NCBI RefSeq assembly: GCF_016865525.2
Contig: NZ_CP075169.1
Span: 2,790,337 to 2,854,336, forward strand
Length of the DNA: 64,000 nucleotides
Reading direction: 5' to 3'
Origin: Sodalis ligni
GTDB taxonomy: Bacteria; Pseudomonadota; Gammaproteobacteria; Enterobacterales; Enterobacteriaceae
Below the pieces are notes generated by a model. It did no database searches and was not told the origin of the DNA. It saw only the letters and a list, made by a program, of their open reading frames with translations. Made by a program: the position numbers and the translations under genes. Shown in pieces: positions 1 through 64,000 of the stretch. Positions within the stretch are counted from its first letter, which is position 1; each line of letters starts with the position of its first letter.

Positions 1-554
1 CGTCGGCAATCAGGTTCAGAGCCAGATCGATCCCGGCGGACATTCCGGCGGAGGAGTAGATTTTCCCGTCCTTGACCCATATCGGCCGTTCTTCCACATG
101 TACGCCCGGATGGAGTTTGCTGAACTCCTCCATCACGCGCCAATGGGTGGCCACGCGTTTGCCTTCCAGCATGCCCGTTTGCGCCAGCGCGAAAATGCCT
201 GACGATACGGTACAGATGCGGCGAACCCGGCTTGCCTGGGTGCGCATCCACTCAATGGCCATCGCCGGATACAAACCGAAAGAAGCGATATTGGTCGTCA
301 CGATCAGCGTATCGATATTGGGAGTGCGCCATTTTTATCCGCCAGCACGGATTGTCCCAGTACGCTGATACCCGATTCGCTTTTGATCTCCTTATCCGGG
401 CCAGGGAGACCAGTTCCACCTGATAAGGATAATATTTATCCGCAAGGGTGTTGGCGATTCGAAATGCCTCCGTCGGGCCGGCGATATTTAACAAATCGAC
501 AGGAGGTATACCAAGAATGACTATATTTTTAGTTAACGGACGATTCGGCATCAT
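1..554 (-). pseudogene. GlxA-type DJ-1/PfpI transcriptional regulator, N-terminal part, frameshifted and cut by window edge
   Basis: Read on the minus strand, the first about 55 residues (start at 554) form the N-terminal strand of a DJ-1/PfpI domain, with VILGIPPVDLLNIAGPTEAF near residues 12-31. The frame is then lost near position 400 and again near 322. After both shifts the same domain resumes (IASFGLYPAMAIEWMRTQAS, RRICTVSSGIFALAQTGMLE, VATHW) up to the window edge. This order is typical of GlxA-like regulators, which carry a C-terminal AraC helix-turn-helix; that part would lie to the left of the window. The elbow position that is often Cys in this family reads VSSG here. Two indels in 230 bases make a pseudogene likely. 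The family is clear; the regulated target cannot be seen. Confidence 0.8.
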
Positions 555-1239
555 TAATCCTCTTTCGCCATTAAATAAAACAGCAATAAATTATATTAAC
601 TTTTGACACAAATTGTCGGGAACTTGGAATTTTACTGTGCCTGGAATTAAATACAGTCATCATTCGCGGCTATAACTTCATATAAATTATCCTTGAAAAG
701 ATAGTAATGTAAAGTTGTGTACCTGTGCAAGGTTATGAAATAATTAGATACATTTTAATATTAAAGGATTAATGGCTGTATTTATTTACAGAATCATTGT
801 ACAAGCAAGAATGTCATTGCTGGTATTTTTATACAATATTTTCCTTCAGGAACCATTTTTATGATCAGTGGACATGGCTTGATAAGCATGAATTTAACCT
901 GTTGAAATTAAATATCATTTATCGAAATGCTGCGTGGATTTACATCCTGACTAGGATTTTACTGAAAAACATTTTTACCTGTCCTGTGGTTAACGATTGA
1001 TATAAGCTATGAAATCGAGAACGTTAACGTTTTTACGCGGTAATGTGCTTAAGTAATATATCATCACGCAAACCTGTTAAATCTGAAATACATTGACATA
1101 TTTAGAAATTAGCGCGACGTGAGTAAAACCCTCCACCGGCGGGGCGCCCACATCCTCGTTATTATGCCCTTATCCGCCGCAATAAGGGACATAGTGCAGA
1201 TAAACAGAGATTGTCAGTTATTGTATGGGTAACCGCTCG
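555..1239. other. AT-rich intergenic region without a recognisable gene
   Basis: This 685-base stretch is clearly richer in A and T than the rest of the window. The only open frame (797-1000, plus strand) encodes a low-complexity hydrophobic/aromatic string with no recognisable domain or clear ribosome binding site. It separates the GlxA-like and omptin remnants and may hold their promoters, but no specific site could be defended. Confidence 0.5.
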
Positions 1240-2162
1240 TTAGAACTGGTATTGCACGCCGGCGGAGGCAGTATAATGCCTGTTTTTCATACCGGCAGAG
1301 TTATTCCCGCTATAGTTTTTTCCACGCTACTGGTACTTGTCTTTGTAAGATATCCAATTTTTGTTCATATTTATTAAAACTCAGTTCAACAAATATCTTT
1401 GCGTTAGGGGTAACGTAGTATCCCGCATCCACGGCAGCGGAGTAATAGTGGGAGTTGTTCGCCTTATGGCGGAATGTGGCTTGCCGCAAATAGTGTTCAT
1501 CATTATCCTTGGCCGAAACCCAGGGCTGAATTTCAGCAACGCGTTGAATTCCGCCTTTTGATAACGATACATGCCGGCCATGCCGAGGTAGGGCATGGCG
1601 AATTTCTGTCGGTAGCCGATGGTGCGCCCGCCCGGGGAAATTCGCCAACGTCATTTCCATTGTTATAGTTATAATTCCCGCCAAAACTTGTCCAACTGAA
1701 TCGCGTCTGCTGGTAGCCAAGCACTGTCCCCAGACGATACTCCGGTGTGTTAAGCATCCACCCTTTGACATTCACATCGAATTCATTGGCATGCTTGAGC
1801 CGGGTATTCGGATGCGTGGACCAGTCTGTCCAGTGGGACTGACCAGGATTTTCCAGTCGTAGTCATCCATTCCTGCCCCGCTGGAAGCCAGGGTGGTCCA
1901 TCCCTGACGTTCAGCGTCAGAGAATCAGAGGCATCCCAGGCAATATCCCTCTGAAGATGGCGGCGTTTTTGATTTGCCAGATTAATTCACTGATTTTACG
2001 GCCATCATAGGAATTATAAGAATACTCATTCGATTCCCCGCTCAGCCAGCCCATGGCTGCGCTGGCTTTTATGCTGTCAGCATCGAAGCGAACCTTGTGC
2101 GCCAATGCGGATGGAACGGTGGCCAGAACAGCAATCATGACTGCAACGTTTTTTTTAAGCAT
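1240..2162 (-). pseudogene. Omptin-family outer membrane protease (OmpT/PgtE/Pla type), multiply frameshifted
   Basis: On the minus strand a signal peptide (MLKKNVAVMIAVLATVPSAL) is followed by omptin sequence scattered over several frames. Recognisable blocks, in order, are AAMGWLSGESNEYSYNSYDG and GRKISELIWQIKNAAIFRG, then [77 protein letters not shown], and a C-terminal strand ending GVQYQF at the stop near 1240. All match OmpT in the same order. OmpT has about 317 residues, so the 923-base span fits a full-length gene before decay. At least four frame changes and an in-frame stop (near 1917) rule out a working protease. Intact omptins are surface aspartate/histidine proteases that cleave antimicrobial peptides and host proteins. 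Confidence 0.9.
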
Positions 2163-2498
2163 TAAAATTATTTCCGTAAACTAATTGATAAGAGGTTAAC
2201 TAATATGCATGTGGTAAATAGTTTCAGATAAGAACCAGCCTCATAAAAAGAACACGCAAAATGCAAATAAAAAGGTGGTAAGTAATTAATCATAAAAAAA
2301 CTCAAAAAATCTTAAACGAAACAAAAAAATATCATCAATTGATAACTAATTAATGAGGTGAGCATATAATTAGGAATGAAATATTCAATCTAGGTTGGGT
2401 GGCGGGATGGTAGGTACTATTATTATCGATTCATTTCGATGTAAATGATTATCAGCAACCCGGCATGCTCGAGCGGAACCCGAGCATGGCTTATTTGT
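2163..2498. other. AT-rich spacer with a hairpin at its right end
   Basis: No gene is recognisable in these 336 bases. Near 2464-2488 there is a perfect 8-bp inverted repeat (CATGCTCG with CGAGCATG, loop of nine bases), followed on the plus strand by a T-rich stretch. It lies just past the 3' end of the minus-strand immunity-like gene, but the T-rich side faces plus-strand transcription, so its role as a terminator is uncertain. Confidence 0.4.
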
Positions 2499-2852
2499 TT
2501 ATATAATAATTTGGTTAAGTTTTAGTATATCAATCTTTACATTATTACTCATTTTTGAAGTATCCAGATTATTTAGGATTTGCATTATTTCAATGAATAT
2601 ATCTTTATGTTCGCTTAGCTCCTCACCATTTATCGTCGCTAAGGCTGCTATAAGCTCGCCGCCATAATTCTCACCTACCAGTGGATCTTCCTTCATTAAG
2701 GCAAGAGCTCTTGGCATCAGCTGATCAATGCAAATTTTCTGACGGATAGCACGGCAAATATCGTCCACGGTTAAAGCATCAATTGGCACATCCAGGACGC
2801 TCTCGTATCCTCTCTGGAGGGGAGGATTTTCTTCCTTTTTGCTGGGATTCAA
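2499..2852 (-). CDS. Contact-dependent growth inhibition immunity-like protein (CdiI family), orphan
   Basis: 117 residues, no signal peptide, predicted cytoplasmic. The core (residues 20-75) reads SVLDVPIDALTVDDICRAIR, then a second helix LMPRALALMKEDPLVGENY and a GGELIAAL segment. This follows the pattern of small proteins annotated as contact-dependent growth inhibition immunity proteins: xxLSVxDLxxLIRQ, then VPLALxxLxxDPL, then YxGxLLxAL. I recall this as a family resemblance only. Such proteins bind and neutralise the toxic tip of a CdiA or similar effector. The start is most likely TTG at 2850-2852, because a strong GGGAGGG sits six bases upstream; no ATG fits. No cdiB, cdiA or toxin gene is visible within the window. 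It lies 84 bases downstream of, and in the same direction as, a TolA-like gene. Confidence 0.6.
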   Translation of the reverse strand: MNPSKKEENPPLQRGYESVLDVPIDALTVDDICRAIRQKICIDQLMPRALALMKEDPLVGENYGGELIAALATINGEELSEHKDIFIEIMQILNNLDTSKMSNNVKIDILKLNQIII

Positions 2853-2936
2853 GCTGGTCCCTCCCGTAATCTTAAAAAGGTCGATTGGCGTGCATACTAA
2901 ATCGCAGGAATATTGCTTGCTGTAATAAGTGCCAAA

Positions 2937-3317
2937 TTAATATGGTTTAAAAACGATTACCGAATTTTTGAAAATTTCGTGGGTTTCATTGTCCGGCGGC
3001 GCCGGTATATCCGCATCCTGAATGGCTTTAACAGCCGCTGCACAAAGCGGTTTATAACCTTCAGTCTTGAAGTCGCCATGCGTGGCGCCTTTTTTGGATA
3101 TATTAAAGCTTACGGTACATTGCTTTCCGTTAAACTCTTTCTCAAGATGGAATTTTATTTGAACGGCTGATTTGATGTCGTTGGCATATTGCATTTTCTT
3201 GTCATCCAACGGCGCAAAAACTTGAGAGGGTAGAGGGCTTGGCAAGGGGGTTGCGTGAGTGCTGAACGCAGAGGAAAATACCAAGCTTAGCAGGCAATAA
3301 GGGAATACTCTTCGCAT
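2937..3317 (-). CDS. Free-standing periplasmic TolA C-terminal domain protein
   Basis: 126 residues. A signal peptide (MRRVFPYCLLSLVFSSAFS, cleavage near ATP) and a short linker are followed from about residue 45 by a single domain matching domain III of TolA. The match covers YANDIKSAVQIKFHLE, the two disulphide cysteines in KQCTVSF and KPLCAAAV, the PAPP turn, and the closing IFKNSVIVFKPY. Full-length TolA has an N-terminal membrane anchor and a long helical domain II; both are absent here. The start at 3317 is chosen because it opens directly on the signal peptide; an upstream in-frame ATG would add 22 polar residues. TolA domain III is the docking site for group A colicins and filamentous phage. 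The true tol-pal operon is not nearby. Confidence 0.75.
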   Translation of the reverse strand: MRRVFPYCLLSLVFSSAFSTHATPLPSPLPSQVFAPLDDKKMQYANDIKSAVQIKFHLEKEFNGKQCTVSFNISKKGATHGDFKTEGYKPLCAAAVKAIQDADIPAPPDNETHEIFKNSVIVFKPY

Positions 3318-3603
3318 TATGTAAATCCAGTTATGAGTGGAGTGGTGATTGTCTTCATCAGTTAATAAGTTTTTTTGTATCAAGGGTGCACGAAAAATTC
3401 AACGATTATATTGATATCGTTTAACAACGGATGACAAAGGATGATATTACGGCAGTACGTTTAATTTACGATGGGAAATGCGGTTGATATGCGCTGTTTA
3501 AATGCTTATTCAACGATACGTATTGTTTAGCTTATCTGCCGCCGAGACAATATAGCAGATAAGCAGCCGATGGCAGGTATTGCCCACCGGCCGCCGTCTC
3601 TCC

Positions 3604-5202
3604 TCAGTTCAGCCTGACCTTGGAAAAATCGCTGCCGTTGAGGCTGACGCTATAGCCGCTGACGTTACTGCGGGTGGCATAAAAGGTTTTGCCGTTGGCC
3701 AGGGGTATCCAGGGGGCCTGCCGATGGAACACCTGCTGGGCCTGTTTATATAGGGCGGCGCGCTGGGCCGGGTCGCTGATGATTCTGGCCTGCTGAATGA
3801 GCGAGTCATACTGTTTATCGCACCAGAACGCGGCATTGGAACCGCTTTTGACGCTGTCGCAGCCCAGCAGGGTATTGGCGAAATTATCCGGATCGCCGTT
3901 ATCCGACATCCAGCCGAACAGCGCGGTGGCGTGTTCGCCTTTGCGAATGCCGGCCAGGTATTCGCCCCATTCATAGCTCACGATTTTCGCCGTGACGCCG
4001 ACTTTGGCCCAATCGCTCTGGATCATCTCCGCAATGCGGCGTGAGTTCGGGTTATAGGGGCGCTGTACCGGCATTGACCATAAATCGGTGGTAAAGCCTT
4101 GTTCAAAACCCGCCTGTTTCAGCAATGCCTTGGCCTTGGCCGGATCATAAGGGTAGTCCGCCAGATCTTTATCAAAGCCGAGCATATTGGGGGGAATGGG
4201 GGATTTCGCCACCGATCCGGAGCCGAGGAATACCGCATCGACGATGGCTTTTTTATCCACCGCATAATTCAACGCCTGACGCACCAGGGCATTGTCGAAC
4301 GGTTTTTTGACGGTATTAAACGCCAGGTAACCCACATTCATGCCGTCCACGCTGTGAAGGGCCAGCGCTTTGTTATTTTTGATCTCGTCAAAATTAACCG
4401 GACTCGGCGCGGGAATAATCTGGCACTCATTTTTTTCAAGCTTGGCCAGGCGCGTGCTGACGTTGGGGGTAATCGAAAAGATAAGTCGCTTGGTGGGCAC
4501 CTCTCCCTGCCAATAATGGGGATTGGCCTGATAGCGGATAATGGAGTCCACTTTATATTCCTGCAGGTTATAGGGGCCGGTGCCGATGGGATCGGTATCC
4601 ACCCGTTCCGGCGTGCCGGCTTTTAACATCGCGTCGGCGTATTCCGCGGAGAGAATGGAGGCAAAATCCATGCCCCAATCCGCCAGGAAGGTGGCATCAG
4701 GTTTTGTCAGGGTAAACCGGACGTGATAGTCATCGATTTTTTTCACGTCCTGAATAAGCGAACCGAGGCCGACGTCATTGAAGTACTCATAGGTGGCCTG
4801 GGACACCTTATGGTAGGGGTGATTAGCGTCTTTCTGCCGCAAAACGGAGAAAATCACATCGTCGGCATTAAAATCACGGCTGGGAGTGAAATATTTATTG
4901 CTGTTGAATTTGACGCCCTGGCGCAGGGTAAAGGTATAGGTTTTGCCGTCCGGACTGATTTCCCACGCGGTGGCAAGGGAGGGTATCGGCAGATTATCGC
5001 TTTCCCGGAAGGCCACCAGCCGGTTATAGAGCACCTGGGAACTGGCGACAAATGAGGGGCCGGAGCTGGCGATTTGCGGGTTAAACGATTCCGGCGAGGC
5101 TTCGGAGCAGTAGACCAGAACGCTGTTGTCGGCGGCCAGGGCCGCGCCGGCCGGCAGCAGGGCGGCCATAAGCACTACGAGAGAGGTTTTCCTGAAATCC
5201 AT
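3604..5202 (-). CDS. Dipeptide/peptide ABC transporter substrate-binding protein (DppA paralogue)
   Basis: 532 residues, very close in sequence to DppA of E. coli across the whole length (for example VYCSEASPESFNPQ near the mature N-terminus, PIGTGPYNLQEYKVDS, and WSMPVQRPYNPNSRRIAEMI). This is family 5 of extracellular solute-binding proteins. A signal peptide covers about residues 1-23 (ends ALA|ADNS). The start at 5202 has an AAGGCAAG ribosome site; longer in-frame starts would bury the signal peptide. Mature DppA-type proteins bind di- or tripeptides, or haem, in the periplasm and deliver them to the DppBCDF permease. No permease or ATPase genes flank it, so it is an orphan binding protein that may share another Dpp/Opp permease. 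Substrate is inferred from similarity only. Confidence 0.9.
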   Translation of the reverse strand: MDFRKTSLVVLMAALLPAGAALAADNSVLVYCSEASPESFNPQIASSGPSFVASSQVLYNRLVAFRESDNLPIPSLATAWEISPDGKTYTFTLRQGVKFNSNKYFTPSRDFNADDVIFSVLRQKDANHPYHKVSQATYEYFNDVGLGSLIQDVKKIDDYHVRFTLTKPDATFLADWGMDFASILSAEYADAMLKAGTPERVDTDPIGTGPYNLQEYKVDSIIRYQANPHYWQGEVPTKRLIFSITPNVSTRLAKLEKNECQIIPAPSPVNFDEIKNNKALALHSVDGMNVGYLAFNTVKKPFDNALVRQALNYAVDKKAIVDAVFLGSGSVAKSPIPPNMLGFDKDLADYPYDPAKAKALLKQAGFEQGFTTDLWSMPVQRPYNPNSRRIAEMIQSDWAKVGVTAKIVSYEWGEYLAGIRKGEHATALFGWMSDNGDPDNFANTLLGCDSVKSGSNAAFWCDKQYDSLIQQARIISDPAQRAALYKQAQQVFHRQAPWIPLANGKTFYATRSNVSGYSVSLNGSDFSKVRLN

Positions 5203-5455
5203 TTTTCTTGCCTTATAAGATGATAATAATCCGATTTTAAACAGTCCATTATAAGCGGCCATAGCGGAAACTGAAAAATCTTATGCTTATTAGAGGCTTC
5301 TCGCTGGTTATAAGCGCTGCCTCTTAAGGCATGGGCGCCGGTAAAATCCTCCGCCGGCGCCGCCTTCAGTGGTTGCTTAAAATATTTCTAAGATATATCT
5401 TTAAAACGTCAATCTCCTGAGGTTTTCTCACCTGAAATTTTCATCGGGAAGGGTG

Positions 5456-5614
5456 ATGGATAATTTATCTGATAAAAGAATCCTGGTCCGCGCCGTCGCG
5501 CTGGATGCTCGCGATCGCACTGCCCTGGCGGCGTTTTTCCATCAGTGGGGTCCGTTTGAGCATGGGATGTCCATGGCGGGGGATGTCATGGGCGGCGGCA
5601 TCATGCGCGGCTGA
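5456..5614 (+). CDS. Possible 52-residue small protein, Met/Gly-rich at its C-terminus
   Basis: An open frame starts with ATG at 5456 and ends with TGA at 5612-5614. The N-terminal half is charged (MDNLSDKRILVRAVALDA); the C-terminal end is rich in Met, Gly and His (HGMSMAGDVMGGGIMRG). A GGGAAGGG sequence lies immediately before the ATG, closer than usual. It sits about 80 bases upstream of the decayed yqjH start. I do not recognise it. It may be a leader peptide, a remnant of a longer gene, or chance; composition and position are the only support. Confidence 0.2.
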   Translation: MDNLSDKRILVRAVALDARDRTALAAFFHQWGPFEHGMSMAGDVMGGGIMRG

Positions 5615-5693
5615 TGCCGCTGGTATACCTCCTCTGCGCAGACGTCTGCATCACTATGTATGTGTCGAAGAATAAAAAGAAATTGGAGAAAAT

Positions 5694-6505
5694 ATGGAGA
5701 ATAACCCCATGAACAATGTAAATAATAAACGGCCGGTGAGAGTAAAAATGAATTGAAATTCAGGAAATCATTGTCAAACGCTGTGAGGACCTGTTCGGCT
5801 GCTTCTAACGCATTATTTTTACCGGAGAAGAGCTCGGCGGGGTTCGTTTCACGGGGGGTTGACGATCATATCAAGGTTTTTTTCCCGTCGGCGCCGGGGA
5901 AGTCCGTCACACCGCCTCGCATCACCGAGGAGGGCATAGTATGGCCGGAGGGAGCACGGCCCATTGGCCGCGATTATACGCCGCTGTCTTTCAACGCGGA
6001 AAAAAATGAACTGACGCTGGATTTTTATTTGCATGACGGCGGCGTGGCAAGCGAGTGGGCCGCCAAGGCGAAGCCGGGGGATATGCTCGCCATGGGGGGC
6101 CCGCGGGGATCGCTTTTGATACCGACGGATTATGCCAGGCAACTCTATCTCTGCGATGAAACGGGCTTGCCGGCCATCAAGCGGCGCTGCGGGGAGCTTA
6201 ACGCCGCCGGCACGGCCGGGAACGCGGTGATTTTGGCGAGTGCCCGGGATGCCCGATGCCGGGAGTATCTCGCCGACCATAATGATATGCATATCCAGTG
6301 GGTTATTGCCGGAGCCCCGGGCCGCCGGCCGGACAATGACGCTGTGCTGGCAAGCGTGAAAGCATTGCCCCTTTCCGGTAAGGATTGCTTCATTTGGGCC
6401 ACCGGCGAAGGCGGGCTGGTGAAAGCCATCGGGGATTTTTTCACCGTACAATGCGGCGTTGAGCCGGATTTTGTCAGGGCTGTCGCCTATTGGCATGATA
6501 AATAA
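5694..6505 (+). pseudogene. yqjH: NADPH-dependent ferric-chelate reductase YqjH (siderophore-interacting protein family), 5' end broken
   Basis: From about 5840 to 6505 a single frame matches YqjH of E. coli nearly residue for residue: FVSRGVDDHIKVFFP, EEGIVWPEGARPIGRDYTPL (the flavin-binding RxYTxL motif), FYLHDGGVASEWA, GPRGSLLIP, LYLCDETGLPA, ATGEGG, and the closing VRAVAYWHDK. The first about 45 codons are damaged. ATG at 5694 (GGAG site just upstream) opens MENNPMNNVNNKRPVRVKMN, the frame slips near 5749, an in-frame TAA interrupts the helix at 5815-5817, and the frame slips again near 5842. Without these changes the protein would have the family length of about 255 residues. The family releases iron from siderophores by flavin-linked reduction in the cytoplasm. 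A later internal start cannot restore the missing flavin-fold strand. Confidence 0.85.
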
Positions 6506-6566
6506 TGTGCTGTACGGCGTGCTATAAAGCGATATATTTGAAAAATCCTATAATGAACCCCCTACG

Positions 6567-7145
6567 ATGATTTCGATGAAAAAAACGCCGCCCTACAGGC
6601 AGCAGGAACCGTTAGATAGCGATAAACAGCGCCCCGCGGCGATAGGGGGAAAAGAACATTGTCTCGGGGGACGCAAGCATCGCCGCGAACGCATGTTCGA
6701 CAGCGCGGACATCAGGTTGTTGATCATGCATTTTTTAGCGCAGGGGCCCGCCCATGGCTATGAATTGATCAAAGCGATACAGGAGTTGTCCAAAGGCGAA
6801 TACACGCCGAGCGCCAGCATCGTTTATCCCAACCTGACCTTTTTGGAGGAGCAGGGGATGGCGTCCCCAGTCTATGACGGGGCGGGGAAGAAACAGTACC
6901 GGCTGACGGAGGAGGGCCAATCGCTGCTCGATGTCCAGCGTGGCAACCTGAACGGGATTATCGACCGTTTATATTCCATGGCGATACTCTCCAATAATCG
7001 AAGCATTCCTGAAATGCAAAGAGCGATTAATAATATCCGGACGGCTTTGAATCTGCGCCTCGCCAAAGGGAAAATATCCCAACAGGCGCTTTATAACATT
7101 ATCGATGCGCTGGATAACGCCGCCAAAGAAATCGAACGGAGCTAA
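6567..7145 (+). CDS. PadR-family regulator resembling YqjI
   Basis: 192 residues. The winged helix begins near residue 48 (DSADIRLLIMHFLAQGPAHG, YELIKAIQEL, YTPSASIVYPNLTFLEEQG, KKQYRLTEEGQSLL) and is followed by a C-terminal dimerisation helix. It matches YqjI, the nickel- and iron-responsive repressor of yqjH, and lies 61 bases behind the yqjH remnant. E. coli YqjI has a His/Cys-rich N-terminal metal-binding tail. Here the tail keeps its length (about 45 residues) but only a few candidate ligands remain (EHCLGGRKHRR). In E. coli yqjH and yqjI are divergent; here they are in tandem, so the shared operator must be arranged differently. It appears intact although its presumed target gene is broken. 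Confidence 0.8.
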   Translation: MISMKKTPPYRQQEPLDSDKQRPAAIGGKEHCLGGRKHRRERMFDSADIRLLIMHFLAQGPAHGYELIKAIQELSKGEYTPSASIVYPNLTFLEEQGMASPVYDGAGKKQYRLTEEGQSLLDVQRGNLNGIIDRLYSMAILSNNRSIPEMQRAINNIRTALNLRLAKGKISQQALYNIIDALDNAAKEIERS

Positions 7146-7181
7146 AAGATATTCATCCAATACCCTTCAAAGGACGATTCC

Positions 7182-8960
7182 ATGCCTATTCTTAGCCCCC
7201 TCTATTGCGGCAGGCTGTTATTTGCCGCTCTGCTGATATTTTCCGCCCAGGCGCTCGCGGCGCCAGGGGCCGGGCGGGGCGAATTCCCGGGCATTGGGCT
7301 AATGCCGCGAAACGCCGAGTCGGGTAAACCGGCCGTATTGGCGGTGGTTAAACCGGCCATCGCCTGTTCCGCACTGATGCAGGTGGATTTAGCTGTTATC
7401 GGCGGCCAAGGCAGCCGGGTGGTGTCGGCGAAAGAGGTGTCTGCCGGCGGCACGGCATTTTGCGCCGTGGAAGGGGTGCTGGCGCCGGAAATCAACTTTA
7501 CGCTTATGCTGCCCACGGCCAGTTGGAACCAGCGCTATATGCAGCTGGGCTGCGGAGGATTATGCGGCCAGGTCAATCTTCAGGTGGGAGCGGCGGCCGG
7601 CTGCGCCGTGCTGAATGCCGGCGGGTTTGCCCTGGCCGCCACCGATATGGGGCATCCCTTGTCGGAGCAGGATTTCGGCAACGATCCGCAAAAGCGCCGG
7701 GATTTCGCCTATCGTTCGGTGCACCTGACCGCGCTGGCGTCCAAGGCGCTGGTGGCGGCGTTTTATCAGCGCCCCGCGGCCAGGTCCTATTTTAACGGCT
7801 GCTCTGACGGCGGTCGCGAAGCCTTGATGGAGGCGCAGCGGTACCCGAAGGATTTCGACGGGATTATCGCCGGCGCGGCGGCGATGAATTTCCAGGCGCA
7901 GAATGCCCTTTATCACAGTTGGCAGGCCGTCAGCAATACCGGCCCGGATGGCAAGGCCATCATCACCGCGGCCGAGCTTCCGTTGATTCATCGGGCGGTA
8001 TTGGCGCAGTGTGATGGGATTGACGGACAGAAAGACGGCCTGATCTCCGATCCCCAGGCCTGCCATTTCAATATGCGCGTATTAAAATGCAATGGGGTGA
8101 AGGCGGGCAGCGGCGGGCAATGTCTGACGGATATCCAGCTTACCGCGCTGCGTCGCCTATACGACGGGCCGCGAGACGCCGACACCGGTAAAAAAATGAC
8201 CGTCGGCGGGCCGCAGTATGGCTCGGAACTGGCCTGGGCCGGCGTCTTTGTGCCGAAAACCGCCGATGGTCCGATTTTCAGCCGGCTTATCGCACTGTCC
8301 TCCTTGAGGCATCTGAATTTTACCACCAACCCGCCGGGGACCTTCAGTCTGAAAGACCTGAAGTTCAACGGGGCAACGTTCCAGGCGTTGCAGAAACTTC
8401 ATCCGCTTTATGATGCCACCAATCCCGATCTGAGCGCGTTTGCGGCGGCGGGAGGCAAACTGATTATTTGGCATGGCTGGGCGGACCCGCATATTTCCCC
8501 GCTGAATTCCATCGCCTACCACAATGCCCTGGCGCAATACATGGGCACGGCCAGGCGGGACAGATTCGAGCGGTTATATCTGCTGCCGGGCGTTTATCAT
8601 TGCGCCGGCGGGGAGGGGCCAAGCCTGGTTGATTTTCTGACGCCGCTGATGGCCTGGGTGGAAAAAGGCGTCCCGCCGGACGGTGTCGCCACCTGGCAGG
8701 CGCCGGATACCGAAAAAAGCGGTTTTGGCCAGCCGGTTGCGAACGAAAACCCGACGCCGCCGGTTCTGAGAACGCAGACCATCCCTGGGAAGGCGGCGTC
8801 ACGGCCGGTGTTCCCGTATCCCTATTATGCGGCGTACGGCCTCGCTAAGGGCGAACGGGCCGAAACGCCGGCCTATAGTCCCAGGCCGCTGCTGGAGACC
8901 CATGCCTATTATCAATGGCTCGGCGAAGGCTTCTATCGGCCCTATAAATTCTTGGACTGA
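7182..8960 (+). CDS. Secreted tannase / feruloyl esterase family hydrolase
   Basis: 592 residues with a signal peptide (about residues 1-26, ending SAQALA). The rest is the alpha/beta-hydrolase fold of the tannase/feruloyl esterase family. The family's CS-D-HC catalytic arrangement is visible: nucleophile Ser208 in GCSDGG preceded by Cys207, Asp435 in WHGWADPH, and His473 in GVYHCAGG followed by Cys474, so the two cysteines can form the disulphide that joins Ser and His. A lid domain with several cysteines lies between about residues 250 and 400. Members hydrolyse ester bonds of gallate, ferulate or hydroxyethyl-terephthalate type compounds; the exact substrate cannot be read from sequence. 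It starts 36 bases after the YqjI-like gene and is probably exported to the periplasm or medium, which suits a plant- or detritus-associated bacterium. Confidence 0.85.
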   Translation: MPILSPLYCGRLLFAALLIFSAQALAAPGAGRGEFPGIGLMPRNAESGKPAVLAVVKPAIACSALMQVDLAVIGGQGSRVVSAKEVSAGGTAFCAVEGVLAPEINFTLMLPTASWNQRYMQLGCGGLCGQVNLQVGAAAGCAVLNAGGFALAATDMGHPLSEQDFGNDPQKRRDFAYRSVHLTALASKALVAAFYQRPAARSYFNGCSDGGREALMEAQRYPKDFDGIIAGAAAMNFQAQNALYHSWQAVSNTGPDGKAIITAAELPLIHRAVLAQCDGIDGQKDGLISDPQACHFNMRVLKCNGVKAGSGGQCLTDIQLTALRRLYDGPRDADTGKKMTVGGPQYGSELAWAGVFVPKTADGPIFSRLIALSSLRHLNFTTNPPGTFSLKDLKFNGATFQALQKLHPLYDATNPDLSAFAAAGGKLIIWHGWADPHISPLNSIAYHNALAQYMGTARRDRFERLYLLPGVYHCAGGEGPSLVDFLTPLMAWVEKGVPPDGVATWQAPDTEKSGFGQPVANENPTPPVLRTQTIPGKAASRPVFPYPYYAAYGLAKGERAETPAYSPRPLLETHAYYQWLGEGFYRPYKFLD

Positions 8961-8970
8961 TATTGTGCCC

Positions 8971-9002
8971 GGCCGGGGCGGCGCGTAGGTGCGTCCCCGG
9001 CC
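8971..9002. terminator. Inverted repeat between convergent genes, possible terminator
   Basis: A perfect 8-bp GC-rich inverted repeat (GGCCGGGG at 8971-8978 and CCCCGGCC at 8995-9002) lies exactly between the convergent ends of the tannase-family gene (8960) and the PhnD-like gene (9005). There is no long T tract on either side, so termination efficiency is uncertain. Confidence 0.45.
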
Positions 9003-9004
9003 CG

Positions 9005-9784
9005 CTAGATGCCGTTGCCGGGGCTTTGCAGGATAACATCATACTGCCGGCGGCTGACGGGACTGAAGCCCTTGATAAGCACGGCGCGGCAAACCTCGCG
9101 GTGTTCCGGCGCGCTCACCAGCCCCAGCAGCGCCGTCCGTAAGGCCGCCAGCGTCGCGGGGGAGGTGTGCCGTTGCGTAATCAAGGGCAGGCCGGGAGCC
9201 AGCGGGGTGCGTCCGATGGTTTTCAGGCCGCGGATGCGTTCGGGACGATGGCGTTGCAGCAGGGCATAGGTGACGCAGTCGACGGCGGCGATATCCGCCT
9301 CTTCCCGCTGCAGGGCTATCAGGGATTGTTCATGGCCGCCGCTGAAAATGATCTGGCTGAAAAAATGACCTCCCGCGGCCATCGGCGCCGTCATGGCCCG
9401 TAATGCATGGTAACCGGAATAGGAGTCGGCGCTGTTGCAGACCGCCCGCCGCTGCCTGAAATCCCGGAGCTCAGCCCCTGTCTCCCGCTGACGGACGAGC
9501 AGGAAGCTACGGTAGCCGATGCCTTCACAGCCAGGGGCATCATAATGGAAACAGCCCACCGGCTGGACGTCCGGCAGCATGGTCATGAACGGATAGCCGC
9601 AGGTCTGGCTGAGCAGCAACTGGGGATCTTGCCAATGGGCCGCCAGATCCTCCGGCCAGCTAAGGGCGAGACCGGCGGCGGCTACGCCCTGTCCGGCCAG
9701 CAGCCGGCGCAGGCGTTGCCACTGGGCGTCGACGTCGGCCCGGTTAATGGCATACATGGGAAGGGAGACGCTATCAGCCGGGGC
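9005..9784 (-). CDS. PhnD-like periplasmic binding-fold protein
   Basis: 259 residues. The pattern is that of phosphate/phosphonate (PhnD-type) substrate-binding domains: LPMYAINRADVDAQWQRLRR near the N-terminus, LLLSQTCGYPF (the Q-T-C-G-Y-P segment typical of this group), CNSADSYSGYHAL, FSGGHEQSLIALQREEADIA and a late VDCVTYALL segment. The start at 9784 is the ATG that follows the desaturase reading frame with a short overlap; a start further upstream would overlap more. No signal peptide is evident, so it may act in the cytoplasm or be exported another way. It overlaps the fatty acid desaturase gene by about 11 bases, implying co-translation. No phosphonate permease is nearby, so a transport role is doubtful. 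Confidence 0.65.
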   Translation of the reverse strand, partial: APADSVSLPMYAINRADVDAQWQRLRRLLAGQGVAAAGLALSWPEDLAAHWQDPQLLLSQTCGYPFMTMLPDVQPVGCFHYDAPGCEGIGYRSFLLVRQRETGAELRDFRQRRAVCNSADSYSGYHALRAMTAPMAAGGHFFSQIIFSGGHEQSLIALQREEADIAAVDCVTYALLQRHRPERIRGLKTIGRTPLAPGLPLITQRHTSPATLAALRTALLGLVSAPEHREVCRAVLIKGFSPVSRRQYDVILQSPGNGI

Positions 9785-10763
9785 CATCAGGTTTTTTTTC
9801 ACCGGTGAACGACGCCGGATGAACATTGACATCCACAGGTCTTAACAGGAAACGGCTTAACCATTCGAAATACCCTCGCACGACAAATCCCCGGTTTTGC
9901 AGCTGGTAGCTGTGCCGATAGGTCAGATAAATATAGCGCAGAGCATACCAGGGGACACCCGGCAAATCATGGTGTACCGAATGATAGTTCAAATTCAGAA
10001 ACAGCAGGCGCCAGGGCAGGGCGGCTTCATTGATCACCGAGCGCTCCTTGGGATCGTCCGCCGCCTGATGTTCCATAAAGGAGCGGATTTTGGTCAAGCC
10101 CAGGGCCGGGTAGCTGACCGCCAGCAGAAAATAGAGTACCGGGAAGCCGCAATAGCGCATCCAGGCGATAACCAGCATCAACAACACGCCGTGCGCCAGC
10201 CACATCCCCATGGCCCGGCGGTCGCGGCGGTGAAATGCGGCAATCAGGCAAACCATGGCCTGGGCGATATCCAGCGCCGGCCCCAGCAGCACCCGGCCCG
10301 GCAGTGTATTGTGCAGCCGTATCAGGCCCCGCTGCCGGCGGCTCAATCGTTCCCAGCGCTCTGCTGAGAAATAATAGGTTTCCGGATCTTCGCCGGGCAG
10401 CGTCAGCTCTTCTTCCCGATGGTGCCGCAGATGCAAGTCGCGGTATAGGCCGTAGGGATACCAGATGGCCAACGGCAGCAGTCCCAGCAGCTGATTGACG
10501 CGGGGATTGCGGGTGGGGTGGCCGTGGATCAGTTCATGCTGCAACGACATATACCAGGCGGTGAACCAGGTAAGGACAAGAGTGGCGGGAACCCATCCAA
10601 GGATTCGCCAATAGGCCAGGGCGGCGAACCAGCCGCTGTAAATGGTCACAATCAGGATCCAGGTGGGCAGTTCGCTGCGCCACAGCCATGATTGGGATAA
10701 TCCGTGAATAAAATCCCGCTGCTGTCCGTGCAGGTAGGACGCACCCTTTTTAACCGTTGCCAT
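9774..10763 (-). CDS. Membrane fatty acid desaturase
   Basis: 329 residues with four to five hydrophobic segments (about residues 35-55, 58-75, 185-205, 210-225). The three histidine boxes of the integral membrane desaturase/hydroxylase family are present: HELIHGH near residue 76, HLRHH near residue 110 and HSVHHD near residue 262. They bind the di-iron centre that oxidises an acyl chain at the cytoplasmic face. The downstream PhnD-like gene overlaps its 3' end, so the two form a small operon. Acyl substrate and position of attack are not visible. Close homologues are often called fatty acid desaturase without further detail. Confidence 0.85.
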   Translation of the reverse strand: MATVKKGASYLHGQQRDFIHGLSQSWLWRSELPTWILIVTIYSGWFAALAYWRILGWVPATLVLTWFTAWYMSLQHELIHGHPTRNPRVNQLLGLLPLAIWYPYGLYRDLHLRHHREEELTLPGEDPETYYFSAERWERLSRRQRGLIRLHNTLPGRVLLGPALDIAQAMVCLIAAFHRRDRRAMGMWLAHGVLLMLVIAWMRYCGFPVLYFLLAVSYPALGLTKIRSFMEHQAADDPKERSVINEAALPWRLLFLNLNYHSVHHDLPGVPWYALRYIYLTYRHSYQLQNRGFVVRGYFEWLSRFLLRPVDVNVHPASFTGEKKPDGPG

Positions 10764-11064
10764 CAGCCTTATTCCAATGAATAACTACCCATTGGAAAAT
10801 AAAATGGAATGCACGGCACTAAATAACAACGTATTTAAACGGTAATAGATGAACGGGAAATAGCTATAGGGTAACGGCGGTGATGTAGCCATTATGTTAC
10901 ACAGTTTTTATATATAGTATGCTGAAATTGTTATTTAAAAAATGTCGGTGTCCCGTGTTCTAATTTTTTACCCGCATTGAATGCCGGCTTGTATGAGAAA
11001 ACATCACCCGCCTGAACTTTCAATGGCCGAATTAACGCTATCGCGCTTTTTTTTAGGAAAAACC
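10764..11064. other. Divergent promoter region
   Basis: About 300 bases lie between the minus-strand desaturase gene and the plus-strand amino acid transporter operon. It is AT-rich (for example TTTTTATATATAGTATG near 10905-10920) and likely contains both promoters. I see no convincing operator or gene; an in-frame ATG at 10981 would only add a signal-less extension to the binding protein. Confidence 0.5.
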
Positions 11065-11949
11065 ATGACATTGACCACCTCATTATCCCTCGCCGGAAGG
11101 GTAAGCTTCGCTTTATTGCTCAGCGCCGCATTTTCCCTATCCGCATCGGCCCAAAGCCTGCTGGATAAGGCAAAGAGCCAGGAACCGCTGGTGGCCGGCA
11201 TCGCCAATGAACAGCCTTACGGCTATATCGGGCCCGACGGGAAAGCCACCGGCGCCAATATCGAGGTGCTGCGGGCGGTGCTCAAGCCTCTGGGCATCAC
11301 CAAAATCGATACGCCCATCGTGGACTTCGGCGCGCTGGTGCCGGGTCTGGCGGCCAAACGGTTTGATGTCATCGGCGCCGGGCTTTTTATCAATCACTCG
11401 CGCTGCCAGGTCATTGGCTTCTCCAATCCGGTCACCCGCTCCGGCGGGGCCTTTATCGTCAAAAAAGGCAATCCGCTTAATCTGCACAGCTTAAAAGATG
11501 TGGCGGCCAATAAACGGGCTCGTCTGGGAACCCAAAACGGCACCAACCAGATTCAGGAAGCCAAAGACAGCGGCATAGACGCCGGCAGCGGAGTGGTATT
11601 CGATAAAGATACCGAGGCGCTGGCGGCATTAAAGGCAAATCGTATTGATGCCGTGTATTTTCCGGATGCGGAAATCATCAGCCTGCTGAAAAAAGAGCCG
11701 GATCCGTCGGTGGAACGCGCTTTGCCTTTCCAACAGATTCCCGATGCCCAGGGCAATCCGAGCTATAACTACCATGCGTTCGGTTTGCCCCGTAACGACC
11801 CGGAGTTTATCAGCGCGTTTAATGTCCAGCTGGCGAAGCTGCGCGCCTCCGGTGATCTATTAAAAATATTGCAAAAATATGGTTATACCGCCAATGAACT
11901 GCCGCCGGAAAATATCCAGGCCAGCCAGATTTGTGCAACCCATAGCTGA
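11065..11949 (+). CDS. Polar amino acid (ectoine-type) ABC transporter substrate-binding protein
   Basis: 294 residues. The start at 11065 has a TTAGGAAAAACC ribosome site and opens directly on a signal peptide (ends SLSASAQ, about residue 30). The mature protein is a family 3 solute-binding protein. NEQPYGYIGPDGKATGANIE near residue 50 is the ligand-binding opening; DVIGAGLFINHSRCQVIGFS follows, then a RLGTQNGTNQ segment in place of the common 'GVQxGT' loop, and the DAVYFPD hinge. The nearest familiar relatives are EhuB-like ectoine/hydroxyectoine binders. It is the first gene of an operon with a deacylase, two permeases and an ATPase. Ligand identity (ectoine, hydroxyectoine or an N-acyl amino acid) is inference. 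Confidence 0.8.
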   Translation: MTLTTSLSLAGRVSFALLLSAAFSLSASAQSLLDKAKSQEPLVAGIANEQPYGYIGPDGKATGANIEVLRAVLKPLGITKIDTPIVDFGALVPGLAAKRFDVIGAGLFINHSRCQVIGFSNPVTRSGGAFIVKKGNPLNLHSLKDVAANKRARLGTQNGTNQIQEAKDSGIDAGSGVVFDKDTEALAALKANRIDAVYFPDAEIISLLKKEPDPSVERALPFQQIPDAQGNPSYNYHAFGLPRNDPEFISAFNVQLAKLRASGDLLKILQKYGYTANELPPENIQASQICATHS

Positions 11950-11970
11950 TTCATTGCGACAGGCATTATC

Positions 11971-12954
11971 ATGATTAAACACACCAACGGGCAGCGGGGC
12001 AATTTGCAATGGGGATTTTTGTCGTTCAGCCATCCGCTGCTTACCGAGCTGCAACTGCCCTGGTTTGATATTACCGCTGCCGAACCCGGACCAAAGCTTG
12101 CCATTATCGCCGGCATGCATCCGAACGAAGTTGCGGCGATGGAGGCCGCCCTGCGGTTAAAAGAGTATTTTGCCGCCAATCTGCGGCGGGGCTCGGTGGC
12201 TATACTGCCGATATTAAATATGCCCGGGCTGTATAGCCATGCGGAATTTGTTTGTCCGGTGGATGATAAAAATATCAATTTCCTTTCCCCCGGCAATCCC
12301 CAGGGCAGTTTTAGCGAAGCGCTCATCGACGCGGTGCTGAACGTCTGGGCAAAAGATGCCGCGGTGTTTATTGACCTGCACGGCGGCGACCTGCGCGAGG
12401 AGGTCGCCAAGTTCGTGATGTGCCAGCTCATCGGCGACGGGGATTTTGACGGCCGCACCCGGGCACTGGCGCATCAGTTCGACGCGGACGCCATCGTCGA
12501 ATTCGACGTGGATCAGCGCAATAATCGCGGCCGGGCCACCAATGAGCTGCCATGGCTGGGGCGCCACGCCGTAATGGCCGAAGGCGGCGCCAACGGCATT
12601 CTGGACGAGGAAAATACGCTGTTTCACTTTACCGGCGTGGCCAATATCGCCCGCTACCTCGGCCTTACCGCCGACGCCTTTGCGCCGCGTGTCCGCCGTA
12701 ATCGGGTGGTGAGCAATTTTTACAAAGTGGAGGCCCCCCGCAGCGGCCGTCTCTACCTGGACGTGGCGGTAGGCCAAACCGTCAGCCGCGGGCAGCGCCT
12801 CGGCATCGTTCACGATCTTTTCGGTGATTGGCTGGCGGATATTATCGCCCCGTTTTCCGGGCTTATCCTGATGATTGTGAACCATAATATCACCTCGGAA
12901 GGGGAGTGGCTTATCAGCCTGGCCCCGGCCGGGGAATGCGCTTGCGGGTCATAA
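11971..12954 (+). CDS. Succinylglutamate desuccinylase/aspartoacylase (M14) family deacylase
   Basis: 327 residues, cytoplasmic. Zinc ligands of the M14 AstE/AspA group are visible: GMHPNE near residue 48 (His and Glu) and DLHGGD near residue 132 (His). A conserved MAEGGANG lies in the middle, and the C-terminal third is a lipoyl-like beta domain (VEAPRSGRLYLDVAVGQTVS). Relatives remove acyl groups from N-acyl amino acids, including the N-acetyl-diaminobutyrate deacetylase of ectoine breakdown. It lies 21 bases after the binding protein gene and just before the permease genes. This suggests that the imported ligand is, or becomes, an N-acyl compound cleaved on entry. Substrate is not proven by sequence. 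Confidence 0.75.
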   Translation: MIKHTNGQRGNLQWGFLSFSHPLLTELQLPWFDITAAEPGPKLAIIAGMHPNEVAAMEAALRLKEYFAANLRRGSVAILPILNMPGLYSHAEFVCPVDDKNINFLSPGNPQGSFSEALIDAVLNVWAKDAAVFIDLHGGDLREEVAKFVMCQLIGDGDFDGRTRALAHQFDADAIVEFDVDQRNNRGRATNELPWLGRHAVMAEGGANGILDEENTLFHFTGVANIARYLGLTADAFAPRVRRNRVVSNFYKVEAPRSGRLYLDVAVGQTVSRGQRLGIVHDLFGDWLADIIAPFSGLILMIVNHNITSEGEWLISLAPAGECACGS

Positions 12955-12973
12955 AGGCGGGCCGGTGAGGCTT

Positions 12974-13642
12974 ATGGATACCGAACAGCTGGAGTTTATC
13001 GCGCGGCAGCTGCTGAAAGGCATCGGCGTTACGCTGCAAATCACCTTGTTGGCCGCGCTGCTGGCGCTGGCGCTGGCGTTTATCGTCGCCTTGCTGCGGC
13101 TGTCGCCGTTTCGCCCGCTCAGCGTCGGCGCCCGGGTCTATATCGAGTTTTTCCGCGGGACCTCGGCGCTGGTGCAGCTGTTTTATCTGTTTTTTATTTT
13201 GCCGCTGTTGGGGATTACCTTAAGCCCCATGACCACCGCCGTTATCGGACTGGGACTTAACTTTTCCTCTTTCGGCGCCGAGATCGTTCGCTCGGCGCTG
13301 GTTAACGTCGGCCAGGGCCAGCGCGACGCGCTGCGGGCCCTTGATTTTCCGGCCGCCGCCGGGCTGCGGCGTATTATTTTGCCGCAGGCGCTGCCCTTTA
13401 TGCTGCCGCCGCTGGGTAGCCTGCTGGTGGAATTGCTGAAATCCACTTCTCTGGTGTCGATGATAACCCTGAGCGATTTGACCTTCTCCGGTTCAACGCT
13501 GATTACCAGCCTGGGCCACCAAACGCTGATATGGAGCTTTGTGCTGGTGTGTTATTTCTTTTTGTCATGGCCGCTTGTCTGGCTGGTGCGTCGATATGAG
13601 CGCCGCCATACCCGCCATCGCGGGTCACGGGGGGCTCGATGA
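12974..13642 (+). CDS. Polar amino acid ABC transporter permease (EhuC-like)
   Basis: 222 residues, about five transmembrane segments, HisM/GlnP type. The ATPase-coupling EAA loop is at about residues 105-135 (ALRALDFPAAAGLRRIILPQ). ATG at 12974 is preferred over the in-frame GTG at 12965 because GGTGAGG then forms the ribosome site. It overlaps the next permease by four bases (ATGA), which implies translational coupling. It forms a heterodimer channel with the next product in the inner membrane. Confidence 0.85.
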   Translation: MDTEQLEFIARQLLKGIGVTLQITLLAALLALALAFIVALLRLSPFRPLSVGARVYIEFFRGTSALVQLFYLFFILPLLGITLSPMTTAVIGLGLNFSSFGAEIVRSALVNVGQGQRDALRALDFPAAAGLRRIILPQALPFMLPPLGSLLVELLKSTSLVSMITLSDLTFSGSTLITSLGHQTLIWSFVLVCYFFLSWPLVWLVRRYERRHTRHRGSRGAR

Positions 13643-14284
13643 CCTTTGATTTGGCCTTCGCCTGGTCGATTTTGCCTGATTTGCTGGCCGGTCTGGGGGT
13701 GACGCTGGAAGTCGTGGTAGCGGGATTTTGCGGCGCGGTAGCTATTGGGGGCGCCATGGCGCTGCTGCGGCAATGCTCCGTCGGCGCCCTGCGCGTCCTG
13801 AGTAAAGCCTATATTGCGTTTTTTCGCCAGACGCCGTTACTGGTCCAGCTCTACTTCCTGTTTTTCGCCCTGCCGCTAAGCGGCCTCACCCTGCCGGCCA
13901 TCGCAACGGGGGTGCTGGGGCTGGGGTTGTACTACGGCGCCTATATCGCCGAGGCGTTTCGCGGGGCCATTAACGACGTGCCCGCCGGCCAATGGGAGGC
14001 GGCGCGGGCGCTGGACTTCGGGCCGCTGGCGCTCTGGCGGCGCATTATTTTGCCCCAGGCCATGAAGCCGATGGTGCCGGTGCTGGGCAACTACCTGATC
14101 GGCATGTTCAAAGAAACGCCGCTGCTGGCGGTGATAACCATTCCCGAGCTTTTCCAGGCGGCAAAACAGATAGCCGGCGTGACCTATCGCTACAACGAGC
14201 CTTATACCCTGATGGCGTTGCTGTTCCTGGCTATCAGTTTACCCACTTCATTTATATTCAACTATCTCGAAAAAAAGAACCGCC

Positions 14285-14292
<8 letters not shown>
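13639..14292 (+). CDS. Polar amino acid ABC transporter permease (EhuD-like)
   Basis: 217 residues with the same fold as the preceding permease. FFRQTPLLVQLYFLFFALPL lies in the second membrane segment, and the EAA loop (AARALDFGPLALWRRIILPQ) is near residues 120-140. The final residues overlap the ATPase gene start by eight bases. Together with the EhuC-like subunit it makes the transmembrane pore of the importer. Confidence 0.85.
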
Positions 14293-16071
<1,779 letters not shown>

Positions 16072-16209
16072 TCATAGACTTATGCACATTATCCACTCTA
16101 ATATTTATGACCGTTCTTTGCTACCTTTCACATCAAGCGTTATATCCGGCGATCGGTATCCCGACGCGCTGGAAAAACTCACCGGACCGTAAATCGGAGC
16201 AAATATAAT

Positions 16210-16605
16210 ATGAAGATAACACCCAGCGGTTCCCAGCCGTCCAAAGCCGGCCCTGAAAGTTATTTTACCGGCAGGGTCCGCATCGATGCGCCTTTCCAGG
16301 CAACGGCGCCGGCCCGTGTGGGTGGCGCCACCGTGACGTTCGAACCCGGCGCCCGTACCGCCTGGCATACCCATCCCCTGGGCCAGACGCTTATCATCAT
16401 CCAGGGCCGTGGCTGGCTGCAGGAATGGGGCGGCGAAATCAAAGAGATGAATCAAGGGGATATCGTCTGGATCCCTGACGGGGTGAAACATTGGCACGGC
16501 GCGACGCCTGACACCGCCATGACGCATCTCGCCATAGCGGAATCGCTGAACGGCAGTCCGGTTGAATGGCTGGAAAAAGTCAGCGACGAACAGTATCGGA
16601 AATAA
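16210..16605 (+). CDS. Cupin domain protein
   Basis: 131 residues forming one cupin beta-barrel. Motif 1 is [20 protein letters not shown] (about residues 57-76; His, His and Glu-like metal ligands) and motif 2 is [19 protein letters not shown] (about residues 89-107). Similar proteins are often encoded next to short-chain dehydrogenases and a divergent LysR gene, as here; some related cupins act as hydroxynitrile lyases or carboxymuconolactone-type enzymes. Catalytic role cannot be assigned. It ends 13 bases before the dehydrogenase start and is almost certainly co-transcribed with it. Confidence 0.8.
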
Positions 16606-16618
16606 TTTCGGAGGAATT

Positions 16619-17359
16619 ATGGCACAAGGTATTGAAAATAAAGTGGTGGTTATCGCCGGGGCCAGCAGCGGCCTGGGTGAGGCGCTGGCGCGCCGTTTGG
16701 CCAAGGACGGGGCAAAACTCATGCTGGGCGCCCGCCGCCTGGACCGGCTGGAAACGCTGGCCGGGGAGCTATCCCTGGATAAAGAGGCGGTGCTCAGAAC
16801 CGATGTGACCCGGCCGGAACAGGTGCAGGCCCTGGTGGACAAAGCCGTGGCGCTGTATGGCCGCGTTGATGTGATGGTCAACAACGCCGGACTGATGCCG
16901 CATTCGCTGCTGGAACGCCGTAAAATCGACGACTGGAACCAGATGATTGACGTTAATCTCAAAGGGGTACTGTACGGCATTGCCGCGGCGCTGCCGTATA
17001 TGAAAGAACAGAAGGGCGGGCATATCATTAACACCTCTTCCGTGGCGGGCCATAAGGTACGGCCGGGCAGCGCCGTGTATGCCGCCACCAAAACCGCGGT
17101 GCGGGTAATTTCCGAAGGGCTCCGGCAGGAAGTGAAACCCTACAATATCCGTACGACGATTATTTCGCCCGGGGCGGTAACCAGCGAACTGGCGGACAGT
17201 ATTACCGAGGCCGACGTGGCGGCGAATATCAAGCAATTCTATGCTGAAACCGCCATCTCCGCCGACTCGTTCGCCGCCGTGGTGGCCTTTGCCATCAGTC
17301 AGCCGGAGGAGGTGGATATCAATGAAATCCTGTTCCGCCCCACGAAACAAGATCTCTGA
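16619..17359 (+). CDS. Short-chain dehydrogenase/reductase
   Basis: 246 residues. Classical SDR motifs: cofactor-binding [11 protein letters not shown] near residue 14, [10 protein letters not shown] near 87, active-site Ser in NTSSVAG near 139 and YAATK near 152. Arg in GARRLD after the second strand suggests NADP(H). The start at 16619 has a GGAGG site; an upstream start would overlap the cupin gene. Substrate unknown. The cupin-SDR-divergent LysR set suggests a small inducible detoxification or carbonyl-reduction unit. Confidence 0.85.
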
Positions 17360-17372
17360 TTAGCCGGATGCC

Positions 17373-17396
17373 GGCGCCCGGTTACGGGGCGCCTTT
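17373..17396 (+). terminator. Rho-independent terminator after the SDR gene
   Basis: A 7-bp GC stem (GGCGCCC with GGGCGCC) is followed by TTT. It lies 14 bases after the SDR stop and directly before the 3' end of the convergent DeoR-family gene. The short T run makes it moderate at best. Confidence 0.5.
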
Positions 17397-18163
17397 CAGC
17401 CTAATGACGCATAGATCACCTGGAACGGCTGGTGGTCTAGCGCCGGCATCATTTCCGGCCGATGGCGACAGTCAGTGACGATATCCGTCAGCGAGGGCAA
17501 AGGGCAAACGCGAAACAGCGACCATGAGCCGTATTTGCTGCTGTCGGCCAACAGCACCCGGCGTTGGGCATTGGCCAGCAGATCCTGCTTGAGGCCGGCT
17601 TTCTCTTCGGTCGGCGTGGTAATGCCTTTCTCCAGGCTCCAGGAGTTACAGCTGACAAAGGCAAGTTGCGGATTAATGCTGCGCAATAGCTTGCGGCCAT
17701 GTTCACCGATGCAGGATTGACTGCTGTCGTCGATGCGTCCGCCGATTATGGTAACCTCGATTTGCTTAAAGCCGCTGAGAAACAGCGCGATATGCAAATC
17801 GGTGGTAATCACCCGTAGCGGCAAATGGCTTAATTGGCGGGCCAGCTCGTACATGGTGGTGCCGGCATCCAGCACCACGGTATCACCGGCGGTGACGAAG
17901 CCGGCGGCCTCAAAGGCAATGGCCTGCTTCTCCGCCAGATTGCGCTGATTTTTTTCGTAGGTGGTGGGCTGGGAGGGAATGAACCGGTTAAGGGTTACGC
18001 CGCCGTGCATGCGGCAAATGACGCCTTCCCGATCCAGTTTGATGAGATCCCGGCGCACGGTGGCGGGCGATGCGCTCAGCACCGTCACCAATTGATCCAC
18101 TGTCACCAGATTATGGTTTTTCAGGTAACCCAAAATCTGGTCAAGGCGAGGTTGTGCCGTCAT
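17396..18163 (-). CDS. DeoR-family transcriptional regulator
   Basis: 255 residues. The N-terminal DeoR helix-turn-helix ([45 protein letters not shown]) is followed by a sugar-phosphate-sensing domain ([31 protein letters not shown], and [14 protein letters not shown] near the C-terminus). The start at 18163 puts the HTH at residue 5. It lies 13 bases behind pdxA2 and should be co-transcribed with it; the same pairing occurs in D-threonate/D-erythronate-type gene clusters. It probably represses the divergent catabolic operon at 19348 as well as its own. Confidence 0.85.
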
Positions 18164-18176
18164 CGCGTCCGTCCGC

Positions 18177-19157
18177 TTATGCCAATTGCATTGCCAGCGC
18201 GATTGCAACAGCCATGCTCTTAGCTTTGGCTTGTCCGCGCCAGGCGATATCAAACGCGGTGCCATGATCCGCGGAAGTCCGGATAAACGGTAGGCCGGCA
18301 GTGATATTCACCCCATCGTAGAAGCCCAGCAGCTTTAAGGGGATATGACCTTGGTCGTGATACATCGCGACGACCATATCATATTGTCCCTCATAGGATT
18401 GCAGGAAAACCGTATCCGGCGGACAGGGGCCGTAAACATTGATGCCTTTTGCCGTCATCGCCGCAATGGCCGGGCCGACAATGGCTATCTCCTCATCACC
18501 GAACAGACCGTGTTCTCCCGCATGGGGATTGACGCCGGCCACCGCGATGCGGGGGGCGTCGAAACCGACGCGTTTGAGAAAGGTATCCGCCATGGCGATA
18601 ACGGTTTCTACCCGCGCCCGGCTCAGGGTATCCAGGAATTTGCGCAGGGCGATATGCGTGCTGACATGAATCACCTTCAGCTTTTCGGTATAGAGCACCA
18701 TGGCGTAATCCCGGCTGTGGGTTAATGTCGCCAGCAATTCAGTATGCCCTGGATAAATATGGCCGGCGCTGTGCAATGCTTCCTTATTTAACGGCGCCGT
18801 GGCCATGGCATGAACCTTTCCCGCCATGGCCAGTTCGGTCGCCCGCTTTATGCAGCGGTAGGCCAGATCCCCCGCGGCCGATTGCACCTTGCCCGGCTGC
18901 AACGCCAGAGGGTCGGCCAGCGGTTCATCGATAACGTTCAATATGCCGGGAGCGAAATGCGCATCGGCGGCGTTTTTAATAATCCGCAGCTCCGCCGCCG
19001 GCGTGATATTCAGAGATAAAACCCGCCGGAGCGTACCGGCGCAGCCCACCACCACCGCCGGCGCACCGGATAAGGGGCCGTCGATGAGTGATTTGATGAT
19101 GATTTCCGGACCGATGCCCGCCGGGTCGCCCATGGTGACTGCAATAATTTTAATCAC
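18177..19157 (-). CDS. pdxA2: 4-phospho-D-threonate (4-hydroxythreonine-4-phosphate type) dehydrogenase, PdxA2 group
   Basis: 326 residues with PdxA hallmarks: [17 protein letters not shown] at the N-terminus, metal-binding [15 protein letters not shown] segment ([15 protein letters not shown] near residue 135), [12 protein letters not shown] near 208, and [20 protein letters not shown] near 268. Linked to a DeoR regulator and carbohydrate-type genes rather than pyridoxine genes, it fits the PdxA2 group. That group oxidises and decarboxylates 4-phospho-D-threonate or erythronate to dihydroxyacetone phosphate. The DUF1537 kinase (DtnK) that normally makes the substrate is not present in this window. 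Confidence 0.8.
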
Positions 19158-19184
19158 TCCGCTTCTCCTGATTGAAACACAATA

Positions 19185-19303
19185 TGATTATATTGAATCA
19201 TAGTTGATTATATGTGAGCACGATCAAAAAAGACCAACGTTAAATATTCTATAAAATAGGGGCGGCGGGCATGAGCTGTGATGTTAAATGATGAAATATA
19301 ATC
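19185..19303. promoter_or_regulatory. Candidate DeoR-family operator repeats between divergent operons
   Basis: The sequence TGATTATAT occurs twice as a direct repeat (near 19185 and 19205, spaced about 20 bases, or two helical turns), and its complement ATATAATCA occurs near 19296. All three lie in the 190-base gap between pdxA2 (minus) and the iron alcohol dehydrogenase operon (plus). Repeated copies spaced by whole helical turns are common for DeoR-family repressors. The assignment is inference from position and repetition. Confidence 0.45.
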
Positions 19304-19347
19304 ACCGACGTTCCCTGAGCGGGGAATGAAGACACAAGGCAAGGTCA

Positions 19348-20496
19348 ATGAATATAAACAGCACCCTTATCAGTGGTTATCAGGCGCTTAACGACCTGGG
19401 TTACCTGTTGCAGGATAAGCGAGCGGCATTACTGGTAACGGATAAAAACATCGCCGTTATTCCCGCCGTACAAAGCGTGATTGAGCAGGTGTGCGGCAAG
19501 GTCGCCAGCCTTAAGATGATTGATAATGTCCCCCCGGAGCCCAGGGCGCAGGATGTGGAGGCTATCGTCGCCGCGCTGGGGGGAAAGTCGTTTGATCTGG
19601 TGATAGGTATCGGCGGCGGCAGCGTGCTGGACGTGGCGAAACTGCTTTCAGTGCTGTGTATCGGGGGCGCGCCGGATTTAACCGCCCTGCTGGCGGGAGA
19701 AAAGCCGCAAAAGCGCATCACCTCGCTGCTTATCCCCACCACGGCCGGAACCGGCTCGGAAGCTACGCCCAATGCCATTTTAGCCATCCCAGAACGGGAA
19801 ACCAAAGTCGGGATCATTTCGCCGGTGATGCTGCCGGACTATGTGGCATTGGTGCCGGAGTTGACCGTCAGCATGCCGGCGTCTATCGCCTCGTCAACCG
19901 GTATCGACGCGCTCTGTCATCTGATTGAATGTTTTACGTCCGTGGCGGCCAACCCGGTCAGCGACAACTATGCCCTGATGGGGCTGAAAAAACTGTTCGC
20001 GAATCTGGAAATCGCCGTGGCCCGGCCGGATAACCTGGCCGCCCGATTGGAAATGCTGTGGGCGTCTTATTACGGCGGCGCCGCCATTACCCATGCCGGG
20101 ACGCATCTGGTTCATGCCATGTCTTATCCCCTGGGAGGCAAATACCATATCCCCCACGGGGTGGCGAACGCCATTTTGCTGGCCCCCTGTATGCGCTTTA
20201 TCCGTCCGGCGGCGGTGGCCAAATTTGCGCAGGCCTATGATTTAGTGCCTGATGCCATCACCTCTCTAAGCGACGAAGAAAAATCCCACGCGCTGGTGGA
20301 GTATTTTTCCGCCTTGGTGCAGCGCCTAAAGCTGCCGGCGAGTCTCGAGGCGCTGGGGATCGGCGGGGAGCATTTGCCTTATCTGGTGGAGGCGGCGCTG
20401 GATGTGCAGCGGCTCATGAAAAACGTTCCGACGCAAGTAGGCGCCGACGATGTCCGCCGCCTCTATTTGACGCTGTTCCAAACACAGGATTGTTGA
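19348..20496 (+). CDS. Iron-containing (group III) alcohol dehydrogenase
   Basis: 382 residues. Nucleotide-binding GIGGGSVLDVAK lies near residue 88, and PTTAGTGSEATPNAI near 130. The iron ligands lie in STGIDALCHLIECF (Asp and His near 190) and in HAMSYPLGGKYHIPHGVANA (two His near 250-265). First gene of an operon with a DapA-family aldolase, a hydroxyacid dehydrogenase, MFS carriers and a cyclase, transcribed away from pdxA2. It probably oxidises a hydroxyl group of a small sugar acid or polyol intermediate; the exact substrate is unknown. Confidence 0.85.
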   Translation: MNINSTLISGYQALNDLGYLLQDKRAALLVTDKNIAVIPAVQSVIEQVCGKVASLKMIDNVPPEPRAQDVEAIVAALGGKSFDLVIGIGGGSVLDVAKLLSVLCIGGAPDLTALLAGEKPQKRITSLLIPTTAGTGSEATPNAILAIPERETKVGIISPVMLPDYVALVPELTVSMPASIASSTGIDALCHLIECFTSVAANPVSDNYALMGLKKLFANLEIAVARPDNLAARLEMLWASYYGGAAITHAGTHLVHAMSYPLGGKYHIPHGVANAILLAPCMRFIRPAAVAKFAQAYDLVPDAITSLSDEEKSHALVEYFSALVQRLKLPASLEALGIGGEHLPYLVEAALDVQRLMKNVPTQVGADDVRRLYLTLFQTQDC

Positions 20497-20513
20497 TTAA
20501 TTACGAGGGTATT

Positions 20514-21397
20514 ATGAGCAAAAAAATCAGCGGCGTACTGACGGCTATCGTCACCACCTTCGACAAAACGGCGATTTCAGCCCGAGCGCCATGCGTTTGC
20601 AGGTTCAGCGCCAGTTGGGTTACGGCAACGGCATATTCTGCGGGGGCACCAACGGCGAGTTTTTTGTGCTGAACGAGAAGGAAAAGCTGGCATTAATTGA
20701 GACCTGCACCGATGAGGTGGCGGGCAAGGCGGCGGTGGTTGGGCATATCGGCGAGATATCCACCCGCGAAACCATCCGGCTCGGTAAGCAGGCGGCGGGT
20801 TTGGGCGTCGATGCGGTTTCCGTGATCACGCCCTATTTTGTGCCGCTAAAACAGGAGGAACTGGCGTGGCATTACCGGGCCATCGCCGATGCCTTGCCGG
20901 TGCCGATCTTTCTCTACAATATTCCGGCGCGCACCGGCAATACGCTGCAACCGGAAACCGTCCGGCAATTGGCGTCCCATCCAAATATTATCGGCATCAA
21001 AGACAGTGCCGGCAGCTATGAAAGCCTGAGCGGCTTTCTCAACGCCGTGAAGGATCTCGAGGGTTTCAGCGTGCTTAACGGTCCCGACTCGCTCATTCAT
21101 CAGGGCTTTGTCGATGGCTGCTCCGCCTGCATCTCCGGTTTGGCCAACGTCGCGCCAAAAGAGATTAACGCTATATGGTCCCGTTTCCATGCCGGCGATG
21201 TGGAAGGCTCCCGTGCGGCGCAGGAACAGGTGACCTGACTGCGAACCGATCTGTATAACGTGGCGTTTTCTCCGGCGGCGGTGAAAAAAGCGGTGTCGCT
21301 GATGGGTTATGACGTAGGGGAAAGCCGTTATCCCATCCGGTTCAGCGCGGCGGATGAGGAAAAAATCCTCCAGATCATCAATAAATATACCAAGTGA
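20514..21397 (+). pseudogene. DapA-family (dihydrodipicolinate synthase/2-keto-sugar-acid aldolase) gene with frameshift and stop
   Basis: The start ATG at 20514 follows ACGAGGG. The product begins MSKKISGVLTAIVTTFDK, loses frame near 20567 (a missing base in the AAAG/ACGG region), and resumes as DFSPSAMRLQVQRQLGYGNG. The family motifs CGGTNGEFF, SVITPYFVP, FLYNIPARTG (Tyr) and IIGIKDSAG (Schiff-base Lys) are all present. A TGA at 21236-21238 then cuts the frame, yet the same frame continues past it as LRTDLYNVAFSPAAVKKAVS to a natural end at 21397. Two independent lesions make a pseudogene likely. Intact relatives (YagE/YjhH-like) cleave 2-keto-3-deoxy sugar acids to pyruvate and an aldehyde, which would fit the flanking dehydrogenases. 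Confidence 0.85.
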
Positions 21398-21470
21398 TTT
21401 TTGCTGCGTGCGTTTATACGCGCCGCGGAATCACGACCGTGGGCCGGTGGGATAATAACGGAATCTCAAC

Positions 21471-22421
21471 ATGAAAATACTCTGTACTTCGCCCTCTTTT
21501 GCTAAATATGATGATAGTCCGGTCATGGCGCTTAAACAGCATGGCCTGGAAATAGTAATGTTGCCGGCGGATATCAGTCTGTCCGAACTGCGTCCGCATC
21601 TAGCCGATACCCTGGCGATGATTGTGGCGTTTACCGAGGTGACTCCGGCACTGCTGGAGATGGCGCCGCAGCTCAAGATTGTCTGCAAGCATGGCGTCGG
21701 CGTGGACAATATTGACCTGAAGGCCACCGCTGAACGGGGTATTTATGTCACCAATGTTCCCGATGCCAATAAGCATGCGGTCGCCGATTTTGCTTTTTCC
21801 TTGATCCTGGCCGGCGCCCGCCAGCTGACGCAATCCGTTATCCAGACGCGGGAAGGCCGCTGGCCGCGGATCTTTGCCACCGATGTCTATGGCAAAACGC
21901 TAGGCATTGTGGGACTGGGGAATATAGGCAAACAGGTGGTCTTGCGCGCCGCCGGATTTAACATGCGCGTGCTGGCCTATGATTTTTATCAGGACGAAGC
22001 CTTTGCCCGCGACCATAACGTTGAGTTTGTTACGTTGGATTCACTGGTGCGACAGAGCGATTTCATTACGCTTCATACGCCGTTGACCACCGAGACCCGC
22101 AACCTGTTCGATGAAGCGCGGCTGAAACGTATGAAAAAAAGCGCCTTCCTGATTAATGTTTCCCGTGGCGGCGTGGTGGACGAAAACGCGCTGTATGATG
22201 CGTTGGTTGATCACGTCATCGCCGGTGCCGCGGCGGATGTGTTTGAACAGGAACCGTTAAAGACCCATCCATTATTTAGCTTAGATAATTTTATACCAAC
22301 ATCACATATCGCGGGGTATACCGACGGCGCCATCAGCGCCATCGGTGCCCGTTGTGTGGAACAGATTATTCAGTGCGTGGTACACCAGCAAAGACCTGTA
22401 AATATCATGAATTCACTTTGA
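21471..22421 (+). CDS. D-isomer-specific 2-hydroxyacid dehydrogenase
   Basis: 316 residues. The split catalytic domain (MKILCTSPSFAKYDDSPVMA at the start; PTSHIAGYTDGAISAIG near 280) encloses the NAD domain with GIVGLGNIGKQVV near residue 146. Catalytic Arg is in NVSRGGVVDENAL near 238 and Glu in DVFEQEPL near 262. The protein appears complete. It is placed between the broken aldolase and an MFS carrier. A phosphoglycerate dehydrogenase-like or glyoxylate reductase-like activity is possible; in this context it likely acts on a hydroxy acid of the same pathway. Confidence 0.85.
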   Translation: MKILCTSPSFAKYDDSPVMALKQHGLEIVMLPADISLSELRPHLADTLAMIVAFTEVTPALLEMAPQLKIVCKHGVGVDNIDLKATAERGIYVTNVPDANKHAVADFAFSLILAGARQLTQSVIQTREGRWPRIFATDVYGKTLGIVGLGNIGKQVVLRAAGFNMRVLAYDFYQDEAFARDHNVEFVTLDSLVRQSDFITLHTPLTTETRNLFDEARLKRMKKSAFLINVSRGGVVDENALYDALVDHVIAGAAADVFEQEPLKTHPLFSLDNFIPTSHIAGYTDGAISAIGARCVEQIIQCVVHQQRPVNIMNSL

Positions 22422-22525
22422 TGGTATTTAATAATGGGGAGAATGGCTATTTTCTCCCCGGGTATAGTACTCGATATGGTGCTCATTTATTCAAATAAGC
22501 GCCACTCTATATTGGGCCAATCATC

Positions 22526-23845
22526 ATGAACGATGCCGCAACGAAATCTCGTATCCGCTGGTGGGTCGCCGGCTTAATGTGGCTTGCCATTGCCATTAAT
22601 TATGTTGACCGCACGGTGCTCTCCGCTTCCGCGCCGCAATTGATTAAAGAGCTCAGTTTAAATCCTGAGACCATGGGCCTGGTGATGGCCGCATTTTTTT
22701 GGTCTTATTCGTTATTGCAAATTCCCGGCGGTTGGTTTGCCGATCGTTTCGGCCAGAAAAAAGGGCTGGGATTGGCGCTGGGCTGGTGGTCCGTCGCCAC
22801 CGCGGCCATGGGACTGGCCACAGGATTCAAATCCCTGCTGGCGCTGCGATTGGCCTTGGGAGTGGGCGAGGCCGCCGCTTATCCGAGCAATGCCGGCATC
22901 ACCGCCCGCTGGTTCCCGGACAAGGAGCGCGCCACGGTGTCAGGCCTGTTCGACAGCGCCTCGAAGTTCGGCAGCGCCGTGGCCATGCCGCTCATCGTTT
23001 GGCTTATCTATATGTTTGACTGGCGCATGACGTTCGTGATAACCGGTGCGGTCGGCCTGGTATGGCTGATTGCCTGGTATATTATCTATGCCGAAAACCC
23101 GGAAGACCATAAACATATCAGTTCGCAGGAAGTCCGCTATATTCGCGACGGGCAGTTACAAAAACACGGCGATAAATCGGTCCTGCCGATAAAATGGTAT
23201 AAGCTGCTGCGTTATCGCAATATCTGGGCGATGTGCATCGGGTTTTTCACCATTAACTATACCTCCTATTTTTTCATTACCTGGCTGCCGACCTATTTGG
23301 TAAAAGACAAAGGAATGGACTTTATCAATATGGGGATGGTGGCCGCGCTGCCGCTGCTGTGCGGCATGATCATGGAGGTGGCGGCGGGCTGGGCCTCGGA
23401 TGTCGTCGCCCACAAAAAAATCCTCTCCCTCACCGCCACCCGCAAGCTGTTTCTGACCATCGGTCTGCTGCTGGCGCTGTGTATCGGTTTCGCCCCGTTT
23501 ACCCAATCCGTGTTCATGACCGTATTGCTGCTGTGCGTGGCAAAATCGGGCACGACCATTGCGGCGTCGCAAGTGTGGGCCCTGCCGGGGGACGTGGCGC
23601 CGAAAAACAGCGTCTCTATGGTGGCCGGTTTGCAAAACACCGTCTCGAATTTCGGCGGGGCCATCGGACCGGTTGTTACCGGCTTTATTGTGGCGACAAC
23701 CGGCTCCTTTACCTATGCTTTGGTGTTTTCCGCCGCGCTGGTGGTGGTGGGGATTCTGAATTACCTGTTTTTGCTCGGTAGGGTTGAACCCATCGAGCCT
23801 GAAATTTCCGGTCCCGCGCCGCAAGCGTCCGTGGACCATATTTAA
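22526..23845 (+). CDS. MFS transporter, anion:cation symporter (ACS) family
   Basis: 439 residues with 12 predicted membrane segments. NYVDRTVLSASAPQL after helix 1 and LQIPGGWFADRFGQKKGL between helices 2 and 3 are signatures of the ACS family that imports hexuronates, galactonate, glucarate and related organic anions. ARWFPDKERATVSGLFDSAS lies before helix 5. It follows the hydroxyacid dehydrogenase and precedes a second, disrupted ACS carrier. The predicted role is proton-coupled uptake of the cluster's substrate. Confidence 0.85.
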   Translation: MNDAATKSRIRWWVAGLMWLAIAINYVDRTVLSASAPQLIKELSLNPETMGLVMAAFFWSYSLLQIPGGWFADRFGQKKGLGLALGWWSVATAAMGLATGFKSLLALRLALGVGEAAAYPSNAGITARWFPDKERATVSGLFDSASKFGSAVAMPLIVWLIYMFDWRMTFVITGAVGLVWLIAWYIIYAENPEDHKHISSQEVRYIRDGQLQKHGDKSVLPIKWYKLLRYRNIWAMCIGFFTINYTSYFFITWLPTYLVKDKGMDFINMGMVAALPLLCGMIMEVAAGWASDVVAHKKILSLTATRKLFLTIGLLLALCIGFAPFTQSVFMTVLLLCVAKSGTTIAASQVWALPGDVAPKNSVSMVAGLQNTVSNFGGAIGPVVTGFIVATTGSFTYALVFSAALVVVGILNYLFLLGRVEPIEPEISGPAPQASVDHI

Positions 23846-24779
23846 ATATTCAGTTGGTTGTCGTTAGTTTTAATAATCGCATTATCCAAAGGTAATGCGA
23901 TTATCGATTTACTCTGCGTCCTACATAATGATTTTCCGCAGGAGACGATAATGTCGCTTAATCCGGAACCACAAAAGTATATGACAGGCCACAATGCAGT
24001 GGAGAATATAAAATCGGCTAAAGGCAAGATGCGATTTATTATATTGACCGTGTTGTCAGTGGGTATTGCCATTAATTATATCGACCGTGCCACGATGAGC
24101 GTTGCCATTCCCTTTATGTCAACGGAATTGCATTTATCCAGCACCGACAGCGGATTTTTATTATCGGCGTTCTTTTGGAGCTACGTCTTGTTCCAACTGC
24201 CGGGGGGCTGGCTGGTGGACAGGTTCGGTCCACGTATCACCTTTGCCTTCAGTAGCCTCTGTTGGGGGCTGGCCACCGCGGCCTGCGGACTGGCGAACGG
24301 TATCACCGCGTTACTGGGCTTTCGGTTTGTGCTCGGCGCGGTGGAAGCGCCCAGCTATCCCGCCAGCTCATCAACGGTCACCCGCTGGTTCCCGCGCCAG
24401 GAGCGCAGCTTTGCCGCGGCCACTTTTAATAACGGCAGCAAGATAGGCGGCACCCTGGCCATTCCCATCGTCTCTTTCCTGATTGCCCTGGTGGGTTGGC
24501 GCATGACGTTTGTCATCTCCGGCCTGGCGGCGGTGATTTGGGCCGCGGCATGGTATGTCTGGTATCGTGATCCCCGCCAGCATCCCACCGTGTCGCAGGA
24601 AGAAGTGGAATTTATCGAGGCCAATCAGGAGCATATAACCGGCGAGGCCATGAGTATTGCGCAACTGCTGGCGCAGCGCACGGTGCAGGCCATGATGGCG
24701 GGCTTTTTTTGCGTGAATTTCGTCTCCTATTTTTTCTTCACCTGGTTTCCCACCTATCTGGTGGAAACCTTTCATCTGT

Positions 24780-26699
24780 GTGCGCCGGGCATGGCGCGTA
24801 GCGCCTTGACGGGCGCTGTCCCTGGACCGTGGTGGTCAAGGGGCGACTTGGAGGTGAAAGTCCTTTGCACACCCGGCAAGGGGAAGTGCTAGCCGAACGG
24901 CAAGGGTGCCCACCGCGAGGCGGGATCTGAAGGAAGCCGAAGGCAAAATGCTGGCCTGACGAACAGGAAGCGACTTAGGCGTGACAGCGGGGTAAGGCGG
25001 CACATATCGTCAAAGCCCGATACTTGCACGGAACGCTGTTACGTAGAGTCGACAGGTATAAGCATGAAGGTCGCGCGAATTACCCCGGGAGGTCTGTACG
25101 TCTGCCTTGGTGCTACCGGGCGTCGAGAGGCGACGGGATGAATGTACAGAAGTCAGCCGAGGCCATAGTAGCGGTGCAAAACCGGTATCGTGAAGGGCCG
25201 AACATTTACAACCGTGATTAGGACAGGTTATCTCGATGGGTATTGATGAGGCACAAGCGCAGGACACTGCGGCCCGGACAGGAGGAAGCGAACAGTATTC
25301 GCAAGGGCCTGACACGGGTGCTGAAATACCCACGGCGAAAGCTGAGCAAACGAAAGCGGAACAACCGTTGTCAATCGAGGCGGTGATAACACGCGGCAAC
25401 CTGATGCTGGCCTATCAGCGGGTTCTTGAGAATAAAGGCGCAGCAGGGGTCGATAATCTGGGCGTCGGCGAACTTAAAGACTGGCTGAAATGGCACTGGC
25501 CGACGGTGAAAGCGGCCCTGCTGGACGGAAGCTACCTGCCGCAGGCGATACGCCGGGTCGAACTGCCCAAGCCTAACGGCGGAGTCAGGGTCCTGGGTAT
25601 CCCCACGGTGGTGGACCGGCTTATCCAGCAGGCCATCCAGCAACACCTTACCCCCTATTATGAACCTGAGTTCTCCGAATCCAGCTACGGCTTCAGACCG
25701 GGCCGCAATGCGTGGCAGGCGGTGCGACAAGCACAAGCCTACGTGCAAGGCGGCCGGCGCTGGGTGGTGGACATGGATCTGGAGAAGTTCTTTGACCGGT
25801 TAACCACGACATCATGATGTCGAGGCTAAGCCGCAAAATCAAAGACGTCAGACTGCTCAGGCTCATCAGGCGTTATCTGGAAGCGGACATGGTCAGCGGC
25901 AAAGTGGTGACAAAACGGCGGGAAGGGATGCCGCAAGGCAGCCCGTTATCGCCGTTGCTCTCCAACCTGCTGCTGACCGACCTTGACCGTGAACTGGAGC
26001 GCAGGGCCACCGGTTCTGCCGTTATGCGGATGACTGTAATATCTACGTGAGCAGCCGCAAGGCGGGAGAACAGGCGATGAACTCGATAAGCCGGTATCTG
26101 GAAAAGCACCTGCGGTTGACGGTGAACCGAGATAAAAGCGCGGTGGCCAGGCCCTGGGAGCGCAAGTTCCTGGGATATAGCCTGACGTGGCACAAGCAGG
26201 CAAAACTGAAGATAGCGGCGAGCAGCGTGTCCAGGCTGAAGGAGAAAATCCGCAGCCTGACGACGGGAAACAGTTCAAAAGCGCTGAAAGCGGTTATCGA
26301 CGGGCTTGCTCCGGTGCTGCGAGGTTGGATAAGTTACTTCCGGCTGACCGAAGTCAAAGGGATACTGGAAGAACTGGACGGCTGGGTCCGCCGTAAGCTG
26401 CGTTGTCTGCTGTGGCGGCATTGGAAAAGGCCATACAAACGGGCAAGGATGCTGATGAAAGGCGGCCTGAGCGAAGAAAGGGCGTGGATATCGGCGACGA
26501 ACCAGCGCGGACCCTGGTGGAACGCGGGGGCAAGTCATATGAACCAAGCGCTGCCGAAGAAACTCTTCGATCGTGCAGGTCAGTTATCGCTGCTGGAGTT
26601 GCACAGGCAGTTCCAGTGTTGTAAATGAACCGCCGTATACGGAACCGTACGTACGGTGGTGTGAGAGGACGGCGGGAGTAATCCCGCCTCCTACTCGAT
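24780..26699 (+). mobile_element. Group II intron with intron-encoded protein remnant
   Basis: The 5' boundary GTGCG at 24780 and the 3' end CTCGAT at 26699 match group II consensus (GUGYG...AY). Joining T24779 to C26700 restores the MFS codons, so the borders are supported by the host gene. A domain V-like hairpin with ACCGCCGTA pairing TACGGTGGT lies near 26628-26662. Domain VI follows, with a perfect GGCGGGA/TCCCGCC stem and an unpaired A at 26693, six bases before the last base: the expected branch point. Domains I-III occupy roughly 24780-25235. The total length of 1,920 bases is usual for a bacterial intron of this type. No target-site duplication is expected. Confidence 0.93.
25236..26628 (+). 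pseudogene. ltrA: Group II intron reverse transcriptase/maturase, two frameshifts
   Basis: The N-terminal reverse transcriptase blocks are in one frame (MLAYQRVLENKGAAGVDNLG, VELPKPNGGVRVLGIPTVVD, SSYGFRPGRNAWQAVRQAQA, VVDMDLEKFFDR). A lost G near 25798 shifts the frame before block 4. Sequence then continues as MMSRLSRKIKDVRLLRLIRR and REGMPQGSPLSPLLSNLLL, and a lost G near 26004 shifts it again. The active-site YADD (26023-26034) and the maturase region (RKFLGYSLTWHKQ, VLRGWISYF, RGPWWNAGASHMNQALP) lie in a third frame up to the stop at 26626-26628. The stop overlaps domain V, as is common. With both shifts corrected it would be a normal protein of about 463 residues. As read, no active reverse transcriptase can be made. 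Confidence 0.88.
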
Positions 26700-27206
26700 C
26701 CCTGATGAAATTCGGCCTGCTCGGCATGCTGCCGGGCATCGCGGCGATTGTTGGCGGATGGTGCGGCGGCCTGTTGTCCGACAGTCTGGTGCGGCGGGGC
26801 TATTCTCTGCCCATCGCCCGTAAAATCCCGCTGGTGGGGGGGATGCTGGGCAGTTCGGTCATCGGTATAGCGGCTTATTCTCCCCCGGTTACCCTGCCCT
26901 GGCCGCGTTGTGTTTCGCCAATTTTGCCGCGACTTTCGCTTCCGCCGCATTATGGGCGCTGCCCTCCGACGTAACGCCCAACCGCGCCAACGTGGCGACC
27001 ATCGGCGGTATCCAGAATATGGCCGCGAATCTGGCGGGGATTATTTCGCCGATTTTTATCGGCGTGGTGATGCAATTTACCCATTCCTTTGTTATTCCTT
27101 TGGTTCTTGCCGGCGTTGTGGGTTTGGCGGGCGCGGTGGTCTACGGTATCTGGTTGCCGGAAGTGCAGCCAATGGCGCTGAAAATCAATTCCGGGAGGAG
27201 AAGAGC

Positions 27207-28255
27207 ATGAACCGGCAGACCCGCTGGAAACAGCGTCCAGACGATGCAACATGGGGTGATTTCGGTCCTGACGATCAGCTGGGCCGGCTTAATTTACTGA
27301 CGCCGGAAAAAGTGCTGGAAGGGGTGGCGGAGGTCAAGTCCGGCCGCACCTTCTGCCTGAGTTTGCCGCTGGATCTGCCCGGCGGAACCGTGATGAATCC
27401 CAGACGGCCGCCGCCGCGCATCCAGGCGACCCGGCGGGGGGATTATCCCAATATGACCTATCCCCTATCGCGGGACAATGCCCGCCTGACCGATGTCATT
27501 TGCGACGACATGGTTACCCTGGCTTTGCAGTATTCAACCCAGTGGGACAGTTTGGCGCATATGGGGCAATGGTTCGATGTGGCCGGTAACGGGGTGCCGG
27601 AAATGGTGTTTTATAACGGCTATCGCGCCGGAGTGGACATCGTGGGGGAACAGGATTACCGCCCCGGCGCAGGCTGCCAGCACGGCAGCCACCTCGGCGC
27701 AACGGCGCTGGGCATTGAGCATATGGCGCAGCACGGCATACAGGGCCGGGCGGTCATGGTGGATATTAAAAAACATTTCGGTATCGAGCGGCTGGCCTTC
27801 GGCTATGAGCATCTGCTGCATATTTTACGGGCGGACAATATCATCGTTCGTCCGGGGGATATGGTCTGTTTCAGAACCGGCATGGATGAAGCCATCATCG
27901 CCATGGCGGGGCGCCCGACGGCGATTACCTCGGCCGGCATTTCGCCGGTCTGGACGGCAGCGACGGACGGCTGCGCCGTTGGATTGTGGACAACGGTATC
28001 GTGGCGCTGATTGCGGATAATCCGGCGGTGGAGATTCTGCCGGCCCATCCCATGAACGAGCATGTTTATCCCTCTCATCCCCTGCATGAGCTTTGCCTGT
28101 TTCGGCTCGGCACCTATCTGGGCGAACTGTGGCATCTGAGCGAGTTGGCCGATGGGCTGGCGGCGGAGCGGCGGCACGCTTTCCTGCTTACCGCGCCGCC
28201 GCTCCGATTACCCGGTGCCGTGGGGTCCCCGGTAACGCCGGTGGCGACAATATAG
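27207..28255 (+). pseudogene. Cyclase-family (kynurenine formamidase-like) hydrolase with a single frameshift
   Basis: The protein starts at 27207, overlapping the MFS stop by four bases (ATGA). Family features are WGDFGPDDQLGRLNLLTPEK near the N-terminus, the metal-site segments YSTQWDSLAHMG near residue 112 and QHGSHLGATALGIEH near 153, and GDMVCFRTGMDEAIIAMAG near 220. The frame slips at a G run (27908-27911). The other frame then supplies DGSDGRLRRWIVDNGIVALI, EHVYPSHPLHE and LGELWHLSELADGLAAERRH, a typical C-terminus ending near 28255. Adding one G would give an intact protein of about 348 residues. Intact members hydrolyse cyclic or amide bonds with a metal cofactor. Its place at the operon end suggests a lactone or cyclic imide step. 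Confidence 0.85.
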
Positions 28256-28402
28256 TGAAAATACCGGGCGGCAAGCGCGCATGCGACGAGCCGCCCCATA
28301 ACGTATCACGCCCGATAATGCTGTATACCTAGCGCGACTCTTCTTTCCTCCGACCCCGCCTTGCCCATGTGGCTCCTTGCAGTGGTAATTATTATTTACA
28401 TT

Positions 28403-28427
28403 AATAATGCTAATGCGTATGATTCTC
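28403..28427. promoter_or_regulatory. Candidate Fur box upstream of fhuE
   Basis: AATAATGCTAATGCGTAT (28403-28420) resembles adjacent GATAAT-type hexamers of a Fur site, matching 12 of 19 positions of the classical box. It lies about 135 bases before the fhuE start in an AT-rich gap of about 300 bases with no gene. FhuE is an iron-repressed receptor in E. coli, which makes a Fur site expected. Match quality is moderate. Confidence 0.45.
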
Positions 28428-28561
28428 GTTTTCTTTTCTGTCTTATTTAATCTTTTTAAGTGACAATGTAACATTAAGTTATTTCAGGCTAAACAACCTA
28501 TAAATCAATAAGACCCATGAGTATGTGAGCAAAAATATAACCGGTTTCATGGAGAATAGTG

Positions 28562-30748
28562 ATGTTGCTGTTTGTTTCGAAGAGTAAGGCTAGCGAAGCG
28601 ATGGGAAGGTTTAATCATTCAGGTTCGAGATATTTATTGCCCGTTGCCGCCGCCCTGATCTCTTCTTGGTATCACATGGCCGCCGCGGACGAGCCGGGCG
28701 GGGCGAAAAACGCCGATGACACCCTGGTGGTCACCGGCAGGCCAAGCGGCAATACCAGCGGCGGCCAGCAAGATTACAGCGTGCCGGTGACCACCGCCGG
28801 CACCAAAATGCTGCTGGCGCCGCGGGATATTCCCCAGTCAGTGAGCATCATCACCCAGCAGCGCATGCAGGATCAGGATCTGCAAACCCTTAATGATGTG
28901 CTGAGCAATACCATCGGTATCTCACCGGAAATCATCGATTCCGATCGCGTCAGCTATTATTCCCGCGGTTTTCCCATCACCCGATATTTGTTTGACGGTA
29001 TTCCCACTACCGTTGATCAGCTGTGGAACTTCGGCGATGCGGGTTCGGATACCGCCATCTATGACCGTATAGAAGTGGTGCGGGGCGCCACCGGCCTGCT
29101 CACCGGGTCGGGGGATCCCTCCGCCTCCGTCAATATGGTGCGTAAACATGCCGACAGCCGCGAATTCCAGGGTTCCGTCACCGGCAGCTACGGCAGCTGG
29201 GACAAACAACGAATGGTGCTGGACCTTTCCGGCCCGCTCTCGGCGTCCGGCAACGTGCGCGGCCGGGTTATCGCCGGCTATCAGGATAATGACAGCTTCC
29301 TTGACCGCTACCATTACCGTAAAAAGTTTCTTTACGGCGTGGTGGACGCCGATCTGACCGATGCCACCACCTTATCCCTGGGTTACGATTTCCAGGAAAA
29401 CCATGCGTCGGACCCCACCTGGGGAGGCTTGCCCACCTGGTATAGCGACGGCAGCCGTACGCACTTCCATCGCAGCTTTAACCCGGCGCCGGACTGGAGC
29501 TATAACAACCAGCTGTCGAGAAAGGTATTTGCCAATCTTGCCCATCATTTTGACAATGGCTGGGAGGCGCGCGTTAACGGCACCCATGCTGAAACCGATT
29601 TTGATTCCAAGCTGATGTATGCCGCCGGTTTTCCCGACAAGGAGAGCGGTACCGGGGTGACGGCCTACGGTGGATGGAATACCGGCGTACGCAAGGTGGA
29701 TTCCGTCGATACCTATGCCAGCGGACCCTTTGACCTGTTTGGCCGCCGGCACAAGCTGATCGTCGGCGCCAGCTACAGCAGGCAAAATAACCGCTACTAC
29801 AACTCCCAGGCCACCCTGAGCGAGTCCGATATCGGTGATTACAACAATTGGAACGGCGACGTGGCGGACCCGGTCTGGAGCCCCTGGGTGGATTATTCCA
29901 GTGATACGATACGGCAAAAATCGTTCTATACCGCCGCTCGCTTCTCCCTGGCGGATCCCCTGGCCCTGATTGTGGGCGCCCGTTACACCGATTGGCGCGC
30001 CGAGGGCACCACCGCCGATGCCGATAAAAGCGACGTCACGCCTTATGCCGGCCTGATTTATGATATTAACGACACCTGGTCCGCTTATGCCAGCTACACC
30101 TCCATCTTCCAGCCGCAGACCTACAGGGACCTGAATAAAAACTATCTGGACCCTACGGTGGGGAAAAACTATGAAACCGGCCTGAAAGGCGACTGGAATG
30201 ACGGTCGCCTGACGGCGTCTGCCGCGGTGTTCCGCACGGAACAGAACCATGTGGCGGTGGATGAAAATACCTATATCCCGGGTACTACCGAAGAGGCCTA
30301 TCGCGCGGTTAACAATACCGTCAGCAAAGGGGTTGAATTTGAGGTGAACGGCGCGGTAACCGACCGTCTGCAACTGACGTTCGGCGGTTCCCGCTATGTC
30401 GCCAAAGACGGTGACGGTAATGCCGTCAACTCTTTCCTGCCCCGCACGTCGCTGAAATTCTTTACCCGCTATCAGCTGCCGGTATTGCCGGATCTCACCG
30501 TGGGCGGCGGCGTGAACTGGCAGAATCATACCTGGCAAAGTGACTACGGCCCGTTGGGGATGACGCGGGTGGAGCAGGGCAGCTATGCGCTGGTTAACCT
30601 GTTCGGGCGCTACCAGGTCAGCCGCCAGCTTTCGGTACAGGCCAATATCAACAACCTGTTTGATAAGGAGTATTACGACTATCTCGCTTCTTACGCCGTC
30701 TACGGCACGCCTCGCAGCGTCTCGGTGACGCTGAACTATACCTTCTGA
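28562..30748 (+). CDS. fhuE: TonB-dependent ferric coprogen/rhodotorulate receptor FhuE
   Basis: 728 residues, close to E. coli FhuE throughout. A long signal region ends near residue 42 (MAAADEPGG). The plug domain contains AGTKMLLAPRDIPQSVSIIT, YYSRGFPITRYLFDGIPT and RIEVVRGATGLLTGSGDPSA. The beta-barrel includes DPTWGGLPTWYSDGS, YASYTSIFQPQ and VSKGVEFEVNGAVTDRLQLT, and the C-terminal strand ends in YTF as for outer membrane proteins. ATG at 28562 has GGAGAA upstream; a GTG three bases earlier is possible. It imports fungal hydroxamate siderophores across the outer membrane with TonB energy. No siderophore synthesis genes are nearby, so it fits siderophore piracy. Confidence 0.92.
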   Translation: MLLFVSKSKASEAMGRFNHSGSRYLLPVAAALISSWYHMAAADEPGGAKNADDTLVVTGRPSGNTSGGQQDYSVPVTTAGTKMLLAPRDIPQSVSIITQQRMQDQDLQTLNDVLSNTIGISPEIIDSDRVSYYSRGFPITRYLFDGIPTTVDQLWNFGDAGSDTAIYDRIEVVRGATGLLTGSGDPSASVNMVRKHADSREFQGSVTGSYGSWDKQRMVLDLSGPLSASGNVRGRVIAGYQDNDSFLDRYHYRKKFLYGVVDADLTDATTLSLGYDFQENHASDPTWGGLPTWYSDGSRTHFHRSFNPAPDWSYNNQLSRKVFANLAHHFDNGWEARVNGTHAETDFDSKLMYAAGFPDKESGTGVTAYGGWNTGVRKVDSVDTYASGPFDLFGRRHKLIVGASYSRQNNRYYNSQATLSESDIGDYNNWNGDVADPVWSPWVDYSSDTIRQKSFYTAARFSLADPLALIVGARYTDWRAEGTTADADKSDVTPYAGLIYDINDTWSAYASYTSIFQPQTYRDLNKNYLDPTVGKNYETGLKGDWNDGRLTASAAVFRTEQNHVAVDENTYIPGTTEEAYRAVNNTVSKGVEFEVNGAVTDRLQLTFGGSRYVAKDGDGNAVNSFLPRTSLKFFTRYQLPVLPDLTVGGGVNWQNHTWQSDYGPLGMTRVEQGSYALVNLFGRYQVSRQLSVQANINNLFDKEYYDYLASYAVYGTPRSVSVTLNYTF

Positions 30749-31100
30749 CGGCGCGGGATAATGTCCGGATGGGAGGCCTTTGGCTAAAACGTGACAACGT
30801 CACTTGGTGTAGCGCACTATACTCGTTCAGTGGCGTGGCAGAAGGCATCATATCCGGACAAAGGCAACCTTGATGCCCGCCGCGTTGACATCCCAAAGGT
30901 TAATTGCTCTGGTCATCGGCGGTATCAACCAAATATTGCACTGCCTTTAAGACATTATATCTTACATTTATTTTAAATATTCCCTGAATTGCCGACTAAT
31001 CTTAATCGGTAAATTTATTGATTCCCCTCATCCTTTTATCAGCCGCGGCGGCTCCTGCCGGCGGCTGGTTCCACATGGCTTTAATTAAGAAGAATGAATA
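30749..31100. other. Intergenic region before adiC
   Basis: About 350 bases between fhuE and adiC. A short plus-strand frame at 30791-30976 has no recognisable similarity. The right half is AT-rich (near 30950-31020) and is the probable adi promoter region. No operator is recognisable. Confidence 0.4.
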
Positions 31101-32426
31101 ATGGCGATAACGGTAGGTAGTCGTAAAGTGGGCCTGGTTCCGGTAACCCTGATGGTTTCCGGCAATATCATGGGGTCCGGGGTGTTCCTGTTGCCGGCGA
31201 ATCTCGCCGCCACGGGGGGGATAGCCATTTATGGCTGGATAGTCACCATCATCGGCGCGCTGGCGCTGTCCATAGTGTATGCGAAAATGTCTTCCATCGA
31301 TGACAGCGCCGGCGGCTCTTATGCCTACGCCAGGCGCGCCTTCGGCCCCTTTATCGGCTATCAGACCAATCTGCTGTATTGGCTGGCCTGCTGGATCGGG
31401 AATATCGCCATGGTGGTCATCGGCGTCGGTTACCTCAGCTACTTCTTCCCTGTCCTTAAAGAGCCGATGGTGCTGACAATAACCTGCATCGCCGTATTAT
31501 GGCTGTTTGTCATCCTGAACATCATCGGGCCGAAAATGATCACCCGCGTGCAGGGCGTCGCCACCGTATTGGCGTTGATCCCCATTCTGGCCATCGCCAT
31601 CTTCGGCTGGTTCTGGTTCAAGGGCGATACCTATATGGCGGCCTGGAACGTCAGCGGCAAGGGGACCTTCGGCGCCATCCAAAGCACCCTGAGCATCACG
31701 CTGTGGTCATTCATCGGCGTGGAAAGCGCATCGGTGGCGGCGGCGGTAGTGGAAAACCCTAAGCGCAACGTCCCGATTGCCACCATCGGCGGCGTGTTGA
31801 TTGCCGCCGTTTGCTACGTCCTCTCCACCACCGCCATCATGGGCATGATTCCGAACGCCGCGCTCAGGCTGTCCACTTCGCCGTTCGGCGACGCCGCCCG
31901 CATGGCGCTGGGTAATACCGCCGGCGCCATCGTGACCGCCTGCGCCGCCATCGGCTGCCTGGGCTCGCTGGGGGGCTGGACGTTACTGGCCAGCCAAACC
32001 GCCAAGGCCGCGGCGGATGACGGCCTGTTTCCCGCCATTTTCGGCAAGGTCAATAAAAACGGCGTGCCGGCCGCCGGGCTGCTGATACTTGGGGTACTGA
32101 TGACGCTGTTTCAAATCACCACCATCTCCCCGAACGCCACCGCGCAGTTCGCTCTGGTCTCTTCCGTTTCAGTGATCTTTACCCTGGTGCCCTATCTTTA
32201 TACCTGCGCCGCATTGCTGCTGGTGGGACACGGGCATTTGGGCAGCCAGCTGAAAATGTACAGCGCCATTACCCTGATCGCGTTTGTGTACTGCATCTGG
32301 GCCGTGGTGGGCTCGGGAGCGCAAGAGGTCATGTGGTCATTCGTCGCCCTGATGGTGATTACCGCCATGTACACCCTCAACTATAACCGCCGCCATCAAA
32401 ACCCTTTCCCTGGATCAACCGCTTAA
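31101..32426 (+). CDS. adiC: Arginine/agmatine antiporter AdiC
   Basis: 441 residues with about 12 membrane helices, near-identical in pattern to E. coli AdiC. Helix 1 carries the substrate-binding [17 protein letters not shown] (near residues 19-35). [20 protein letters not shown] lies near 70; the conserved Trp-containing [20 protein letters not shown] is near 200; [20 protein letters not shown] is near 290. In the inner membrane AdiC exchanges external arginine for internal agmatine and so exports a proton equivalent. It directly precedes the decarboxylase gene with a gap of 63 bases. In E. coli adiC lies downstream of adiA and the AraC-type adiY separates them; here the order is reversed and no adiY is seen between. 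Confidence 0.93.
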
Positions 32427-32489
32427 ACAGGATTAACCCGGTTTCGGATAAAGGATTCTCATGTTGATTAAAACGAAAAGGAACCGGAT

Positions 32490-34808
32490 ATGATTGAGTT
32501 AACCCGCCAAAAAAAACGTAAGGTCCTGGTGGTGGACAGTAATCTCCCCGACGGCGGCACCGCCAACGGACGCGCCGTCAATGAGCTGGTGGTGGCGCTG
32601 GAAGATAATAATCTGCAGGCGATCCGCGCCGCCACCTTCGAGGACGGCGAGGCCACCATCGGCTCGGATGCCTCCATTTGCTGCGTATTTGTCGATTGGA
32701 CCTCCGGCGGCAATGACGACGCGTCCCATAGCCAGGCGTCGGCTTTATTGACCGCCATACGCGCGCGCAATAAAAACCTGCCGGTGATGCTGATGGCCGA
32801 ACACTCCTGCATTGATACCCTTACCCTTGAAACCATGCAAATGGTGAACGAGTTTGTCTGGATGCATGAGGATACCGCGGAATTTATCGCCGCCCGCGCC
32901 GTATCGCTTATCAGGAAATACTACGATCAGCTGCTGCCGCCGTTTACCCGCGCGCTGTTCGATTACACCCGCAACTCGCCGGAGTATTCCTGGGCCGCTC
33001 CGGGACACCAGGGCGGCGTCGCTTTTACCAAAACCGCGGTGGGACGTGAGTTCCTCGATTTTTTCGGCGAGAACCTCTTTCGTACCGATACCGGCATCGA
33101 GCGCGGTTCCCTGGGCTCCCTGCTGGATCACAGCGGCCCCATCAAAGACTCCGAAGCCTATGCGGCGAGGATTTTCGGTGCGCACCGCAGTTACTCCGTG
33201 CTTAACGGCACCTCCGGCTCCAATCGCGCGGTGATGGCGGCGGCTATCGGCGACCGTCAAATCGCGCTGTGCGATCGCAACTGCCATAAATCCATTGAGC
33301 AGGGCCTGGTAATGACCGGGGCGCTACCGGTCTTTTTTATCCCGACCCGTAATCGCTACGGCATTATCGGCCCGATTCCGAAAACGCAGCTCACCGCCAG
33401 GGCCATCAAGGATAAAATAGCCCGGCATCCCCTTAAGGCGCTGGCCGAGAGCCTAAAGCCCACCTACGCGGTGATCACCAACTGTACCTACGACGGTATG
33501 TGCTACAACGCCGCCCAGGCTCAGACGCTGCTGGCGAAAAGCGTTGATCAGATTCATTTTGATGAAGCCTGGTATGCCTACGCCCGGTTTAACCCCCTTT
33601 ACCGCGACCGGTTCGCCATGCGCGGCGATCCGGCGGCCCACGACCCGGATGGCCCGACGGTTTTCGCTACCCAGTCCACCCATAAGCTGCTGGCGGCCCT
33701 GTCGCAGGCGTCTTATATCCATATCCGCAATGGCAAAATCCCGGTGGAGCACTCGCGTTTTAACGAATCCTATATGCTGCAGGCCACCACCTCGCCGCTT
33801 TACGCCATTATTGCCGCCAATGAAGTGGGTGCCGCGATGATGGACGGCCCGCAGGGGGAATCGCTGACCCAGGAAGTGATCAACGAGGCGGTGGATTTCC
33901 GGCTCGCCTTGGCCAAAGCCCACGCCGAACTACAGGGGAAAGGGGAATGGTTCTTTTCCCCCTGGAACGCGCCGGAGGTAACAGACCGCGTTACCGGCAA
34001 AAAAATTCCGTTTATGAACGCCTCAAAACGGCAGTTGACCACCGACCCGGATTGCTGGGTATTAAAACCCGGCGAAGCCTGGCATGGTTTTGGGCAGATC
34101 GACGATGGCTGGTGCATGCTGGATCCCATCAAGGCCGGCATTCTGTCGCCGGGCATGGGGGATAACGGCGAGATGCTTGACAACGGCATCCCCGCGGCGA
34201 TGGTCACCGCTTTTCTCGGGCAAAACGGTATTGTCCCCTCCCGCACCACGGATTTTATGGTGCTTTGCCTGTTCTCGGTGGGCGTAACCAAAGGCAAATG
34301 GGGGACCTTGATCAACGTCCTGCTGGAATTTAAACAGCACTATGATAACAACAGTCCGCTGACGCTGTGCCTGCCGGACCTGGCCGCCGCCAACGCCGCG
34401 CGCTATGCGGGCCGGGGACTGAAGGATCTCTGCGACGAGATGTTTGCTTACATGAAAACCAGCCAGATGGATAAATTGCAGTCCGCGGCCTTCGGCAAAC
34501 TGCCGGTGCCGGTAAAGCTGCCACGGGCGGCGTTCCAGGATCATATGGCCGGGCGCTGTGAACATCTGACGCTGGATAAACTGGCCGGACGGGTCTCGGC
34601 GGTAGGCGTAATTCCTTATCCGCCGGGCATCCCGATAGTGATGCCCGGCGAAAGTTTCGGCGCAGAGGATGAGCCGTGGCTAGGTTACATCCACAGCATC
34701 GCCGACTGGGGTAAAAAATTCCCTGGTTTCGAAAAAGAGCTGGAGGGGGCGCAGTATGACGACGGCGAATACCGCATCTGGGTATTGAAAGACGAAATCA
34801 TCCGGTGA
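32490..34808 (+). CDS. adiA: Biodegradative arginine decarboxylase AdiA
   Basis: 772 residues, against about 756 for E. coli AdiA. An N-terminal wing/receiver-like domain covers residues 1-130. The PLP aspartate-aminotransferase fold follows (YSWAAPGHQGGVAFTKTAVG, RTDTGIERGSLGSLLDHSGP, GTSGSNRAVM, DRNCHKSIEQGL). The PLP-binding lysine is Lys399 in STHKLLAALSQASYIH. The C-terminal domain includes VIPYPPGIPIVMPGESFG. The enzyme consumes a cytoplasmic proton in converting arginine to agmatine and, with AdiC, gives arginine-dependent acid resistance. Distinction from lysine or ornithine decarboxylase rests on closer overall likeness to AdiA and on linkage to adiC. Confidence 0.9.
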   Translation: MIELTRQKKRKVLVVDSNLPDGGTANGRAVNELVVALEDNNLQAIRAATFEDGEATIGSDASICCVFVDWTSGGNDDASHSQASALLTAIRARNKNLPVMLMAEHSCIDTLTLETMQMVNEFVWMHEDTAEFIAARAVSLIRKYYDQLLPPFTRALFDYTRNSPEYSWAAPGHQGGVAFTKTAVGREFLDFFGENLFRTDTGIERGSLGSLLDHSGPIKDSEAYAARIFGAHRSYSVLNGTSGSNRAVMAAAIGDRQIALCDRNCHKSIEQGLVMTGALPVFFIPTRNRYGIIGPIPKTQLTARAIKDKIARHPLKALAESLKPTYAVITNCTYDGMCYNAAQAQTLLAKSVDQIHFDEAWYAYARFNPLYRDRFAMRGDPAAHDPDGPTVFATQSTHKLLAALSQASYIHIRNGKIPVEHSRFNESYMLQATTSPLYAIIAANEVGAAMMDGPQGESLTQEVINEAVDFRLALAKAHAELQGKGEWFFSPWNAPEVTDRVTGKKIPFMNASKRQLTTDPDCWVLKPGEAWHGFGQIDDGWCMLDPIKAGILSPGMGDNGEMLDNGIPAAMVTAFLGQNGIVPSRTTDFMVLCLFSVGVTKGKWGTLINVLLEFKQHYDNNSPLTLCLPDLAAANAARYAGRGLKDLCDEMFAYMKTSQMDKLQSAAFGKLPVPVKLPRAAFQDHMAGRCEHLTLDKLAGRVSAVGVIPYPPGIPIVMPGESFGAEDEPWLGYIHSIADWGKKFPGFEKELEGAQYDDGEYRIWVLKDEIIR

Positions 34809-34990
34809 ATACCCGACGAAAACTGTAGGTTATGATCACATCAATCGTCACAAAACCATACTATTTTACAAGATAAGCCTCTGGCTTCTGGTGATTATGG
34901 AGTGCCGCAGTACTAACGAATTGATAAAGCGACCCTTGCCGGCGATATCGCGGCCGGGGTGTTCTTTCCCATCAACGATAGGGCATATTC

Positions 34991-35610
34991 ATGGATCATA
35001 TTGTGTATGTTGTTGACGACGATAATTCGGTAAGACATTCCATTGTCAGGTTGCTACAGTCGGAAGGCTTCCATGTAGCTGATTTTGCTTCAGTGCAGGC
35101 GTTTCTTAAGCAGCATTTCAGTCATATTCCCTGTTGCGTTATTGTTGATATGAACGTGCCGGTGTCGGATGGGTTTGACGTGATGGAGGCGCTGGGAAAA
35201 ACCGGCCGGGCGTTTCCGGTGATTTTTATCACCGGCTATGGCACCATCCCGTTGTCGGTAAAAGCGATGAAGGCCGGCGCCTATGAGTTTTTAACCAAGC
35301 CCATCGATCCCGGGCAATTGCTGAGCGCGGTCCGGGAGGGCTGCTGACGGCCGAGAAAAACCTCTCCTTTTACCATGAGCTATCAAGCCTTGCCGAGCGC
35401 CATCAAACCCTGACGCCCCGGGAACGCGAAGTGCTTGGCTTGGCCATAGGCGGATTGCTTAATAAGCAGATAGCCACGGCGCTGGGGGTCAGTGAAATCA
35501 CCGCCAAGGTGCATAAACGGCGGGTGATGGAGAAAATGCAAACCCGATGCCTGGCTGATTTGGTCAGGGCGGCGGAGCGCCTGCATATCGTCAAGTCCCA
35601 GAGCCGCTAA
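34991..35610 (+). pseudogene. FixJ/NarL-type two-component response regulator with one frameshift
   Basis: The receiver domain is complete in one frame: acidic pocket VVDDDNS at residues 8-14, phospho-acceptor Asp in CVIVDMNVPVSDG near residue 55, Thr/Ser in FITGYGTIPL near 84, and Lys in FLTKPID near 104. It ends prematurely at a TGA (35345-35347). The LuxR-type DNA-binding domain follows in another frame (LTPREREVLGLAIGGLLNKQ, VSEITAKVHKRRVMEKM, LADLVRAAERL) to a stop at 35610. Restoring one C near 35340 would join the two as ...REGLLTAEKNLSFY.... No histidine kinase gene is adjacent. As read, only a receiver fragment would be made. Confidence 0.82.
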
Positions 35611-35708
35611 CGGCGGCGCCTGGACGGGCGTCCCCCCGGCGTTGCCGCCGGGGCGAACCCGCCATGCCGTTGCTCAAACCTGTAGGTGATTTTCGAGGAA
35701 CAAGACCC

Positions 35709-36137
35709 ATGAACACCCAAGAGATGTCCGATCCCCGCGCCGCCCTCAAAAAATTGTCCGGCGCGCTGCGCAAATTGCACAAGACGCTGGTTGATCTGGA
35801 AACCGGGCGCTTTGGCCCGGTGGGCAGTCCCTTTGAGCATCTGCAACTGCTCACCGGCCACCCGCAGTTCGCCTGGCTGAGGCGGATTTCGGAGATCGTA
35901 GTGGAATTGGATGAACGGCTGGATGACAAGGAGGATATCGATACGGCGGCTATCGTTGCCTATAAAACCGTGGTCGAGCGCCTGTTGTCGCCGCCGGAAA
36001 GCGACGATGATTTTTATCGCAAATATGTGAAGGCTCTGCAGGAATCAACCGAGGCGGCAATTTCCCACGGCGAACTGCGTCAGGTGCTGTCCTTGCTTGC
36101 CGCTCCGTCGGATCCGGCATCCGGCCGCCAGGCCTAG
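35709..36137 (+). CDS. Conserved-looking small protein of unknown function
   Basis: 142 residues, strongly helical and acidic, no signal peptide or membrane segment. The start at 35709 follows a CGAGGAACAAG site. Notable segments are ALKKLSGALRKLHKTLVDLE, a short GSPFEHLQLLTGHPQFAWLR and a middle helix RRISEIVVELDERLDDKED. The N-terminal amphipathic helix with regular Leu spacing could form a coiled coil. I do not recognise a named family. It lies about 100 bases after the response regulator remnant. Confidence 0.6.
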   Translation: MNTQEMSDPRAALKKLSGALRKLHKTLVDLETGRFGPVGSPFEHLQLLTGHPQFAWLRRISEIVVELDERLDDKEDIDTAAIVAYKTVVERLLSPPESDDDFYRKYVKALQESTEAAISHGELRQVLSLLAAPSDPASGRQA

Positions 36138-36186
36138 GGGATTCGTCTGATGGCGCACAACCGGTAATGGCTCATTGAACCGGTAT

Positions 36187-37068
36187 TCAGCCGTCCCCGC
36201 TGGCATCCTTTCCCATGGCGCGCATGCGCTGCCAATTGCCCGGCGGCGTACCTATAACGGATTTGAATACCCGGGAAAAATGGCTTTGATCGGTAAAGCC
36301 GCACTCCAGGGCGATTTGCGTCAGGCTTTGCTCATGGCGGCCAAGCAGTTCCTGGGCCTTTTGAATGCGCATCTTTTGCAGCCAGGCATAGGCTGAGTTG
36401 CCGGTGCTGTTTTTGAAATAGCGGGCAAAGTGCGCCCGCGATAGCCGGCACTCTTGGGCTATCTGCTCCAGAGATACCCCTTTGGCCATATTCAGCAGCA
36501 TATACTCTTTCGCCCGTTGCTCCTGCCACGGCGCCAATCGGCCTTTTCGCCGGCTCCATTCCGGCGGCGCGTTGCCGTAAGCCGCCGTGAGGTGCGCCAG
36601 CAGCGCCAGGGAAAGATGCTCAATAAGAAAATCCGATGCGCCGTCGGGCATATCCATCAAGGGTATCAGCGCCTGCGCCAGGTGGAACATCACCGGGTCG
36701 GTGGTGCCGGGCGGACAATCGAAGCGGGCAACGCGTTTTTGCCCGCTGTCATAGGTGAATTCGTCCAGGGCCTGGCGGGGGATAACCAAACGGACATTAT
36801 CAAAAGGGCTCAGATGCTGGCAGCGCCAGTCCTCGGTAAGATCGGTAATGGCAACCGCCTGTTTCACATGGCCGCCGGTATGGATAAGCCGGCCATCGTG
36901 CCACAGCTTGTGCAGCCTGAAATCCGCAAGCTGGACAATCACCGCAAAAGCCTCGCCGCAAGGTATGGTAATAACAGGCGCATTTTCAAGGGGCAGGGTG
37001 TCCGCGTGCCGGCTGGCATAAAAGCGAACGGAGCCGGCGTGAAGCGACATGCGGTTGGATAAGATCAT
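36187..37068 (-). CDS. AraC-family transcriptional regulator
   Basis: 293 residues. The C-terminal 100 residues hold the two helix-turn-helix units: VSLEQIAQECRLSRAHFARY, then QSLTQIALECGFTDQSHFSR ending in FKSVIGTPPGNWQR. The N-terminal part lacks an obvious cupin motif but should be the effector/dimer domain. The start at 37068 follows an AAGGATTGGAAC sequence; an upstream start would add 21 residues. It is convergent with the unknown small protein gene and has the XapX and YcaC-like genes upstream on the same strand. Regulated genes are not evident. Confidence 0.82.
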   Translation of the reverse strand: MILSNRMSLHAGSVRFYASRHADTLPLENAPVITIPCGEAFAVIVQLADFRLHKLWHDGRLIHTGGHVKQAVAITDLTEDWRCQHLSPFDNVRLVIPRQALDEFTYDSGQKRVARFDCPPGTTDPVMFHLAQALIPLMDMPDGASDFLIEHLSLALLAHLTAAYGNAPPEWSRRKGRLAPWQEQRAKEYMLLNMAKGVSLEQIAQECRLSRAHFARYFKNSTGNSAYAWLQKMRIQKAQELLGRHEQSLTQIALECGFTDQSHFSRVFKSVIGTPPGNWQRMRAMGKDASGDG

Positions 37069-37256
37069 GGAAGTTCCAATCCTTACCTGCAGGCAGGCCA
37101 AGAAAATATATACCGTAACATTAGGCATCATTTTGTTAACAGTAAACTATAAATTTCCTGACAAATCTGCACAGGGTTGCAAAAACCGGCGTGAAGGGCG
37201 GTTTACCCGCATTTGGGGCGGGAGGGCAGGCGGGCGAATCAGAATTTGACTATCAA

Positions 37257-37286
37257 TATACCCGTCATCGAATTATTTAGGGTATA
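37257..37286. repeat. Short palindromic element, ends TATACCCGTCAT / AGGGTATA
   Basis: A 30-base element with complementary ends (TATACCC and GGGTATA). Related elements lie at 54946-55013 and 59398-59436, sharing both ends but differing in internal length. It overlaps the 3' end of the downstream XapX gene and supplies its last codons and stop. The look is of a short non-autonomous palindromic repeat of enterobacterial type. Confidence 0.6.
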
Positions 37287-37545
37287 ACTCATCCGGCGGC
37301 GGTTTTTCTCCTCCCGCCGGCGGCGTGCCGCTGATCTTCGGCACGCACTCATGGCGAAACCACGCCAGGGTCAGCGGTTGCCGGTTAATCAGCCGCTTGC
37401 AAACCGGGACAAGCTGCTCACCCACCAGCATGCCCAGCAGCCCCAGCAGCGCAGGCACCGGCGGCGCGGGTGAATGCACCTGCAATAAAGAATAAATGAT
37501 ACCGGCCAATATGCCGGTTACCAGGGAAACCAGGTAGGGTTTCAT
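37273..37545 (-). CDS. XapX domain membrane protein (first of a tandem pair)
   Basis: 90 residues. The XapX (DUF1427) core MKPYLVSLVTGILAGIIYSL...SPAPPVPALLGLLGMLVGEQ occupies residues 1-50 and forms two short membrane helices separated by a proline-rich turn. The tail is polar and its end is encoded by a palindromic repeat. Start at 37545. Function of the family is unknown. Its sister gene lies 13 bases upstream on the same strand. Confidence 0.75.
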   Translation of the reverse strand: MKPYLVSLVTGILAGIIYSLLQVHSPAPPVPALLGLLGMLVGEQLVPVCKRLINRQPLTLAWFRHECVPKISGTPPAGGEKPPPDELYPK

Positions 37546-37558
37546 CACTTTCCTCATA

Positions 37559-37768
37559 TTACCGCTGCGGCTGCGCGCCGACAGAGTGGCTGCCGGGCGG
37601 GGCCGCCGCCGCGTGCCGCGCCACCTGGCTGATAAGCTGCTCCCCTGCCAGCATGCCCAGCAGACCGATAAGGGCGATGGCGGGCGGCGCGGGGGAACGC
37701 ACCTTGAGCAGGGCGTAAACCAGGCCTATGAGTACGCCTGTGCCCATGGAAATAAGATAGACTTTCAT
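37559..37768 (-). CDS. XapX domain membrane protein (second of a tandem pair)
   Basis: 69 residues with the same core as its neighbour: MKVYLISMGTGVLIGLVYAL, SPAPPAIALIGLLGMLAGEQ. The start at 37768 follows AGGGAAACGACC. The two proteins are clear tandem duplicates that have diverged mostly after residue 45. Many related genes occur next to isochorismatase-type hydrolases, as here (37916-38602), which supports a functional link, but the role is unknown. Confidence 0.75.
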   Translation of the reverse strand: MKVYLISMGTGVLIGLVYALLKVRSPAPPAIALIGLLGMLAGEQLISQVARHAAAAPPGSHSVGAQPQR

Positions 37769-37915
37769 GGTCGTTTCCCTTAGCGTCGTCCGCGTAAGCC
37801 GGAACGTAAGACCTCTGAGGCCGGCCAGTACCCTTGTCGCCCGGACGCAATATCGCTCCGCCACCGGAGGGATATGCCGCCTGGCCGGCAGACTACTGCG
37901 CGGCTTAAGGGTAAG

Positions 37916-38602
37916 TTATCTGGCCGGTACCGGCGCCAGCGTACGGTGTTCGCCGTGGATGCGTTCAGGGGCGTTATGGACCATGGTATAGGCATAGTCC
38001 ACTCCCATGCCGTAGGCGCCGGAATGCTCCTTGACGATGGACATTACGGCGTCGTAGGTCTCTTTGCGCGCCCAATCCCGCTGCCACTCCAGCATGACCT
38101 GCTGCCAGGTCACCGGAATCACGCCGGCCTGGATCATCCGCTGCATGGCATAATCATGTGCTTCCTTTGATGTTCCCCCCGAGGCATCGGCCACCATATA
38201 GATTTCATATTGTCCTTCGGCCATGGCGCATAAAGCGAAACTGTTATTGCACACTTCGGTCCATAAACCGGAAACCACCACCTTTTTCTTACCGTTGGCC
38301 GCCAGGGCATCGCGTACTTTCTGATCGTCCCAGGAATTCATGGAAGAACGCTCGAGAATGTCATGGGTGGGAAAGACGTCCAGCAGTTCGGGGTAGGTAT
38401 GGCCGGAAAAACTCAATGTTTCCACCGTGGTGATGGTGGTGGGAATGCCGAATGTCTTGGCGGCTTTCGCCAATGCCACCACGTTGTTCTTTAACGCCTG
38501 CCGATCCATGGACTGCACGCCGAACGCCATTTGCGGCTGTTGGTCGATGAAGATCATTTGACAGTTCGTGGGGTCAGTACATCAAGTTTAGAGTCAATCA
38601 TA
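37916..38602 (-). CDS. YcaC-like isochorismatase-family hydrolase, 5' end probably frameshifted
   Basis: From 38557 the frame encodes MIFIDQQPQMAFGVQSMDRQ, VVSGLWTEVCNNSFALCAMA (catalytic Cys in TEVC) and VADASGGTSKEAHDYAMQRM: the core of the cysteine hydrolase family to which E. coli YcaC belongs. ATG at 38557 lacks a ribosome site and falls inside the first beta strand. Another ATG at 38602 opens MIDSKLDVLTP in a different frame, and one missing base near 38567 would join it as ...LTP-NCQMIFIDQQ.... The original gene probably started at 38602. A shortened product from 38557 might still contain Asp and Cys of the catalytic site, so activity cannot be excluded. Substrate unknown. Confidence 0.75.
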
Positions 38603-38854
38603 ATGATATCCATTGAGGTTTGAGTAATGGAATCGCCGGAGTATCCGCGGCGCGTCGATAAAGCCGATAGCGGCCAGGACGGCTTTTCGCTATTAAACGG
38701 CATGGTAGGGCGTCTGGGCGGGAGAGACTATTATCTCTATGTATAACCCAGGCGGCGCCATTATCTCTTTGTATAACTAGACGCTGCTCCGGCATGCCGA
38801 CCATAATCCGGTCATTGCCCATGCCGCGCGGGCCCTCACTGCTTCGGAGGTTTT

Positions 38855-40717
38855 ATGGTTTCGCCTGATAAAGCTGAGTTAATCCTTACCAACGGGAAAT
38901 TTCATACCCTCGATCGGCAAAAGCCCCTGGCCGATGCGGTCGCCGTCAGCAACGGTAAATTTCTGGCAGTGGGGACCCGCGCCGAGGTGATGCGCCACGG
39001 CGGCGATCAAACCAAGGTGATTGACCTGGGCGGACGGACGGTTATCCCCGGTTTAAACGATTCCCACCTGCATCTTATCCGCGGCGGACTGAACTATAAC
39101 CTCGAATTGCGCTGGGAAGGGGTGCCGTCGCTGTCCGATGCTCTGGCCATGCTGAAAAAGCAGGCGGATCGCACGCCACAGCCGCAATGGGTAAGGGTGG
39201 TGGGAGGCTGGACCGAATTCCAGTTTGCGGAACGGCGCATGCCGACCCTGGATGAACTGAACGCGGCGGCGCCGGATACGCCGGTGTTTGTGCTGCATCT
39301 TTACGATCGCGCCTTGCTTAACCGGGCGGCGCTGCGGGTGGTGGGCTATACCAAGGACACTCCCAATCCCCCCGGCGGCGAAATCCAGCGCGACCAGGCG
39401 GGCAACCCCACCGGTATGCTGATTGCCAGGCCCAATGCCATGATTCTTTACGCTACCCTGGCCAAAGGGCCGGTCCTGCCGTTGGAATACCAGGTGAATT
39501 CTACCCGGCAGTTCATGCGCGAGCTTAACCGTCTGGGCCTCACCAGCGTTATCGACGCCGGCGGCGGCTTTCAGAACTATCCCGATGATTACAAAGTGGT
39601 GGATCAATTGGCGAAGGAGGGACAACTGACCCTGCGCATCGCCTATAACCTGTTTACCCAGCGCAAGGGCGGCGAGCTGGAGGATTTCACGCGCTGGACC
39701 GATATGGTGACGCCCGGACAGGGGGATGATTTTTACCGGCAGAACGGCGCCGGGGAGATGCTGGTGTTTTCCGCCGCCGATTTTGAGGACTTCCTCGAAC
39801 CCCGGCCCGATCTGCCCCCCGCCATGGAGAACGAGCTGGAGGCGGTGGTCAGGCATCTGGTGAGCCAGCGCTGGCCGTTCCGGCTGCATGCCACCTATAA
39901 CGAATCCATCAGCCGGATGCTGGACGTTTTCGAAAAGGTGAACAAGGATATTCCGTTTGACGGCCTGCACTGGTTTTTCGATCATGCCGAGACTATTACC
40001 GCCAAAAATATCGAGCGGGTGCGGGCCTTGGGAGGCGGTATCGCCATCCAGCATCGGATGGCGTTCCAGGGAGAATATTTTGCCGAGCGCTACGGCGCGG
40101 AAGCTGCCGCCCAGACGCCGCCGGTGGCGCGCATGCTGGAGATGGGCATTCCGGTGGGGGCCGGTACCGATGCCACCCGGGTGGCCAGCTATAATCCCTG
40201 GACCGCGCTGTACTGGCTGGTCTCCGGCCGTACGGTGGGCGGCATGAAGCTGTTCGACAGCCTGAACCGGCTGTCCCGCGATACCGCGTTGGAGTTATAT
40301 ACCGCGGGCAGCGCCTGGTTTTCCACCGAACAGGGCAAAAAAGGACATATCGAGGCCGGCCAACTGGCGGATCTGGCGGTGCTGACGGCGGATTTTTTCG
40401 CTATTCCGGAAGAGGATATCAAAGCCATTGAATCGCTGATGACCGTGGTGGGCGGCAAGGTGGTCTATGCCGCCGGTGAATTATCTTCCCATGGCCCGGC
40501 GGCGATCCCGGTATTGCCGGAGTGGTCTCCCGTTACTCTGGTGCCGGGGCATTATCGGCAGCTCCCCGCCGCCGGCGCCTGCCTGTTGCCCCATAGCTGC
40601 ATCGGCGCCTGCGGCGTTCATGGCCACGCCCATGACAGTGCCCGGCGTTCGGCGGTACCGGTATCGGATCACTCCGGGTTCTGGGGCGCGCTGGGCTGCA
40701 GCTGCTTTGCGTTTTAA
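38855..40717 (+). CDS. YtcJ-like amidohydrolase with a Cys/His-rich tail
   Basis: 620 residues, TCGGAGG ribosome site. The amidohydrolase family 3 pattern is present: LTNGKFHTLDRQKPLADAVA at the N-terminus, VIPGLNDSHLHLIRGG (metal His pair) near residue 67, a FDHAETITAKN His segment near 375, and GIPVGAGTDATRVASYNPW near 430. No signal peptide. After the beta-sandwich end (near residue 560) comes a tail unusually rich in Cys and His (LLPHSCIGACGVHGHAHD, GALGCSCFAF), which could bind a metal. Members hydrolyse amide or ester-like bonds; substrate unknown. It heads a run with DoxX and MFS genes, each very close to the next. Confidence 0.8.
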   Translation: MVSPDKAELILTNGKFHTLDRQKPLADAVAVSNGKFLAVGTRAEVMRHGGDQTKVIDLGGRTVIPGLNDSHLHLIRGGLNYNLELRWEGVPSLSDALAMLKKQADRTPQPQWVRVVGGWTEFQFAERRMPTLDELNAAAPDTPVFVLHLYDRALLNRAALRVVGYTKDTPNPPGGEIQRDQAGNPTGMLIARPNAMILYATLAKGPVLPLEYQVNSTRQFMRELNRLGLTSVIDAGGGFQNYPDDYKVVDQLAKEGQLTLRIAYNLFTQRKGGELEDFTRWTDMVTPGQGDDFYRQNGAGEMLVFSAADFEDFLEPRPDLPPAMENELEAVVRHLVSQRWPFRLHATYNESISRMLDVFEKVNKDIPFDGLHWFFDHAETITAKNIERVRALGGGIAIQHRMAFQGEYFAERYGAEAAAQTPPVARMLEMGIPVGAGTDATRVASYNPWTALYWLVSGRTVGGMKLFDSLNRLSRDTALELYTAGSAWFSTEQGKKGHIEAGQLADLAVLTADFFAIPEEDIKAIESLMTVVGGKVVYAAGELSSHGPAAIPVLPEWSPVTLVPGHYRQLPAAGACLLPHSCIGACGVHGHAHDSARRSAVPVSDHSGFWGALGCSCFAF

Positions 40718-40721
40718 CAGC

Positions 40722-41153
40722 ATGAAAATCTTAGCGACGGCGGCTCCGGCTCCGCCCATCGATCTGGGTTTGCTGTTCCTGCGGCTCGCCGGCTGCTTCA
40801 TGCTGCTGTATGTGCATGGCATACCCAAGGTGCTGCATTTTAATGAACAGCTGGCGCACATCGAAGATCCGTTTGGCCTGGGGCCTTATATGAACCTGCT
40901 GCCGGCCATTTTCGCCGAGGTGGTGTGCCCGATTTTCATCATATTGGGGGTGGCCGCGCGGCTGGCCTGCCTGCCCATTATCGCGGTGCTGCTGGTGGCC
41001 ATGCTGGCGGTCCATCCCGAATGGACGGTGGAACAGGGGCAGTTCGGCTGGCTGCTGCTGATCATTTTCATCACGCTGGCGCTGTGCGGTCCGGGACGGT
41101 GGCGCATCCGGTCGGGCTACAGAGAGGAAATCCATGACAGACGCCCAGGATAG
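40722..41153 (+). CDS. DoxX-family membrane protein
   Basis: 143 residues with four hydrophobic helices (about residues 15-33, 55-77, 80-97, 105-122). LLFLRLAGCFMLLYVHGIPK at the start and LGPYMNLLPAIFAEVVCPIF in the middle are typical of DoxX/SURF4-type proteins. It begins four bases after the amidohydrolase stop and overlaps the next gene by 20 bases, so it is co-translated. DoxX proteins are linked to redox or sulphur metabolism in some bacteria; the role here is unknown. Confidence 0.78.
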   Translation: MKILATAAPAPPIDLGLLFLRLAGCFMLLYVHGIPKVLHFNEQLAHIEDPFGLGPYMNLLPAIFAEVVCPIFIILGVAARLACLPIIAVLLVAMLAVHPEWTVEQGQFGWLLLIIFITLALCGPGRWRIRSGYREEIHDRRPG

Positions 41154-42753
41154 CGGGTCCGGCGCCACCCCCGCCACGCCGGCCACCGGTGGTTTTTCCC
41201 CCTGGAGTCCGCTGCGGCAGCCGGTCTTTCGTATGCTGTGGATTGCCACTGTGGTGTCCAATATCGGTTCATGGATGAGCGATGTGGGCACCAGCTGGAT
41301 GATGCTGCTGCTGAATTCCGACCCGCTGTGGGTGGCGATGGTGCAGGCCGCCGGCAGTCTGCCGATGTTTCTGTTCGCATTGCCTTCCGGGGTCATGGCC
41401 GATATCGTCGACCGCCGCCGCTATCTGCTGTTCTCGCAGCTTTGGGTGTTTATCGCCGCCGCCGGCCTGGGCCTGCTGGCGCTCACCGGCCATGTGACGC
41501 CCATCGGCCTGCTGGCGGCGGCATTTTTGCTCAGCACCGGGGCGGCCATGAGTTCGCCGCCGTTTCAGGCCATTGTGCCGGATTTGGTAATAAAAACCGA
41601 GCTGCCGGCGGCCATTGCCCTCAACTCCCTGGGGATCAATATCAGCCGCGCCATCGGACCGGCCCTGGGGGGGCTGATATTGTCCTTTGCCGGGCCGGGG
41701 GTGGTATTTTTGCTCAATGCGCTGTCGGTGTTGGGGGTGGGTTTTGTCCTCTATCGCTGGAAGGCCGAACCCACCATCCAGCGGCTGCCTCCCGAGCATT
41801 TTTTTTCCGCCGTGCGGGTGGGGCTGCGCTATGTACATTCCGCGCCGGTTTTGAGGAACGTACTGGTGCGCGCCCTGGCGTTTTTCCTGTTCGGCAGCGC
41901 CGGCTGGGCCCTGCTGCCGCTGGTGGCGCGGCGCGAACTGGGGCTGGGGCCGGGGGGCTACGGCATTCTGCTGGCGTCCATCGGCATCGGCGCGGTGTGC
42001 GGCGCCATACTGCTGCCGGGTCTGCGGAAAAAACTCTCCCCGGACCGCCTGACGGTGACGGCCAGCCTGCTGTTTGCCCTGACCATGCTGGCCCTGGCTT
42101 TTATCCGATATTTCTGGGTTTTAACCGCTATTGAGTTTTTTACCGGCTTCGCCTGGATTACTATCCTATCAACCCTCAACGTCGGCGCGCAGCGCAGCGC
42201 GGCCCGCTGGGTCAAGGCTCGCGCCCTGGCGGTTTATCTTACCGTGTTCTTCGGTTCCATGACGCTGGGCAGCGCCATTTGGGGACAGCTGGCGTCTAAA
42301 ACCGGTATCCGGACCGCCCTCTGCGCGGCGGCGGTCGGCATGATCCTCGCCTCCGCCGCCGCACTGCGCTGGCGCTTGGATAAAGATCCCGATTTGAACC
42401 TGGACGCCAGTGAACATCCCCTGGCCCCGGCGCCGGACATCCGGCAGGAAAGGGGGCCGGTGATGGTCAGCATCGAATATGAGATAGACCCGGCCCAGGC
42501 AAGGGCGTTTATGCTGGCCGTCCAGGAAATGCGCCGGGTGCGGCGGCGCGGGGGCGCTATGACCTGGGCGGTTTACGAAGATGTCCAACTGCCGGGCACC
42601 TTCGTGGAAGTGTTCGTGGTGGGCTCCTGGCTTGAGCATCTGCGGCAGCATGAACGCCATACCGTGAACGACCGGCTTATCCAAAGCCGGGTGCAGGCCT
42701 TTCACCGCGGGAGCGTTCCGCCGGTGGTACGCCACATGGTGGCCCCCGGTTAA
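41134..42753 (+). CDS. MFS transporter (MFS_3 / enterobactin-exporter-like) with C-terminal ABM-type domain
   Basis: 539 residues. Residues 1-415 are a 12-helix carrier: PLRQPVFRMLWIATVVSNIG, MSDVGTSWMMLLLNSDPLWV, ALPSGVMADIVDRRRYLL, SSPPFQAIVPDLVIKTELPA, and GINISRAIGPALGGLIL. The last 100 residues (MVSIEYEIDPAQARAFMLAV, WAVYEDVQLPGTFVEVFVV, LRQHERHTVNDRLIQ) form a ferredoxin-like antibiotic-monooxygenase-type domain, a fusion known in this MFS subgroup. A GAGAGGAAATCC site precedes ATG 41134 inside the DoxX gene. Export of a small organic compound is likely; identity unknown. Confidence 0.82.
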   Translation: MTDAQDSGSGATPATPATGGFSPWSPLRQPVFRMLWIATVVSNIGSWMSDVGTSWMMLLLNSDPLWVAMVQAAGSLPMFLFALPSGVMADIVDRRRYLLFSQLWVFIAAAGLGLLALTGHVTPIGLLAAAFLLSTGAAMSSPPFQAIVPDLVIKTELPAAIALNSLGINISRAIGPALGGLILSFAGPGVVFLLNALSVLGVGFVLYRWKAEPTIQRLPPEHFFSAVRVGLRYVHSAPVLRNVLVRALAFFLFGSAGWALLPLVARRELGLGPGGYGILLASIGIGAVCGAILLPGLRKKLSPDRLTVTASLLFALTMLALAFIRYFWVLTAIEFFTGFAWITILSTLNVGAQRSAARWVKARALAVYLTVFFGSMTLGSAIWGQLASKTGIRTALCAAAVGMILASAAALRWRLDKDPDLNLDASEHPLAPAPDIRQERGPVMVSIEYEIDPAQARAFMLAVQEMRRVRRRGGAMTWAVYEDVQLPGTFVEVFVVGSWLEHLRQHERHTVNDRLIQSRVQAFHRGSVPPVVRHMVAPG

Positions 42754-42852
42754 CCGGGGCGGGCCTGACGCGAAAGTCTTTATCCAAACTGGTTACCAAT
42801 GCCAGACATAGTGACATGTCATCATTTCAATTACTCACCTGTGGAGAAAATC

Positions 42853-43674
42853 ATGAGTACTATCACTACCAATGACGGCACCAGCATTGCTTATAAAGAT
42901 TGGGGCAGCGGCCAGCCCATTGTATTCTCCCACGGCTGGCCCCTGGCGGGTGATGCCTGGGAGGCGCAGATGCTCTTTTTCGGCCAGAAAGGCTTTCGGG
43001 TGATAGCCCACGATCGCCGGGGGCACGGTGCCTCCGATCAACCCTGGCAGGGCAACAATATGGATCAGTATGCCGACGATCTGGCTGAGCTGATTGATGA
43101 GCTTGATTTGCAGGATGTGATCCTGGTGGGGCACTCCACCGGCGGCGGAGAAGTGGCCCACTATATCGGCCGTCACGGCACATCCCGCGTCGCCCGCGTC
43201 GTGCTGGTGGGCGCCGTTCCGCCGCTGATGCTGAAGACGCCGGAGAATCCGGAAGGCACGCCGCTGGAGGTCTTTGACGGCATCCGTAAGGGCACGGCTC
43301 TGGATCGCTCGCAGTTCTTTCTCGATCTGGCCCTGCCGTTTTATGGCTTCAACCGCGAGGGCGTTAAATTGAATCAAGGCTTGCAGGAGTCGTTCTGGCG
43401 TATGGGCATGCAGGGGGGGATTAAAGGGGAGTACGATTGCGTGCATGAGTTTTCCGAGGTGGATTACACCGCCGACCTGCTGAAAATCGATAAACCCACG
43501 CTGATTATTCACGGTGATGACGATCAAATCGTACCTATTGCCGCGGCGGGCCTGAAGAGCGCCAAACTGGTCAAAGGCGCCCAGCTGAAAGTTTACCCCG
43601 GCGGCTGTCACGGTTTGGCGCAGCTGCATGCCGAACAATTCAACGCGGATCTGCTGGCGTTTATCAAAGGCTAG
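42853..43674 (+). CDS. Alpha/beta hydrolase of the non-haem haloperoxidase type
   Basis: 273 residues. [14 protein letters not shown] (oxyanion region) lies near residue 29. Nucleophile Ser is in [18 protein letters not shown] near 96, Asp in [11 protein letters not shown] near 225 and His in [20 protein letters not shown] near 256. [16 protein letters not shown] is typical of the chloroperoxidase/arylesterase group. The start at 42853 follows GTGGAGAAAATC. Such enzymes hydrolyse esters and can form peracids. It follows the MFS gene by 99 bases and may belong to the same transcript. Confidence 0.85.
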
Positions 43675-43917
43675 TGCGCCGCCGTGCATCTTCTCCTTTG
43701 AGGGCGTTGTTAAAAAGTAACGTGCTACCGTGCCCGCGCCGGTGATAAAACCGGGGCGGTGCATTCCGGAGCCAAGGGCGTTCGGCTCCGCTTTCAAATC
43801 CTCCCGCGGCATAAAGGCGCATTTGCCGTTGAATAATGCTTTTTAAGGCGGCGAAAAGCCCTGGTTTGCCCCGCGGCGCTGGATTATGCTGAGGTTTTAG
43901 CGCACACGGGAGATAAC

Positions 43918-45048
43918 ATGACCGTCAGCCTGATGATCGCCAACCGGCAAACCTGGTTCGGCACCGGCAGTATCAACCAACTGGTTCCCCTATTGCAGTC
44001 CGATGCGCGGCCCACGCTGCTGTTCAGCTGCCGATCCTTCCTCGGGGGCGCGGTTTATGCGGGCTTGGCGGATACGCTGGTGCCGCTGCTGGCCAGTACC
44101 GAGATAGTGAGTCATGAGGCGTCGCCGCAGGATATTGACCGCTGGGTGGCCCGCTGGCGCGGCAAGGTGCTGCGGGTGGTGGCTATCGGCGGCGGCAGCG
44201 TGCTGGATGCCGCCAAGGCGTTTGCCGCCCTGGCGGAGCATCCGCTGCCGGCCTTGCGCTATATGGAAAAGGTCGGGGACAGCAAGGTGAGCGGCGCGAC
44301 CCTGCCGCTTATCGCCATTCCCACCACCGCCGGTACCGGCAGCGAAGTGACGCAGAATGCCGTTATCACCGACACTCTGGTCCATAAGGTGAAGGCGTCG
44401 CTGCGCCACAACAACTTTGTGCCGCAGGCGGCGATCCTGGATCCGCAACTGCTGGCGGGGACGCCGGACCGGGTGCTGGCCTATTGCGCCATTGATGCCT
44501 TTACTCACCTTTTTGAATCCTACCTGTCCAAAACCGCCGGCAGCCTGTCTCGCGAGATGTCCCTCACCGGTATCCGCCTCTTTCTGCAGGCGTGGCCGGC
44601 ATTAAACCGCAGTGATGCCGCCCGTGAAGCCATTATGCAGGCATCCTATCTGGGGGGACTGACGCTGAGCATGGCGGGACTGGGGGTTATACACGGCATC
44701 GCCGGCGAGGTCGGCGCGCTGCGCGGCTATCATCATGGCCAGGTGTGCGGCCGGCTGCTGTTGCCGTTTCTGGATCTGCTGGCGGCAAGCGAACAGCCGC
44801 AACAGCGGGCGCTGATGGCGGAACTGGCCATGCGTCTGTTTCCCGATGAACAGGGCAGTCCGGAACGCTATTTGCGGGCATTCATTACCCGCAACGCCGT
44901 TGCCCCGTTTTGGCGGGAGGATTTGCCCCTGAGCCCCCAGGAGCTGGCGGTGAGCCTGGAAAAATCCAACAGCAAGAATTCACTGCTTGAGTATTCATCG
45001 GCGCAGCGCCGGGAAATGATAGAAGGGGCCTTTCGCATCGAGGAGTGA
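43918..45048 (+). CDS. Iron-containing alcohol dehydrogenase (phosphonoacetaldehyde-reductase-like branch)
   Basis: 376 residues. VAIGGGSVLDAAKAFA lies near residue 90, IPTTAGTGSEVTQNAVI near 137, YCAIDAFTHLFESYLS (Asp and His iron ligands) near 190, and GVIHGIAGEVGALRGYHHGQ with further His ligands near 260-275. The second ligand region differs from the 19348 gene (GALRGYHHG rather than GGKYHIPHG), so the two dehydrogenases belong to different branches. Substrate is not certain. It stands alone, and its 3' end faces the 107-bp repeat array. Confidence 0.8.
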   Translation: MTVSLMIANRQTWFGTGSINQLVPLLQSDARPTLLFSCRSFLGGAVYAGLADTLVPLLASTEIVSHEASPQDIDRWVARWRGKVLRVVAIGGGSVLDAAKAFAALAEHPLPALRYMEKVGDSKVSGATLPLIAIPTTAGTGSEVTQNAVITDTLVHKVKASLRHNNFVPQAAILDPQLLAGTPDRVLAYCAIDAFTHLFESYLSKTAGSLSREMSLTGIRLFLQAWPALNRSDAAREAIMQASYLGGLTLSMAGLGVIHGIAGEVGALRGYHHGQVCGRLLLPFLDLLAASEQPQQRALMAELAMRLFPDEQGSPERYLRAFITRNAVAPFWREDLPLSPQELAVSLEKSNSKNSLLEYSSAQRREMIEGAFRIEE

Positions 45049-45090
45049 AGTGAGGTTTCTTGCCGGCATCCCGTTCCGATCGCGTCCTTT

Positions 45091-46166
45091 AACACGTTTG
45101 TTGTACGATCGGTGATAGCGGGCCTAGCGTGCCATGAGGCGCTCGGTCGGGCGGGAAAACCACGCCCGATTCGACCTCATTGGCGCGCTCTCCCTTTAAC
45201 ACGTTTGTTGCACGATCGGTGATTGCGGGCCTAGCGTGCCATGAGGCGCTCGGTCGGGCGGACAACAACGCCCGATTCGACCTCATTGGCGCGCTCTCCC
45301 TTTAACACGTTTGTTGCACGATCGGTGATGGCGGGCCTAGCGTGCCATGAGGCGCTCGGTCGGGCGGGAAAACTACGCCCGATTCGACCTCATTGGCACG
45401 CTCTCCCTTTAACACGTTTGTTGCACGATCGGTGATGGCGGGCCTAGCGTGCCATGAGGCGCTCGGTCGGGCGGGAAAACCACGCCCGATTCGACCTCAT
45501 TGGCGCGCTCTCCCTTTAACACGTTTGTTGTACGATCGGTGATTGCGGGCCTGGCGTGCCATGAGGCGCTCGGTCGGGCGGGAAAACCACGCCCGATTCG
45601 ACCTCATTGGCGCGCTCTCCCTTTAACACGTTTGTTGTACGATCGGTGATAGCGGGCCTGGCGTGCCATGAGGCGCTCGGTCGGGCGGGAAAACCACGCC
45701 CGATTCGACCTCATTGGCGCGCTCTCCCTTTAACACGTTTGTTGCACGATCGGTGATGGCGGGCCTAGCGTGCCATGAGGCGCTCGGTCGGGCGGGAAAA
45801 CCACGCCCGATTCGACCTCATTGGCGCGCTCTCCCTTTAACACGTTTGTTGCACGATCGGTGATGGCGGGCCTAGCGTGCCATGAGGCGCTCGGTCGGGC
45901 GGGAAAACCACGCCCGATTCGACCTCATTGGCGCGCTCTCCCTTTAACACGTTTGTTGCACGATCGGTGATGGCGGGCCTAGCGTGCCATGAGGCGCTCG
46001 GTCGGGCGGGAAAACCACGCCCGATTCGACCTCATTGGCGCGCTCTCCCTTTAACACGTTTGTTGCACGATCGGTGATGGCGGGCCTGGCGTGCCATGAG
46101 GCGCTCGGTCGGGCGGGAAAACCACGCCCGATTCGACCTCATTGGCGCGCTCTCCCTTTAACACGC
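45091..46166. repeat. Tandem array of a 107-bp repeat, ten copies, each with a 64-bp imperfect palindrome
   Basis: Ten consecutive copies start (at the AACACG motif) at 45091, 45198, 45304, 45411, 45518, 45625, 45732, 45839, 45946 and 46053. The period is 107 bases (106 for the second copy). Each unit has a linker of about 43 bases (AACACGTTTGTTGCACGATC...) and an imperfect palindrome running from AGCGTGCCATGAGG to CCTCATTGGCGCGCT (45126-45189 in copy 1) with an inner CGGGCG/CGCCCG stem. Copies differ by only a few bases. The array fills the gap between the convergent ends of the iron alcohol dehydrogenase and glpK. It is not a CRISPR: the period is constant and there are no unique spacers. 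Confidence 0.97.
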
Positions 46167-46234
46167 ACTTACTTTGACATGCTCGGTTCCCCTCAGGATA
46201 AACTATGGCCCATTCATTGAATGGGCCATATGCC

Positions 46235-47773
<1,539 letters not shown>

Positions 47774-47794
47774 TTATCGTTCTTATAAGGGATA

Positions 47795-48643
47795 TTACGC
47801 TTTATGCTCGCTGCCGGCGCGGTGCGTCTCTTCCAGTCCGTCTTCGTTTACGGCGCAAGGCAGATAGGGGCCGATAAGCGCACGGTAGCCGAACGCCCCC
47901 AGGCAGGCGCCCACCACCGGCGCAATCAGCGGAACCAGGAAGTAGGGAATATCGCGTCCGCCGGTAAAGGCCACTTTGCCCCAGCCGGCCAGATAGGCAA
48001 ATACCTTGGGTCCGAAATCACGGGCCGGATTGAGGGCGAAGCCGGTCAGCGGTCCCATGGATGCGCCAAGCAGCGCAATGAGCAGGCCGATGAGCAGCGG
48101 CGCCAGCGGGCCGCGGGGGATGCCGTTGCCGTCATCGGTCAGCGCCAGGATCAGGCACAGCAGAATGGCGGCGATAACCGTTTCCACAAAGAATGCCTGT
48201 ATCACGGTGATGTGCGCATTGGGATAGGTGGAAAAAATGCCGGCGAGCTGCAGGCTTTCCACGCTTCCCCGCACCATATGGTTGGCCTGTTCGAAATCAA
48301 AAAACAGGTTGTAATAAAGGAAATAGACCACCGCCGCGCCGATAAAGGCACCGAGCATTTGCGCGATAATGTAGGGCAGCAATTTACGGCCTTCGAAATT
48401 GCCGAATAGACACAGGGCGATGGAAACCGCCGGATTCAGGTGGGCGCCGGACACCGCGGCGGTGAGATATACCGCCATGGCGACGCCGATGCCCCAGATG
48501 ATGCTGATTTCCCATTGTCCGAAGCTGGCTCCCGCCACTTTAAGCGCGGCGACGCAGCCGACGCCGAAGAAGATTAACAGAGCTGTCCCAAGAAATTCAG
48601 CTATGCACTGGCCTTTTAGCGTGGGCGTTTTTAATTGGCTCAT
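47795..48643 (-). CDS. glpF: Glycerol facilitator (aquaglyceroporin)
   Basis: 282 residues, six membrane helices and the two pore NPA motifs: SGAHLNPAVSIALCLFGNFE near residue 68 and GFALNPARDFGPK near 203. The start at 48643 has GCAGGAAAAG nine bases upstream. It conducts glycerol into the cell by diffusion and is trapped metabolically by GlpK, encoded next. A further in-frame ATG 49 codons upstream has no support. Confidence 0.96.
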   Translation of the reverse strand: MSQLKTPTLKGQCIAEFLGTALLIFFGVGCVAALKVAGASFGQWEISIIWGIGVAMAVYLTAAVSGAHLNPAVSIALCLFGNFEGRKLLPYIIAQMLGAFIGAAVVYFLYYNLFFDFEQANHMVRGSVESLQLAGIFSTYPNAHITVIQAFFVETVIAAILLCLILALTDDGNGIPRGPLAPLLIGLLIALLGASMGPLTGFALNPARDFGPKVFAYLAGWGKVAFTGGRDIPYFLVPLIAPVVGACLGAFGYRALIGPYLPCAVNEDGLEETHRAGSEHKA

Positions 48644-49023
48644 AGACTTTTCCTGCTGGCATATAGGTGGATCAAGGCAGAGTAGGTTCTGCATACCAAA
48701 ACAGTTGTAACCTAAAGGCATAAGTAGGTATGGAGCGAGTTTATCGTTAACGAGCAAAAACGAGAAATATCGAAATCTAAATGTGTGCAATGCGTCATGA
48801 AATGATCGAAAACGACTAATTTTGAGAGATTTCCGCTCATGAGCGAAAATTTTATTTTCGAAACATGAGGCTACGAACCGCGCCCGGCAGGGAGCGGATA
48901 AGGAAATGGCCGCGCAAGGAACGCCGGCCTATCTACGGCGGCGCCTTGCGCCTTAAGATAAGGTATTAAACCACAAATCCATCGCCCGGCTTTCCGGGGA
49001 CAGTCCTTTCGTCACTGAGACGG
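48644..49023. promoter_or_regulatory. glpFK promoter region with GlpR-like operators
   Basis: The 380-base gap holds no gene. Two segments fit the GlpR consensus WATGTTCGWTAWCGAACATW: 48801-48820 (AATGATCGAAAACGACTAAT, 15 of 20) and 48739-48758 (core TCGTTAACGAGCA, 12 of 13 in the centre). Further GAGCGAAAA/TTTTCGAAA-type half sites lie at 48838-48865. Several adjacent GlpR sites are also known upstream of E. coli glpFK. The positions were matched by eye. Confidence 0.6.
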
Positions 49024-50226
49024 TTATGACTCCAGCGCCTGCGCCAGCAGGGTGATGGGATGTTCGCAGCGCTTGCCGGTGGACATCTCAATCTGCCATT
49101 TGCAGGTCTCGCAGTCCGTCACCACCAGGTCAACGCCGCTCTCTTCAATCTGGCGAAACAGCGGGGCGCCGATGGACTGGGAGCTGGCGTAATTTTCCGA
49201 CTTGAACCCGTATGTCCCCGCAATGCCGCAGCATTGTGAGTCCAACACCGTCAGCTCCAGACCCGGAATGCGGCGCAACAGTTCAATCGTATAGGCGCCC
49301 CAGCCCATTTTTTCCATATGGCAGGGGGTGTGGTACGCCACCCGCAAAGGTGTATGTTTCAGGGGCAGGGTTTTGCCCCCGTCCAGCAGGCGGTAGAGAT
49401 AACGGGTCGCCAGCTCCACTCGTTCCCGCACCGCCGAGGTATCCACATCCAGCAGATGGGGATATTCATCGCGCAGGGCATAAATACAGCTCGATGAGGT
49501 GCCCACCACCGCTATGCCCTGCGTCAGCACCGACTCCCGCAGCGATTCATTATTAACTCTGGCCTGTTTTTGCGCCTGTTGGATAAAGCCGTTGGCAATC
49601 AGCGGCACACCGCAGCATTTCTCGCGCTTTAGCAACTGCACGCCGGTACCCACGGCGTTGAAGACCCGGATCAGGTCCTTGCCCAGCTGCGGATGGTTAT
49701 AATTAACGAAACAGCCGTGAAAAAACGCCACCTGATCCTGATACCGCCGCTGGCTTGCGGCCTGTTGGCGATACCAGCGGCGAAAGGTGCCGAAGGAGTA
49801 TTTCGGCAGCGTACGGCGATGATCTATCTTCAAGGCGCTGTCCAGCAGACGGCGGACCGGCGCCAGGCCGGTGGCGATATTCACCACGGGAGCAAACGGC
49901 GTCGACAGTCGGCCCATGATATCGGTATGGCTGAGGAGAGCATCGCGCAGGCTGGGCTTGTGCTGAGAATAGCTCGCCTTCGCCCGCTGGATAATATCGC
50001 CGATGCGCACCTCTGACGGACAGGCCACCTCACAGCGTTTGCAGTTGGTGCAGTAAATCAGCGCCTCGTCGAACAACGCCGGGTCCTTCAACCGCAGCCG
50101 TTCTCCGTCCGGCCCGGCCTGCTTAGGCCCCGGATATAATGGATTCACCTTGGCCACCGGGCAGTAGGTGGTGCAGACCGTACATTTGATACAGCTTTCG
50201 AAGCTTAAGTCTTTTGGCAGGTTCAT
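49024..50226 (-). CDS. glpC: Anaerobic glycerol-3-phosphate dehydrogenase subunit C
   Basis: 400 residues, against 396 in E. coli. Two 4Fe-4S clusters are visible: CIKCTVCTTYCPVAKVNP near residue 12 and CTNCKRCEVACPSEVRIGDI near 60. Two cysteine-rich CCG domains follow: KREKCCGVPLIANG near 200, and CHMEKMGWGAYTIE and SQCCGIAGTYGFK near 300-330. It anchors the GlpAB dimer to the membrane and passes electrons to menaquinone. The start overlaps the end of glpB by four bases. Confidence 0.95.
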   Translation of the reverse strand: MNLPKDLSFESCIKCTVCTTYCPVAKVNPLYPGPKQAGPDGERLRLKDPALFDEALIYCTNCKRCEVACPSEVRIGDIIQRAKASYSQHKPSLRDALLSHTDIMGRLSTPFAPVVNIATGLAPVRRLLDSALKIDHRRTLPKYSFGTFRRWYRQQAASQRRYQDQVAFFHGCFVNYNHPQLGKDLIRVFNAVGTGVQLLKREKCCGVPLIANGFIQQAQKQARVNNESLRESVLTQGIAVVGTSSSCIYALRDEYPHLLDVDTSAVRERVELATRYLYRLLDGGKTLPLKHTPLRVAYHTPCHMEKMGWGAYTIELLRRIPGLELTVLDSQCCGIAGTYGFKSENYASSQSIGAPLFRQIEESGVDLVVTDCETCKWQIEMSTGKRCEHPITLLAQALES

Positions 50227-51497
50227 GCTGTTTCCTTAAGCGACAGGGCAATCCGCTGTGCGGCGTGCAGGGCGCTGATAAGGGAAACGCCAGCGCCGCA
50301 GCCCTGCTGCAACGGATCGTACCCCCCCAGCACCGCCCCGACGGCATAGAGATTTTCCACCGGCTCATTATTGAGCAGCGCGCGCAGGCGGTGGTCGGTT
50401 TTCACGCCGAACTGCAGATAGGGTTGGGGCTCGAAAAAACCCGCCCGGCCCCATTCGCCGCGATCGGCGTGACCCCAGACATCGGCGCCGAACACCGGTT
50501 CGTAAATCCGGTCGCGGTCGGCCATCAGTCCGTTGCTGAAAAAGCTGCCGCCGGCCAGCACCACCTGCTGCGCCCGCAGCATAATATCCGTATGGCTGCG
50601 GGTATAGACCCCCGCGATACGCCGTCCGTCAAACTCAGCCTTCAGTACGCGGTCTCCCGGCATAAAAACGCCGCCGAGCCGGCAAAAGCGCTGGCGCAGC
50701 GCCTGAAATATACGCAGCCCCAGCAGCGAGGGCGGCAGGGTCGGCAATAAACGCACCGGCCGGCCTACCGCGGCGCGCAGCTGCTCAAGGGGGCCGGGGC
50801 CGTCCAAACCGATACAGGCCGGCAGAATGATGCACTGGGCATCCCCCGCCAGGCGATTAAGCTCTTCCGCCAGGGCCTGGGTATTTTTCGCGATATCCAG
50901 CACCCGGGCAATATTCACCGCGCGGAACTCGCTGGGATTATTACGCAGCGGATCCAGCGCCGGCAGATGGACATAAGCCGCGTCGGCTTCTATGCCCTGT
51001 TCCGTCGCCAGTGAACCGGCCACCAGATGCGGCTCGAAATCCAGGAATCCTTCGATGCCCGCCACCAATACCTTTTCCCAGGGCAATGTTTGCCCGAGTT
51101 CGGTGACCGGGATATCCTCCGGGCTGAGCCAGGTTGCGCGCCGGGTGCCCAGGGGAGTTATGCGATAATGGTTCTGCGCCCCGCGGCCGAACAGGGGGAT
51201 GCCGCATCGGGCCAGCAGCGCCTGGGATTCACGGGCCAGGGCCGCCACGGTGTCGGCCCCAAGGATACTGTAGGGATGGTGGGGCGCCTGCCGGGCCAAT
51301 TCACCCAGCGCCTCCAGGGGAGCGGTTACCGGGGTGCCGTCCGGCAGGCGGGACAATAAATCCAGCGATCCGGAAGAAAAAAACAGCGCCCCCTGGCCGG
51401 CGCTGACCACGCCACAGCGTTTGCCCTGTTCCGCCAGGCGGATAGCGCAGCTTAAACCGGCCAGGCCGCCGCCAATCACCACGACATCAAATTCCAT
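50223..51497 (-). CDS. glpB: Anaerobic glycerol-3-phosphate dehydrogenase subunit B
   Basis: 424 residues. FAD-binding MEFDVVVIGGGLAGLSCAIR is at the N-terminus, CGVVSAGQGALFFSSGSLDL near 37, and GVKTDHRLRALLNNEPVENL, YAVGAVLGGYDPLQQGCGAG near the C-terminus. The start at 51497 overlaps the end of glpA by 11 bases, as in E. coli. An upstream in-frame start would add 45 unrelated residues and is rejected. Confidence 0.95.
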   Translation of the reverse strand: MEFDVVVIGGGLAGLSCAIRLAEQGKRCGVVSAGQGALFFSSGSLDLLSRLPDGTPVTAPLEALGELARQAPHHPYSILGADTVAALARESQALLARCGIPLFGRGAQNHYRITPLGTRRATWLSPEDIPVTELGQTLPWEKVLVAGIEGFLDFEPHLVAGSLATEQGIEADAAYVHLPALDPLRNNPSEFRAVNIARVLDIAKNTQALAEELNRLAGDAQCIILPACIGLDGPGPLEQLRAAVGRPVRLLPTLPPSLLGLRIFQALRQRFCRLGGVFMPGDRVLKAEFDGRRIAGVYTRSHTDIMLRAQQVVLAGGSFFSNGLMADRDRIYEPVFGADVWGHADRGEWGRAGFFEPQPYLQFGVKTDHRLRALLNNEPVENLYAVGAVLGGYDPLQQGCGAGVSLISALHAAQRIALSLKETA

Positions 51498-53163
51498 GTT
51501 CCGCCTCCGGTTTGTCATTGTCTTCACGGCCGTCAAGACCGCACAGTCCCTGGTAGACCCAACTGGTAAATTCGCTTTCCCGCAGCGCGTTTCCCCAGGC
51601 GATGGGCCGGATGCCTTTCCATCGTTCGTCAAGAAACTGCGAGAGCTGCCGGATGGACTGCTGCGGCGTGGCGACGTTAAATCGCGTCAACAGCCCGGCG
51701 GCGCGGCAGGCGCAGAGTTCGCCCTGGCAGGTGCCCATGCCCACCCGCGTCCGCCGCCTGAGGTCGGTAAGATTGTTGACCGTCAGGGAATCCACCGCAT
51801 AGCGCACCTCGCCGGCGGTGACCGCCTCGCATTCGCAGACCAGGCTATTATCCAGCCGATTGCCCCAGGGCACCCGGCTGACTCGGTCGCCGTGACGATA
51901 GCGCGCCGACCCGGCAATGCTGGCGGGCAGCGGCAGCATGCCGACGGCGGTCTCCTTCGCCGGGGCGTGAGAACCGGGCAAAACCTCCCGTGCGGTGGTG
52001 CAGGATGCGTTGACGCCCAATTTTTCGCACACCTTGTCGGTGGCCCATTCCGCCATCAGGCGATAGGTCATCAGTTTGCCGCCGGTGATGGTGATGAATC
52101 CTTCCATACCGTCGCGGCTGGCGTGGTCGAGCAAAACAATGCCGCGGCTGACGTTGCGTCCGGAGGGATCGTCGTCGCTGGCCACCAGGGGCCGTACTCC
52201 GGCGTAGGCGCGCAGCAGGCGGGTAGCGGCCAGGGCCGGGGCCAGCAGCGCCCCTTCGCGAATCAGCAGATCCACTTCCTGCGCCGTGACCTGCAACCGG
52301 TCGATGTCGGCATAATCCACGTGGGTGGAGGTGGTGCCGATAAGGGAGATGGTGTCTCCCGGCACCAGGATATCGGCATCCGCCGGAGCGCGGCAGCGGT
52401 TAATCACCATATTGTTGATGCGGTGGCCCAATATCAACAGCGCGCCTTTGGCCGGGAACATCCGGATGCGCAGGTCGGCATATTCGGCGATCTTCTGGCC
52501 CCAAATCCCGGCGGCGTTGACCACCACCTGGCCACGGATCTCATGACGCAGGCCGGTCTGGTGGTCGAAAACGCGCACACCGCTGACGCGGTCGCCCTGG
52601 CGGATAAGACCGGTCACTTCGTGATAGGTTAAAAAGCATGCGCCCTGTTCGCGGGCGTCGAGCATATTGGCGACGGTGAGCCGAAACGGATCGACGGTGC
52701 CGTCCGGCACGCGTACTGCGCCGGTAAGGGAGGGATTGACCGAAGGTTCCAGCCGCAGGGCCTCGGCGGGATCGATGGCTCGCGCGTCAATGCCGGCATC
52801 GTTGCAGGAGCGGATAAAACGCTGCTGATACGCCAGGGAATCCTGCGGCAAGGTGATAAAAAGCCCGTCGGTGGGCTCGATGCAGTGCCGGGCGATATGC
52901 TTGAGAATGCGATTTTCCGCGATGCATTCCCGTGCGGACTCGCCGTCGGTCACCGCATAGCGCGCGCCGCTGTGCAGCAGGCCATGGTTATGCCCGGTGG
53001 CTCCGCTGGCGATGTCGTACCGCTCAAGCAGCAGGCAGCGCAGCCCCCGGCGGGCGCAATCCCGCGCAATGCCCGCCCCGGTGGCGCCGCCGCCGATGAT
53101 GATGACATCCGTATCCGCGTAAGGAGAACGGCCTTTTATTACCTTGTCCGTAACGACGTCCAT
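51487..53163 (-). CDS. glpA: Anaerobic glycerol-3-phosphate dehydrogenase subunit A
   Basis: 558 residues, slightly longer than E. coli GlpA (542). FAD motif DVIIIGGGATGAGIARDCAR lies near residue 19, followed by GLLHSGARYAVTDGESAREC. The C-terminal BFD-like 2Fe-2S region has CECEAVTAGEVRYAVDSL and MGTCQGELCACRAAGLL. It oxidises glycerol-3-phosphate to dihydroxyacetone phosphate during anaerobic growth with fumarate or nitrate. First gene of glpABC. E. coli has glpTQ divergent from it; here a Pit-type phosphate transporter occupies the upstream side instead. Confidence 0.96.
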   Translation of the reverse strand: MDVVTDKVIKGRSPYADTDVIIIGGGATGAGIARDCARRGLRCLLLERYDIASGATGHNHGLLHSGARYAVTDGESARECIAENRILKHIARHCIEPTDGLFITLPQDSLAYQQRFIRSCNDAGIDARAIDPAEALRLEPSVNPSLTGAVRVPDGTVDPFRLTVANMLDAREQGACFLTYHEVTGLIRQGDRVSGVRVFDHQTGLRHEIRGQVVVNAAGIWGQKIAEYADLRIRMFPAKGALLILGHRINNMVINRCRAPADADILVPGDTISLIGTTSTHVDYADIDRLQVTAQEVDLLIREGALLAPALAATRLLRAYAGVRPLVASDDDPSGRNVSRGIVLLDHASRDGMEGFITITGGKLMTYRLMAEWATDKVCEKLGVNASCTTAREVLPGSHAPAKETAVGMLPLPASIAGSARYRHGDRVSRVPWGNRLDNSLVCECEAVTAGEVRYAVDSLTVNNLTDLRRRTRVGMGTCQGELCACRAAGLLTRFNVATPQQSIRQLSQFLDERWKGIRPIAWGNALRESEFTSWVYQGLCGLDGREDNDKPEAEHGI

Positions 53164-53222
53164 AACCTAACCCTGTATCTGGCGGAACCTTAGGAGGACA
53201 GTAAGGCACAGATAAATGTAAA

Positions 53223-53252
53223 AATGTTTGATTAAGAGCAAAAACGAACATT
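53223..53252. promoter_or_regulatory. GlpR-like operators upstream of glpA
   Basis: AATGTTTGATTAAGAGCAAA at 53223-53242 matches the GlpR consensus at 15 of 20 positions. The following AACGAACATT (53243-53252) is a perfect right half-site. Both lie 60-90 bases upstream of the glpA start in the gap before the phosphate transporter gene. Binding is inferred from similarity. Confidence 0.6.
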
Positions 53253-53316
53253 AAACGAAAATAAAAGGCGCGATAAAATCCATTTATGTGATTGCCGTCA
53301 TACCTTATACGTGACT

Positions 53317-54927
53317 TCAGAAATGATTGAAAATCCAGTACAGCCCCGCTGAAAGCAGGATTGAGGCCGGCAGCGTCAGGACCCAGGCCATCAGCAGGTT
53401 GCGCAGCGTGGACATTTGCAGGCCGGATTTATTGGCCGCCATGGTGCCGGCGACGCCGGAAGAGAGCACATGGGTAGTGGAGACCGGCAGGCCGAACACA
53501 TCCGCCGCGCCGATGGTTACCATCGCCACGACCTCGGCGCTGGCGCCTTGGGCATAGGTAAGATGTGTTTTGCCGATTTTCTCGCCCACGGTGACCACGA
53601 TGCGCCGCCAGCCCACCATGGTACCCAGGCCCAGAGCGATGGCCACCACCACTTTGACCCAGAGCGGGATAAAGCGGGTCGCGCTGTCAAGCCCGCTTTT
53701 CAGCGCATCCAGATTATGCAGCGTGCCGGCCGGCAGCGTAAGGGACTTCTCCGCCTTCACGCGCTTGATGGTCTCGGAGGCCAGATACATATCATTGCGG
53801 GTATTGGAGACCGAGCGCGCCGGGATTTTGTCCATCGAACCGTACCGGCTGAGCTCATTGCCGATGGTGCCGATCAGCTGCGCCAGGGCGGGTATCACCT
53901 CCGGCGTCAGCTTGCTGGTGTCGACATAACCCGTCAGTACCGTACGGGCGGGCGTATTGCCGGTGGCGGGAAACTGCTGCAGCAAATCGTTTTTGACGGT
54001 AGTCGCCAGGGCGGCCACCTGCGGGGCTTGCTCCGGCGGCAGGGCACGGTTCAGAGCATAGGCGATAGGCATGGTGCCCACCAGGATCAGCATGATAAGC
54101 CCCATGCCTTTCTGTCCGTCGTTGGAACCGTGGGCGAAAGAAACCCCGGTGCAGGTCAGGATAAGCAGGCTGCGGATCCACAGCGGCGGCGGACTGTCGC
54201 CCTTGGGGGCGGCGTAGAGCTGGCGGTTTTTGATAAAGACCTTCATCACCAGCAACAGCAGCGCCGAGAAGACAAAACCCACCACCGGCGACAACAGCAG
54301 GGAATAGCCGATGCTGATTGCCTGGCCCCAGTCGACGCCGCTGGCGCCGGTGCGGCCGTGAATCAGCGCGTTGGCGACGCCGACGCCGATAATGGACCCG
54401 ATAAGCGTATGGGACGAAGACGCCGGCAGACCGAGCCACCAGGTGCCGAGATTCCATATAATGGCGGAAAACAGCAGAGCATAGACCATGGCGAAGCCAT
54501 TGCCGGTGCCGGCCTGCAGAATAAGCTCTACCGGCAGCAGGGAAATAATGCCGAACGCCACGATGCCGCTGGAGAGCACGACCCCGAGGAAATTAAAGAA
54601 GCCGGACCATACCACCGCCACCATCGGCGACAGTGAATGGGTATAGATGACGGTAGCCACCGCGTTGGCGGTATCGTGGAACCCGTTGACAAATTCGAAG
54701 CCAAGGGCAATCAGCAGGGCCAGACCCAATAACAGGAAGGGAACATAGCTGGTATATTCCTCGCCGGCGTTGGTCACGTCGTTAAAAAGATTCACTCCGG
54801 CGAACGCGATGCCGAGTACCAGAAGCAAAACAAAAAAAAGAACAGATGTCCGGCTGTTCTTTTTATATATTTTCGGCAACCCCGGCGCGGCTTGCGCGCC
54901 CTGCCGAATGGCGCTGTTTTCGCTCAT
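53317..54927 (-). CDS. Inorganic phosphate transporter, Pit family
   Basis: 536 residues, longer than PitA of E. coli (499). The two Pit repeat signatures are present: ALGFEFVNGFHDTANAVATV near residue 73 and SFAHGSNDGQKGMGLIM near 265. Helical segments flank a central soluble insert (about residues 310-420: LTGYVDTSKLTPEVIPALAQ, MDKIPARSVSNTRNDMYLAS). A second pair of motifs near the end (GLPVSTTHVLSSGVAGTMAA) completes the fold. It moves phosphate with metal and protons across the inner membrane. Whether it is PitA, PitB or another member cannot be decided. It lies just upstream of glpABC on the same strand but with its own gap. Confidence 0.88.
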   Translation of the reverse strand: MSENSAIRQGAQAAPGLPKIYKKNSRTSVLFFVLLLVLGIAFAGVNLFNDVTNAGEEYTSYVPFLLLGLALLIALGFEFVNGFHDTANAVATVIYTHSLSPMVAVVWSGFFNFLGVVLSSGIVAFGIISLLPVELILQAGTGNGFAMVYALLFSAIIWNLGTWWLGLPASSSHTLIGSIIGVGVANALIHGRTGASGVDWGQAISIGYSLLLSPVVGFVFSALLLLVMKVFIKNRQLYAAPKGDSPPPLWIRSLLILTCTGVSFAHGSNDGQKGMGLIMLILVGTMPIAYALNRALPPEQAPQVAALATTVKNDLLQQFPATGNTPARTVLTGYVDTSKLTPEVIPALAQLIGTIGNELSRYGSMDKIPARSVSNTRNDMYLASETIKRVKAEKSLTLPAGTLHNLDALKSGLDSATRFIPLWVKVVVAIALGLGTMVGWRRIVVTVGEKIGKTHLTYAQGASAEVVAMVTIGAADVFGLPVSTTHVLSSGVAGTMAANKSGLQMSTLRNLLMAWVLTLPASILLSAGLYWIFNHF

Positions 54928-54945
54928 AGAAGACCTTTATCCAGT

Positions 54946-55013
54946 TATACCCGTCATCTTCCAAGCCGCTGGTTCGTTAGCGCTTTCCTGCAGCTCAAAC
55001 TATTCAGGGTATA
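54946..55013. repeat. Short palindromic element, 68 bases, TATACCC...GGGTATA ends
   Basis: The ends TATACCCGTCAT and ATTCAGGGTATA match the elements at 37257 and 59398. This is the longest of the three copies; its middle contains AAGCCGCTGG and CTTTCCTGCAGC, which resemble the arms of a larger enterobacterial intergenic palindrome. It lies just upstream of the phosphate transporter start. Confidence 0.6.
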
Positions 55014-55249
55014 GATGCCATATAAGATGCCTTGAAAAAATATCGTCATAGACCCGTGGCGTGCCTGTTAATTATTCGCAATCAATGTGACTTATTTATG
55101 AAGTAAAGGTTAAAGGTTTGGCATCTTGTGAGAGAGGGGGGCTTTCGACGGAGCGATGCCGGATTTCACCGCCAGGTCGGCCCGGATGTGGGCATTGACG
55201 CGAACGGTAAAGAAAAACGACGGCAAGATTTCTTAAAACGTGATCGATA

Positions 55250-55282
55250 TTGTACTACAATGAAAAAATATGGTGCTACAAT
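55250..55282. promoter_or_regulatory. DgoR-type operator upstream of dgoR
   Basis: TTGTACTACAAT, 13 bases, then GCTACAAT. The same 33-base layout occurs before dgoD and dgoT. E. coli DgoR is known to bind TTGTAGTACAA-type boxes. It lies about 105 bases before the dgoR start, consistent with autoregulation. The rest of the 458-base gap (54928-55385) contains a palindromic repeat but no gene that I recognise. Confidence 0.8.
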
Positions 55283-55385
55283 AATCACCGGTTTGCGGCT
55301 AAACGGCTCAAAATTGTGCGGCGGTTCAGCGTCATAAAGCCATAAAATGATAAAGTGACGTTATTTTTCACCTCTTGGAATTTTT

Positions 55386-56084
55386 ATGGACCGTCAGACA
55401 TTAAGCAAAACCGATCGCATTATTCATGAAATGGGCCAGCAGATCGTCAGCGGCAAGTATATACCCGGTACCGGATTACCGTCTGAAGCGGAGCTTTGCG
55501 AGGAGTTCCAAACCTCGCGCAACATTATCCGCGAAGTGCTGCGCGCGCTGATGGCCAAGAATCTGATAGAAATCATTCGCTACCGCGGCGCTTTTGTCAG
55601 CGTGCGCAACAAGTGGAACTATCTGGATACCGATGTTCTGCAATGGGTGCTGGCCATGGATTACGATCCCAGGCTGATAGCCTCGCTGACGGAAGTACGC
55701 CATTTGGTGGAGCCCACCATCGCAAGATGGGCGGCGGAGCGGGCAACGTCCAGCGAGCTGGCGGTTATCGAGACGGCGCTGAACGACATGATTGCCAACA
55801 GCCACGATCGCGACGCGTTCAACGAAGCGGACATCCGCTATCACCAGGCGGTGCTAAGCGCGGTGCATAATCCGGTATTGCAGCAACTGGGAGTAGCCAT
55901 CAGCTCGCTGCAGCGCGCGGTGTTTGAACGCACCTATATGGCGGATGAAAGCAATATGCCCAGGACGCTGAAAGAACATCAGAATCTCTACGACGCCATC
56001 AGGCATCAGGACAGCGTGGCGGCGGAACAAGCGGCGGTTACCATGATCGCCAGCTCGACCCAGAGATTGAAGGACATTACATGA
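55386..56084 (+). CDS. dgoR: GntR/FadR-family repressor of D-galactonate catabolism
   Basis: 232 residues, against 229 for E. coli DgoR. The winged helix occupies residues 5-75 (DRIIHEMGQQIVSGKYIPGT, LPSEAELCEEFQTSRNIIRE, MAKNLIEIIRYRGAFVSVR). The FCD effector domain follows, with metal/ligand residues in LTEVRHLVEPTIARWAAERA, FNEADIRYHQAVLSAVHNP and LKEHQNLYDAIRHQD. It represses the dgo genes until D-galactonate binds. It leads dgoR-dgoK-dgoA, and matching operators lie before three dgo transcripts. Confidence 0.92.
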   Translation: MDRQTLSKTDRIIHEMGQQIVSGKYIPGTGLPSEAELCEEFQTSRNIIREVLRALMAKNLIEIIRYRGAFVSVRNKWNYLDTDVLQWVLAMDYDPRLIASLTEVRHLVEPTIARWAAERATSSELAVIETALNDMIANSHDRDAFNEADIRYHQAVLSAVHNPVLQQLGVAISSLQRAVFERTYMADESNMPRTLKEHQNLYDAIRHQDSVAAEQAAVTMIASSTQRLKDIT

Positions 56085-56102
56085 GCAGTTGAAGGAAATG
56101 AC

Positions 56103-56999
56103 ATGAGCAAAAGTTATATCGCTATTGATTGGGGATCAACGAATTTACGCGCCTGGCTCTATCTTGACGGCGTACTGGCGGATACCCGGCAGTCGGAAGC
56201 CGGCGTGACCAGGCTGAACGGCCGTACGCCGCAGCAGGTATTTCAAGAGGTGACGGCGCCGTGGCGCCGGCACGGGGTGCCGGTGATCATGGCCGGTATG
56301 GTAGGCAGCAACGCCGGCTGGATTTCGGTACCTTATTTACCCTGTCCCACGGACCTCGCCTCACTGGCGGGCCGCCTCACCCGCGTTGAACAGGCGGCCC
56401 CGCAGTCGGCCTGGATTATTCCCGGCATCAGTATTGTCAGCGATAGCAACTGCAATGTCATGCGCGGAGAAGAGACCCAACTGCTGGGGGCCTACCGCAC
56501 CCAGCCTTCGTCCCTGTACCTGATGCCCGGCACCCACTCCAAATGGGTACGCCTGGAAAACGGCGTTATCAACGATTTTCGCACAGTGATGACCGGCGAA
56601 TTGCACCACCTTCTCATCAAGCAGTCGCTCATCGGCGTCGGGTTATCTGAACAGCAGCCGAATCCGGCGGTTTTCCGGCAGGGGATGGAGCAGGGCTTTA
56701 ACCAAAGCAATATCCTGCGCTGCCTGTTTGAAATCCGCGCCGCCCACGTGCTGGGCCAACTGGATAAAAGCGCGGTGAGCGAATGGCTCTCCGGACTGCT
56801 CATCGGCAATGAAGTGGCGCAAATGCGGCGGGACTGGGGTATCGCCAAAGGCGAAACGGTGACGGTTATCGGCAATCCGCAGCTTGCCGCCCGCTATCAG
56901 CAGGCATTGGAGTATGCCGATCTTCATCACAGGTTGCTGGACGGCGACGAGACCTTTCAAGCTGGAATAAGGAGCATATTAAATGAGCTGGACCAATAG
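56103..56999 (+). CDS. dgoK: 2-dehydro-3-deoxygalactonokinase
   Basis: 298 residues. The N-terminal phosphate loop YIAIDWGSTNLRAWLYLDG is followed by IMAGMVGSNAGWISVPYLPC near residue 65, LMPGTHSKWVRLENGVINDF near 140 and a MTGELHHLLIKQSLIGVG segment. This is the DgoK family, which phosphorylates 2-keto-3-deoxygalactonate with ATP. It starts 18 bases after dgoR and overlaps dgoA by 17 bases. Confidence 0.93.
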   Translation: MSKSYIAIDWGSTNLRAWLYLDGVLADTRQSEAGVTRLNGRTPQQVFQEVTAPWRRHGVPVIMAGMVGSNAGWISVPYLPCPTDLASLAGRLTRVEQAAPQSAWIIPGISIVSDSNCNVMRGEETQLLGAYRTQPSSLYLMPGTHSKWVRLENGVINDFRTVMTGELHHLLIKQSLIGVGLSEQQPNPAVFRQGMEQGFNQSNILRCLFEIRAAHVLGQLDKSAVSEWLSGLLIGNEVAQMRRDWGIAKGETVTVIGNPQLAARYQQALEYADLHHRLLDGDETFQAGIRSILNELDQ

Positions 57000-57606
57000 A
57001 TTACCCTTGATTGCCATTTTGCGCGGCATCACTCCGGAGGAAGTGCTGGAGCACGTTGAGGTATTGCTGGATGCGGGTTTTGAGGCGGTGGAAATCCCGC
57101 TGAATTCCCCGGACTGGCAAGAAAGCATAGGCAAGACGGTAAAAGCCTACGGCCAGCGGGCATTAATCGGCGCCGGCACGGTGCTTAAACCGGGGCAGGT
57201 GGATATCCTGGCGGCATTGGGCTGCAAGCTGCTGGTGACGCCTAATATCAATGCTGAAATTATTCACCGGGCCGTAGGCTACGGCATGGAAGTCTGCCCC
57301 GGCTGCGCCACCGCCACGGAGGCGTTCACCGCGCTGGACGCAGGCGCCCAGGCGTTGAAAATATTCCCCTCGGTAGCGTTCGGGCCGGATTATATCAAGG
57401 CCCTCAAGGCGGTATTGCCTCCGGATGTTCCGGTATTCGCCGTAGGCGGCGTATCGCCGGAAAATCTCCATCTCTATCTCAAGGCCGGCTGCATCGGCGC
57501 CGGTTTGGGCAGCGATTTGTACCGCGCCGGCCAGCCGGTCAGCCGAACCGCCCAGCAGGCAAAAGCCTTTGTCCGCGCCTATAAAGAGGCGCTGGCGCAA
57601 CACTAA
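56983..57606 (+). CDS. dgoA: 2-dehydro-3-deoxy-6-phosphogalactonate aldolase
   Basis: 207 residues, KDPG/KDPGal aldolase TIM barrel. Catalytic Glu is in FEAVEIPLNSP near residue 37. LIGAGTVLKPGQVDILAALG lies near 62, and the Schiff-base Lys is in ALKIFPSVAFGPDYIKALKA near 126. The phosphate loop is FAVGGVSPENL near 155. It cleaves the phosphorylated ketodeoxy acid to pyruvate and glyceraldehyde-3-phosphate. The repeat array begins within a few bases of its stop codon. Confidence 0.94.
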   Translation: MSWTNRLPLIAILRGITPEEVLEHVEVLLDAGFEAVEIPLNSPDWQESIGKTVKAYGQRALIGAGTVLKPGQVDILAALGCKLLVTPNINAEIIHRAVGYGMEVCPGCATATEAFTALDAGAQALKIFPSVAFGPDYIKALKAVLPPDVPVFAVGGVSPENLHLYLKAGCIGAGLGSDLYRAGQPVSRTAQQAKAFVRAYKEALAQH

Positions 57607-57610
57607 CGGG

Positions 57611-58044
57611 CAACGAACGTGTTAAAGGGAGAGCGCGCCAATGAGGTCGAATCGGGCGTGGTTTTCCCGCCCGACCGAGCGCCTCATGGCACGCTAGGCC
57701 CGCAATCACCGATCGTGCAACAAACGTGTTAAAGGGAGAGCGCGCCAATGAGGTCGAATCGGGCGTGGTTTTCCCGCCCGACCGAGCGCCTCATGGCACG
57801 CTAGGCCCGCAATCACCGATCGTGCAACAAACGTGTTAAAGGGAGAGCGCGCCAATGAGGTCGAATCGGGCGTGGTTTTCCCGCCCGACCGAGCGCCTCA
57901 TGGCACGCTAGGCCCGCAATCACCGATCGTGCAACAAACGTGTTAAAGGGAGAGCGCGCCAATGAGGTCGAATCGGGCGTGGTTTTCCCGCCCGACCGAG
58001 CGCCTCATGGCACGCTAGGCCCGCCATCACCGGACGTGCAACGA
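57611..58044. repeat. Second 107-bp repeat array, four copies in inverted orientation, between dgoA and dgoD
   Basis: Four copies of the same unit found at 45091-46166, here as its reverse complement. ACGTGTTAAAG motifs lie at 57617, 57724, 57831 and 57938 with an exact 107-base period. The last copy decays near 58040. The 64-bp palindrome is intact in each copy. It fills most of the 615-base gap between dgoA and dgoD; the rest holds the DgoR-type operator at 58130 and the dgoD promoter. Relative to dgoA the unit has the same orientation as array 1 has relative to glpK. Confidence 0.97.
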
Positions 58045-58129
58045 GCAATCCCCGTCTCCTCAGCCACACACTGATTATTTCGAATAGCAGCGTTCACCCG
58101 CCGGTGGATTCCTCAAAGTGTGATCCAGA

Positions 58130-58162
58130 TTGTAGTACAATATTAAATCTTGATGCTACAAT
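58130..58162. promoter_or_regulatory. DgoR-type operator upstream of dgoD
   Basis: TTGTAGTACAAT, 13 bases, then GCTACAAT, 60 bases before the dgoD start. Same 33-base layout as sites before dgoR and dgoT. Its presence shows that dgoD has its own regulated promoter downstream of the repeat array. Confidence 0.82.
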
Positions 58163-58221
58163 CCAAAACATAATAGTGCGACAGCAAACGCATGCCGTTA
58201 TTGACCAAGAAGGACGTGAAA

Positions 58222-59370
58222 ATGAAAGTGACAAAGCTGACCACCTACCGTCTACCGCCGCGCTGGATGTTTCTCAAAGTGGAAACCGACGAAGGGATCA
58301 CCGGCTGGGGCGAGCCGGTGATCGAAGGCCGCGCGCGCACGGTGGAAGCAGCGGTACATGAACTTTCCGAATACGTAATCGGCCAGGATCCCGCGCGCAT
58401 CAATGATATCTGGTCAACCCTCTATCGCGGCGGTTTTTATCGTGGCGGCCCAATCCTGATGAGCGCCATCGCCGGTATCGATCAGGCGCTGTGGGATATC
58501 AAAGGCAAAGCGCTGGGGGTACCGGTGTACCAACTGCCGGGCGGGCTGGGGCGGGATAAGATCAAAGCATACAGCTGGGTAGGGGGAGACCGCCCCGCCG
58601 ATGTTATCGCCGGCATGAAAAAACTCACCGAGATCGGCTTTGATACCTTTAAGCTCAACGGCTGCGAAGAGATGGGCCTCATCGATAATTCACGCAAAAT
58701 CGACGCCGCGGTAGCGGTGGCGGCCCAGGTGCGTGAAGCCATGGGCAACGCCATCGAGTTCGGGCTGGATTTCCACGGCCGGGTAAATGCGCCCATGGCA
58801 AAGCTGCTGATTAAGGAGCTGGAACCCTATCGTCCGCTGTTTATCGAAGAACCGGTACTGGCGGAGCAGGCGGAATACTACCCGCGCCTGGCGGCGCAAA
58901 CCGCCATCCCCATCGCCGCCGGCGAACGCATGTTCTCCCGTTACGAATTCAAACGCGTTCTGGCCAACGGCGGCCTGGCCATTGCCCAGCCGGATCTCTC
59001 CCACGCCGGCGGCATTACCGAATGCCTGAAAATCGCCTCCATGGCAGAAGCCTATGACGTAGCTCTGGCGCCACACTGCCCGCTGGGTCCCATTGCGCTG
59101 GCGTCCTGCCTGCACGTTGACTTTGTTTCCTATAACGCGGTATTGCAGGAACAAAGCATGGGCATTCATTATAACCAGGGGGCAGAGCTGCTGGATTACG
59201 TTATTAACAAAGACGATTTTAAAATGACGGACGGTTATTTTTATCCGTTAACCAAACCCGGACTGGGTGTGGAAATCAATGAAGAACTCGTTATTGAGCG
59301 CAGCAAAAATGCCGGCGACTGGCGTAACCCGGTATGGCGCTATCCTGACGGCGCGGTGGCGGAATGGTAA
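58222..59370 (+). CDS. dgoD: D-galactonate dehydratase
   Basis: 382 residues, the same length as E. coli DgoD. Enolase superfamily: N-terminal capping domain [20 protein letters not shown]. In the barrel the metal ligands are Asp in LDFHGRV near 183, Glu in [10 protein letters not shown] near 209 and Glu in [12 protein letters not shown] near 235. His is in FHGRV and in [15 protein letters not shown] near 285. It dehydrates D-galactonate to 2-keto-3-deoxygalactonate. The start at 58222 follows AAGGACGTGAAA; an in-frame ATG 30 bases upstream has weaker support. Confidence 0.95.
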
Positions 59371-59397
59371 CCGGCGCCGGACGGTACTAACCCTAAT

Positions 59398-59436
59398 GAT
59401 ACCCGTTATACTTCAACGTGAATTATTGCGGGTATA
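59398..59436. repeat. Short palindromic element, 39 bases
   Basis: ATACCCGTTATACTTC...GAATTATTGCGGGTATA. Ends and inner GAATTATT match the elements at 37257 and 54946. It lies in the gap after dgoD. No gene overlaps it. Confidence 0.55.
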
Positions 59437-59591
59437 ACCGGGTTGGAAATACGTTACCTCTAGGAAACGGACAGACTGCTTATAAAGTTTACCAGCGGTT
59501 GGCCGTGACATTATAAGCCCTACAATAACTCGCCATGACCGATCAAGGGCTTCCTTTGCCTGCCATTCGGCCGTCGCTAAAAGGTGATGAT

Positions 59592-60916
59592 ATGACTATC
59601 GATTTGGGCACCTCGACCATCAGTAAGCTTAATTTAAAAATAATCCCGTTTATTATTCTCTGTTATTTTATTTCCAATCTCGATAAGACCAATATATCGG
59701 TGGCCGCATTACAAATGAATGCCGATCTCGGCTTGACCACCAGTATGTATGGATTAGGGGTAGGGATGTTTTATATTTCCTATATCCTGTTTGAAGTGCC
59801 CAGCAATATTATTATGACCCGGGTCGGCGCCAAACTCTGGATCGCCCGCATCATGATCACCTGGGGCCTGGTGAGCACCGGTATGGGGTTTGTCCATACC
59901 CCGACCCAGCTCTATATCATGCGTTTCCTGCTGGGCATGGCCGAAGCGGGCTTTGCGCCGGGCATTATCTATTATATTTCCTGCTGGTTCCCGAAAAGCA
60001 GCCGGGCACGGGCCATGTCATTCTTTATATGGGCTCGGTACTGGCTTCCATTATCGGCCTGCCCATTTCCGGCAGCATACTCGGCATGCACGGCCTGGCC
60101 GATATCGCGGGCTGGCGCTGGCTGTTCTTTATCGAGGGCACGCCGGCGGTGATCATGGGCATTCTGGTACTGTTCTACCTGTCTGACACTCCCGAGAAAG
60201 CCCATTGGCTGAGCGCTGAACAAAAAGGCTGGCTAAAGAACAAGCTGGAGCAGGATAACGCCGGCGCGGTGGTGGATAAAAACCACTCATGGGGCAGCGC
60301 CTTCAAGAATAAAGTGGTGTGGCTGCTGAGCCTGGTGTGGTTCCTGCAGGCGTTTTGTTCCATCGGGATCACGCTGTTTTTACCGCTGATACTCAAAAGC
60401 ATGGCGGCGGACAAGAGCAACTTTGTTATCAGCCTGCTCGCAGCGGTGCCCTTTGTGTTTGCCTGCCTGTTTATGTACCTCAACGGCCGCCATTCCGATA
60501 CCACCAAAGAGCGCTCTTTGCATCTGGGGGTACCGCTGATTATCTCCGGTGTGCTGCTGGCCATCTCGATTTACTGCGCCAATCTGTGGCTAGCCTACAT
60601 ATTACTGGTCCTGACCGTCGGCTTTAACTTTGCCCTGACGCCGATTTTCTGGGCGGTTACCACCGAAAAATTGACCGGCGTGGCGGCCGCGGCCTCCATT
60701 GCCTTTATCAATGCCATCGCCAACTTCGCCGGACTGGGGTTGCCGCCGCTACTGGGAAAAATCAAAGACGTCACCAACAGCTACCACTACGGACTGCTGA
60801 TTATCGCCGTCGCGCTGATTATCGGCGGCATCGTCGGTATTTTTGTCGCCAGAACCCGTGCGCCCGCTGTGGAAGGGAATCCTCTCCCAAGCGTTGACGA
60901 ACGCGCCCGGAGCTAA
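59592..60916 (+). pseudogene. MFS transporter of the ACS/tartrate-uptake type, single frameshift
   Basis: The start at 59592 follows AAGGTGATGAT. Helix 1 and loop LCYFISNLDKTNISVAALQM mark the tartrate/phthalate-like ACS branch. EVPSNIIMTRVGAKLWIARI, MRFLLGMAEAGFAPGIIYYI and CWFPKSSRARAMSFF follow. A missing T near 60025 shifts the frame. The other frame continues as MGSVLASIIGLPISGSILGM, WRWLFFIEGTPAVIMGILVL and AVTTEKLTGVAAAASIAFIN to 60916. With the base restored the protein would have about 441 residues. It is not the dgoT orthologue, which lies at 62133; it sits as an extra gene between dgoD and dgoT. Confidence 0.85.
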
Positions 60917-61013
60917 TAAGGCGGCGCAGGATGGCAGAGGCGTAAAGCCTCTGCGGACTGTGCCGACAGACCCGGCATGTAAAATAAATGACATTAATTA
61001 TCAGGTAAATATC

Positions 61014-61859
61014 ATGACATATTTCGTAATGAAAGCCGCCATGCTGCCCGACGCGCTGACCCGCCGGCTGGCGGAGAGTTTCCAGATGGCGGACTATGCG
61101 CTGCTCTCGGAACGGGAGCGGCAGGTCTTGTCGCCGCAGACCCGCGTGCTGGTGGTGAATGGCGAATCGACGGTGACCGAGGACTTTATCGCCGAATTCC
61201 CCGCCCTGGAGCTGATTGCGGTATTCGGCGTCGGTTATGACGGCGTGGATGTGGCGGCGGCGCAACGCCGCGGTATCCGCGTTTCCAACACCCCTGATGT
61301 ATTAACGGACGATGTGGCGGATATGGCGATGGGATTGATGCTGGCCACCTCCCGGCAAATCGTCGGCGCGCAGCGGTTTATCGAACGGGGCGGCTGGAAC
61401 GAAGGCGGTTATCCCTGGACCAAAAATAACGATTACCGCCCCCAGCCGGATAGCCGGTGGCAATATTACGCCCATATCGCGGACCTGGCCGCCGCCAGCG
61501 ACTATTTGATGGTGTGCGTGAACGGCGGCGAGAAAACCCGCTCGCTTATCAACGCGCCCATCATGGCCGCGCTGGGGCGGGAAGGCATCCTGATTAATAT
61601 CGCCCGGGGCACTGTGGTGGACGAAGCGGATCTGATCCAGGCTCTGGACAGCGGCGCCATCGGCGGCGCCGGACTGGACGTCTTTTCCGACGAACCCCAT
61701 GTGCCCGCGGCGCTGTACAACCGCGCCAATGTGGTTATAACTCCCCATATGTCCAGCGCAACCCACGCCACCCGCAAAGCGATGTCGGATTTGGTGTTTG
61801 ACAATGTTGCCGCTTATTTTGCCGGCCGGCCGCTGCTCTCGCCGGTGGCGCCTTATTGA
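61014..61859 (+). pseudogene. D-isomer 2-hydroxyacid dehydrogenase lacking its NAD-binding motif
   Basis: The frame is open for 281 residues, but relatives have about 310. MLPDALTRRLAESFQMADYA, ELIAVFGVGYDGVDVAAAQR, NTPDVLTDDVADMAMGLMLA and RFIERGGWNEGGYPWTK match the family up to about residue 138. The sequence then jumps directly to NDYRPQPDSRWQYYAHIADL, which normally follows the first Rossmann strands. The segment carrying GxGxxG and the Asp that binds NAD (about 30 residues) is absent. Catalytic Arg (NIARGTVVDEADLIQAL), Glu (DVFSDEPHVPAALYNRANVV) and His (TPHMSSATHAT) are kept. An in-frame deletion near 61430 explains this, and the product should be inactive. Confidence 0.8.
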
Positions 61860-61892
61860 TACGGCAGCGGGATAGCTAAACTGTGATCGGCA

Positions 61893-61925
61893 TTGTAGTA
61901 CAATAAGTAAATATAGCGCTACAAT
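61893..61925. promoter_or_regulatory. DgoR-type operator upstream of dgoT
   Basis: TTGTAGTACAAT, 13 bases, then GCTACAAT: the third copy of the 33-base layout, about 210 bases before the dgoT start. The gap of 273 bases holds no other gene. It indicates that dgoT is transcribed as a separate DgoR-controlled unit. Confidence 0.82.
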
Positions 61926-62132
61926 CCTTACTGCCATACTCTCCGCTCTTTATGGGCGGCAAGGTTATTCGTACCGATAATATCGATCTCGAATAACCGT
62001 AATATATACAGGGTGATCCTGATGTAATAATGATGCGTAACAGACGCAGAGGATGCTTTGCCCTGAGAAAGTTGGCGGTGTATTTACCGCCGTTACCCTA
62101 CCTTTTTCAGTTGTATAAACAGGACGCAAAAG

Positions 62133-63422
62133 ATGGATATTTCAGTTTCCGCGGCGCCGACAAAAAGACGCTATCTGACGCTGCTGATGATCTTTATCAC
62201 GGTGGTTATCTGTTATGTCGACCGGGCAAATCTGGCGGTGGCATCGGTGCATATCCAACAGGAATTCGGCATTGATAAAGCCCGCATGGGATATATATTT
62301 TCAGCCTTTGCCTGGACCTATACCATTTTCCAAATACCCGGCGGCTGGTTTCTCGACCGGGTCGGCTCAAAGATGACCTACTTTATCGCCATCTTCGGCT
62401 GGTCGCTGGCCACCCTGGGGCAGGGGTTCGCCAATGGTTTAACCACCCTGCTCGGGCTGCGCGCCATTACCGGTATGTTTGAAGCCCCGGCTTTCCCCAC
62501 CAATAACCGTATGGTCACCAGCTGGTTTCCGGAGCAGGAGCGGGCTTCCGCCGTCGGCTTTTTCACTTCGGGGCAGTTCGTCGGCCTGGCGTTTCTGACG
62601 CCGCTGCTGATTTGGATCCAGGAAATGCTCAGTTGGCATTGGGTCTTTATCATTACCGGCGCCATCGGTCTTATCTGGTCGATTATCTGGCACTTTGTGT
62701 ACCAGTCGCCAAGAAAGAGCAAAGGCATCAACGCCGCGGAACTGGATTATATCGCCGCCGGCGGCGGCATGATTGACGGCGACGCGCCCGTTGAAAAGAA
62801 AATGCGCGTAGCCCTGTCCGCCGCTGACTGGAAGCTGGTATTCAACCGCAAGCTGGTGGGGGTCTATCTCGGACAGTTCGCCGTGACCTCCACGCTGTGG
62901 TTCTTTTTAACCTGGTTTCCCAACTATCTGACGCAGGAAAAGCATATCGGGGCTCTTACCGCCGGTTTCATGACCACCGTGCCCTTTCTGGCGGCTTTTT
63001 TCGGCGTGCTGCTGTCGGGTATCTTCGCCGATCGCATGGTAAAGAGCGGAAAATCCATCGGTTTTGCCCGTAAAACGCCGATTATCTGCGGACTGCTGCT
63101 CTCTACCTGTATTATGGGGGCCAACTATACCAACGATCCCGTCTGGATTATGGTGCTGATGGCGCTGGCCTTCTTCGGCAACGGCTTCGCCTCCATCACC
63201 TGGTCGCTGGTGTCGTCGCTGGCGCCGCTGCGGCTAATCGGCCTTACCGGCGGCGTGTTCAATTTTGTCGGCGGGCTGGGGGGCATCACCGTACCCCTGG
63301 TGGTGGGATACCTGGCGCAGGATTATGGCTTTTCGCCGGCGCTGATCTATATCGCCGTGGTGGCCCTGCTGGGGGCGCTGTCCTATATTTGCCTGGTGGG
63401 CGAAGTAAAACGCGTGGGGTGA
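62133..63422 (+). CDS. dgoT: D-galactonate:proton symporter
   Basis: 429 residues, matching E. coli DgoT over the full length: [20 protein letters not shown] and [20 protein letters not shown] at the N-terminus, [59 protein letters not shown] and a C-terminus ending EVKRVG. Twelve membrane helices of the ACS branch of the MFS. The residues that in E. coli DgoT bind substrate (Tyr and Arg in VICYVDR) are present. It imports D-galactonate with protons. In E. coli it follows dgoD directly; here two broken genes separate them. Confidence 0.95.
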
Positions 63423-63614
63423 TAACCATTTCGGACTATGCGCCATGGAATGGCGAACGTGGGCCAGCGATGCTTCGGGCGGTAAATCAGCCCCATCGGA
63501 CCCATTACTACAGTGAGACGTCCCGATGATGTATTCCTATGGCTGCGTCCGTAACAAAACGTTATCTTATATGCCGTTGTTTAAATTTTTTGCCGATACG
63601 GTCAATCAGGATTT

Positions 63615-64000
63615 ATGATGGCAATATTAATGGGATTGCTTTCAGCACTGTGCTGGGGTGGTACGGATTTTTTGGCGGGCTCCGCCGCTCGAAAAATAGG
63701 TGTTTATAAATCGCTTTTTTTCAGTCAGATTTTTGGTCTGCTGCTGCTTTCCATCATTGTGCTGTGTTCGTATAAGCCGGTTAGCGCCAGCGTAGCAAGT
63801 CTGTCAATATGTATCGCCGCATCCCTTTGTAATCTTGCCGCCATGGTCTTTCTCCTGAAGGCCCTATCTATTGGTAAAGCCGCTGTTGTTGCTCCAATAG
63901 CGTCGCTCTATGGCGCCATAACCACGCTGCTTTCCCTATTTTCCGGAAATTCCTTTCTTCCTTGACGCTGTTCAGCCTGATTTTATGCGTGCTGGGGCCT
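63615..64000 (+). pseudogene. DMT-superfamily (EamA) transporter, 5' part, frameshifted and cut by window edge
   Basis: ATG at 63615 opens MMAILMGLLSALCWGGTDFL, typical of the first EamA helix (CWGGTDFL), followed by KIGVYKSLFFSQIFGLLLLS, NLAAMVFLLKALSIGKAAVV and APIASLYGAITTLLSLFSG. The frame ends at a TGA (63963-63965), but a shift near 63945 would continue it as LTLFSLILCVLG to the window edge. Full-length members have about 290 residues and ten helices. It is probably a pseudogene of an inner membrane metabolite exporter; the rest lies outside the window. Confidence 0.7.

Follow-up and report, generated by a model that had tools for sequence, protein, structure and literature searches.

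The tandem array at 45091-46166 of the window (the whole 64,000-nucleotide stretch of Sodalis ligni DNA that was analysed), here called array 1, is best explained, with a probability of roughly 0.6, as one site of a dispersed, site-stable family of palindromic intergenic repeats in Sodalis that is constrained in structure and expands by way of direct-repeat spacers. The sites of this family lie at gene ends, keep a paired hairpin with fixed asymmetries and are stable in position and orientation while differing in copy number; the arrays are homogenised, and sequence has been exchanged in at least one pair of sites. The family is a new form of a known sort of bacterial repeat, consisting of tandem hairpins at gene ends with a putative role for the host. 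With copies in the hundreds, sites that are conserved, a copy number that varies and strong covariation, it offers a rich natural data set for two questions, namely how a palindromic repeat can persist when no transposase is recognisable, and whether transcripts are affected by hairpin arrays at the ends of genes.

Arrays in the window

The features of the window on which the following sections draw are listed by position and strand.

43918..45048, + strand: iron-containing alcohol dehydrogenase gene (ORF, PF00465), upstream of array 1, with its 3′ end facing the array
45091..46166, + strand: array 1, tandem; ten 107-bp units (one of 106), each a spacer plus a 64-bp hairpin, closed by a further partial spacer
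45126..45189, + strand: first hairpin of array 1, with AGCGTGCCATGAGG / CCTCATTGGCGCGCT as its outer and TCGGGCG / CGCCCGA as its inner stem; the other nine follow at the same spacing
45190..45232, + strand: one inter-hairpin spacer of array 1, 43 bp, CTCCCTTTAACACG to GCGGGCCT; a direct repeat that flanks every hairpin
46204..46230, − strand: terminator-like hairpin between the glpK-like gene and array 1 (one found against 1.8 expected in shuffles, weak alone)
46235..47770, − strand: FGGY carbohydrate kinase gene, glpK by resemblance (ORF, PF00370 and PF02782), convergent and downstream, with its 3′ end facing array 1
56983..57606, + strand: KDPG/KHG aldolase gene (PF01081), upstream of array 2
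57610..58042, − strand: array 2, tandem; four units with hairpins at 57632-57695, 57739-57802, 57846-57909 and 57953-58016
58192..59370, + strand: enolase-superfamily gene of the mandelate racemase type (PF02746, PF13378), downstream of array 2 and co-directional with the aldolase gene

TRF places array 1 at 45086-46165 with a period of 107, 10.1 copies, 97% matches and a score of 2055. The units start at 45091, 45198, 45304, 45411 and so on to 46053, in steps of 107 and once of 106, and the ten hairpins, from 45126-45189 to 46088-46151, are 64 bp each apart from that of copy 2, which has 63 bp. These coordinates bear out an earlier reading of the sequence alone, which had described ten copies of 107 bp, one of them a base shorter, built around an imperfect palindrome of 64 bp. 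The order is spacer, hairpin, spacer, hairpin and so forth, ending in a spacer; in the loci that were read, single copies likewise tend to lie between two direct-repeat spacers, often diverged. Folded as RNA, a stretch of 120 nt around one unit reaches −57.9 kcal/mol (z −3.99), a value as low being given by none of 200 shuffles; as DNA, the same unit gives z −3.27 on the + strand (1 of 200 shuffles as low) and z −3.31 on the − strand (0 of 200). Array 2, to which the sequence-only account of array 1 did not refer, is nearly identical to array 1, with a core consensus agreement of 0.989.

The sequence-only reading had the array follow glpK. The 3′ end of a glpK-like gene does face array 1, but the array lies between two convergent genes. 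A search of 45000-46260 for intrinsic terminators (a GC stem and then a T-run) returned the candidate at 46204-46230 only, outside the repeats; simple scans found no sigma-70 site or intrinsic terminator inside the repeats, and a T-run behind the hairpin stem is absent on either strand. A second glpK-like copy in the genome (G000:C1:6179481-6181013) encodes a protein 98% identical to that of the window copy at 46235-47770, and in the stretches that were read an array is found behind the window copy only. Elsewhere in the window, group II intron domains are present at 24909-26699, with three Rfam matches above the gathering score.

Placement and conservation of the sites

The S. ligni genome (G000) is one contig of 6,443,694 bases. 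A search with the repeat unit gave at least 153 matches in it (40 of 116 candidates scored), and covariance model R1 gave at least 150. Copies were counted in three round-number blocks of 400 kb (1.2 Mb), which were not chosen by repeat content; one of the blocks contains the window, and the list of unit matches was in view when they were chosen. R1 made 101 matches in these blocks (E<=0.01), falling into 24 arrays, 11 of them single and the others with 2 to 14 copies, and a sequence-only profile made 96 matches in 23 arrays over the same 1.2 Mb. By extrapolation, the whole genome would hold about 540 copies at about 130 sites.

Thirteen of the 24 arrays lie between convergent genes, 11 in co-directional gaps and none in a divergent gap, against 86 convergent, 306 co-directional and 125 divergent gaps in a background of 517 gaps of at least 60 bp. 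Both the lack of divergent gaps (p 0.0013, by gap number) and the convergent excess (p 3e-5) speak to the question, raised from the sequence alone, of whether copies stand at gene 3′ ends: the placement is non-random. Genes were called with a simple codon model under which 73-77% of bases are coding, so that small genes are missed, and at two of the 24 arrays another ORF, of weak score, overlaps or borders the array. A wider set of 68 sites from this genome, some of them picked by similarity, has 42 convergent, 24 co-directional and 1 divergent among the 67 classified. In co-directional gaps 5 of 11 arrays (1.2-Mb set) and 14 of 24 (wider set) have the same sense as the gene. Of 36 flanked 3′ ends, 25 have the first model match starting 31-72 nt beyond the stop codon, a distance of which part is the spacer itself. 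Intrinsic terminators occur at three of the 36 flanked 3′ ends against 2.1 expected, which says little on whether arrays replace terminators.

All matches are on one strand and head-to-tail in 39 of 39 S. ligni loci. In two loci (L032, about 2496-2552, and L001, about 2049-2090) there are units from which the hairpin is gone and the spacer is left, which suggests deletion of the hairpin by slippage. The gene between two nearby arrays (L158) encodes MdoG and no transposase.

A 39-nt core pattern, searched for in a public genome collection from which the S. ligni genome was possibly left out, was found only in Sodalis sp. dw_96, in 28 stretches, and most long flank matches to this relative have about 84-93% identity. 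Strain dw96 is given as 87-88% ANI from S. ligni strains in PMC9241852 and PMC8226273. Genome G002 was taken as dw96, and synteny blocks that were not repeat-picked (A and C of S. ligni, contigs C1 and C23 of G002) were compared. Both flanks were present in G002 for 11 of 17 S. ligni arrays, and 10 of these 11 sites are occupied there; in the other direction, both flanks were present in S. ligni for 10 of 14 arrays, and all 10 sites are occupied. Orientation is the same at all comparable sites, and copy number is equal in 2 of 10. The single empty site in G002 is that of 5544938, and with pattern-picked loci added 15 of 16 sites are occupied. The adh-glpK site has ten copies in S. ligni and one in the relative, whose copy numbers may be low, since it was assembled from short reads alone (PMC8226273). 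By eye, the frame of the alcohol dehydrogenase in the dw96-like relative appears to extend into the repeat and to stop inside the hairpin (L099, 1260-1330).

Core identity is 0.968 within arrays and 0.857 between them. In nine unselected orthologous pairs with a usable consensus the cores are modestly but significantly closer, at an identity of 0.896, than those of non-orthologous pairs, at 0.857 (a value as high came up in 11 of 5000 permutations), and the orthologous counterpart is the nearest of the nine in two cases. The orthologous value is close to the divergence of the genomes, so exchange is not required at most sites. When 14 of the 15 filled pairs are taken, 11 of the 14 being pattern-picked and 2682564 left out for an unusable consensus, orthologous pairs give 0.882 versus 0.868. 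The two window arrays agree with each other at 0.989 and with their own counterparts only at 0.913 and 0.935, both sites being filled in both genomes; between the two dw96 counterparts, by eye, about nine of 93 positions differ. The window arrays resemble each other more closely than either resembles its counterpart, which shows that sequence has been exchanged between sites. The distant S. ligni sites 1309730 and 1477635 have identical cores, and others are nearly identical; exchange was seen for some sites only. The hairpin type CTGTGGGG/CCCCATCAG is found in 22 of 67 S. ligni arrays versus 1 of 35 in dw96, and in 6 of 22 versus 1 of 13 in the unselected sample (p 0.22). We do not claim a spread of this type in S. 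ligni, for most of the dw96 loci were pattern-picked and the pattern excludes it.

Base pairing, orientation and rival explanations

Alignment A1 contains one hairpin from each of 39 S. ligni arrays, rows L019 and L021 being taken from a full-length copy in the same array. Under a 25-pair structure, 94.0% of its 974 cells are paired, and with partners slid by 1-3 columns pairing is 31-46%. Eleven of the 25 pairs have changed on both sides; 65 cells do so, where shuffles give 21.6 and none of 500 reaches 65 (here and below, relatedness is still present in the shuffles, so that such fractions are not probabilities). The number of pair types is not raised, at 23 versus 22.0 in shuffles (154 of 500). 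Three pairs show the double changes clearly: columns 17/79 read G-C in 17 rows, C-G in 15 and otherwise in 7; columns 27/67 are G-C in 21, A-U in 9, U-A in 7 and other in 2; columns 37/59 are G-C in 24, U-A in 13 and other in 2. Pair 35/62 is unpaired in 18 of the 39 rows. The cross-genus alignment A2, with 28 rows (25 distinct) hand-chosen from the available loci, has 88.8% of cells paired and 14 of 26 pairs changed on both sides; 62 cells are so changed, where shuffles give 20.3 and none of 500 reaches 62. Unpaired features are conserved in both alignments as read, namely an internal loop of GCGCTC against TTCGA or TACGA, plus a bulge.

Pairs thus covary strongly both within the genome and across genera, from which we conclude that pairing matters. 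The sequence-only reading had proposed selection on pairing, and the proposal gains support from these counts; the particular hint on which it drew is poor evidence. Copy 3 of array 1 does carry the variant right arm that it described, GGCACGCT, and this change from a wobble to a T:A pair had been read as a sign of selection. The columns concerned (20/75 of the model) are usually mismatched, reading C-A in 29, T-G in 23, T-A in 10, C-G in 4 and C-C in 1 of 67 S. ligni array consensuses, with Watson-Crick pairs rarer than independence predicts (p 3e-6, the rows not being independent by descent). The T-A of copy 3 is therefore an ordinary minority state. Among 1404 cells there are 34 G.T and 47 A.C mismatches; the two are tolerated alike, and there is no sign of one transcribed strand being favoured.

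Change within arrays was followed in 36 S. ligni arrays with at least three usable copies (195 units), where the stem has 123 deviations over 42 sites, the loop 93 over 23 and the spacer 105 over 28. Of 94 one-sided changes at paired positions, 60 break the pair and 34 keep it (36% versus 25.5% expected, p 0.024), and 16 changes convert a mismatch into a pair. With 60 of 94 breaking the pair, selection on single copies is weak. Weak constraint on the single copy together with a mostly paired array consensus would fit a filter at propagation better than a need for each copy to fold. Template-switch correction of quasi-palindromes could keep pairing in part, instead of selection; the kept mismatches argue against it.

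Between species, the nine unselected orthologous pairs provide 225 pair positions, of which 187 are unchanged and paired and 3 unchanged and unpaired. Both sides have changed with pairing kept at 9, and with a non-standard pair in one species at 4; one side has changed at the others, 4 of them paired in both species and 18 mismatched in one of the two. The corresponding change counts in the 14-pair set are 21, 7, 9 and 19. At the adh-glpK site, columns 17/78 are C-G in the relative and G-C in S. ligni. We count it against our own explanation that one-sided changes leaving a mismatch (18) outnumber two-sided paired changes (9) in these unselected pairs, and likewise that the search for a mobilising protein identified none.

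In S. ligni dnaA lies at 395, and a dif-like site, with one mismatch to the dif sequence, at 3,153,651. On this basis 48 of 69 sites point with the replication fork (p 0.0016 versus one half), and 18 of 24 in the 1.2-Mb blocks (p 0.023). Predicted genes point the same way in 532 of 890 cases, and against this background the bias is not significant (p 0.11 for 48/69 and 0.15 for 18/24). Gene directions cancel in convergent gaps, which taken alone give 29 of 42 with the fork (p 0.02). The bias is modest and to be taken as tentative. The genome has sixteen further Bac_DnaA matches, in dispersed frames of 109-279 aa, several with the same score, which we take to be probably transposon helper proteins.

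Among the rival explanations, recruitment by the host as a two-way 3′-end element, in which the hairpins stop or protect transcripts from either side and insulate convergent genes, with copy number tuning the effect, is possible and deserves some weight, although we consider it unlikely. It would account for the 42 of 67 sites between convergent genes, for the distance from the stop codon shared by 25 of the 36 flanked 3′ ends (spacer included), for the near equality of sense and antisense in co-directional gaps (5/11 and 14/24), which a symmetric hairpin allows, and for the keeping of sites between species. It sits poorly with the lack of a T-run behind the stem and of a terminator-like site within the repeats, with the volatile copy number and with the many stem changes that are tolerated; moreover, insertion that avoids genes and promoters would also give a location at 3′ ends. 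A binding array at the DNA level for a protein of the nucleoid or of topology (gyrase or IHF), in the manner of a BIME, seems improbable to us. Supercoils gather between convergent genes, where the arrays are placed, and the equal tolerance of G.T (34) and A.C (47) mismatches, with no preference for a transcribed strand, would suit a role as DNA; no gyrase or IHF site came up in scans made for other signals.

Active transposition as single-stranded DNA, in the style of REP/RAYT or IS200/IS605, with a tyrosine transposase that cuts and pastes the hairpin during lagging-strand synthesis, would explain the kept mismatch and internal loop, E. coli TnpAREP requiring the stem mismatches of REP (PMC8266576), and the lean of orientation with the fork (48/69 sites, 29/42 in convergent gaps). 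Y1_Tnp genes (PF01797) occur in two of 11 genomes examined, G027, with a strong match and 22 hairpin matches, and G029, both hairpin-bearing. The domain is absent from S. ligni and from the other five genomes of the genus, the transposase loci of G027 and G029 have no hairpin, the hairpin has no GTAG/CGTC tag, the sites are nearly fixed between species and the fork bias over all sites is not significant against the genes (p 0.11), so we rate this reading as quite improbable. An assembly artefact, or a neutral local satellite free of structural constraint, we consider extremely improbable: the identity of tandem copies is what mis-assembly or slippage yields, but the family recurs on independent contigs of Sodalis sp. 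dw_96, at the same sites and in the same orientation, and covariation lies far beyond shuffles, which together refute it as a full explanation.

For the structured, site-stable family that we prefer, a history may be sketched from these observations. A mobile hairpin element, akin to the one with YPAL-like ends described below, would have seeded the sites while the two species were still one. The direct-repeat spacers of about 43 bp would then allow replication slippage or unequal recombination, by which sites expand and shrink (1 to 14 copies in the sample). The folded hairpin would be under selection, as single-stranded DNA or as RNA from either strand, being recognised by a putative factor, and the likeliest effect on the host would be a passive one, with the 3′ ends of neighbouring transcripts being protected or shaped. 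A more specific version is a structured satellite of about 130 fixed gene-end sites, whose pairing-selected hairpin is amplified and partly rewritten by way of a putative fork-linked hairpin factor, and whose copy number adjusts neighbouring 3′ ends; in this full form we find it doubtful.

Relation to known repeats

The family resembles REP and BIME sequences in its high copy number, intergenic location and kept stem mismatches. REPs prefer convergent and unidirectional gaps and are reiterated in tandem in some families (PMC3733652), and the Sodalis arrays too stand at gene 3′ ends in gaps of these kinds. They differ in that GTAG/CGTC is found at the hairpin foot in 0 of 39 rows (the 5′ foot reads GGGCCT in 31 and GGGCTT in 6, the 3′ foot TCTCCC in 35 of 39), and from BIMEs, which are inverse pairs of REPs, in having all matches on one strand in 39 of 39 loci. 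The Sodalis family thus shares some ways of working with REP but falls outside that group. With CRISPR it shares regular direct repeats; CRISPR spacers are non-repetitive and of even size, whereas here the whole 107-bp unit repeats, spacers included, and the sequence-only reading was right to set the array apart from CRISPR, variable spacers being absent. Rfam gave no match at the gathering threshold over either window array, none at E<=1 in the array 1 locus, and over six related loci one match far below the gathering score. Integron attC sites, type III toxin-antitoxin repeats and TIGR arrays were also weighed and tentatively set aside.

A description of the family was not found in the literature on Sodalis repeats, S. 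ligni, YPAL and REP arrays that could be covered, which excluded most subscription journals and the paper defining YPAL. A term search in the main text of PMC9241852 and PMC8226273 gave no palindromic or transposed repeat, and one in the RepRanger paper (PMC12306157) gave no passage on Sodalis, Serratia, Yersinia, convergent or tandem.

Relatives of the hairpin were found in other genera. R1, run across 60 genomes, matches eight, namely five of the six in the genus (S. ligni included) and three in other genera. Model R2 matches six of 40 genomes of the same family (one per genus, up to 118 candidates scored in each), S. ligni among them; matches outside Sodalis number 18 in G008, 7 in G021, 22 in G027, 1 in G029 and 3 in G323, and among the matches listed there the hairpins are single and far apart. 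Across 295 genomes of the order R2 matches at least three, with at most 16 candidates scored per genome, so that absence in this search means little. The array query had no match among plasmids and phages; the other-genus element is present in two plasmid records, with Yersinia frederiksenii and Serratia proteamaculans as hosts, and its Yersinia copy had no match among phages.

A known element close to these single copies is YPAL, the Yersinia palindromic sequence or RU-2, of 167-168 bp, with a 130-bp variant listed as YPAL* (PMC2267715) and an RU-2 sequence printed in PMC2759123. It is likewise an intergenic hairpin element, and the other-genus hairpin lies between YPAL-like ends: by eye, YPAL/RU-2-like ends are present in elements L081, L088 and L095 of G021 and L075 of G027, those of L081 reading TGAGGTTGATGACAAAG...TTTGTCAGCGGTCTGA as compared with TGAGGTTATTGACAAAGT...TTTGTCAGCAGTCTGA in the reverse complement of printed RU-2. 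YPAL duplicates targets of 3-26 bp at dyad sequences, which are its described targets (PMC2229807). Among the four G021 copies, a host dyad sequence stands on both sides of L081, L088 and L095 and not of L073, by eye. The Sodalis units differ in that they lack the ends conserved in YPAL, which the printed RU-2 copy gives as TCAGACTGCTGACAAA...ACTTTGTCAATAACCTCA: of 37 arrays, none is flanked on each side by a TGACAAA-type motif at 200 bp or less. They also have a spacer of their own, form tandem arrays and carry a hairpin that, by eye, differs from that of the printed Y. pestis RU-2 copy. An RU-2 search showed that YPAL-like copies in Sodalis are a separate set, with 17 in 1.2 Mb of S. ligni and 11 in 0.8 Mb of G002; one lies within 300 bp of 3 of 37 arrays, and some adjoin arrays (L030 and L035 also).

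The Sodalis-type hairpin is homologous to the one inside the single other-genus elements with YPAL-like ends. This suggests that YPAL-type elements are modular, with inserting ends and a hairpin able to persist without them. The earlier statement that no named element of this design is known holds only with a qualification, the hairpin having a homologue in single elements with YPAL-like ends; it may even have been published as a variant of YPAL, in the 2006 paper by De Gregorio et al. that defined YPAL and its variants.

The earlier reading also had the repeat larger than REP or ERIC units. This is true of the 64-bp hairpin against the REP palindrome of 20-50 nt (PMC8266576) and untrue of the 107-bp unit against ERIC, at 127 bp (PMC2759123). 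ERIC (RU-1) is, like the Sodalis repeat, an intergenic palindrome of Enterobacterales, but the Sodalis unit is unlike printed RU-1, judged by eye. We know of no tandem arrays of ERIC. In the relative's genome, the sequence past the neighbour of the glpK-like gene (L105) resembles printed ERIC/RU-1 by eye.
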